From Candidatus Stercoripulliclostridium merdipullorum (GTDB taxonomy: Bacteria; Bacillota; Clostridia; Christensenellales; DTU072): a DNA stretch of 37,193 nucleotides. The translations under genes were made by a program, and so were the position numbers. The notes beneath the pieces were generated by a model, which saw only the letters and a program-made list of their open reading frames with translations, searched no databases and had not been told where the DNA came from. This document shows, in pieces, positions 1 through 37,193 of the stretch. The stretch lies in assembly GCA_018713745.1 (NCBI GenBank), contig DVOH01000016.1:79604-116796 (forward strand), in the 5' to 3' direction. How positions within the stretch are numbered: the first letter of the stretch is position 1; every line of letters begins with the position of its first letter.

Positions 1-351
1 GGCAAATGCCGTCTTGCGGTCGCTGCCAAAAACGACTATTACGAAGATACCGACCGACCCCTGCGCGTTGCCACCAAGTTTGTCAACGTGACCAAAAAGT
101 ACTATGCTTCCAAAAACCGCGAGATCGAAGTGGTACGTCTCAACGGGTCGATCGAACTTGCTCCCATCCTCGGGTTGACCGACGTCATTGTCGATATCGT
201 CGAGACGGGGACTACCTTGAAAGAAAACGATCTCAGCGTGTACGAGGATATCGTACCCGTCAGCGCGAGACTGATTGCAAACAAAGCGAGTTACAAATTC
301 AAACGGGACGCCGTCGACGATCTGATCGGACGGCTGAAGGAGAAATTATGA
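1..351 (+). CDS. hisG: ATP phosphoribosyltransferase catalytic subunit, short form (5' end outside window)
   Basis: Frame 1 reads GKCRLAVAAKNDYYEDTDRPLRVATKFVNVTKKYY...; ends [11 protein letters not shown] without the C-terminal regulatory domain of long HisG; overlaps hisD start. Confidence 0.9.
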   Translation, partial: GKCRLAVAAKNDYYEDTDRPLRVATKFVNVTKKYYASKNREIEVVRLNGSIELAPILGLTDVIVDIVETGTTLKENDLSVYEDIVPVSARLIANKASYKFKRDAVDDLIGRLKEKL

Positions 352-1616
352 TCCGACGCTTCTGCGGCAAAGAAGTACTTGCCGCCGATATTTTTAAGAG
401 AGGCGCACAGGGCGACGAAGGCGTACGAGCGATTGTTCTCGGCGTGATCGAGCGCGTCCGCAAAGAGGGCGACCAAGCGCTGTATGCCTATGCGGAGCAA
501 TTTGATAAATGCAAATTGACGTCGCTTGAGGTATCCGAACAAGAGATAAAAGATGCCTATAACGCGACGGACGATTATTTCAAAGAAACTTTGCGCCTTG
601 CCGCGGACAACCTGAAACGCTACCACAAAGAGCAGGGCGGCAAAGAATACCGCATCGAAGAGGACGGCGTAACGCTGGGGCGGCGCGTCCTTCCGCTCGA
701 ACGGGTCGGGATTTATGTCCCCGGGGGAACGGCGAGTTATCCTTCGACCGTTCTGATGAACGCGGTACCCGCCAAAATCGCGGGGGTCAAAGAGATCGTT
801 ATGGTTACGCCGCCGCAAAAAGACGGGGGCGTGCGCAAAGAGATTCTTGCCGCGGCTTACGTCGCGGGCGTTGACCGCGTGTTCCGCGTGGGCGGAGCGC
901 AGGCGGTTGCCGCCTTGGCATACGGGACGGAGAGCGTCCCCAAAGTCGACAAAATCGTAGGGCCCGGCAATATGTACGTTGCCGCCGCCAAGCGTGAAGT
1001 GTTCGGGACGGTCGATATCGATATGATCGCGGGTCCCAGCGAAATTCTGATCGTCGCCGACGAAGGGGCTTCGCCCGTCGTCGTTGCCGCCGACCTTCTC
1101 GGGCAGGCGGAGCATGACCGTCAGGCGCAGGCGATTTTGGTCACGACTTCCGATGCGCTTGCCGAACGGACGGCGGCGGAACTCGAACGTCAGCTTGCGG
1201 AGCTGCCGCGCGCGTCGATTGCCCGCGAGGCGATCGAACGCTATTCCGCCATCGTGACGGTCAAGGATACGGACGAGGCGATCGAGATTGCCAATGCCGT
1301 CGCGCCCGAGCATCTCGAACTGATGATTGCCGATCCCGAGCGCTGTCTCGACGCCGTGCGGCACGCCGGGTCGGTGTTTTTGGGCTATCACACGCCCGAG
1401 GTGCTGGGGGACTATCTTGCCGGCACCAATCACACCTTGCCGACCAACGGTACGGCACGGTTTTCGAGTCCGCTCTCGGTAGAGGATTTTCAGAAAAAAA
1501 CGTCTTATCTCCGTTATTCGCGGGACAAACTGGAAGCGATCAAAGACCGTCTTGCCGATTTTGCCGAACGCGAAGGGCTTTCGGCACACGCCCGTTCTGC
1601 GACAAAGAGGTTCTGA
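348..1616 (+). CDS. hisD: Histidinol dehydrogenase
   Basis: [56 protein letters not shown]...GTNHTLPT motifs; ATG overlaps hisG stop. Confidence 0.97.
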
Positions 1617-1617
1617 T

Positions 1618-2700
1618 ATGGATTTTTCCGCACCCAAGTTTTCGGGACTTGCCGTCTATACGCCGGGCGAGCAGCCCAAAGACAAACGCTATCTTAAGCT
1701 CAACACCAACGAGTCGCCGTTTCCGCTGTCGCCCCACGCGCAGGAGGCGTTAAAAAGGGACGACCTTGCCGATCTCCGCTTATATTCCGATCCCGAGTCG
1801 ACCGAACTGACGGCGGCGCTTGCCGCACATTACGGACTTTGTTCCGATCAGGTGCTTGTCACCAACGGGTCGGACGAAGCCCTTGCGTTTGCCTTCCTGA
1901 TTTTTTGCCAAAACAAGGTTCGCTATCCCGCGATTTCTTACGGGTTTTACCGCAGTTTTGCTTCGCTTGCCCGCATCGAAGCCTGCGAAGTCGAACTGAA
2001 AGAAGATTTTTCGATCGATCCCGCCGATTACTTCGACAGCGATTGTCCCGTCGTCATCGCCAATCCCAATGCGCCGACGGGGCTTGCTTTGCCGCGTTGC
2101 GCGATCGAAGAGATCCTTCGCCGCAATCCCGGGCAGATCGTCGTGATCGACGAAGCCTACGTCGACTTCGGCGCCGAAAGCGCGGTGCCCTTGATTGCCC
2201 GATACCCCAATCTCGTCGTTGTCGGGACGTTCAGCAAATCCCGCTCGCTCGCAGGCGGACGGATCGGGTTTGCCTTATCTTCAAAGGACAATATCGACGC
2301 CCTGAAGCGGATCAAATACAGCTTTAATCCCTACAACGTCAATCGGATGAGCGCGATTGTCGCAAAAGCCGCCGTCGAGGACGACGCATATTTCCGCGCT
2401 TGCTGCGCCGCCGTCGCCGCTACGCGTGAGCGCACCAAAACCGCCCTGATCGAAAGGGGCTTCGGCGTGACCGACAGCAAGGCGAATTTTCTGTTTGCCG
2501 CCCATCCCGCAATCGACGGCGAAACACTGTATCTCGAACTCAAAAAAAGAGGCGTTCTCGTTCGATTTCTCAAAGGCGAACGGCTTCGGCCTTATGTGCG
2601 CGTCAGTGTGGGAAGCGATGCGGATATGGAGCGGTTTTTGGCAGAGGTCGACGCGATAACGGCTTCCTGCCCTTGCCTCTCCTCTCAAAATCATGTATAA
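1618..2700 (+). CDS. hisC: Histidinol-phosphate aminotransferase (PLP, class I/II)
   Basis: LNTNESPFPLSP, VVIANPNAPTG, VIDEAYVDF, GTFSKSRSLAGGRIGF; operon position. Confidence 0.96.
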   Translation: MDFSAPKFSGLAVYTPGEQPKDKRYLKLNTNESPFPLSPHAQEALKRDDLADLRLYSDPESTELTAALAAHYGLCSDQVLVTNGSDEALAFAFLIFCQNKVRYPAISYGFYRSFASLARIEACEVELKEDFSIDPADYFDSDCPVVIANPNAPTGLALPRCAIEEILRRNPGQIVVIDEAYVDFGAESAVPLIARYPNLVVVGTFSKSRSLAGGRIGFALSSKDNIDALKRIKYSFNPYNVNRMSAIVAKAAVEDDAYFRACCAAVAATRERTKTALIERGFGVTDSKANFLFAAHPAIDGETLYLELKKRGVLVRFLKGERLRPYVRVSVGSDADMERFLAEVDAITASCPCLSSQNHV

Positions 2701-2730
2701 TATAGTTATCAAGGCACGGGAGGTTGCTTT

Positions 2731-3318
2731 ATGAGAATTTCCGAAGTTGCAAGAAAGACCAAAGAAACCGTCATTCGCCTGGGATTTAACCTGGACGGAA
2801 AGGGAAAAGCCGCAATCGATACGGGGGTGGGATTTTTGGATCACATGCTCGAACTGTTTGCGTTACACGGCGGGTGCGATCTCGACGTCAAGTGCGACGG
2901 CGATCTCAAAGTCGACAGCCACCACACGGTAGAAGACGTCGGAATTTGTCTTGGCAAAGCGATTGCCGAAGCGCTCGGCGACAAAAAAGGGATTGTCCGA
3001 TACGGCAGTATTCTGCTCCCGATGGACGACGCGCTGATTGCCGTTGCGGTCGATCTCGGCGGCAGAAGTTATCTGAACTGCGACGTCGCGTTTCCCGCGT
3101 CCAAAATCGGTACGTTCGACACCGAACTGATCGAAGAATTTTTTACCGCGCTGATTCGTGAGAGCGGCATCAATCTGCATTTTGTCAGAATGGCGGGCAA
3201 AAACGGGCATCACATCGCCGAAGCCATGTTCAAAGGATTCGGACGCGCGTTGTGCCAAGCCGCGGCGATCGACTACAAAAACGCCGACCGTACCCCCAGC
3301 ACCAAAGGAACGTTATGA
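2731..3318 (+). CDS. hisB: Imidazoleglycerol-phosphate dehydratase
   Basis: GVGFLDHMLELFALHGG, DSHHTVEDVGICLG, GKNGHHIAEAMFKGFGRAL. Confidence 0.97.
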   Translation: MRISEVARKTKETVIRLGFNLDGKGKAAIDTGVGFLDHMLELFALHGGCDLDVKCDGDLKVDSHHTVEDVGICLGKAIAEALGDKKGIVRYGSILLPMDDALIAVAVDLGGRSYLNCDVAFPASKIGTFDTELIEEFFTALIRESGINLHFVRMAGKNGHHIAEAMFKGFGRALCQAAAIDYKNADRTPSTKGTL

Positions 3319-3932
3319 TCGGAGTGATCGATTACGGCGTCGGCAATCTGTTTTCGCTGACGGCGTCTTTGAAACATCTCGGACTGAAAACCGTCGTCAC
3401 GGACGACGCCGGTACTTTGCTTGCCTGCGACAAGCTGATTCTTCCGGGGGTGGGCGCATTCGGCGACGCAAGGCGCAAACTGTCCGAGAAAGGATTGGAT
3501 CGACTGATCGTCGAAGAGGCTTCGCGCGGCAAGCCCCTTCTCGGCATCTGCCTCGGAATGCAGATGCTCTTTGACAGCAGCTCGGAGTACGGGTTTCACA
3601 AAGGACTCGGGCTGATCGGCGGCAGGGTGGAGCCCATCGAACCCGATCTCACCAAACCCCTCAAAATTCCGCACATCGGTTGGAATGCCCTGCATTTTGT
3701 CAAGGACAGTCCGCTTTTCCGCTATGTGGACGAAGGAGAGTTTGTCTATTTTGTCCATTCGTATTACGCAAAAGACTGTGCTCCCGATACCCTCTGCACG
3801 GCGGAGTATGACATTCCGCTGACGGCGGCGGTGGGACGTGGCAATGTGTTCGGCACCCAGTTCCATCCCGAAAAAAGCGGCGATACCGGTCTCAGAATTC
3901 TCAAAGGGTTTGCCGATCAGGAGGTAAGATGA
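3315..3932 (+). CDS. hisH: Imidazole glycerol phosphate synthase, glutamine amidotransferase subunit
   Basis: MIGVIDYGVGNLFSL, GKPLLGICLGMQMLF, FGTQFHPEKSGDTGLRIL; overlaps hisB stop. Confidence 0.96.
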   Translation: MIGVIDYGVGNLFSLTASLKHLGLKTVVTDDAGTLLACDKLILPGVGAFGDARRKLSEKGLDRLIVEEASRGKPLLGICLGMQMLFDSSSEYGFHKGLGLIGGRVEPIEPDLTKPLKIPHIGWNALHFVKDSPLFRYVDEGEFVYFVHSYYAKDCAPDTLCTAEYDIPLTAAVGRGNVFGTQFHPEKSGDTGLRILKGFADQEVR

Positions 3933-4648
3933 AACTGTTCCCCGCAATCGACGTACGCGGCGGCAAAGTCGTACGCCTGACACAGGGCGACTACGACCGT
4001 ACGACCGTTTATCACGATGATCCCCTTTGCAAGGCGGCGGAATTCGAAGGGGCAGGTGCAAAGTACCTGCATCTGGTCGATCTCGACGGCGCAAAGGATG
4101 CTACTCTTGCCAATTTCGACGCCATCTGCCGCGCGGCTTCGGGGTGTCGGATGTTCAGCGAAGTCGGGGGCGGGATTCGCTCCGAAGATCGGATCGAGGC
4201 GTATCTCTCCCGCGGGGTCGGGCGGGTAATTCTCGGTACGATTGCGTACGAGGACTACGGATTCTGTTGCCGGATGGCAAAGCGTTACGGCGATGCGATC
4301 GCCGTCGGCGTCGACGCGCGCGACGGCAAAGTTGCCATAAACGGATGGAAACAGGTAACCGAAACCGACTCTTTGGAGTTCTGCAATCGGATGCGGGATG
4401 CAGGTGTCGGAACGGTGATTTATACCGATATTGCCTGTGACGGCATGCTCGGCGGGACCAATCTCGAAGTGTATCGCAAGCTGGTAACAATCGACGGACT
4501 CCGAATCGTCGCGTCGGGCGGCGTCGGGTCGCTCGACGATCTCGTCCGCCTGAAAGAGATCGGCGTCGACGGCGTCATCGTCGGCAAAGCGCTTTATACG
4601 GGGGCGGTTTCGCTGCGGGACGCCCTTCGGATTGCGGAGGAAGTATGA
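3929..4648 (+). CDS. hisA: ProFAR isomerase
   Basis: MKLFPAIDVRGGKVVRLTQGD, LHLVDLDGAKD, GGGIR, ASGGVGSLDDL, GVIVGKALY. Confidence 0.96.
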   Translation: MKLFPAIDVRGGKVVRLTQGDYDRTTVYHDDPLCKAAEFEGAGAKYLHLVDLDGAKDATLANFDAICRAASGCRMFSEVGGGIRSEDRIEAYLSRGVGRVILGTIAYEDYGFCCRMAKRYGDAIAVGVDARDGKVAINGWKQVTETDSLEFCNRMRDAGVGTVIYTDIACDGMLGGTNLEVYRKLVTIDGLRIVASGGVGSLDDLVRLKEIGVDGVIVGKALYTGAVSLRDALRIAEEV

Positions 4649-5409
4649 TTACCAAGCGCATTATTCCTTGTCTTGACGTCCGCAACGGCCGCGTGGTCAA
4701 AGGCAAGCGGTTCGAAGGCGTCCGCGACGTCGAAGATCCCGTCGCACTTGCCGAGTTCTACAATCGAGAGGGCGCGGACGAACTGGTTTTTTACGACATT
4801 ACCGCCACCGTCGAAGGACGGGGCTTGTTTACCGACGTTCTGCGCGAAGTGGCGAGGCAGATCTTTATCCCCTTAACCGTAGGGGGCGGAATCAATACGC
4901 TCGACGACTTTGACCGCGTGCTGAAGTGCGGCGCCGACAAGGTCAGCGTCAATTCGGGCGCCATCAAAAATCCCGCTCTGATCGAAGAAGGCGCCAAGCG
5001 TTACGGCAATCAGTGCGTCGTTTTGTCGATGGACGTCAGACGCGTGGACGGCAGATTTATGGTCTTTTCGGGCGGCGGTCGCTTTGCAACGGGCATCGAC
5101 GCCCTCGAATGGGCAAAGCGCGGCGAGGATGCGGGCGCGGGCGAACTGGTCGTCAACAGCATCGATACCGACGGCGTCAAACGCGGATTCGATCTCGAAA
5201 TGCTGAAAGCCATCGAGCAGCGCGTTTCGATTCCCGTCATCGCTTCGGGCGGCGCGGGATGTATCGACGATTTTGTCCGTCTGTTCGACGCCATCCCCTC
5301 GGTCGACGCGGGGCTTGCGGCAAGCATTTTCCATTACCGCGAAGTTTCCATCGCCGATCTCAAGCGGACTTTGCAACAAAACGGGATTCCCGTCAGAATA
5401 CAGAGGTGA
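4645..5409 (+). CDS. hisF: Imidazole glycerol phosphate synthase cyclase subunit
   Basis: [59 protein letters not shown]. Confidence 0.97.
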
Positions 5410-5411
5410 TT

Positions 5412-6056
5412 ATGCAACAATTCGATTTGAAATTCAACCGTCACGGTCTGATCCCCGCCATTGTCGTCGACCATTATACCAAACAGGTCCTGACGCTTGC
5501 GTATATGAACGAGGAGTCCCTCCGCATCAGTATTGCCGAGGGCAAAACCTGCTTCTGGTCGCGTTCGCGCGGGTGTTTGTGGCGCAAGGGAGAGACTTCC
5601 GGCAACGTACAGCACATCGTGTCGATCAAAGCCGACTGCGACCGCGACGCGTTGGTCGTCGAAGTCGTCAAAGAAGGACCCGCCTGCCATACGGGGGAGG
5701 AAAGCTGCTTTTTCAACGATCTTTATCAAAACGAAGATTACAAAGAGTTTTCGTACGAGCAGCTTTACGATCTGATCGCGGGGCGCAAAACCGATCCCAA
5801 AGAAGGCAGTTATACAACCTATCTGTTCAACAAAGGCATCGACAAAATTCTGAAGAAAGTCGGGGAAGAGTCGACCGAAGTGATTATCGGCGGCAAGGGC
5901 GGCGACAAGCGCGAAACGATTTACGAAATCGCCGATCTTGCCTATCACGTCATGGTGCTGATGGTCGAAATGGGCATCACGACCCGGGATATCTTCGACG
6001 AACTTGCATCGCGCCATGTGATTGACAAAAAAATCAAGCAGGAAAAGCCGGTTTAA
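5412..6056 (+). CDS. hisIE: Bifunctional phosphoribosyl-AMP cyclohydrolase / phosphoribosyl-ATP pyrophosphatase
   Basis: [53 protein letters not shown], then [33 protein letters not shown]. Confidence 0.95.
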
Positions 6057-6069
6057 GCCGGCTTTTTTT
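6044..6069 (+). terminator. Rho-independent terminator of the his operon
   Basis: AAGCCGG-TTTAAG-CCGGCTT followed by a T run. Confidence 0.85.
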
Positions 6070-6169
6070 ACGCGTGCGCGACTTATCGCGCCCGAACGTG
6101 CGAAATCCTTGCAAAAGGGCGGGGGGTGTGGTAAACTGAAGCTAACCATCAAGCGATTTTGAGGAAGTT

Positions 6170-8194
6170 ATGATCGAGACCAAACTCAGTGCTTATCCTT
6201 TGCTGACGTTCGACCCGTTGTTTTCGCTGTGGAGTTCGGCGGAAAACTTGTATGACGACAATGTCCGGATGTGGACGGGTGCCGAAAAACCGATTTACGG
6301 CAACATCGAAATCGACGGGGTATGCAAGCGGTTTATGGGGACCAAAGGCGGCGAGTATATCCTGCGGCAACGCAAAGTCGAAGTCGGACTCAACCGCACG
6401 CGCTACACATTCAGCGACGAGATCGTTACGCTCACGCTGACGTTTACCGTGCCGCAGTTCATCAAGGACGCCGCGCTGACAGCCCGACCCGTCGGATATA
6501 TCGACGTTACGGTAGAGTCGGCGGACGGCAAGGAACACGAGATTGACGCCGTCATCGATTTCAGTGAAAAAATCGTTTGCGAAGATGCCAAAAAACTGAC
6601 GCGCGGCGGCGTTTTGCCCTATCCGCAAGGGAAGATCGGCTATATCGGACGCTTGCTGCAAAAGACCATTCAGAACGCGGGGGACTTCCGCGAAACCGAC
6701 TGGGGATGGCTGTATCTCGCGGGCGATGCCGAAATCATGGTCAGCTCCGAAGTCGCCAAACGCTCTTACTTCAAAGGCGGAAACTTTAAGGAAGACAAAA
6801 ACTACCGCAAACTTCTCGTTTCGCAAAAAAAAGGCAAGGTTGCCCCCGGAAAGCCGTTGTCCTGGTTTTTGGTCGTCGGTTATGACGATATTTTCTCGGT
6901 CAACTACTTCGGACAATACAAAAAGGGTTATTGGACAACCGCCAATTATTCCATCGTCAACGCCATTCAGACGGCATTTGCCGAACATGACGAAACAATC
7001 CGCCGTTGCGAACAAGCGGATGCGCTGTTCGAAACCAAACTTGCCGCAGGCTACGGCAACGGTTATCTGACGGCATTGTACGGGTCGTACCGGCAAGCGG
7101 TCGCGGGTGTCAAAATCATCGGCGAAGACGACGGGTACGTCGTCCTCAACAAAGCCTCTTCGCGCGGCGGGTTTGCAGCCGATCTTTCGATCACTTACGC
7201 TGCCGCCCCGATGATCCTGACGTTCAATCCGACGTTTCTCAAAGGAATGCTGAAGCCGCTTTTCGAGTTTGCCCGCATGAAGGCTTGGCAATTCGACTTT
7301 GCGCCTTCGGACGCGGGACTTTACCCTTACGCGACGGGACAGATCCGCGGCGCGGCAGGGCGATTTATCGTCCGCAGTTCTTATTTTCCTTTTCTGAAGC
7401 ATATCTGCAATCGGTCGGATAAAAATATTTATGACCCCTCCGAGCTTTCTCCCGTCGACAGCACGGCGTCGATGCTGATCCTTTCCGCCGCCTATTTCAA
7501 TGAGTCGGGCGACTTTGCCTTCGTGCGCGAAAACGCCGATCTGATGAGCGGCTGGGCGGACTATCTCGTTGGGGCGGGACTTGCGGTAGGCGGGTGTCCT
7601 TCGCCGTTTGCCTCCCTCGACATTCCCCCAAAAGACGTCAACCTTGCCGTCAAAAGCATCGTTGCAATCGCGGCATGGGGACTTTTGCGCAACGAAATTC
7701 AGCCCGGCGGCGGCAAGCCCTATCTCGAAACCGCCGCGCGCCTTGCCAAAGATCTGATCTCGGTGTCCGATCTCGGCGACCGTCTTGCCCTTGCCGTCGA
7801 CGATCGCAAAAGCTGGGGGCTGAAATACAACCTGATCTGGGATCGGATTTTTGCAACCCACCTGTTTGACGACGCTTTGATTGACCGCGAGATTGCGTTT
7901 TATCTGACGCGGCTGCATAAGTACGGCGTCGCGCTCGACAACCGCTCGACCGAAACCAGCGCGCCGTTTATGATGTGGACGGCAACGCTCGGCGGCAAAA
8001 CCGCCGTCCGTGCCTGCGGCGTCGCCATTGCCGACATGCTCGCAAACGCGCCCGACCGTGTGCCGTTTCCGACGGTGTACGACGCGGTTTCGGCAGAAGC
8101 GACCGACTTTGCCAATGCCGCCGTCGGCGGGGTCTGGATGCCGATTTATGCAGGCTATGCCATCGGCAAAAAAGGATTTTTGAAACCTCTTTGA
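6170..8194 (+). CDS. GtaA (glutaminase A)/DUF4965-family-like protein, six-hairpin glycosidase-like fold
   Basis: N-terminus PLLTFDPLFSLWSSAENLYDDNVRMWTGAEKPIYGNIEIDGVCKRFMG resembles the PLvtvDPyfSiWs...HWTG..G.i.vDG..yrfMG start of that family; C-terminal NLIWDRIFATHLF...GVALDNRSTETSAPFMMWTATL. Confidence 0.7.
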   Translation: MIETKLSAYPLLTFDPLFSLWSSAENLYDDNVRMWTGAEKPIYGNIEIDGVCKRFMGTKGGEYILRQRKVEVGLNRTRYTFSDEIVTLTLTFTVPQFIKDAALTARPVGYIDVTVESADGKEHEIDAVIDFSEKIVCEDAKKLTRGGVLPYPQGKIGYIGRLLQKTIQNAGDFRETDWGWLYLAGDAEIMVSSEVAKRSYFKGGNFKEDKNYRKLLVSQKKGKVAPGKPLSWFLVVGYDDIFSVNYFGQYKKGYWTTANYSIVNAIQTAFAEHDETIRRCEQADALFETKLAAGYGNGYLTALYGSYRQAVAGVKIIGEDDGYVVLNKASSRGGFAADLSITYAAAPMILTFNPTFLKGMLKPLFEFARMKAWQFDFAPSDAGLYPYATGQIRGAAGRFIVRSSYFPFLKHICNRSDKNIYDPSELSPVDSTASMLILSAAYFNESGDFAFVRENADLMSGWADYLVGAGLAVGGCPSPFASLDIPPKDVNLAVKSIVAIAAWGLLRNEIQPGGGKPYLETAARLAKDLISVSDLGDRLALAVDDRKSWGLKYNLIWDRIFATHLFDDALIDREIAFYLTRLHKYGVALDNRSTETSAPFMMWTATLGGKTAVRACGVAIADMLANAPDRVPFPTVYDAVSAEATDFANAAVGGVWMPIYAGYAIGKKGFLKPL

Positions 8195-8214
8195 TTTTTC
8201 CTTTGTGCAACCGA

Positions 8215-8237
8215 CGCAGCGGAAGCGCTGCGTTTTT
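8215..8237 (+). terminator. Rho-independent terminator
   Basis: CGCAGCG-GAAG-CGCTGCG-TTTTT. Confidence 0.8.
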
Positions 8238-8429
8238 CATTTTTGAGGAACCTTTATCAGATTTTCGGATTCCCGATCTGTTTGGTTATGGCGCAAGAGG
8301 GAACATGGCGGCTTTGCCGCGGGGTTTTAGGCTTTCTCTTGCTTTTCTTCCCGAAAGATGATACACTATATAACACTAAATAAAATAATAACGTTGCTGC
8401 CCGTACGGGCGGAGCGGACGGAGAAGCGG

Positions 8430-9965
8430 ATGCTGCGATTGATTCCCGACATACAACAGTTTACCCCGGCGGACGGCAAGTGCGATTTAAGCCGACTGAC
8501 GCTTCGAGGTTTCCCCGAAGGTTACGCCTACGGGATTGACAATGCGTCGGACGGATTGCCCGTTCGGTTTTTTCAAACGGAGATGCCTGCCGAGGGGTAT
8601 CGGATCGACCTGAAACAGGACGGGATCGACGTCTTTGCCGCAGACGGCAGGGGCGCATATTATGCCGTCGTTACTTTGCGCCAGCTGAAGCGCTTTTCGG
8701 ACGGAGCGGTCGATTGCGGCGTCATCGAAGACAGTCCCCGCTGTTCGTATCGCGGTTATATGCTCGACGTCGGCAGATATTTTTTTCCGGTCGAAGACGT
8801 CTGCAAACTGATCGATCTGATTTCCCTGTACAAAATCAATGTTTTGCATCTTCATCTGACCGAAGATCAAGGCTGGCGCATCGAGATCAAGCGTTATCCC
8901 AAGCTGACGGAGATCGGCTCCAAACGCAGGCGGACTCACATTCACCTGAAACCCCACGAAGGATTTTATACGCAGGAGAACCTTCGTTTTCTGGTCGCCT
9001 ACGCAAAAGCGCGCGCGGTCGAAATCATGCCCGAGTTCGATATGCCGGGGCATTGCACCGCCGCCGTCGCCGCTTATCCCGACCTTGCGTGTTTTCCCCG
9101 TTCCGTCGGCGTTGCCGAAACGTTCGGAGTCAAGTTCGATGTCTTATGCCTTGCGCAAGATGCCACGTTTGAGTTTGTCCGGAACGTTTTGGACGAGATG
9201 ATCGAAATTTTTCCGTATCCGATGGTTCACATCGGCGGCGACGAAGTGCCGACTCATCGTTGGGAGCTTTGCCCCGCGTGTCGGGATTTGTACGCAAAGT
9301 CGGGCGTCGGAAATTGGTTGGAGTACCAGGCGCGGTTCATGAACCGCGTGTCGGAATATTTGCGCTCGAAAGGGAAAACCGCCGTAATGTGGAATCCGCC
9401 CCGTTCGGTCAAAGGACTGGATCCCGCGATTGTCTGGCAGTTCTGGACGGCCGAGCTTCCCGCAGGCGTCGTCGAAGCAGAACTCGCCGCAGGCAGAAAA
9501 ATGATCAATTCGGACTCGAAGGGATATTATCTCGACTTTTTGTACGGGGTGACGCCCCTCAGAAAAACCTATCGGACCAAGCCATCGTTTGTCGAAGGCA
9601 AGCAAGGGGCAGACCGTGTGATCGGGATCGAAGGGGCTATGTGGACGGAGCTGGTGCCCGATTTAAGGCGGGCGGAATATCTGACGTTTCCGCGGCTTGC
9701 CGCCATCGCCGAGCGGGCATGGAGCCGCGAAGAAGATTTTGAAGGGTTTTCCGCCGCGTGGGATATGCACCAACGGTATTTGCGCGAGAAGGGCGTCAGA
9801 ACCGCGCCCAAACGGGTTTACCGCTCCTCGATTGTGCAGGCGGTCGCGCACAAGATTTGGTGGGCGCGCAGACAGTTGTATTGGGGCGGGCTTCGCAACC
9901 TGATCGACAACAAAAAAATCGAAACGGAAGCAAAAAATATGAAGCAAAAGGGAGACAAAAGATGA
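8430..9965 (+). CDS. Beta-N-acetylhexosaminidase, glycoside hydrolase family 20
   Basis: YRGYMLDVGRYFFPVEDVCKLIDLISLYKINVLHLHLTEDQGWRIEIKRYPKLTEIGS; PMVHIGGDEVP (GH20 catalytic D-E pair); GIEGAMWTE. ATG 8430 preferred over ORF start 8358. Confidence 0.93.
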   Translation: MLRLIPDIQQFTPADGKCDLSRLTLRGFPEGYAYGIDNASDGLPVRFFQTEMPAEGYRIDLKQDGIDVFAADGRGAYYAVVTLRQLKRFSDGAVDCGVIEDSPRCSYRGYMLDVGRYFFPVEDVCKLIDLISLYKINVLHLHLTEDQGWRIEIKRYPKLTEIGSKRRRTHIHLKPHEGFYTQENLRFLVAYAKARAVEIMPEFDMPGHCTAAVAAYPDLACFPRSVGVAETFGVKFDVLCLAQDATFEFVRNVLDEMIEIFPYPMVHIGGDEVPTHRWELCPACRDLYAKSGVGNWLEYQARFMNRVSEYLRSKGKTAVMWNPPRSVKGLDPAIVWQFWTAELPAGVVEAELAAGRKMINSDSKGYYLDFLYGVTPLRKTYRTKPSFVEGKQGADRVIGIEGAMWTELVPDLRRAEYLTFPRLAAIAERAWSREEDFEGFSAAWDMHQRYLREKGVRTAPKRVYRSSIVQAVAHKIWWARRQLYWGGLRNLIDNKKIETEAKNMKQKGDKR

Positions 9966-11053
9966 TCAACGGACTGGTCAAATTGTTTGACGTACCGGGT
10001 ACGGTTGTCAGCGCCGAGCATTACGGCGCAGGGCACATCAACGATACCTATCGTATCGTAACGATTGCGGAGGGCGACCGCCGTATCGATTATATTTTGC
10101 AACGGATCAATCATCATATTTTCCGCGATGTGGAAGGATTGATGAACAATATTGTCGGTGTGACCGAATATATTGTAAAAGCGTTGGAGTCGGCGGGAGA
10201 GGACTCGTCCCGTGCAATGCGCGTAATCCGCGCCAAAGATACGGGACTTCCGTATGTCCGATCGGCAGAGGGTAATTACTATCGGATGTACAACTTTATT
10301 CCCGATGCCGTCAGCATCGAGACAACGGCAACGCCCCATCAGTTTTGTTTGTCGGGTGCGGGGTTCGGTCGCTTTCAGAAACTGCTGGACGGCTACGACG
10401 CAACCAAACTGACCGAATCGATTCCCTTTTTCCACGACACGACGGTGCGGTTAAAAAATCTCGAGCGAGCCGTCGAGGATGACGTTGCGGGGCGGCGGAA
10501 AGACGTCGCGCCCGAAATCGACTTTTTCCTTTCCCGCGCGGCTTATGCCGATCGGATTGTGTCTAAGTTGAAAAGCGGCGTGATTCCGTACCGCGTAACG
10601 CACAACGATACCAAACTCAACAACGTTTTGATCGATATGATCGAAGACCGTGCCGTGACGGTGGTCGACCTCGATACCGTGATGCCGGGGAGCATTGTCT
10701 ATGACTTCGGCGACAGCATCCGTTCGGGCGCCAACCTCGGCGCGGAGGACGAAAAGGATCTCGGTAAAGTTGCTTTTTCGATCGATTTGTTTGAAGCGTT
10801 CTGCAAAGGATTTCTCGGCGAAGTCGGCAAAAAACTGGTGCCGGCAGAGATCGAAGAGATGGCGTTCGGCGCGATTCTGATGACGTATGAATGCGGAATG
10901 CGATTCCTGACCGACCATCTCAACGGCGATACCTATTTCAAAATTCACCGCGAAGGGCATAATCTCGACCGCGCCCGCACCCAGATCAAAATGGTCAAGG
11001 ATATGGAAGGGGCGTTGGATCGGATGAACGCGATCGTAAGGAAATATTGCTGA
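9962..11053 (+). CDS. N-acetylhexosamine 1-kinase-like phosphotransferase (APH fold)
   Basis: YGAGHINDTYRI, YILQRINHHIF, RVTHNDTKLNNVLID, VDLDTVMPGSIVYDFGDSIR; overlaps GH20 stop. Confidence 0.82.
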   Translation: MINGLVKLFDVPGTVVSAEHYGAGHINDTYRIVTIAEGDRRIDYILQRINHHIFRDVEGLMNNIVGVTEYIVKALESAGEDSSRAMRVIRAKDTGLPYVRSAEGNYYRMYNFIPDAVSIETTATPHQFCLSGAGFGRFQKLLDGYDATKLTESIPFFHDTTVRLKNLERAVEDDVAGRRKDVAPEIDFFLSRAAYADRIVSKLKSGVIPYRVTHNDTKLNNVLIDMIEDRAVTVVDLDTVMPGSIVYDFGDSIRSGANLGAEDEKDLGKVAFSIDLFEAFCKGFLGEVGKKLVPAEIEEMAFGAILMTYECGMRFLTDHLNGDTYFKIHREGHNLDRARTQIKMVKDMEGALDRMNAIVRKYC

Positions 11054-11613
11054 TGGGACTGATCATTGACCGCAAGTTCAGAGCGCTCCCTCTCGTCGAT
11101 AATTGCGACGGGGGCGTACCGTACCAGTCGACCGAAGTCGCGATCGGACGGGACGACAACGCCTTGGTCGTCCGCTTCGATTGTCGGGAAACGGCTCCCG
11201 TTTCCAAAGGGAAGCAATACAACGACCCGCTCTGGGAAGGCGATATCGTCGAACTTCTGATTACGACCGACGCATCCGATCGGTATCTCGAGATCGAGAT
11301 TAATCCCGACGGAATCGGTTATGCCGTTTTGATCGACAACCGGGACGGAGAGGGCGATATTGCCATCGAGCCGCTTGCAGTCCCTCCGTTCACCGCCGAA
11401 ACCGCTTGTTGCGACGGAGGGTGGACGACAACATTTAAAGTACCGTTCGATCGCCTTAAACAGCTTGGATGGGATCCCGAACAATGCCGTTTGAATCTGT
11501 ATCGGCAAGATTTCGACCGTCAGGGCAATCTGCATCTTTCGGCGCTCAGCCCGACCATGTCGGCAACTTTTCACAAACCGCGGGCGTTTGTTCCCGTAAT
11601 CATAAAGGAGTGA
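11053..11613 (+). CDS. CBM9/DOMON-like carbohydrate-binding protein without obvious signal peptide
   Basis: NDPLWEGDIVELLITTDASDRYLEIEINPDG...W.TTFKVPFDRL...LNLYRQDF; TGATG overlap with the upstream kinase. Confidence 0.65.
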   Translation: MGLIIDRKFRALPLVDNCDGGVPYQSTEVAIGRDDNALVVRFDCRETAPVSKGKQYNDPLWEGDIVELLITTDASDRYLEIEINPDGIGYAVLIDNRDGEGDIAIEPLAVPPFTAETACCDGGWTTTFKVPFDRLKQLGWDPEQCRLNLYRQDFDRQGNLHLSALSPTMSATFHKPRAFVPVIIKE

Positions 11614-11617
11614 CACC

Positions 11618-12628
11618 ATGAAAATTCTTGTGACCGGCGGAGCCGGATACATCGCTTCGCACACCAACGTTGTACTGCAAAAGGCAGGACATGACATCGT
11701 CGCCGTCGACAACTTTGTCAACAGCAACATCGACGCCGTCCGCAACGTCGAAGCTATTACGGGCAAGCCGATTGCCTTTTACGAAGGAGACGTCACCGAT
11801 CGCAACGTACTCCGTAAGATTTTTTCGGAGCACAAAATCGACGGCGTAATTCACTTTGCGGGGCTGAAAGCCGTGGGCGAAAGCTGCGCGCAACCCCTCC
11901 GCTACTACAAAAACAACCTGATTTCCACCCTCGAACTTCTGGACGTGATGAAAGAATTCGGTTGTACCAACCTGGTATTCAGCTCGTCCGCGACCGTTTA
12001 CGGCGTGCCCGAAACCTTGCCTTTGACCGAAGAATGCCCGCTTTCGACGACCAATCCGTACGGCGCGACCAAACTGATGATCGAAAATATGCTCCGTGAC
12101 ATTTATGCCGCCGATCACAGCTGGCACATTGCGTTGCTGCGCTACTTTAACCCTGTCGGCGCCCACGAAAGCGGTCTGATCGGGGAGGACCCCAAAGGCA
12201 TCCCCAACAACCTGATGCCTTACGTTGCCAAGGTGGCAGGGGGCGAATTGCCTTACGTCAACGTGTTCGGCGACGATTACGACACGCCCGACGGAACGGG
12301 GGTTCGGGACTATATCCACGTCATGGATCTTGCCGAAGGGCACCTTGCCGCCCTCGAAAATATCGAGAAATTCGGTTGTGATGCCGTCAACTTGGGTACG
12401 GGCGTCGGCTACAGCGTCCTCGATATGGTCAAAGCGTTCGGAAAAGCCTGCGGACACGAAGTCGCATACAAAATCGCGCCGCGTCGCCCCGGGGACATTG
12501 CCGCATGCTACGCAAGCCCCAAAAAAGCCAAAGAGATGCTGGGCTGGGAAGCCAAAAAGAACCTCGAGGATATGTGCCGCGACCTGTGGCACTTCCAGAC
12601 CTGCCTGCTTGCCCGAACGGGGAAATAG
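11618..12628 (+). CDS. galE: UDP-glucose 4-epimerase
   Basis: MKILVTGGAGYIASHTNVVLQKAGHDIVAVDNFVNS, SSATVYG, YGATKLMIE, GVRDYIHVMDLAEGH, RRPGDIAACYA. Confidence 0.96.
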   Translation: MKILVTGGAGYIASHTNVVLQKAGHDIVAVDNFVNSNIDAVRNVEAITGKPIAFYEGDVTDRNVLRKIFSEHKIDGVIHFAGLKAVGESCAQPLRYYKNNLISTLELLDVMKEFGCTNLVFSSSATVYGVPETLPLTEECPLSTTNPYGATKLMIENMLRDIYAADHSWHIALLRYFNPVGAHESGLIGEDPKGIPNNLMPYVAKVAGGELPYVNVFGDDYDTPDGTGVRDYIHVMDLAEGHLAALENIEKFGCDAVNLGTGVGYSVLDMVKAFGKACGHEVAYKIAPRRPGDIAACYASPKKAKEMLGWEAKKNLEDMCRDLWHFQTCLLARTGK

Positions 12629-12631
12629 AAC

Positions 12632-12892
12632 ATGAATTATCTATATAAGACACGCGGAACCTGCTCTGCCGAAATCCGCTTTGCAATCGCCGAGGACGAC
12701 ACGCTCGAAGGGGTAGAATTCCGTGGCGGATGCGACGGCAATCTGCAAGCGATCGCGGAACTGGTAAAAGGTCAAAAAGCCGAAACGATTATATCGAAAC
12801 TGAAAGGAATCGACTGTTGCGGCAGAGGGACAAGCTGCCCCGACCAATTGGCAAAGGCATTGGAAGCCTACCTGAATCGGAAAACCGATTAA
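12632..12892 (+). CDS. TSCPD domain-containing small protein
   Basis: CSAEIRFAIAEDDTLEGVEFRGGCDGNLQAIAELVKG...CCGRGTSCPDQLAKAL, with the TSCPD signature. Confidence 0.85.
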   Translation: MNYLYKTRGTCSAEIRFAIAEDDTLEGVEFRGGCDGNLQAIAELVKGQKAETIISKLKGIDCCGRGTSCPDQLAKALEAYLNRKTD

Positions 12893-12898
12893 AAACCG

Positions 12899-12927
12899 TT
12901 GACAAATTGCGGGATTGCGTATACAAT
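12899..12927 (+). promoter_or_regulatory. Putative sigma-70-type promoter upstream of the tRNA region
   Basis: TTGACA - 17 nt - TACAAT. Confidence 0.6.
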
Positions 12928-12984
12928 AAGTTACGCAATCCCGATCGGGTCACCGAAAGAACGCATTTCCACGACACGATCGAT

Positions 12985-13070
12985 GCGGAAGAGCCGCACG
13001 ACCAACGCGGTTCAAGATAACAACTTAATATTCAATATCCATAGCAATTATGGGGCTATAGCTCAGTTGG
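12985..13070 (+). repeat. Direct repeat unit 1, including 5' tRNA-Ala fragment (13052-13070)
   Basis: gcggaagagccgc...gataacaacttaatattcaatatccatagcaa.tatggggctatagctcagttgg, near-identical to 13140-13225 (offset 155 bp). Confidence 0.9.
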
Positions 13071-13139
13071 GGCGAAGCGTAAAGCAAAGCGTCCGGTGGA
13101 CGGTTTGTAGCGGGAGCCCGCGAGAGCTGTGCTCGTAGC

Positions 13140-13206
13140 GCGGAAGAGCCGCTCTACCAACGCGGTTCAAGATAACAACTTAATATTCAATATCCATAGC
13201 AACTAT

Positions 13207-13225
<19 letters not shown>
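13140..13225 (+). repeat. Direct repeat unit 2, continuing into the intact tRNA-Ala
   Basis: See 12985-13070; only a few mismatches. Confidence 0.9.
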
Positions 13226-13276
<51 letters not shown>

Positions 13277-13282
<6 letters not shown>

Positions 13283-13449
13283 AACGAAGTATAAGGGCGC
13301 ATCTTGCGCCCTTTCTTCGTGTCTCGGGCTCGGTTACATACGTCAATGTATGCGCCCGTCGCCCTCGCACTCGAAAGAACGCAACCTGCAACCCTTCTAC
13401 TTCGTTTGGAAGCACCGTTTGTTTACGATAGAGAAAAAAGCGAACCCGA
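13277..13449 (+). repeat. ~173-bp direct repeat, copy 1 (begins at the tRNA 3' CCACCA)
   Basis: ccaccaaacgaagtataagggcgcatcttgcgccc...gcgaacccga; 2 differences seen against 14696-14868. Confidence 0.93.
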
Positions 13450-13629
13450 AGCGGGTTCGCTTTCTGTTTGTGCTGATTTCTCATGGGGGAGTCGAACGGG
13501 CGGAAAAGGAAATGACACAGTGCGTCATTTCCCCGCCCAGGCGTGATAGCGCAGCCAACGGAAAGTAAAACGGGATGAAGATCCCAAGGCGTAGTTGTGC
13601 GAGGTAGGAAAGCGGCTCAGCAAGCGGCG

Positions 13630-13650
13630 CGACTCCCCTTAGCTCCACCA
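13630..13650 (+). repeat. Truncated 3' end of tRNA-Ala
   Basis: cgactccccttagctccacca, identical to the tRNA 3' end at 13262-13282. Confidence 0.88.
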
Positions 13651-13898
13651 GTAAAAACCTAAAACGAACCACTATCGTGTGAAAGTAGTTTTAGGTTTTT
13701 TCTTTTCGCGTTTCACCGTTTTATTTTCTAAGTGTCAAGAAAACGCTGCCAAGTACAAATAAGGACCTCATACAAAATGGCGTTAAACTCATCAAAGTCT
13801 GCCTCACGGGAGATAAGGGCGGATCGCCAAGCGGTTCAGCGGCGATCGCCCGTTGCCGTGCGCTTTTGAGTTTCGTTTTTTATTGAGTTGCTTTGTTT

Positions 13899-13959
13899 GT
13901 GGCGGGTGCTTGAACGGCGAGGCGTAGCCGAGCCGCTCGTTTATTCAAGCACCCACCAC
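13899..13959. repeat. 16-bp inverted repeat / hairpin
   Basis: gtggcgggtgcttgaa (13899-13914) versus ttcaagcacccaccac (13944-13959), one mismatch. Confidence 0.85.
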
Positions 13960-14053
13960 AGTGCCAAAATATCTTAAGTTGCATTTATATTAGTGAATAT
14001 GGTAAAATAATGTAAGAACAATAATTTCATAGAGAATAATGAGGCGTTAATTC

Positions 14054-14653
14054 ATGAGTAATAAACCTTTCGTACCACAAAACTGCTTTTTCAAAGGAAG
14101 TTACAATCCCGAATATGAAAGACTAATACAAACGGTAAAAATCAAATGTCATAAATATAACCAGCTTTGTCCAAGCGATGTTGTAGGACATAGTGAAATC
14201 CTTCAGAATTTAATAGGAAAACTCGGAAAAAATGCCACATTTGTACCGCCATTTTGGTGTGATTACGGTTATAACATTGAAGTTGGGGATTTTTTCTACG
14301 CCAATCATAATTGTATTATTCAGGATGGATCGAAAGTGATATTTGGAGATTATGTTTTTGTCGGTCCGAATTGCACTTTTACAACGGCAGAACACGCGAT
14401 TGATCCCGAAATGCGTAAAAATGGAATTGAAATATCTAAACCTATTACTATTGGAAACAATGTGTGGATTGGTGCCGGATCTGTTATTTTAGCAGGTGTT
14501 ACAATCGGGGACAACTCTGTTATTGGGGCAGGAAGTGTAGTAAACAAAGATATTCCGTCTAATGTTGTAGCTGTTGGGGTGCCCTGTAAAATTTTGAGAG
14601 AAATTACAGAAGATGATAAGCATAGATATCCCGTGTATAATGGAACTTATTAA
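14054..14653 (+). CDS. Maltose/galactoside O-acetyltransferase-type hexapeptide acyltransferase
   Basis: FVPPFWCDYGYNIEVGDFFYANHNCIIQDGSKVIFGDYVFVGPNCTF...KPITIGNNVWIGAGSVILAGVTIGDNSVIGAGSVV; AT-rich relative to neighbours. Confidence 0.9.
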   Translation: MSNKPFVPQNCFFKGSYNPEYERLIQTVKIKCHKYNQLCPSDVVGHSEILQNLIGKLGKNATFVPPFWCDYGYNIEVGDFFYANHNCIIQDGSKVIFGDYVFVGPNCTFTTAEHAIDPEMRKNGIEISKPITIGNNVWIGAGSVILAGVTIGDNSVIGAGSVVNKDIPSNVVAVGVPCKILREITEDDKHRYPVYNGTY

Positions 14654-14695
14654 AGTTAATTTACTTCATAAAATTCGTTTTAGGTTACTATTTGT

Positions 14696-14868
14696 CCACC
14701 AAACGAAGTATAAGGGCGCATCTTGCGCCCTTTCTTCGTGTCTCGGGCTCGGTTACATACGTCAATGTATGCGCCCGTCGCCCTCGCACTCGAAAGAACG
14801 CAACCTGCAACCCTTCTCCTTCGTTTGGAAGCACCGTTTATTTACGATAGAGAAAAAAGCGAACCCGA
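14696..14868 (+). repeat. ~173-bp direct repeat, copy 2
   Basis: Near-identical to 13277-13449, retaining CCACCA although no tRNA precedes it. Confidence 0.93.
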
Positions 14869-14971
14869 TATAGGTTCGCTTTTTTTGTGTGATTTTTGAT
14901 CGGGAAACGGTTTTTCGGTCGTACGGCAAGGCGCAAGAGCGCGGCGAGCGATTCTCGATATCAATATGGGT

Positions 14972-15550
14972 TCAGAACATAGTCGCCGCCGTGGCGATTT
15001 GGTCGATATGATCGATGATGTATTGCTGCGCCGGTTTGCTGTATAGGATTGCGCGATAGGCATAGCCTTGATAGTTCCGGCGTATTTCGGAGAGGATGCC
15101 GACCGCGATCCCGCGTTGGGTAGGGCGTTTTATCATTTTGCCGCTTTCGTCGATGGCTTCTTCCAGCAATCCTTCGGATAAAAGATAGCGATAAATTTGT
15201 TTGTACGAAATCGTTTTGACCGTGGTTCGGTCGATGGCGGTATTGATCATACGAGCAAATTCGCTGAGCGAGAGTGCCGCTTCCGAACAGACAAAATTCT
15301 CTTTGACTTCGGGAGGAAATGAAAACGGTTGTTTTTTGCCTCGTTTGACTTTGACGGGGACTCCGCTTTCTTCCACTTGCTTCAGCACCTCTCCGACATA
15401 AAACAAGCACCGCGACAGGCGAACGTCGTTGATCGGATTGTCCTCTGCAATCGGGGTATCGTCAAGAGGGTTAATTCCGTTTGCAAGTTGTAAAATCCAG
15501 TTTTTAGCACATGTTAACCGTTCTTGTTCGGACAAAATCGCTACCCCCAC
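14972..15550 (-). CDS. Uncharacterised protein (orphan ORF)
   Basis: 192 aa; ERLTCAKNWILQLANGINPLDDTPIAEDNPINDVRLSRCLFYVGEVLKQV; protein-like composition, no motif I can name with confidence. Confidence 0.65.
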   Translation of the reverse strand: MGVAILSEQERLTCAKNWILQLANGINPLDDTPIAEDNPINDVRLSRCLFYVGEVLKQVEESGVPVKVKRGKKQPFSFPPEVKENFVCSEAALSLSEFARMINTAIDRTTVKTISYKQIYRYLLSEGLLEEAIDESGKMIKRPTQRGIAVGILSEIRRNYQGYAYRAILYSKPAQQYIIDHIDQIATAATMF

Positions 15551-15697
15551 ATAATAAATTTTTCAGAAACAGAAGCGTCTTTTTCTTGGTTACAGTATAT
15601 TGCATCGCAACGGATAAGTCAACAATCAATCGGGAAAAAAGGCGTTGTCCGTTATTTGAGCTTGGGGCAGAAAAGCGGGAAAACGCGCCGAAAGCGG

Positions 15698-16729
15698 TTA
15701 GTTTTGGAGATCGATGTCGCCGGCAAAACAATCGTCGTCTATAATGTAGGGCTCGTAATTGCTGTTTTGCCACACTTTGACATAATCTACATAAAATTCG
15801 GACACCGATTGATCGTCGAATGCACCGATTTTTTGCCCGTGGGGACCGTAGCGATCGCCTGCGTCGATTTCGACGGTAAGACGCAGGAATTCTTTGACGT
15901 GCGATACGCCGCCTGCGTCCGTTGCCCAGGTTGCGACTCCGTCGATATAAAAGACGTAGTACAAGGGCGTCCATTTGAGGGCGAACGTGTGATATCCGTC
16001 GTAGAGATCGGTTTCGGTATCGACAATATAATCGCTGACTTTACCGTATTCGCCGTATCCGTTCCAGAGCAGGGCGTGTCCCATTTTGGTTTTGTGTCGG
16101 ATAAAGGCGCTTTCGTAAATATCGATTTCGGTGCCGTCCACGCCTTCCGCACCCGTTTTCCGCATGTTGGAAGACTGTAGCCAGAATGCCGACCAAAGTC
16201 CTTTTGCGTTGGGGAATTTGACGCGTGTTTCAAAATAACCGAAAGCCTGAGCAAACAGCAAATCGTCGTTGGTACCTTTGTTGTCGTTGGGATCACCGAC
16301 AACGGCACGGGTTTCGATGCCGCCAGTGAATCTTGCGTTGGCAGGGCAAACCCCTTGCGAACATTGGTGATTGTCGTCGTAGCGGGCGGTAATGACAACG
16401 TTACCGTTTTCGACGCGTACCATATCGGGGCACCAGTAACTTGCTTGTTCGGGCTTGTTTTTGTTTTGGCTTTCCCAGCGGATGGCGTGGGGCGACGTTG
16501 TCCAGATTTGGCGATTGCCGCTGAACTGTTCGCCGAATACAATATTTTCGTTCAGCCGACTGCCGTCGAAGTCATCTTCAAATACCAGATACCACCCGTC
16601 TTGTCCGAGCGTCGGCAAAGTCGTGTCGAATCGAGCGGGATCCCAACTTTCCGATTGTTTGCATCCCGTCGGGATCAATACGACAAGCAGAATCAGGAGG
16701 GCAACGAGGGCGGCAATGATTTTTCTCAT
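15698..16729 (-). CDS. Glycoside hydrolase family 16 lipoprotein (beta-glucanase-like)
   Basis: Lipobox LIPTGC; GTEIDIYES matches the GH16 E-x-D-x-x-E catalytic motif; GYFETRVKFPNAKGLWSAFWLQ; YHTFALKWTPLYYVFYIDG. Confidence 0.92.
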   Translation of the reverse strand: MRKIIAALVALLILLVVLIPTGCKQSESWDPARFDTTLPTLGQDGWYLVFEDDFDGSRLNENIVFGEQFSGNRQIWTTSPHAIRWESQNKNKPEQASYWCPDMVRVENGNVVITARYDDNHQCSQGVCPANARFTGGIETRAVVGDPNDNKGTNDDLLFAQAFGYFETRVKFPNAKGLWSAFWLQSSNMRKTGAEGVDGTEIDIYESAFIRHKTKMGHALLWNGYGEYGKVSDYIVDTETDLYDGYHTFALKWTPLYYVFYIDGVATWATDAGGVSHVKEFLRLTVEIDAGDRYGPHGQKIGAFDDQSVSEFYVDYVKVWQNSNYEPYIIDDDCFAGDIDLQN

Positions 16730-16960
16730 AACAACTCCTTTGCTCCGATCGGCGGAGCCGTTTGCGCGTGGGCGAAATTACGCCATACGGCAACAATCCC
16801 TATCGCATGATTCTATAACGATTATAACGGGTCATTTCGGAGATGTCAATTTGAAAAACAAGCGCGAATCGGCTGCAAGCCCGATCGTCGTCCGTGTCGG
16901 TCGGCAGAGGGCGTACGCAAGAATGCCGGGCTGCGGAACGGGGCGGCGTTTGAAAGGAAT

Positions 16961-17169
16961 TCAGATGTTTTTTCGCCCGATCAGATAGTCGACGCTGACG
17001 TCGAAATAATCTGCAAGCTTCCAAAGGCTTTCGATGCTCGGCTCTTTTTTGCCGTTCAGCCAGTTGCAAACCGTACTCGGACTGATGCCGAGGTGTTTTG
17101 CCAAGGCGTATTGCGACAGTTTTTCGGCTTCCAGCAGTTCTTTAATGCGCTCTGCAACGACGATTTTCA
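16961..17169 (-). CDS. XRE/Cro-CI-type HTH regulator (69 aa)
   Basis: MKIVVAERIKELLEAEKLSQYALAKHLGISPSTVCNWLNGKKEPSIESLWKLADYFDVSVDYLIGRKNI. Confidence 0.9.
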
Positions 17170-17170
17170 T

Positions 17171-17199
17171 ATTGACATTATAGGTCCTCGATGCTATAA
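17171..17199 (+). promoter_or_regulatory. Consensus sigma-70-type promoter for the downstream lipoprotein
   Basis: TTGACA (17171-17176) - 17 nt - TATAAT (17194-17199). Confidence 0.8.
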
Positions 17200-17264
17200 T
17201 AGTTTTGGTAATTGCCCTTGGGCAAATACAAGAAAAATCGATGTGGAGCAAAAAGGAGGTACAA

Positions 17265-17864
17265 ATGAAAAAATTTTTGGTTGCGGTTATGCTTGTCGTC
17301 GTTGCGGGAGCAGGGTGCTTTGCACTGAGTGCCTGTAACAAGCGCAATCCCGATCAGATCACGCGCTTTGGCGAAACGCTGGAAGAAGCCGAAAGTTTCG
17401 AGGTAATTTGCACGATGGAAACGCCGATTTCCGGCTTCCGATATACCTTCAAGGTGGACGGCGACAAGACATACGAAAGTGGATTCATGGATTCATCCCC
17501 TGTTTATACCGAAAAGATCGGATCGACGATTTATACTTATACGTTGCGAGGGGATACCTGGGTCAAGACGTCCGCACCTGTGTTTGCAACCGACGAGGAA
17601 GAGGGAGCGGAGGAGTATCTGCCGATATTTGACGGCAGTAATTTTGTTTATTCAAAGGAAGAAAAAGCTTTTGTGCTGAAAGAAGATGCGGCAATTCTAT
17701 GGAGCGGGATGGAATTTGTTACGCTTGAGATCGTGCTCGGAAAAAACTCCTGTGATCTTTCGGGGAAAGTGATGTCGGAAGGGATGCTTTTGGATGTAGA
17801 GCTGGAGTTCAAAAACTTGAACACGACCGAAATCGTTCTGCCCGAAGCCGTCGAGTGGTATTAA
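17265..17864 (+). CDS. Small lipoprotein of unknown function
   Basis: MKKFLVAVMLVVVAGAGCFALSACNKR lipoprotein signal; strong RBS aaaggaggt. Confidence 0.8.
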   Translation: MKKFLVAVMLVVVAGAGCFALSACNKRNPDQITRFGETLEEAESFEVICTMETPISGFRYTFKVDGDKTYESGFMDSSPVYTEKIGSTIYTYTLRGDTWVKTSAPVFATDEEEGAEEYLPIFDGSNFVYSKEEKAFVLKEDAAILWSGMEFVTLEIVLGKNSCDLSGKVMSEGMLLDVELEFKNLNTTEIVLPEAVEWY

Positions 17865-17890
17865 GTATCGCTACTCGGTTTGCGGTAGAA

Positions 17891-17917
17891 ACGGAGCCTG
17901 TGGCTCCGTTTTTTTTG
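17891..17917 (+). terminator. Rho-independent terminator
   Basis: ACGGAGCC-TGT-GGCTCCGT followed by T8. Confidence 0.8.
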
Positions 17918-17988
17918 TAAGGTTGTGCCGAAAAAGCGGGTTGCGGATTCGCGGAAGGCGTGTTATAATGCAACACAAGGAGAGATCG

Positions 17989-18291
17989 ATGAGTTTAATC
18001 ATACATATTTATTATACGGGGCAAAACGGCAGCGCTCGTAAATTTGCAGAGGAAATGACGACGTCCGGAATCGTCGATCGTGTGCGGCAAGAGGAAGGCA
18101 ATTTGTCGTATCGATATTTTTTCCCTGCCGACGATCCCGAAACCGTATTGTTGATTGACGAATGGGAAAATCAAGCGGCATTGGACTGCCACCATAGAAG
18201 CGAAATGATGCAGGAAATTGCAACGCTTCGCACAAAATACCGGCTAAGAATGAAAGTCGAACAAATGGAGCGACAGGAGAATCGGTTATGA
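17989..18291 (+). CDS. Antibiotic biosynthesis monooxygenase (ABM)-domain protein
   Basis: MSLIIHIYYTGQNGSARKFAEEMTTSGIVDRVRQEEGNLSYRYFFPADDPETVLLIDEWENQAALDCHHRSEMMQEI. Confidence 0.8.
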   Translation: MSLIIHIYYTGQNGSARKFAEEMTTSGIVDRVRQEEGNLSYRYFFPADDPETVLLIDEWENQAALDCHHRSEMMQEIATLRTKYRLRMKVEQMERQENRL

Positions 18292-19432
18292 AAAAAAGAC
18301 GATCGTATTGATCTTAGTTATCGTCATCGCTGTCCTTGCGGTCGGCGGGGCTATTGCCGCGGGTGTGACGCTTTCTCCCGTCAGAGGGACGCCTAATACG
18401 GACGTTTGGGTTCCGGCACTTCCCGTTGACGACTATATCGTAACGATTTCCAAAGAAGAGGGCAAGCCGTTTCAGGTGCTGAATCTGACCGATATTCAAT
18501 TTGGAGATTTTCATGACATAGGCAAGCGTACATTTACAGAAGATACGATCCGTGCCGTCATTGCAGAAACCGAGCCCGACCTGATTACGTTGACGGGCGA
18601 TCAGGTATGGACCAAACACAGCAAATATTCCATCCGTCATCTCGTTTCGTTTCTCGATTCCTTCGGGATCCCTTGGGCCCCGGTGATGGGCAATCACGAT
18701 GCCGAAGGTAACGCAGACGCACAATATATTGCCGATTTGTATCTTGACGCCGAACATTGCCTGTTCCGTAAGGGGCCTTCCAACATCGGCGGCGTCGGGA
18801 ATTATGTCATCAATATTATGGAGGGCAACCGGATTTTCCACTCTCTGATCATGATGGACTCGGGGATGGGGCGCAGTTATTCCGCACTCGGGCAGGATGC
18901 GATCCTGTCGTATGAACTCGATGACGATTTTGAGTTAAAACGCGACGGCGCCGGCAATCCGATCGAACGGGAGATCGGGCATAATTTCGACTTTTTGTCC
19001 ATCGGACAGATCGCGTGGTATCGGAGCGTGGTCGAACGGATCAAGTTGCACAATCAAAGCGCGGGGGGCGGCGTGCCGACTTCGTCGTTGTTCCTGCACA
19101 TTCCGCTGCCGGAATATTATATCGCCTATGTCGATTATTTGCTGAGCGGCAAAGATTCTTCTTACGGCGTATTCGGTGCGTTGCGCGAGGACGTTTGTTG
19201 TGCCAAAATCAACAGCGGAATGTTTGACGCTCTGCTCGAAGGGGGCAGTACCAAATTTGTATTTGCCGGACACGATTACGTCAACGATCTCTCGATTTTG
19301 TATAAAGGAATCCGCTTGACGTACGGATTGAAAACGGGCGATCGCTGTTACTTCGAAGAGGGGGTCAACGGCGGCACGCTGATGACGATCGGCGACACCG
19401 TCGAAGTCCGTCACGTTTACGTCAATCCGTAG
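18288..19432 (+). CDS. Metallophosphoesterase with N-terminal membrane/signal segment; apparent frameshift in an A7 run just after ATG 18288 (tool ORF starts at TTG 18308)
   Basis: LNLTDIQFGDFHD...LITLTGDQVW...VMGNHDAEGN...FAGHDYVNDL metallophosphatase motifs. Confidence 0.85.
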
Positions 19433-19456
19433 GAAAAGAATCTCAACCGATCGAAA

Positions 19457-19479
19457 AGAGCCCGAGCGGCTCTTTTTTT
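19457..19479 (+). terminator. Rho-independent terminator
   Basis: AAGAGCC-CGAGC-GGCTCTT plus T run. Confidence 0.8.
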
Positions 19480-19542
19480 ACGCAAAGAACCTTTTTTTCT
19501 CTCGCGGCATATCTTGAATTATTGTCAAAAGGAGGTTTTGCT

Positions 19543-20601
19543 TTGAACGATCCCGAAAATTATCTGATTGCCGCCAACGACGAGCACGGCGTCAATCCCC
19601 CGACTGCGGGGAAAAGAACACCGATTATGCCTTATCTCGAGCGCAGCATTTACGAGAACGAGTTTAACCGCGCGACCAAACTGTATTTTATGCAGGCGTG
19701 TCTCCGAAACGGGTTTCGGGTGTTCGACGTCAAGCCCGAGGAGTGGGACGTGCCGCTTGCCACGCGGGCAAGGCGCGTCAATCTGATACGCCCCTCTCTT
19801 TTGGTAACGTTTGCGTACAATGCATTCGGAACGGGGGCGACATTTAATGCGGCAAGCGGATTTGAAACGTTTTATTCCCTCCGCAATCCTCAACCCGAAC
19901 GAAGCCGTCAGCTTGCCGAAGAAATTTTTGAGCAACTTGCAATCGGCACGCCGCAACGGCCGAGGCGGGTAGGAACGCTCGATATTACGATGCTGTCAAG
20001 CGTGGTCTGTCCCGCGGCGTTGGTCGAAGCGGGGTTTATGACAAACTTTGAAGAAGCAAAGCGCATGCTCGATCCCGATTATCAGATCGAAGTCGCCGAA
20101 GAAACCTGTAAAGGGGTTGCTATGTATCTCAATACGCCGTATATCGGGCGCGATGATCGTTCGGTTTATCCGTTGCTGCGTCGAGGAAGCAGCGGTCGGA
20201 TGGTGGAACTCATGCAGCTTCTGCTCGATCAGAACGGGTGCGATCTTGTTGCGGACGGAATTTTCGGCGCAAAAACGGAGGCGTGCGTCCGCGCATTCCA
20301 GCGTGAAAACGGATTGGTCGAAGACGGTTTGGTCGGCGATAATACCTGGCGCACATTGTTGGTTTTCGCACCGCGACCCACCCTTGCCGAAGGCAGTCGG
20401 GGCGCATACGTTCGTTACCTTCAGCAGAAACTGGAAAGCAAATTGTATCCCGTCGGGACGGTAGACGGCATCTTCGGGAGCAAAACAAAAAACGCCGTAA
20501 TGGCGTTTCAGCGGGAGAACGGTCTGGAGGCAGACGGCATCGTAGGACCGCGGACATGGGCGGCGTTGGAGCCGATCGGGGGCGGACGTTCGGAGCCGTA
20601 A
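19543..20601 (+). CDS. N-acetylmuramoyl-L-alanine amidase-like protein with two C-terminal peptidoglycan-binding domains; probable TTG start
   Basis: RBS aaaggagg upstream of TTG; Amidase_3-like N-domain; two PG_binding_1 repeats (LMQLLLDQNGCDLVADGIFGAKTEACVRAFQRENGL; YLQQKLESKLYPVGTVDGIFGSKTKNAVMAFQRENGLEADGIVGPRTWAAL). Confidence 0.8.
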   Translation: MNDPENYLIAANDEHGVNPPTAGKRTPIMPYLERSIYENEFNRATKLYFMQACLRNGFRVFDVKPEEWDVPLATRARRVNLIRPSLLVTFAYNAFGTGATFNAASGFETFYSLRNPQPERSRQLAEEIFEQLAIGTPQRPRRVGTLDITMLSSVVCPAALVEAGFMTNFEEAKRMLDPDYQIEVAEETCKGVAMYLNTPYIGRDDRSVYPLLRRGSSGRMVELMQLLLDQNGCDLVADGIFGAKTEACVRAFQRENGLVEDGLVGDNTWRTLLVFAPRPTLAEGSRGAYVRYLQQKLESKLYPVGTVDGIFGSKTKNAVMAFQRENGLEADGIVGPRTWAALEPIGGGRSEP

Positions 20602-20620
20602 CGGAATCAGATCCGAAGCG

Positions 20621-21625
20621 TCAGACCTGCGGCGCCCACTCGTAAGCGACGTAAGTGTTTGTCAACTCGACGGCGATGTTGTCGGTCAATTCCAACGTGC
20701 GGCGCTCGATTCCCCGCGTAAGGGTCCAGACCGCATGTGGGGACGGGAGGCTGACCTCAGTCAGCTCCGCGCAGTTCAGGAATGCGAATGCGCCGATCAT
20801 CGATACGGCGGCGGGGAGACGGAGGGAAGTCAGGGCGGTTGCACGGAAGGCATTTGCCCCGATCGTTTGGAGCGCGGCTTCGGTCGATACGGTCACTTCG
20901 GACAGTGACGTGCAATCGGCAAAAGCCGATTCGGCAATGATTTCGAGGGCGTCGGGCAACGCAACGCGGACCAGAGCGGCGCAACCCTGCATTGCTCCGG
21001 TATGAAGCTGTCGGAGCGTAGAGGGGAGTGCGATTTCGGACAGTTCGGGCTGATCCCGAAACGCAAATTGCCCGATATATCGGACGGCGGAGTCGGGCGC
21101 GAAGACGACCGACGTCAAAACGTTAAGACGAGCAGAATCATAGGAGAAGGCGTAGGGGGCAATGCCGACAACGGGATAATCGCCGGCAGAGGACAGAAAA
21201 TGTCGGGCGGGGATATAAACGTCGGAATTTTTCCCCGACCAGCCTTCGACGATATAGCCTCCCGCGTCGGCGCGGAAAGAAAACATCAATCCCGCATCCC
21301 GCTTCCAACGGGCGTAAACCGCAATCGTGGTGTCTAAGGAGTCGCGGTAGGATTCGGGGATAAAATCATCGCCTTCCGGCGAGCCGACCGCCCAGCCCGC
21401 AAACAGAAATCCGTCCTTGACGGGTGTGGGCGGAAGCGTTGCGACGCTCCCTTGCGGAACGGTTTCGGAGTGGTATTCGGTGTCGTCCGTAAAGTAGCGG
21501 ACAAGATAAGCGGGTGCGGTAGTTTCCGGGGGATCGGAGGGAGCGCAGGCGGACACGCCTGCTGCAAGCAGTACAATCAAAAAGATAAGAATCGCAAGAC
21601 GCGATGTTCGAGCGGATTTTTGCAT
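20621..21625 (-). CDS. BspA-type leucine-rich-repeat lipoprotein with InlB-type repeat
   Basis: MQKSARTSRLAILIFLIVLLAAGVSACAPS lipobox; YLVRYFTDDTEYHSETVPQGSVATLPPTPVKDGFLFAGWAVG; repeats such as IGQFAFRDQPELSEIALPSTLRQLHTGAMQGCAALVRVALPDALEIIAESAFADCTSLSEVTV. Confidence 0.88.
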   Translation of the reverse strand: MQKSARTSRLAILIFLIVLLAAGVSACAPSDPPETTAPAYLVRYFTDDTEYHSETVPQGSVATLPPTPVKDGFLFAGWAVGSPEGDDFIPESYRDSLDTTIAVYARWKRDAGLMFSFRADAGGYIVEGWSGKNSDVYIPARHFLSSAGDYPVVGIAPYAFSYDSARLNVLTSVVFAPDSAVRYIGQFAFRDQPELSEIALPSTLRQLHTGAMQGCAALVRVALPDALEIIAESAFADCTSLSEVTVSTEAALQTIGANAFRATALTSLRLPAAVSMIGAFAFLNCAELTEVSLPSPHAVWTLTRGIERRTLELTDNIAVELTNTYVAYEWAPQV

Positions 21626-21773
21626 GGCAAACTCCTTGCGGTTTGTTTCAGTATAGCATGACTTCGGACATTTGTAAACGATGAAGGCATTCTGCCGCGT
21701 ATAATGGGAAGAGGGGGTTATGATGAGAAGATTGTGCGAAGCGCCTTTCCGGTGTCGGGCGGAAGAAGAAAAA

Positions 21774-22135
21774 ATGTTGTCGGGGTCGGTAGCGGGCGGC
21801 GCGGTCGGCGGGGACGGAACCTTGGCAAATCCTTTCGGTACGGTAACCGAAGTGCTTGTTTTGTATCCGAAAACGGAACAGTTTATCTTTTGCGCGGAAA
21901 TTATCCGCTGACGACGCAGTTCAATCTGAACAAGGCGGGCGTAACGCTCGAAGGCAGTCGCGGTACGGTGCTGACCTTGGAAGCGGCACTCATTCCTTTT
22001 TTGATCACAGCCGCCGACGTCACGCTCCGCGGGTTGACGCTGACGTCGGACGCGCCTTATGCCAACGAGTGGATTCAGGGCGGCGGGGACGGAGCGTTGA
22101 TCGAAGACAATACGATTTTCGGACCGCATAAATCA
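21774..22135 (+). pseudogene. Decayed right-handed beta-helix protein N-terminal fragment, frameshifted and truncated
   Basis: GGAVGGDGTLANPFGTVTEVL in one frame, then SENGTVYLLRGNYPLTTQFNLNKAGVTLEGSRGTVLTL...LRGLTLTSDAPYANEWIQGGGDGALIEDNTIFGPHK in another. Confidence 0.65.
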
Positions 22136-22645
22136 AAGCGTTTTGATACAGATCGTCGTCGGGGTTGAAATCGGTGTTTTGCGTTTTGTCCTGACCGTAA
22201 GTGATGTTGACAAGGGCTGCGCCGCGGTTAATGCGAAGGGCGACGTTGCTCAGCAGGCGAATGTTGGCGACGGAATACTCGCCTCCGTCCACCAGCACAA
22301 TGCCGCCGCCTGCCGCCGAAGCCGCGGCAACGGCGTCGTTGATTGCGGTGCGGTTGGTCTTGAAATCGGCGTCGGTGCGGGCGCCGTAGTCGCGGATATC
22401 GAAGACGGGGATGCCGTCCGGAAGGGGGTGTCGGAAAGATACCGGGCGCGGACGTCATCGATTTCGCGGATAAAGTTGCCGCTGTCGTCCATGCTGTAAG
22501 TAGAAGGAAAAGGGGATCCTTCGGTGTCGAGATTTTTCAGCGAAAGATAATAAAAGCCGATAAAGATTCCGAATGCGGCGGCGGCGATCAGCACGCTTAA
22601 TAAAATCCAAACGACAATTTTGACTCCTTTTTTCGAACGGAACAT
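22130..22645 (-). pseudogene. Decayed GH28/pectate-lyase-like N-terminal fragment with membrane anchor, frameshifted and truncated
   Basis: MFRSKKGVKIVVWILLSVLIAAAAFGIFIGFYYLSL...DDVRARYLSDTP, then frame change to PDGIPVFDIRDYGARTDADFKTNRTAINDAVAAASAAGGGIVLVDGGEYSVANIRLLSNVALRINRGAALVNITYG. Confidence 0.7.
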
Positions 22646-22803
22646 CCGACCCTCCCGCTATATTAAAAATGAATATTATTTTACAGATCCTATATATAGA
22701 AAATCAAGAGGAGCCGACGAAAAGAATGGTAAAAGTGCAATTTCACATTTTTAGCGAAAAATGCGCATTATCCCGAAAACGATAAAAAATTATCGATTTC
22801 GTC

Positions 22804-22832
22804 TTGTCAGCCGTTGTGGCGTATGATATAGT
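22804..22832 (+). promoter_or_regulatory. Putative sigma-70-type promoter of the redox/membrane operon
   Basis: TTGTCA (22804-22809) - 17 nt - TATAGT (22827-22832), 34 nt before the first ATG. Confidence 0.65.
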
Positions 22833-22866
22833 GATGATACCGAAACCCGATTCAGGAGGAGTTCTT

Positions 22867-23748
22867 ATGGATCAACAAACCAAAACTCTGCAACCCGATT
22901 TGCAGAAATTCACCCCGCGCCCCCGTCTGGAATTGCTGATCAAATGGGTGATGTTTACCGCGGCGATCACCGGTATGGCGATTTTGTCCGCGTTTTATCC
23001 CATCTGGGCAAACGTTCCGCTTATCGTAATTCCGTCGATTCTCACTCTGATTTTTGCAAAGCCCGTATTTTTTGAAAAAATCAAACTGCTGACGCTGGTC
23101 GTCATGCGTACGTTCATCGTCTTTGCCGTCATCTTCAATCTGGGGCAGTTCTACGCCAACCTGATTATGGTGGCGATGATCATCAACATTCTCGAAGCGA
23201 CGTTGACCGACCTGAAGCACAAACAATACTTCAACTTTGTGACGGGGCTGTTCCTCGCCGTAGGCGTTGTCGCAATGCGCGCTTCCTGGGGTGCCGTAGA
23301 AGGCGGTCCGGGTGCCGAATACGACTATTATTTTGTCAACGGCTTCAACAGCGCCGCGACGATCTGCTGGGTTGTCGCCTACACGATCTGGAACTGGATT
23401 TTCGTCACCGGCGAATTTTCGTCCTCTGTCAGCCTGATGCACACCGGCTTTTTGGCGTCTCCCATCATCAGCTGCCTTGCCACGATGGGTACGCTCGGCT
23501 TCCCCGGCGGATTCGGATTGTGGTATCTCGTACGCGCCAATTCTCTTTCGATCGGCGGTTATATGCAGATCTGCTGCAAAAACTGGTTTGAGAAAGAATT
23601 CTACAACTCGAAGTTCGAAAAATTCGTGGCGTGGACGCATAAGTGGTATGTTCAGTTGGTATTGATGCTGATCTGCCTTGCTCTGATCGGCTACACCTTC
23701 ATCGGCGGTCTGATCGAAGTCGGCGTCGGCTACACGTCCGGACTTTAA
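22867..23748 (+). CDS. Polytopic membrane protein of unknown function (paralogue of 26479-27435)
   Basis: 293 aa, about 7 hydrophobic segments; motifs NILEA, TGLFL, VVAYTIWN shared with the last gene of the operon; RBS aggagg. Confidence 0.85.
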   Translation: MDQQTKTLQPDLQKFTPRPRLELLIKWVMFTAAITGMAILSAFYPIWANVPLIVIPSILTLIFAKPVFFEKIKLLTLVVMRTFIVFAVIFNLGQFYANLIMVAMIINILEATLTDLKHKQYFNFVTGLFLAVGVVAMRASWGAVEGGPGAEYDYYFVNGFNSAATICWVVAYTIWNWIFVTGEFSSSVSLMHTGFLASPIISCLATMGTLGFPGGFGLWYLVRANSLSIGGYMQICCKNWFEKEFYNSKFEKFVAWTHKWYVQLVLMLICLALIGYTFIGGLIEVGVGYTSGL

Positions 23749-23761
23749 TTAAGGAGGCAAT

Positions 23762-25294
23762 ATGAAGCAATATGACGTTATCGTGATCGGCGCAGGCAAC
23801 GGCGGTCTTGCCGCCGCCGCAACCTTTGCCGAGCACGGCAAAAAGGTTGCCGTGTTCGAAAAGCACAATATCCCCGGCGGTTGCGGGACCAGTTTCCGCA
23901 GAGGGCGCTTTGAGTTTGAAGTCGCTCTGCACCAGCTCAGCAGCATGGGCACGCCCGAAAAACCCGGTGAACTGCGACAACAGTTCAAGCGGTACGGCAT
24001 CGAGGACAAGATCGACTGGATCGAAATCAAGGAGCTGTTCCGCGTTAATTTCCCCGACGGCACCGGCGTCAGCCTGCCCGTCGGCAAAGAGGCGTGCGTG
24101 AAGCATCTGTCCGAAGTATTCCCGCACGAGAAGGACAACATCGTCCGTTATTTCGATACGGTATACCGCTTCTGCGAAGAAGCCAATTCGTTTGCCGCCA
24201 AGTCGGCGCAGTCGACGGGCGAACCGAGCGCGCTGAAAAAAGCGATCATGAAAGCGGGCTTCCCCAAGATTTACCCCACCCTTGCCCGTTACGGTCTCAG
24301 CGCGACGCAGGACGTCATGGATGAGTTTTTCACCGACAAAAAGCTGCAGCTTGCCCTTTCGGCGTACTGGTGCTTTATGGGAATGCCGCCTTCACGCTTC
24401 CCTTGGTCCATCCTTGCCAAGTGCCTTTACATTTACACCGAGGACAAACCGTTCTATCTGCGCGGCACCTCGCAGATCATGAATCAGGCAATCGCCGAAT
24501 CCGTCCGTGAGCGGGGCGGCGACCTGTTTTTCAATACCGGCATTGCCAAAATTCTGATGGAAGGCGATACCGCCGTCGGCGTGGAAGACGAGTTCGGCGA
24601 ACGCTACTACGCAAAACGCATCGTCAGCAACATCAGCCCCATCGACACTTACGTTCAGCTGATCGGGACGGACAAAATGCCCGAAGCCGCCAACGAGTAT
24701 CTCAAACCCTATACGGTCGGAATTTCGGCGTTGACCTGCTTCATCGGGTTGGACTGCACGCCCGAAGAAATCGGCTTTACGACGTCGTTTACGCTTAATT
24801 ACGACAGCCTCGACGCCAACGAAGATTTCAAAAACGCCTACAAACTTCTGCCTTCTCACGATCCCATCGTCGCAACGTGCTATACCGTGGACGATCCCAC
24901 CGTTTCGCCGCCCGGGACTTCGGTCATCACGGCGGGAACGCTCAAATACTCGACGGAATGGGAGAAGCTGACCCCCGAACAGTATTACCAAAAGAAATAC
25001 GAAGCGGCAAACGTCATCATCGACCGTCTCGAAAAGCAGTATCCCGGTTTCCGCGATCACATCGAGGAGATCGAAATCGCAACGCCTCTTACGCACATGC
25101 GTTATCTGCACCATCCGGGCGGCGCGATTTACGGATACGAGCAGGATCTGAAGTCGTCGGTTTTCTTCTATCCTTCCGAAAGCAAGGTCAAGCATCTTGA
25201 ATTTGCAAGCGGATGGGTCAACGTATGCGGATTCGGACCCAATTATATGTTTGCCGACAAGCTGGCAAAAAGAATGTTGAAGGAGATGGACTGA
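23762..25294 (+). CDS. FAD/NAD(P)-dependent oxidoreductase, phytoene desaturase/carotenoid isomerase/retinol saturase-like
   Basis: MKQYDVIVIGAGNGGLAAAATFAEHGKKVAVFEKHNIPGGCGTSFRRGRFEFEVALHQLSSMG (GxGxxG Rossmann plus E and GG.....); C-terminal PGGAIYGYEQ...ASGWVNVCGFGPNYMFADKLAKRM. Confidence 0.88.
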   Translation: MKQYDVIVIGAGNGGLAAAATFAEHGKKVAVFEKHNIPGGCGTSFRRGRFEFEVALHQLSSMGTPEKPGELRQQFKRYGIEDKIDWIEIKELFRVNFPDGTGVSLPVGKEACVKHLSEVFPHEKDNIVRYFDTVYRFCEEANSFAAKSAQSTGEPSALKKAIMKAGFPKIYPTLARYGLSATQDVMDEFFTDKKLQLALSAYWCFMGMPPSRFPWSILAKCLYIYTEDKPFYLRGTSQIMNQAIAESVRERGGDLFFNTGIAKILMEGDTAVGVEDEFGERYYAKRIVSNISPIDTYVQLIGTDKMPEAANEYLKPYTVGISALTCFIGLDCTPEEIGFTTSFTLNYDSLDANEDFKNAYKLLPSHDPIVATCYTVDDPTVSPPGTSVITAGTLKYSTEWEKLTPEQYYQKKYEAANVIIDRLEKQYPGFRDHIEEIEIATPLTHMRYLHHPGGAIYGYEQDLKSSVFFYPSESKVKHLEFASGWVNVCGFGPNYMFADKLAKRMLKEMD

Positions 25295-26457
25295 TGGCAG
25301 GGATTAAAGAAACCTTACTTTCTACCGTTCGAAACGGAAAACTGATACTTTCGGATATCGCCGCGACGCGGCGTAACGCCAACGACATTACCGTCGAAAA
25401 AGGTCGCGTACAGGCGACGATCGACCAGTTGCATCCCAAGCGTCTCTCCCTGGTGGTCGAGTCGGTTCGGGAAGCCGCCGAAGGCGCCAAAACCATCCGT
25501 CTTGCTTCGGCGACGGGATACTTGCCGCCGTTTGAAGCGGGGCAGTACATCAACGTATTTGTCGAGATCGACGGGGTCAGAACTTCGCGCCCCTACAGCA
25601 TTTCGTCTTCTCCCCGTCAGCGGGCGTATTACGAGATCACCGTTGCGCGCATTGCGACGGGTTTTGTTTCCGACTATTTTCTCGATCGGGTCAAGCCGGG
25701 CGACCGTTTGGAAGCCAACGGACCGCAGGGCGTGTTCCGGTTCAATCCCGTGTTCCACCGCAAAAAATCGGTCTTTCTTGCGGGCGGCAGCGGAATCACT
25801 CCTTTCCTGTCGATGACGCGTGAAATCCTCGAAGCGGGACTCGACCGCGAAATCGTTCTGATTTACGGGATCCGCAACACGTCTGTCGCCATCGGGCATG
25901 CCGAACTCGAGGCGTTTGCCGCGGAATATCCCAACTTCCGCTATGTCCCCGTGGTTTCGGGCGAAGAAAAGGGCTGGAAAGGCAAAACGGGATTTTTGAA
26001 CAAAGAGCTGATTGCCGAAGTCGTCGGCGACGTCAAGGATTGCACGTATTATGTTTGCGGTCCGCAGATCATGAACGATTTCTGCCTTGCCGAACTCGCC
26101 GCGCTCGGCGTGCCCGGCAAGCGCATCCGCCGCGAAATGTTCGGCGCCCGTCAGGATATCGTCAACGAACCCGGCTGGCCCGACGGCATCGCGCCCGACC
26201 GCGTATTCAAAGTCAAAGCGGGCGACCGCGTCATCGAAGCCAAGGCGGGCGATTCGTTGCTGACCTCTCTCGAAAAGGCGGGGCTTCGCGTCAACGTTTG
26301 CTGCCGCAGCGGCGAGTGCAGCCTTTGCCGTGTCAAATTGGTATCGGGCACCGTCTTTACGGCGCGCGGCGCGCTGATGCGGTTTGCCGACGAAAAATTC
26401 GGCTATATTCATTCCTGCAAGTCCTATCCCGTTTCGGACGTCGAAATCATCTTGTAG
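25294..26457 (+). CDS. Ferredoxin-NAD(P)+ reductase-type flavoprotein with C-terminal plant-type [2Fe-2S] domain
   Basis: RPYSISSSP (FAD), GGSGITPFLSM and YVCGPQIM (NAD(P)), C-x4-C-x2-C in CCRSGECSLCRVKL plus distal C in IHSCKSYP; ATG overlaps upstream TGA. Confidence 0.92.
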   Translation: MAGIKETLLSTVRNGKLILSDIAATRRNANDITVEKGRVQATIDQLHPKRLSLVVESVREAAEGAKTIRLASATGYLPPFEAGQYINVFVEIDGVRTSRPYSISSSPRQRAYYEITVARIATGFVSDYFLDRVKPGDRLEANGPQGVFRFNPVFHRKKSVFLAGGSGITPFLSMTREILEAGLDREIVLIYGIRNTSVAIGHAELEAFAAEYPNFRYVPVVSGEEKGWKGKTGFLNKELIAEVVGDVKDCTYYVCGPQIMNDFCLAELAALGVPGKRIRREMFGARQDIVNEPGWPDGIAPDRVFKVKAGDRVIEAKAGDSLLTSLEKAGLRVNVCCRSGECSLCRVKLVSGTVFTARGALMRFADEKFGYIHSCKSYPVSDVEIIL

Positions 26458-26478
26458 CTTGCAGCAGGAGGAGGTTTT

Positions 26479-27435
26479 ATGAAAGGATTTTTCTTTGACG
26501 GATATACCGTCGAAACGATTATGATGTTTTTGGGGTTGATCGCACTGCTGGTCATCCTCAACGAGGTTTCCCGCAAAAACAAGTGGGTTGCAACGGTGTT
26601 CTACGGCGTACTGCCCTTGGTATTGGGCATCCTGGTGATCGCGGGCGTGACGTCCAGTCCGTCCTCCAAAACCTGGTTCGGCGCCCTTAAGACTTATTCC
26701 GCCGTTGCAGGTGTTATCGGCTTTATGCTGATCCGCTATATCGACAAGATCGGCAAGTCGAAGTTTGCGTTCTACTTCCCCGTCGTTATTCTGGTCGTCA
26801 ACATTCTCGAAGCGATTTATCGCGAGATCGAGGTTTACGCCAACTATACCGTACCCGTCGTCGACGAAGCCGGAATCTATATGCTCGGCGGTCCCTGGAA
26901 CATTCTCAACGCGCTGGCGGGACTTTTCCTGATGCTCAGCCTGACGGGTTGGATGGGGATCAAGGTTGCCAAAACGCCGTCGCGCGATATGGTCTGGGCG
27001 GATCAGCTGTGGTTCTGGATCATTGCGTACGACTTCTGGAATATCGCGTATTGCTACAACTGCATTTCCAGCCGTGCGATGTACGCGGGCGTTGCGATTA
27101 TCATCGCCTGTACCCTTTGCGAATGCTTCTGCAAACGCGGAATCTGGCTTCAGCACCGTGCGCAGACGCTTGCGCTGTTCGGCATGTTCAGCTTAGCGTT
27201 CGACTATTCGCAGTTCTCGGCGTTTTCGATCGTGGCGACCTATAATCCCGACGCATGGTTGACGCTGGGGATCTTGTCGTTTGTCGTCAATCTTGCCGTA
27301 TTTGCATATACGGTTTCCGTCATCGTCAAGCGCAAACGCAATCCGCTGAAGCAAGAGATGTTTGTCGAACTGAAGGCGTATCGCAGAAATCTCGAGGCAA
27401 ACAACCTGTTGCCCGACAACGCGCTGAGCGAATAA
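26479..27435 (+). CDS. DUF5692-like polytopic membrane protein
   Basis: LLVILNEVSRKNKWVATVFYGVLPLVLGILVI...TWFGALKTYSAVAGVIGFMLIRYI...VVNILEAIYREI...AGLFLMLSLTGW...IIAYDFWNIAYCYN; about 8 hydrophobic segments; family name from memory. Confidence 0.72.
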   Translation: MKGFFFDGYTVETIMMFLGLIALLVILNEVSRKNKWVATVFYGVLPLVLGILVIAGVTSSPSSKTWFGALKTYSAVAGVIGFMLIRYIDKIGKSKFAFYFPVVILVVNILEAIYREIEVYANYTVPVVDEAGIYMLGGPWNILNALAGLFLMLSLTGWMGIKVAKTPSRDMVWADQLWFWIIAYDFWNIAYCYNCISSRAMYAGVAIIIACTLCECFCKRGIWLQHRAQTLALFGMFSLAFDYSQFSAFSIVATYNPDAWLTLGILSFVVNLAVFAYTVSVIVKRKRNPLKQEMFVELKAYRRNLEANNLLPDNALSE

Positions 27436-27443
27436 ATTGGGAT

Positions 27444-27471
27444 AAAAAACGATCCGCAAGGATCGTTTTTT
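27444..27471 (+). terminator. Rho-independent terminator of the redox/membrane operon
   Basis: AAAAAACGATCC-GCAA-GGATCGTTTTTT. Confidence 0.9.
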
Positions 27472-27484
27472 CATGAGGGATCGG

Positions 27485-28204
27485 ATGGGAAAACCGGTAG
27501 CAATCTACTATGTGCGCGGACCGCGCTCGGGACGGGATTATCCCGTCCTTGTCGTCAGACGAAACGGAAACGGCGCAACCGTGCGGATCGACAAAAGATC
27601 GGAAGAGATCCGGCTCGGCGTACCGCCGACGGTCAGTCGTCGCTGGGTCGAAGATACCGTTTTGCGCTACGGCGAAAGTTGGGGAAGACGGATGGACGAA
27701 GCCCCTTTGCCCGCTCCTTCGGCGTTTGAGATCACGCTCGGGAGGGAGATGATTTTAGGCGGAAAGTCGGTTCCGATTCGCATCGAACAAGGGCAAAAAG
27801 CCCGGGGATGCGAGACGGAAGAGGGGATCGTATTATATCTTCTCCGGCCCGAAGATCGCGAAGAGGGCAGACGCGTTCTGGATCTCTGGTTCAGCGCAAA
27901 AGCTAAGTTTGAGATCCCGATCGTCTACAAGCGGTGGCACGAAATTATGTTTCCCGGGAGTCCGCTTCCCGCATTGACGATCCGCAGGATGCGTTCGAGA
28001 TGGGGGTCTTGCAATGCGGCAAAACGTCGCATCACGCTCAACGAATATCTGCTGAAAGTTCCGCCCGCATGCCTTGACTACATCGTCGTACACGAGCTTG
28101 CCCATCTGGTGCATGCCAATCACGGCAGCGATTTCTATCGTCTGGTCGGACAATATATCCCCGACTGGAAGGAGCGGCGCAAGCTGCTGAGACGGTTTGA
28201 ATAA
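27485..28204 (+). CDS. YgjP/SprT-like zinc metallopeptidase (M48-related, DUF45)
   Basis: RRMRSRWGSCNAAKRRITLNEYLLKVPPACLDYIVVHELAHLVHANHGSDFYRLVGQYIPDWKERRKLL with HELAH; ATG 27485 preferred, 27473 lies in the terminator. Confidence 0.93.
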   Translation: MGKPVAIYYVRGPRSGRDYPVLVVRRNGNGATVRIDKRSEEIRLGVPPTVSRRWVEDTVLRYGESWGRRMDEAPLPAPSAFEITLGREMILGGKSVPIRIEQGQKARGCETEEGIVLYLLRPEDREEGRRVLDLWFSAKAKFEIPIVYKRWHEIMFPGSPLPALTIRRMRSRWGSCNAAKRRITLNEYLLKVPPACLDYIVVHELAHLVHANHGSDFYRLVGQYIPDWKERRKLLRRFE

Positions 28205-28207
28205 AGC

Positions 28208-28237
28208 AAAAAGGCGCGACTGCGGTCGCGCCTTTTT
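28208..28237. terminator. Bidirectional terminator between convergent genes
   Basis: AAAAAGGCGCGAC-TGCG-GTCGCGCCTTTTT. Confidence 0.9.
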
Positions 28238-28251
28238 CGGTCAAAGGGGGA

Positions 28252-29718
28252 TCAAAGATACTCGGGGTCGCAGGTGATGTTGATGCCCAGTTTGCGGTAG
28301 ATCTGCAATTCGGCTTCGTCCAGCATCGCCGAAGCGTGGGCTTCGCATCCCCGAAGCTCCTTGAGCATTGTCAGGACGTATTCGACCGTCGGGTTGGTCG
28401 TTGCCGAAAATGACAGGGCGATCAGCGTTTCTTCGAGGTTGAGGCGGGTTGCTTCCGCTTTCAGCGTGTCGCGCTTCAGGCTTTGGATGGTCTCGATCGC
28501 GGCGGGCGAAATCAGTTTGATGGGGTCGGCAAGCCCCGCAAGTTTTTTGATGGCGTTCATAATGACGGCGGCGGAAGCGTCCAGCGTCGATTTCTCTTTG
28601 CCCACGGTCAGCGTGCCGTCCGGGAGTTGCAGGGCGATGGCGTGGCGGCCCGTCTTTTGCGCGGCGGCACGCGCTTTGGCGACGACTGCGCGATCGGCGG
28701 GGGAAATCCCCATGTCGTTCATCAGGATTTCGACGCGGTGCGCGGTGTCGAGATCGCATCTGCCTTGCTTATAGTCGCAATAAACTTTGAAATATCTGCG
28801 GATGATCTCTTGCTGTGCGGCTTTTTGGACGGCTTCGTCGTCTTCGATGGCGTAGCCGACCATATTGACGCCCATATCGGTCGGGGACTGATAAATTTTG
28901 TCGTCGCCGAGAATTCTTGCGAGAATGTTTTTGACGACAGGGAAAATCTCCAGATCGCGGTTGTAGTTGACCGTCGACACACCGTACGCTTCGAGGTGGA
29001 AATAGTCGATCATGTTGCGGTCCTTGAGGTCGGCGGTTGCCGCTTCGTACGCAATGTTGACGGGATGCTTCAGCGGAAGGTTCCAGACGGGGAAGGTTTC
29101 AAACTTCGCGTAGCCCGCTTTGATGCCCCGCTTGTATTCGTGATAAAGCTGAGAGAGGCAGGTGGCAAGTTTGCCCGAGCCGGGTCCGGGGGCGTTGACA
29201 ACGACAAGGGGACGCGTCGTTTCGATGTAGGGGTTGGCGCCGTATCCTTCGTCGCTGACAATCAGATTGACGTCGTTGGGGTAGCCTTTGGTGAATTTGT
29301 GGACGTACACCTTTTCGCCCAGCCGTTCGAGCTTGTTCTTGAAAATCAGCGCGGCGGGTTGCTCGGTGAACTGCGTAATTACGATCGAGCTGACCAGAAG
29401 CCCCAGTCCGCGCAGGTTTTTGATCAGCCTGAGAAGCTCCGCTCCGTAATTGATGCCGAAGTCGGCACGCATTTTGTTTTTTTCGATATCACCCGCGCTG
29501 ATGCAAAAAATAATTTCGCACTTGTCTTTCAGGTTTTGCAGAATTTTGGTTTTGACGTTGGGATCGAATCCCGGCAGTACGCGGGCGGCATGCAGATCGT
29601 CAAACAGCTTTCCGCCAAATTCGAGATACAGTTTGTTGTTGAAACGCTCGATGCGTTCGAGTATCCGCGCCGTTTGTTTTTCGACATACAAAGCGTTGTT
29701 GAACCCTTGCTTCATCAT
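28252..29718 (-). CDS. DUF1846 family protein
   Basis: MMKQGFNNALYVEKQTARILERIERFNNKLYLEFGGKLFDDLHAARVLPGFDPNVKTKILQNLKDKCEIIFCISAGDIEKNKMRADFGINY. Confidence 0.9.
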   Translation of the reverse strand: MMKQGFNNALYVEKQTARILERIERFNNKLYLEFGGKLFDDLHAARVLPGFDPNVKTKILQNLKDKCEIIFCISAGDIEKNKMRADFGINYGAELLRLIKNLRGLGLLVSSIVITQFTEQPAALIFKNKLERLGEKVYVHKFTKGYPNDVNLIVSDEGYGANPYIETTRPLVVVNAPGPGSGKLATCLSQLYHEYKRGIKAGYAKFETFPVWNLPLKHPVNIAYEAATADLKDRNMIDYFHLEAYGVSTVNYNRDLEIFPVVKNILARILGDDKIYQSPTDMGVNMVGYAIEDDEAVQKAAQQEIIRRYFKVYCDYKQGRCDLDTAHRVEILMNDMGISPADRAVVAKARAAAQKTGRHAIALQLPDGTLTVGKEKSTLDASAAVIMNAIKKLAGLADPIKLISPAAIETIQSLKRDTLKAEATRLNLEETLIALSFSATTNPTVEYVLTMLKELRGCEAHASAMLDEAELQIYRKLGINITCDPEYL

Positions 29719-29968
29719 ATGCTCTCTCCTCGATTCAATCCCGTTCAGTATACACCAATCCGCGGGGACTGTCAATGATTTCGGACGCGCCCGAACCCCT
29801 TTTCGGGGTTGACAGAAAGGTCGGAAATCTTTATAATGTTGGTGGCGTTTTCGGGGCGTTCGGGCAACCGGAAAGACCGTGCATTCAGTCAAATTTTAGA
29901 CCGAGTTCAGCTGTCGTTCATATTGGTCGGCTATAATACTCTCATTATTGTATTATCGTAGGTGAAAT

Positions 29969-31105
29969 ATGCAGTATCAATACCATTACGAAGACCGATC
30001 GGACATCCGTCCGCCCAAAAAGCACAATCACGTTCTTGCCGTGATCGTCGCGGTTGTGACGGTGGCGGGGCTGTGCGTCGCCTCGGGTTTGCTGGGCGCG
30101 GCGTTTCAGCGCAAGTCGCAGGGCAGACTGATCCCCACGACTTCGATCGTCTACCAAGGGACGGATACCCATCCCCTCAAGCACTATACCGAAAACGGCG
30201 AGTTGACCGTAGAGGGCGTCGCGGCGGTTTGCGCGCCTTCGGTTGTCGAAATCCGTACCGAAGAAGTGGTGGGCGGCGGATTTTTTCAGCAATACATCGA
30301 GCAGGGCGCGGGGAGCGGCGTCATTGTCAGCGATAACGGATATATTGTCACCAACCATCACGTCGTCGACGGCGCCGAAGAAATCGTCGTAACGATCAGC
30401 GACGGGCAGCAGGCGCGTGCAACTCTTGTCAATTCGGACGCCGTGACCGATATCGCCGTCATCAAGATCGAAGCCGAAGGGCTGATCCCCGCCGTAATTT
30501 ATGCGGGGGAAGACGACGGGTTGAGAGTCGGGCAAACCGTCGTTGCCATCGGCAATCCCCTCGGAAGTCTCGGCGGCTCGGTGACGGACGGCATCATCAG
30601 CGCGTTGGAGCGCGACGTTGTCGTCGACGGGCAGAAGATGAAGCTGATGCAGACCAACGCCGCCATCAATCCCGGCAACTCGGGAGGCGGATTGTTCAAC
30701 ACCCACGGCGAGCTGATCGGGATCGTCAACGCCAAAAAATCGGGTACCGATGTCGAGGGTTTGGGATTCGCAATCCCGATCAAGACGGCATGGACGGTGG
30801 CGTCCGATATCATGAGTTACGGTTATGTGAAAGGTCGGGTCGACCCCGACGCGATCTCTTTCAACGAGATTGCGTCCAACTCGCTGTTCGGACAAAAGCG
30901 CGGGCTTTATGTCGTATCGGCACCGGGAACGCCGTTTGAGACGGGCGACTATATCGTTACCGTGGACGGACAGTCGATCAAAACCAAAAAAGAGTGGAAC
31001 GCTTTGCTGAGCGAAAAGAAAGCGGGCGAGCAGGTTGCCGTCGTCGTCGAACGCAAGGGCGTGGCGCGCGAGCTGAGCTATACGTTGCCCGAAAAGAAAG
31101 CATAG
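29969..31105 (+). CDS. HtrA/DegP-like trypsin-type serine protease with PDZ domain, membrane anchored
   Basis: GSGVIVSDNGYIVTNHHVVDGAEEI; TDIAVIKIEA; QTNAAINPGNSGGGLFNTHGELIGIVNAK; C-terminal YIVTVDGQSIKTKKEWNALL. Confidence 0.94.
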   Translation: MQYQYHYEDRSDIRPPKKHNHVLAVIVAVVTVAGLCVASGLLGAAFQRKSQGRLIPTTSIVYQGTDTHPLKHYTENGELTVEGVAAVCAPSVVEIRTEEVVGGGFFQQYIEQGAGSGVIVSDNGYIVTNHHVVDGAEEIVVTISDGQQARATLVNSDAVTDIAVIKIEAEGLIPAVIYAGEDDGLRVGQTVVAIGNPLGSLGGSVTDGIISALERDVVVDGQKMKLMQTNAAINPGNSGGGLFNTHGELIGIVNAKKSGTDVEGLGFAIPIKTAWTVASDIMSYGYVKGRVDPDAISFNEIASNSLFGQKRGLYVVSAPGTPFETGDYIVTVDGQSIKTKKEWNALLSEKKAGEQVAVVVERKGVARELSYTLPEKKA

Positions 31106-31128
31106 ACGGCTGAAAGGGAGGAGGAGCC

Positions 31129-31812
31129 ATGAACAAAATTCTGATAGTTGACGACGAAGCGCAAATCCGCACGATTGTCGGCAAATACGGCGCGATCGAG
31201 GGGTATACGGTCGACGAGGCGACCAACGGATTCGAAGCGATCGAGATGGTCAAACGGGGGACGTACGACCTGGTGATCATGGACGTCATGATGCCCGAGC
31301 TGGACGGATTTTCCGCCGTGCGCGAAATCCGTAAGTTCAGCAATCTGCCGATCATTATGTTGTCGGCGCGGACGGAGGAGTATGACCGGATCAACGGGTT
31401 TGAGATCGGGATCGACGATTACGTCACCAAGCCGTTTTCGCCGAAAGAGCTGATGTTGCGGATCAAAACCATTCTCAATCGCGTGCGGCAGGCGCCGGCG
31501 GCGGGGGAAGTGTTTGACAACGGAAGACTGAAGGTCGACTTTGCGGCGCGCCTGGTGTATGTCGACGGCGAACGCGTCGACCTTTCGCCCAAAGAGTACG
31601 AATTATTGTTTTATATGGTAAAAAACCGCGGGCTTGCTTTGTCGCGTGAAAAATTACTGAACGAAGTCTGGGGATACGATTTCTACGGCGATGACCGCAC
31701 GTTGGACACGCATATCAAACTGCTCCGCAAAAGTCTCGGGGCATGCAGCGATTCGATCGTGACCCTGCGCGGGATGGGGTATCGTTTTGAAAGCGACAAA
31801 GTCGGCGGTTGA
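31129..31812 (+). CDS. OmpR/PhoB-family response regulator
   Basis: MNKILIVDDEAQIRTIV, DLVIMDVMMPELDGF, DDYVTKPFSPKEL, C-terminal wHTH LSPKEYELLFYMVKNRG...DDRTLDTHIKLLRKSLG. Confidence 0.95.
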   Translation: MNKILIVDDEAQIRTIVGKYGAIEGYTVDEATNGFEAIEMVKRGTYDLVIMDVMMPELDGFSAVREIRKFSNLPIIMLSARTEEYDRINGFEIGIDDYVTKPFSPKELMLRIKTILNRVRQAPAAGEVFDNGRLKVDFAARLVYVDGERVDLSPKEYELLFYMVKNRGLALSREKLLNEVWGYDFYGDDRTLDTHIKLLRKSLGACSDSIVTLRGMGYRFESDKVGG

Positions 31813-33352
31813 GCCCGTTCGGCAGGACGCAAAACCGTCGGGAAAAACCCAACCTCCCCTCGCGGAAGAACGGAAATCACCGCAAAAATCGCGTAGCCGC
31901 ATCGGTCTGAAATGGAAATTGTTTATTATTATCGGAAGTTTTGCCGTGGTAATGATTGTTTTTGTGTGGGTATTTGCGATGTTTTTGGTCGACAAATCGT
32001 ACCGCACGGTCAAAATCAATACCGTCAAAGCCAACGCCAAAAGCATTGTCGAAAACATTAACAACGACAATCTCGGGCTTTTGCTCGACCGCATCGCCTA
32101 CGAAAGCGATACCTGCCTGATGATTGTCGGCGAGGACGGAACCGTCGTTTATGACGTCGGAGAAGGACAGCGGGTTTGCTTGATCCATCATCTCAGCTCG
32201 GACGGAATTGCCGAAAAGATTTCGCTTGCCAAGATTAAAGGGAGCGGCTATCTCGAAACTACGGTCCTCAGCGAAATTCTCGATGAAGATTACAGCCCCG
32301 GCGATTTCGCGGGGACTGCGCCTTCGGAAGAAGCCGATGTGCTCGAAAGCCTTTTGTATGTCGAACTGACCCGTGCGGGCGACGGCAAGGAGTATGCCGT
32401 TATTCTGAATACCGTGATCACGCCCGTGACGGCGGTGACGGGTACGGCGGCATTTCAGGCGGTTCTGCTGACGGCAGGGATTTTGGTTTTGTCGATGATC
32501 GTCGCGTTTGCCATGAGCAAACTGATCGCAAGTCCCATCGAGTCGCTTAACCGCACGGCAAAACGCATTGCCGGCGGGAAGTGGGACGTCGATTTCCAAT
32601 GCAGCGGCTATACCGAAATCGAAGAGCTGAAAGATACCTTGAACTACGCCGCGGGAGAGCTGAAAGAACTCGATCGTTACCGCAAGGAATTGTTGGCAAA
32701 CGTTTCGCACGATCTCCGCACGCCGCTTACGCTGATTAAAGCGTACAGCGAAATGATGCGGGATATTCCTTCCGAGAATACGCCCGAAAACCTGCAGACC
32801 GTCATCGACGAAACCGAGCGCCTCAGCAATCTCGTCGAAGATATGCTTAACGTCTCCAATATTCAGAGCGGCGGCAGGGATTTTAAGATCGAGCGCTTCG
32901 ATCTTGCCGCAACGATCGGTACGCTGCTTGACCGACACGGCAAACTTCTCAGCGGGATGGGCTACGAAGTGCGTTACGAAAACAAGACCCCGCTTCCCGT
33001 CATGGCGGACGAACAAAAAATCGTACAAGTCGTATACAATCTCGTCAACAATGCCGTCAATTATGCAGGGGCGGACAATCTGGTCATCGTGCGCGCGTTT
33101 GTGCGCGACAACCGGTTCGCGCGCGTCGAGGTCGAAGACCACGGCGCGGGCATCGACGTCAACATTCTGCCGCATATCTGGGATCGGTATTATAAGTCCA
33201 ACAAAGTTCATCGCCGCGCGTCGGTCGGGACGGGGCTCGGACTCAGTATCGTCAAGTCGGTGATGAGCGCGATGCCGGGCGGCGTGTACGGCGTCGACAG
33301 CGACGAAGGGAAGGGCAGTATATTTTATATTGAACTGCCCCTCAGCAGATAA
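31787..33352 (+). CDS. Sensor histidine kinase (HAMP, HisKA, HATPase_c); start uncertain (TTG overlapping the RR)
   Basis: FAMSKLIASPIESLNRTAKRIAGG HAMP; VSHDLRTPLTLIKAYSEMMRD H-box; VYNLVNNAVNYAG, DHGAGID, GTGLGLSIVKSVM. Confidence 0.94.
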   Translation: MKATKSAVEPVRQDAKPSGKTQPPLAEERKSPQKSRSRIGLKWKLFIIIGSFAVVMIVFVWVFAMFLVDKSYRTVKINTVKANAKSIVENINNDNLGLLLDRIAYESDTCLMIVGEDGTVVYDVGEGQRVCLIHHLSSDGIAEKISLAKIKGSGYLETTVLSEILDEDYSPGDFAGTAPSEEADVLESLLYVELTRAGDGKEYAVILNTVITPVTAVTGTAAFQAVLLTAGILVLSMIVAFAMSKLIASPIESLNRTAKRIAGGKWDVDFQCSGYTEIEELKDTLNYAAGELKELDRYRKELLANVSHDLRTPLTLIKAYSEMMRDIPSENTPENLQTVIDETERLSNLVEDMLNVSNIQSGGRDFKIERFDLAATIGTLLDRHGKLLSGMGYEVRYENKTPLPVMADEQKIVQVVYNLVNNAVNYAGADNLVIVRAFVRDNRFARVEVEDHGAGIDVNILPHIWDRYYKSNKVHRRASVGTGLGLSIVKSVMSAMPGGVYGVDSDEGKGSIFYIELPLSR

Positions 33353-33468
33353 TTGAATAACGTTCACGCAAAATTCATATTACCGCCCTTTGAAAAACAG
33401 ATAGCCTTGTTAAGATATAACCATCAAAAGGATACGCCGACTTCCCCAAAAACAATCAGGCGTACACA

Positions 33469-33590
33469 AGGGCTTGCCGGTTCGGTTGCGTAAGCAACAA
33501 CCAAAAGTTTTAAATCCCTCCTCCTTATCCCTATATAATCATCCAAAATCCTAAATCCCAAAAAAGAGAGTCGGCAAGCCCTCTTTTTTT
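33469..33590. repeat. Long-spaced 11-bp inverted repeat ending in a T tract
   Basis: AGGGCTTGCCG (33469-33479) and CGGCAAGCCCT (33572-33582), then T run. Confidence 0.7.
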
Positions 33591-33620
33591 TTGCAAAGAG
33601 CGGGGGAAGGGGGCAAACGG

Positions 33621-33649
33621 TTGACACCCGACGGGTGCGTCATTATAAT
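33621..33649 (+). promoter_or_regulatory. Consensus sigma-70-type promoter for gatCAB
   Basis: TTGACA (33621-33626) - 17 nt - TATAAT (33644-33649); palindrome CACCCG-A-CGGGTG in the spacer. Confidence 0.82.
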
Positions 33650-33681
33650 TAAAACATCAGATTTTCCGAGAGGAACTTTTT

Positions 33682-33960
33682 ATGGTAGAGCGTGAAGAAG
33701 TGATCAAACTCGCGAGGCTGTCCAAACTTGCGTTTTCGCCCGAAGAGATCGATCGGTTTACCGTCGATATGCAGGCGATCGTAGCGTTTGCCGACCGCAT
33801 TGCGGCGGCGGAAGGCGCGGCGGAAGGCGCGCCCGAACCCGACAGCAGGTTGCGCGACGACGTTGTCGGGAAGAGTTTTTCGCAAGAAGAGATTCTCCGC
33901 AACGCGCCCGGAGAGCGGGGCGGATTTTTCCATCTGCCGAAGGAAGTGCAATTATGGTAG
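33682..33960 (+). CDS. gatC: Asp/Glu-tRNA amidotransferase subunit C
   Basis: EEVIKLARLSKLAFSPEEIDRFTVDMQAIVAFADRI...LRDDVV; overlaps gatA. Confidence 0.92.
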   Translation: MVEREEVIKLARLSKLAFSPEEIDRFTVDMQAIVAFADRIAAAEGAAEGAPEPDSRLRDDVVGKSFSQEEILRNAPGERGGFFHLPKEVQLW

Positions 33961-35384
33961 GCAAAATCGCTTATTACGCCGATTTGTTGCGGCAAAAACA
34001 ACTGTCTGCGCGGGAGCTGACCCAATCGTATCTCGATCGCATCGCGCGCGATAATCCCGCGCTTAACGCGTATATCACCGTCGCCGCCGACTTTGCGCTC
34101 GCGCAGGCGGACGCCGTCGACCGCAGACGGATGGCGGGAGAAGATTTGCCGATGCTTGCCGGAATCCCGATGACGGTTAAGGACAACATTTCGACCAAAG
34201 GGATTCTGACTACCTGCGCAAGCAAAATTTTGTCCAACTACGTCCCCGTATTTAACGCGTTTGCCGTCGAACGGATTTACGCAAACGGCGGCGTTATGCT
34301 CGGCAAAACCAATCTGGATGAGTTCGGGATGGGCTCGACCTGTGAGCACAGCGCGTACGGCGCAACCCGCAATCCCGTCGATCGCACCCGCGTTCCGGGC
34401 GGTAGTTCGGGGGGCGGAGCCGCCGCGGTTGCGGCAGATCTTGCCGTCTATGCGCTGGGATCGGATACCGGCGGATCCATCCGTCAGCCCTCGGCATTTT
34501 GCGGTACGGTAGGCTTTAAGCCCACCTACGGGATGGTGTCGCGTTGGGGGCTGATTGCCTATGCTTCGAGTCTTGATCAGATCGGCGTGATCGCTCCCAC
34601 CGTCGAAGACGCCGCCATCGTCACCGATGCCATCGCGTTGCCCGACCCGATGGACGCGACCTGTTCGCCCGCATCGCGCCCTTCGGCTTATGCGGGGCTG
34701 AAGCGCGACGTCAAAGGCCTGAAAATCGGCTTGATCCGCAACCTGTTCCGCGGGCTTAACCCCGTGATCGAAAACGCCGTGCGCGCCGCGGCGGAGCATT
34801 TCCGCACGCTGGGTGCCGAAGTCGTAGAGGTCGAAGCAGAACGCCTTGATCTCGTTTTGCCCGTTTATTATATTTTGGCATGCGCCGAAGCGGCGTCCAA
34901 CCTCAGTCGTTATGACGGCGTTCGGTACGGCGTCCGCGCAAAGGGCGCGACTTCGTTTGAAGAAATGGTCTGCAAAACCCGCAGCGAAGGGTTTGGCGAC
35001 GAGGTCAAACGCCGCATTATGCTCGGCAATTACGTTTTGAGTTCGGGTTACTTCGACGCCTATTACAAAAAAGCGCAGGAAATGCGCAACGGCTTGATCG
35101 CCGATCTCGACGCCTTGCTCCGCTCGGTCGACTGCCTCCTTGCGCCGACCGTCGCTTCCACCGCGTTCGGAATCGGAGAATTCAATTCTCTTTCTCCCGT
35201 CGAAATGTATTTGACCGACCTTTGCACCGTCCCCGTCAACGTGTGCGGACTGCCCGCAATCAGTCTGCCTTGCGGGAAGGACGAAAAGGGATTGCCCATC
35301 GGACTTCAGCTCATCGGCAAACGTTTTGCCGACGCCGATCTCCTGGCATACGCCAACGCTTACCAAACGACCCGGGAGGGATAA
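33954..35384 (+). CDS. gatA: Asp/Glu-tRNA amidotransferase subunit A
   Basis: GIPMTVKDNI, GKTNLDEFGMGSTCEHSAYGATRNPVDRTRVPGGSSGGGAAAVAADL, ALGSDTGGSIRQPSAFCG amidase signature. Confidence 0.97.
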   Translation: MVGKIAYYADLLRQKQLSARELTQSYLDRIARDNPALNAYITVAADFALAQADAVDRRRMAGEDLPMLAGIPMTVKDNISTKGILTTCASKILSNYVPVFNAFAVERIYANGGVMLGKTNLDEFGMGSTCEHSAYGATRNPVDRTRVPGGSSGGGAAAVAADLAVYALGSDTGGSIRQPSAFCGTVGFKPTYGMVSRWGLIAYASSLDQIGVIAPTVEDAAIVTDAIALPDPMDATCSPASRPSAYAGLKRDVKGLKIGLIRNLFRGLNPVIENAVRAAAEHFRTLGAEVVEVEAERLDLVLPVYYILACAEAASNLSRYDGVRYGVRAKGATSFEEMVCKTRSEGFGDEVKRRIMLGNYVLSSGYFDAYYKKAQEMRNGLIADLDALLRSVDCLLAPTVASTAFGIGEFNSLSPVEMYLTDLCTVPVNVCGLPAISLPCGKDEKGLPIGLQLIGKRFADADLLAYANAYQTTREG

Positions 35385-35387
35385 GCA

Positions 35388-36806
35388 ATGAGTTACGAAC
35401 TGATCGTAGGGCTCGAAACCCACGTCGAACTTTCGACCAAAACTAAAATTTTCTGTTCTTGTCCCACCAGCTTCGGCGATTCGCCCAACAGCAACTGCTG
35501 TCCCGTTTGCTTAGGATTTCCGGGCGCCTTGCCGCGGCTCAATCGCGCCGTCGTCGAGTACGCAGTCAAAGCGGGACTTGCAACCGACTGCAAGATCGGC
35601 AGAGTTTCGAAGATGGATCGCAAAAATTATGTCTATCCCGATCTGCCTAAGGCTTATCAGATTTCGCAGTTCGACCGTCCCCTTTGCTATGACGGCGGAA
35701 TGGATCTGTCAAGCGGCAATCGTATCCGCATTAACCGCATTCATATCGAAGAGGACGCCGGCAAGCTGATTCATACCGCGCAGGGCGTCTGTATCGATTA
35801 TAACCGCGGCGGAACGCCTTTGATCGAAATCGTGACCGAACCCGACTTCCGCAGTATCGAAGAAGTCCGTGAGTATGTCGAAAATCTTCGCTTAATCATG
35901 CGTTATCTCGACGTATCCGACTGCAAGATGCAGGAAGGCAGTATGCGCTGTGACGTCAACATTTCGGTGCGCCGCAAGGGCGAAACGCGCTTCGGAACCC
36001 GAACCGAACTGAAAAACATGAATTCGATTTCTTTCATCTGCAAGGCAATCGAAGTGGAGTATCAGCGCCAGATCGACGAGATCGAGCACGGCAGACCCAT
36101 CGTGCAGGAGACCCGTCGTTATGTCGAAAGCGGCAATTATACCGAATCGATGCGCGGGAAGGAGGACAGCCAGGATTATCGCTATTTTCGGGAGCCCGAT
36201 CTGCCGCTCGTCAACGTTTCGGACGCAGAAGTCGAAGCGCTTGCCGCGGCACTGCCCGAATTGCCTCGCGCAAAACTCAACCGCTATGTCGACGATTTCG
36301 GCATCAACGAGAAGGAAGCCCGACAGATCGTGCGTTATCCCGCGCTTGCAAAGTATTTCGAAGCGATGGCGGAGGGCGTCAACCCGCGTCAGGCAGCTAA
36401 CGTTATGCTGACGTATGTCTTCCGTTGTTTCGAGACCGACGAGCAAAAAGAAGAAGGGTGCGTCCCCGTTGCGGCGGAGGAACTCAACCGCGTCTTGCGC
36501 TATGCCGCGGAAGGTAAGCTCAATCAAAATGCCTTGAAAAAAGTCGTCGATACGATGCTGAAAGAAGGCAAAGGATTTGATGCGATTTTCACATTGGAGC
36601 AGTTTCAGGCTCCCGAAATCGACCTTTCGGCACTCTGTAAAGGAATTGTATCGGATAATCCGAAAATTGTTTCCAGCTATCTCGGCGGTGCCGAAAAGGC
36701 AATCGGCGCGTTGATCGGACAGGCGATGAAAGCGACCAAAGGCGCTGTCGATCCTGCCGCGATTCGTGCGGCGATTCTTGCCGCGATCGAGGAAGTTCGC
36801 GCATAA
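35388..36806 (+). CDS. gatB: Asp/Glu-tRNA amidotransferase subunit B
   Basis: YELIVGLETHVELSTKTKIFCSCPTSFGDSPNSNCCPVCLGFPGALPRLNRAVVEYAVKAGLA; RMDRKNYVYPDLPKAYQISQ-type motif; C-terminal Yqey region. Confidence 0.97.
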   Translation: MSYELIVGLETHVELSTKTKIFCSCPTSFGDSPNSNCCPVCLGFPGALPRLNRAVVEYAVKAGLATDCKIGRVSKMDRKNYVYPDLPKAYQISQFDRPLCYDGGMDLSSGNRIRINRIHIEEDAGKLIHTAQGVCIDYNRGGTPLIEIVTEPDFRSIEEVREYVENLRLIMRYLDVSDCKMQEGSMRCDVNISVRRKGETRFGTRTELKNMNSISFICKAIEVEYQRQIDEIEHGRPIVQETRRYVESGNYTESMRGKEDSQDYRYFREPDLPLVNVSDAEVEALAAALPELPRAKLNRYVDDFGINEKEARQIVRYPALAKYFEAMAEGVNPRQAANVMLTYVFRCFETDEQKEEGCVPVAAEELNRVLRYAAEGKLNQNALKKVVDTMLKEGKGFDAIFTLEQFQAPEIDLSALCKGIVSDNPKIVSSYLGGAEKAIGALIGQAMKATKGAVDPAAIRAAILAAIEEVRA

Positions 36807-36924
36807 ACAGCATCGTCAAAACGAGGGATACAATCGGAAAGCGGCGTCGGAAACGGCGCTTTTTTCGTGCAACGGATCGGTCCGATTTTTCCGTAATTGA
36901 AATAAATCGTAAAACCATATCGGG

Positions 36925-36952
36925 AATCGCCTTGCAGGGCGATTTTTTTTGG
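36925..36952 (+). terminator. Rho-independent terminator
   Basis: AATCGCC-TTGCAG-GGCGATT plus T8. Confidence 0.75.
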
Positions 36953-37072
36953 GATCGGGAATTCGGGCAGACTAATCGACGGCTGTCGACGTATTTCTTC
37001 TTTTTTCGTTTGGTTAGCTTAAAAATCACGCTTATTTAATATATACGCGTATGTGCGTGGTAAAATTTGGTG

Positions 37073-37101
37073 TTGACACGCGGGCGCGCTCAAGATATAA
37101 T
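37073..37101 (+). promoter_or_regulatory. Consensus sigma-70-type promoter
   Basis: TTGACA (37073-37078) - 17 nt - TATAAT (37096-37101). Confidence 0.85.
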
Positions 37102-37135
37102 GATGGTACAATCTATTCCTTTATGGAGGTTTACT

Positions 37136-37193
37136 ATGAAAAAGAGACTTTTAATTGCGCTCCTTGCGGTGCTGTTGATTGTCGCCTTAACGT
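37136..37193 (+). CDS. Start of a signal-peptide-bearing (secreted or lipoprotein) ORF, truncated by window end
   Basis: tatggaggtttact-ATG; MKKRLLIALLAVLLIVALT. Confidence 0.65.
   Translation, partial: MKKRLLIALLAVLLIVALT

Follow-up and report, generated by a model that had tools for sequence, protein, structure and literature searches.

Hydrogenation of dietary unsaturated fat by anaerobes shapes the trans and conjugated fatty acids that reach animals and people, yet the genes behind this step are poorly defined: according to a 2015 survey, butyrivibrio genomes could not be searched for the fatty-acid reductase, which was absent from family databases (PMC4478896). Several described enzymes nevertheless provide points of comparison. 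PAI, a polyunsaturated fatty acid isomerase, forms t10,c12-CLA from linoleate (PMC2885616), and phospholipid acyl chains are the target of UfaD, which resembles phytoene dehydrogenase (PMC7380195). Acetobacterium strain Y, which reduces isoprene, hydrogenates a single bond of conjugated dienes and leaves ethene, propene and fumarate unreduced (PMC9765523). IsrA, a putative isoprene reductase of Acetobacterium wieringae, is proposed to reduce C=C bonds with NADH, and the same study gives a co-occurrence of 0.4 between DUF5692 and IsrA homologues (PMC10134865). Here, we compare with these systems a four-gene operon, A-B-C-D, found in a window of 37,193 nt (the whole stretch of DNA analysed, G000:C14:79604-116796) from a genome of 1.73 Mb.

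The operon consists of four ORFs, all on the same strand (Table 1). As an earlier sequence-only reading had described, they follow one promoter-like site and are closely spaced, with intergenic gaps A-B, B-C and C-D of 13, −1 and 21 nt, respectively; the second gap, previously put at about zero, is a 1-nt overlap of the ATG of gene C with the stop codon of gene B. The start of gene A at 22867 is preceded by an AGGAGG sequence, and the TTG at 22804 given in the ORF list is not a likely start. The strong terminator placed after the last gene by the same reading is borne out by its folding energy, although it was not picked up by the consensus scan, probably owing to base pairing of its T run. 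Strong expression had also been suspected from the abundance of C-ending codons. The codon adaptation index of genes A-D (0.59-0.63, compared to 0.70 for ribosomal proteins) indeed exceeds the background median of 0.51, computed from a set that includes some spurious ORFs, but the share of C-ending codons is only mildly raised (39-43% versus 39% in the background), so that strong expression is weakly suggested. Near the operon lie a gene for a YgjP/SprT-like metalloprotease (window 27473-28204), with its predicted start at the very end of the operon terminator, and, on the opposite strand (window 20621-22129), a gene for a protein with repeats that, by eye, resemble those of leucine-rich surface proteins.

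Table 1. Features of the A-B-C-D operon, in window coordinates.
Feature	Position	Strand	Details
Promoter-like site	22804..22832	+	TTGTCA-17-TATAGT with TG extension; 10/12 matches, consensus scan only
Gene A, integral membrane protein, divergent DUF5692 paralogue	22867..23748	+	293 aa
Gene B, CrtI/CrtISO-like FAD oxidoreductase	23762..25294	+	510 aa; GAGNGG at residue 10
Gene C, FAD / NAD(P) / [2Fe-2S] reductase	25294..26457	+	387 aa
Gene D, integral membrane protein, DUF5692 (PF18948)	26479..27435	+	318 aa; 330 bits
Intrinsic terminator hairpin	27444..27471	+	folding −15 kcal/mol, z = −4.45

Model matches and the GAGNGG motif place protein B in the CrtI/CrtISO-like family of FAD enzymes, as originally proposed. 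Its best curated relative is the carotenoid isomerase CrtISO (TIGR02730), with a score of 181 bits against an equivalog cut-off of 587; the CrtI phytoene desaturase model (TIGR02734) gives 124 bits against a cut-off of 238. B belongs to the homologous superfamily of CrtISO and is not a CrtISO proper. The 2b9w entries, which we take to be the Propionibacterium acnes isomerase PAI, are absent among the PDB matches of B, and assignment of B to the PAI family of linoleate isomerases was rejected. Protein C displays the FAD-NAD-[2Fe-2S] architecture of PaaE/Hcr-type reductases, with FAD_binding_6, NAD_binding_1 and Fer2 domains, the last being a C-terminal plant-type [2Fe-2S] domain, and with all the expected motifs (RPYS, GGSGITP, CGP and C-x4-C-x2-C-x29-C), in full agreement with the initial assignment. 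C reaches no single equivalog cut-off; the [2Fe-2S] cysteines are kept in every full-length C protein checked.

Of the two membrane proteins, D had been recognized as DUF5692-like. This assignment stands, as D matches the DUF5692 model (PF18948) with 330 bits against a curated cut-off of 27, but the kinship of A had been missed. A itself does not match the model; however, 16 of the 22 A orthologues do, and profile comparisons link A to D orthologues (E = 2.5e-9; 1.7e-8 in a second comparison) and to lone DUF5692 proteins (E = 2.2e-13). A is thus a divergent paralogue of D, with both belonging to DUF5692. The predicted models (mean pLDDT of 87.9 for D and 86.8 for A) share the same order of elements, namely, five main helices, a beta hairpin and further helices, for a predicted total of about nine helices in each protein. 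Searches of the PDB with both models yielded no fold match at E ≤ 0.001, so that no function could be derived from structure, and the sequence profile of D retrieved no credible match. Seven residues (K71, N108, N141, Y184, W187, N188 and R227, in D numbering) are invariant across the 63 aligned A and D sequences, among which no histidine is conserved across both proteins; no known redox motif was found in A or D. DUF5692 is a new-looking membrane family.

Besides the window's own genome, no fewer than 24 species in Bacillota and Spirochaetota keep the A-B-C-D set; this count takes in loci truncated at contig edges and one locus lacking D (L006). The species genomes were scanned with short exact peptides, and the list of loci is a lower bound. 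The carriers, anaerobes of the gut and of other habitats, come from several families of Clostridia and from Spirochaetota, and include Treponema lecithinolyticum, Schaedlerella arabinosiphila and Pygmaiobacter massiliensis. In 23 loci, B is 61-86% identical over its full length, and one further locus encodes a partial B (63%). B and C are separated by −4 to +5 nt wherever both are present and, where the contig permits, A and D flank this pair or, in two Clostridium species with the order B-C-A-D, follow it. The joint presence of the four genes in so many species, with B and C nearly touching, identifies them as a genuine conserved gene unit. The outcome that the sequence-only reading had named as fatal to it, namely, that the genes are not conserved together, was tested and not borne out: the four recur across genomes. 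In the B phylogeny, the 24 operon-type sequences, including that of the window, form one clade with 100/100 support in which the two phyla are interleaved, suggesting horizontal transfer. Divergent B homologues (hereinafter B′) fall apart from this clade and are mostly paired with a C homologue (C′), without A and D. The unit is rare: among 388 sampled Clostridia genomes, it was found in one, the window's own, and a plasmid collection contained one distant B and two lone DUF5692 records.

The genome of the window carries a second, divergent operon, TetR-B′-C′ (G000:C24, L115:5596-8894), which lacks A and D and encodes a B′ ~32-34% identical to the window's B. A Faecalicatena locus (L028:47-7024) combines HypB, GntR and two tandem B′-C′ pairs. 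Distant B homologues in Bacteroidales (24-25% identity; L032-L036) adjoin long genes grouping with an acyltransferase from Treponema; these loci are possibly polyene-lipid clusters.

We define as IsrA type the enzymes of ~900 aa with the Fer4_20, Pyr_redox_2 and Fer4 domains, assigned by architecture and neighbours and not by alignment to the published IsrA; in a domain search, none of A-D has this architecture. DUF5692 is present in 24 of the 388 Clostridia genomes, 20 of which also encode an IsrA-type enzyme, compared to 30 of 388 overall (p = 2e-22), and the association persists upon collapsing to genera (16 of 19, p = 2e-17). This count agrees with the co-occurrence reported in the isoprene reductase study (PMC10134865). 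The IsrA-type enzyme usually has its chaperones HypA and HypB as neighbours. It is encoded in 18 of the 24 other operon genomes, a figure set against the Clostridia background and uncorrected for kinship, and in the window's own, that is, in 19 of 25; the six genomes without it include that of T. lecithinolyticum. In six loci (L006, L007, L008, L021, L022 and L147, the last for L011), the IsrA-type gene directly adjoins A-B-C-D, whereas the genome of the window carries a separate HypB-IsrA type-HypA cluster (G000:C27:6762-10459, L120) and no detected DUF5692 gene besides A and D. The B′-C′ pairs do not significantly co-occur with the IsrA type (p = 0.44 without the window's genome). A GntR/FCD-type regulator family is common to the operon, IsrA-type and B′-C′ clusters, and lone DUF5692 proteins are found together with a soluble enzyme of the diene reductase type. 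The IsrA-type matches in five genomes (G319, G248, G182, G310 and G409) contain one internal stop codon each.

Homologues of PAI, found in only seven of the 388 genomes, follow the same enzyme: six of these genomes encode an IsrA type (p = 9e-7; five of six by genus, p = 3e-5), and in all six genomes with both genes on one contig (five from the sample and Clostridium simiarum), the two are 1.1-3.6 kb apart. In one locus (L134, genome G249), a PAI homologue (636 bits to 2b9w) is followed, after 24 nt, by B′-C′, TetR and the edge of an IsrA-type gene, and the sister genome G042 holds a PAI remnant with B′, C′, TetR, IsrA type, HypA and HypB. This operon link to an isomerase was seen in one genus and involves a divergent B′-C′ pair (B′ ~28% identical), not the strict four-gene unit, which was not seen beside an isomerase gene; PAI is present in one of the 25 operon genomes. 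Other genes of lipid metabolism include an acylglycerol-phosphate acyltransferase after D (L012), a fatty-acid-CoA ligase after B′-C′ (L131) and an oleate hydratase adjoining the IsrA homologues of Acetobacterium woodii. Oleate hydratase was rejected as a constant partner, with clear full-length matches in five of the 25 operon genomes and none in that of the window. Separately, a PAI homologue-HypB-IsrA type-HypA cluster recurs in five loci (L140, L141, L110, L111 and L112), with an HTH protein in most and DUF5692 in three, representing a candidate pathway of linoleate isomerase and conjugated-diene reductase.

Collectively, the PAI and IsrA-type neighbours, the acyltransferase, the fatty-acid-CoA ligase, the GntR/FCD regulators and the precedent of UfaD point to unsaturated fatty acids as the leading substrate candidate, which genomic association supports moderately; the reduction of conjugated dienes by strain Y also favours such a substrate, conjugated linoleate being a conjugated diene. 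The broad list of substrates entertained at the outset (retinoids, quinones, bile acids and others) is thereby narrowed, whereas its more general expectations, a co-inherited redox unit with C as the electron donor and a hydrophobic unsaturated substrate, both appear likely. We tentatively propose, at a confidence approaching but not reaching an even call, that A-B-C-D forms a system anchored in the membrane and driven by NAD(P)H for the modification, and most likely the reduction, of C=C bonds in unsaturated long-chain fatty acids, whether these are free or part of lipids, as a branch of anaerobic fatty-acid biohydrogenation. C would transfer a hydride from NAD(P)H onto its FAD and pass electrons via the [2Fe-2S] cluster to the FAD of B, and reduced B would act on the acyl chain, presented to it by a heteromeric membrane unit of A and D. 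The likely benefit would be electron disposal, detoxification of polyunsaturated fatty acids, or both. The exact reaction is one that we infer: reduction is favoured by the reductase gene directly following B in every genome and by the sharing of an operon between B′-C′ and an isomerase.

The same genes might, instead, encode a fatty-acid double-bond isomerase in which B works in the manner of CrtISO: with C holding its FAD in the reduced state, B would turn linoleate into a conjugated diene, which the IsrA type would then reduce. Such an enzyme, which we consider unlikely although it is the main alternative, might be responsible for the membrane-bound linoleate delta12-cis,delta11-trans isomerase activity found in anaerobes. 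The closeness of B to carotenoid isomerase fits this scheme, as does the description of the classical c9,t11-forming isomerases as membrane-bound; furthermore, PAI and A-B-C-D seem to occupy one slot beside the IsrA type, given the near absence of PAI from operon genomes, and the activity of strain Y is restricted to conjugated dienes (PMC9765523). However, a reductase gene directly after B everywhere suggests stoichiometric use of electrons, the L134 operon with B′-C′ already holds an isomerase, and several operon genomes have no IsrA-type gene.

The carotenoid kinship of B raises the question of isoprenoids. Synthesis of carotenoids was rejected, because phytoene/squalene synthase (SQS_PSY) is encoded in none of the 25 operon genomes, while 7 of the 14 controls gave a match, which extends to whole genomes the earlier remark that the window lacks carotenoid synthesis genes. 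This absence excludes an own carotenoid, not an imported one, and B could reduce or isomerise an isoprenoid or polyene supplied by the diet or the host, be it a terpene, retinoid, carotenoid, tocopherol or quinone, all the more so as isoprene is the proposed substrate of IsrA (PMC10134865). Still, no isoprenoid gene was recognized as a recurrent neighbour of the unit, and the linoleate isomerase homologues and acyl-lipid genes of related clusters point to fatty acids, making this scenario improbable. A membrane electron-transfer chain, with A and D carrying electrons, for example, to quinone, and B as a minor partner, would account for two conserved membrane proteins with invariant polar helix residues (K71, N108, N141, N188 and R227). 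We regard it as very improbable, considering that A and D share no histidine for haem, have no known redox motif and show no significant fold match to electron-transfer membrane subunits, and that lone DUF5692 accompanies a soluble enzyme.

Returning to fatty-acid modification by A-B-C-D, a bolder formulation, which we hold possible but rather doubtful, is that the unit represents an undescribed complex acting as isomerase, reductase or both in the anaerobic biohydrogenation of polyunsaturated fatty acids, and DUF5692 a new membrane fold handing acyl chains to several unrelated double-bond enzymes. In the literature searched, which included few subscription papers or preprints, we found no account at the gene level of this operon, nor of any CrtI-like enzyme taking part in the hydrogenation of fatty acids, nor any named system of this composition, consistent with the earlier impression; DUF5692 itself came up in a single paper. 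Thus, the operon is real, conserved and, as far as this literature shows, undescribed, and its function is a testable prediction. A-B-C-D and its neighbours offer a concrete gene set for the poorly defined hydrogenation step that can be tested heterologously, provide a candidate function for DUF5692 and link the putative isoprene reductase family to fatty acids, a connection that its authors do not draw in the available text. If the prediction is true, biohydrogenation activities that have been studied since the 1960s, chiefly by enzymology, would gain their genes.

Several known systems share some features with the operon and differ in others. B is homologous to CrtISO and CrtI over nearly its full length, but lies far under the family cut-offs and is encoded in an operon with a linked reductase and without carotenoid synthesis genes. 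PAI is likewise an FAD enzyme of the wider amine-oxidase/phytoene-dehydrogenase superfamily, with a close homologue in one operon with B′-C′; however, it is smaller (about 425 aa) and has no dedicated reductase or membrane partners, and B is nearer to CrtISO/CrtI. UfaD shares with B a phytoene-dehydrogenase-like character and an association with membrane acyl chains, but catalyses an oxidation, under aerobic conditions, with no partners resembling C, A or D described (PMC7380195). The isr operon contains no CrtI-like or FNR-type gene, and IsrA, a flavin/Fe-S protein of ~900 aa, is unrelated in architecture to B and C; nevertheless, DUF5692 and HypA/HypB lie near its homologues, C=C reduction is its proposed activity (PMC10134865), and an IsrA-type enzyme is encoded beside A-B-C-D or elsewhere in most genomes with the unit. 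In terms of proposed activity, the likeness extends to the CLA reductase of Butyrivibrio fibrisolvens, which, as summarized in a later survey, catalyses anaerobic, NADH-linked reduction of conjugated fatty acids and is membrane-associated (Fukuda 2007, cited in PMC4478896).
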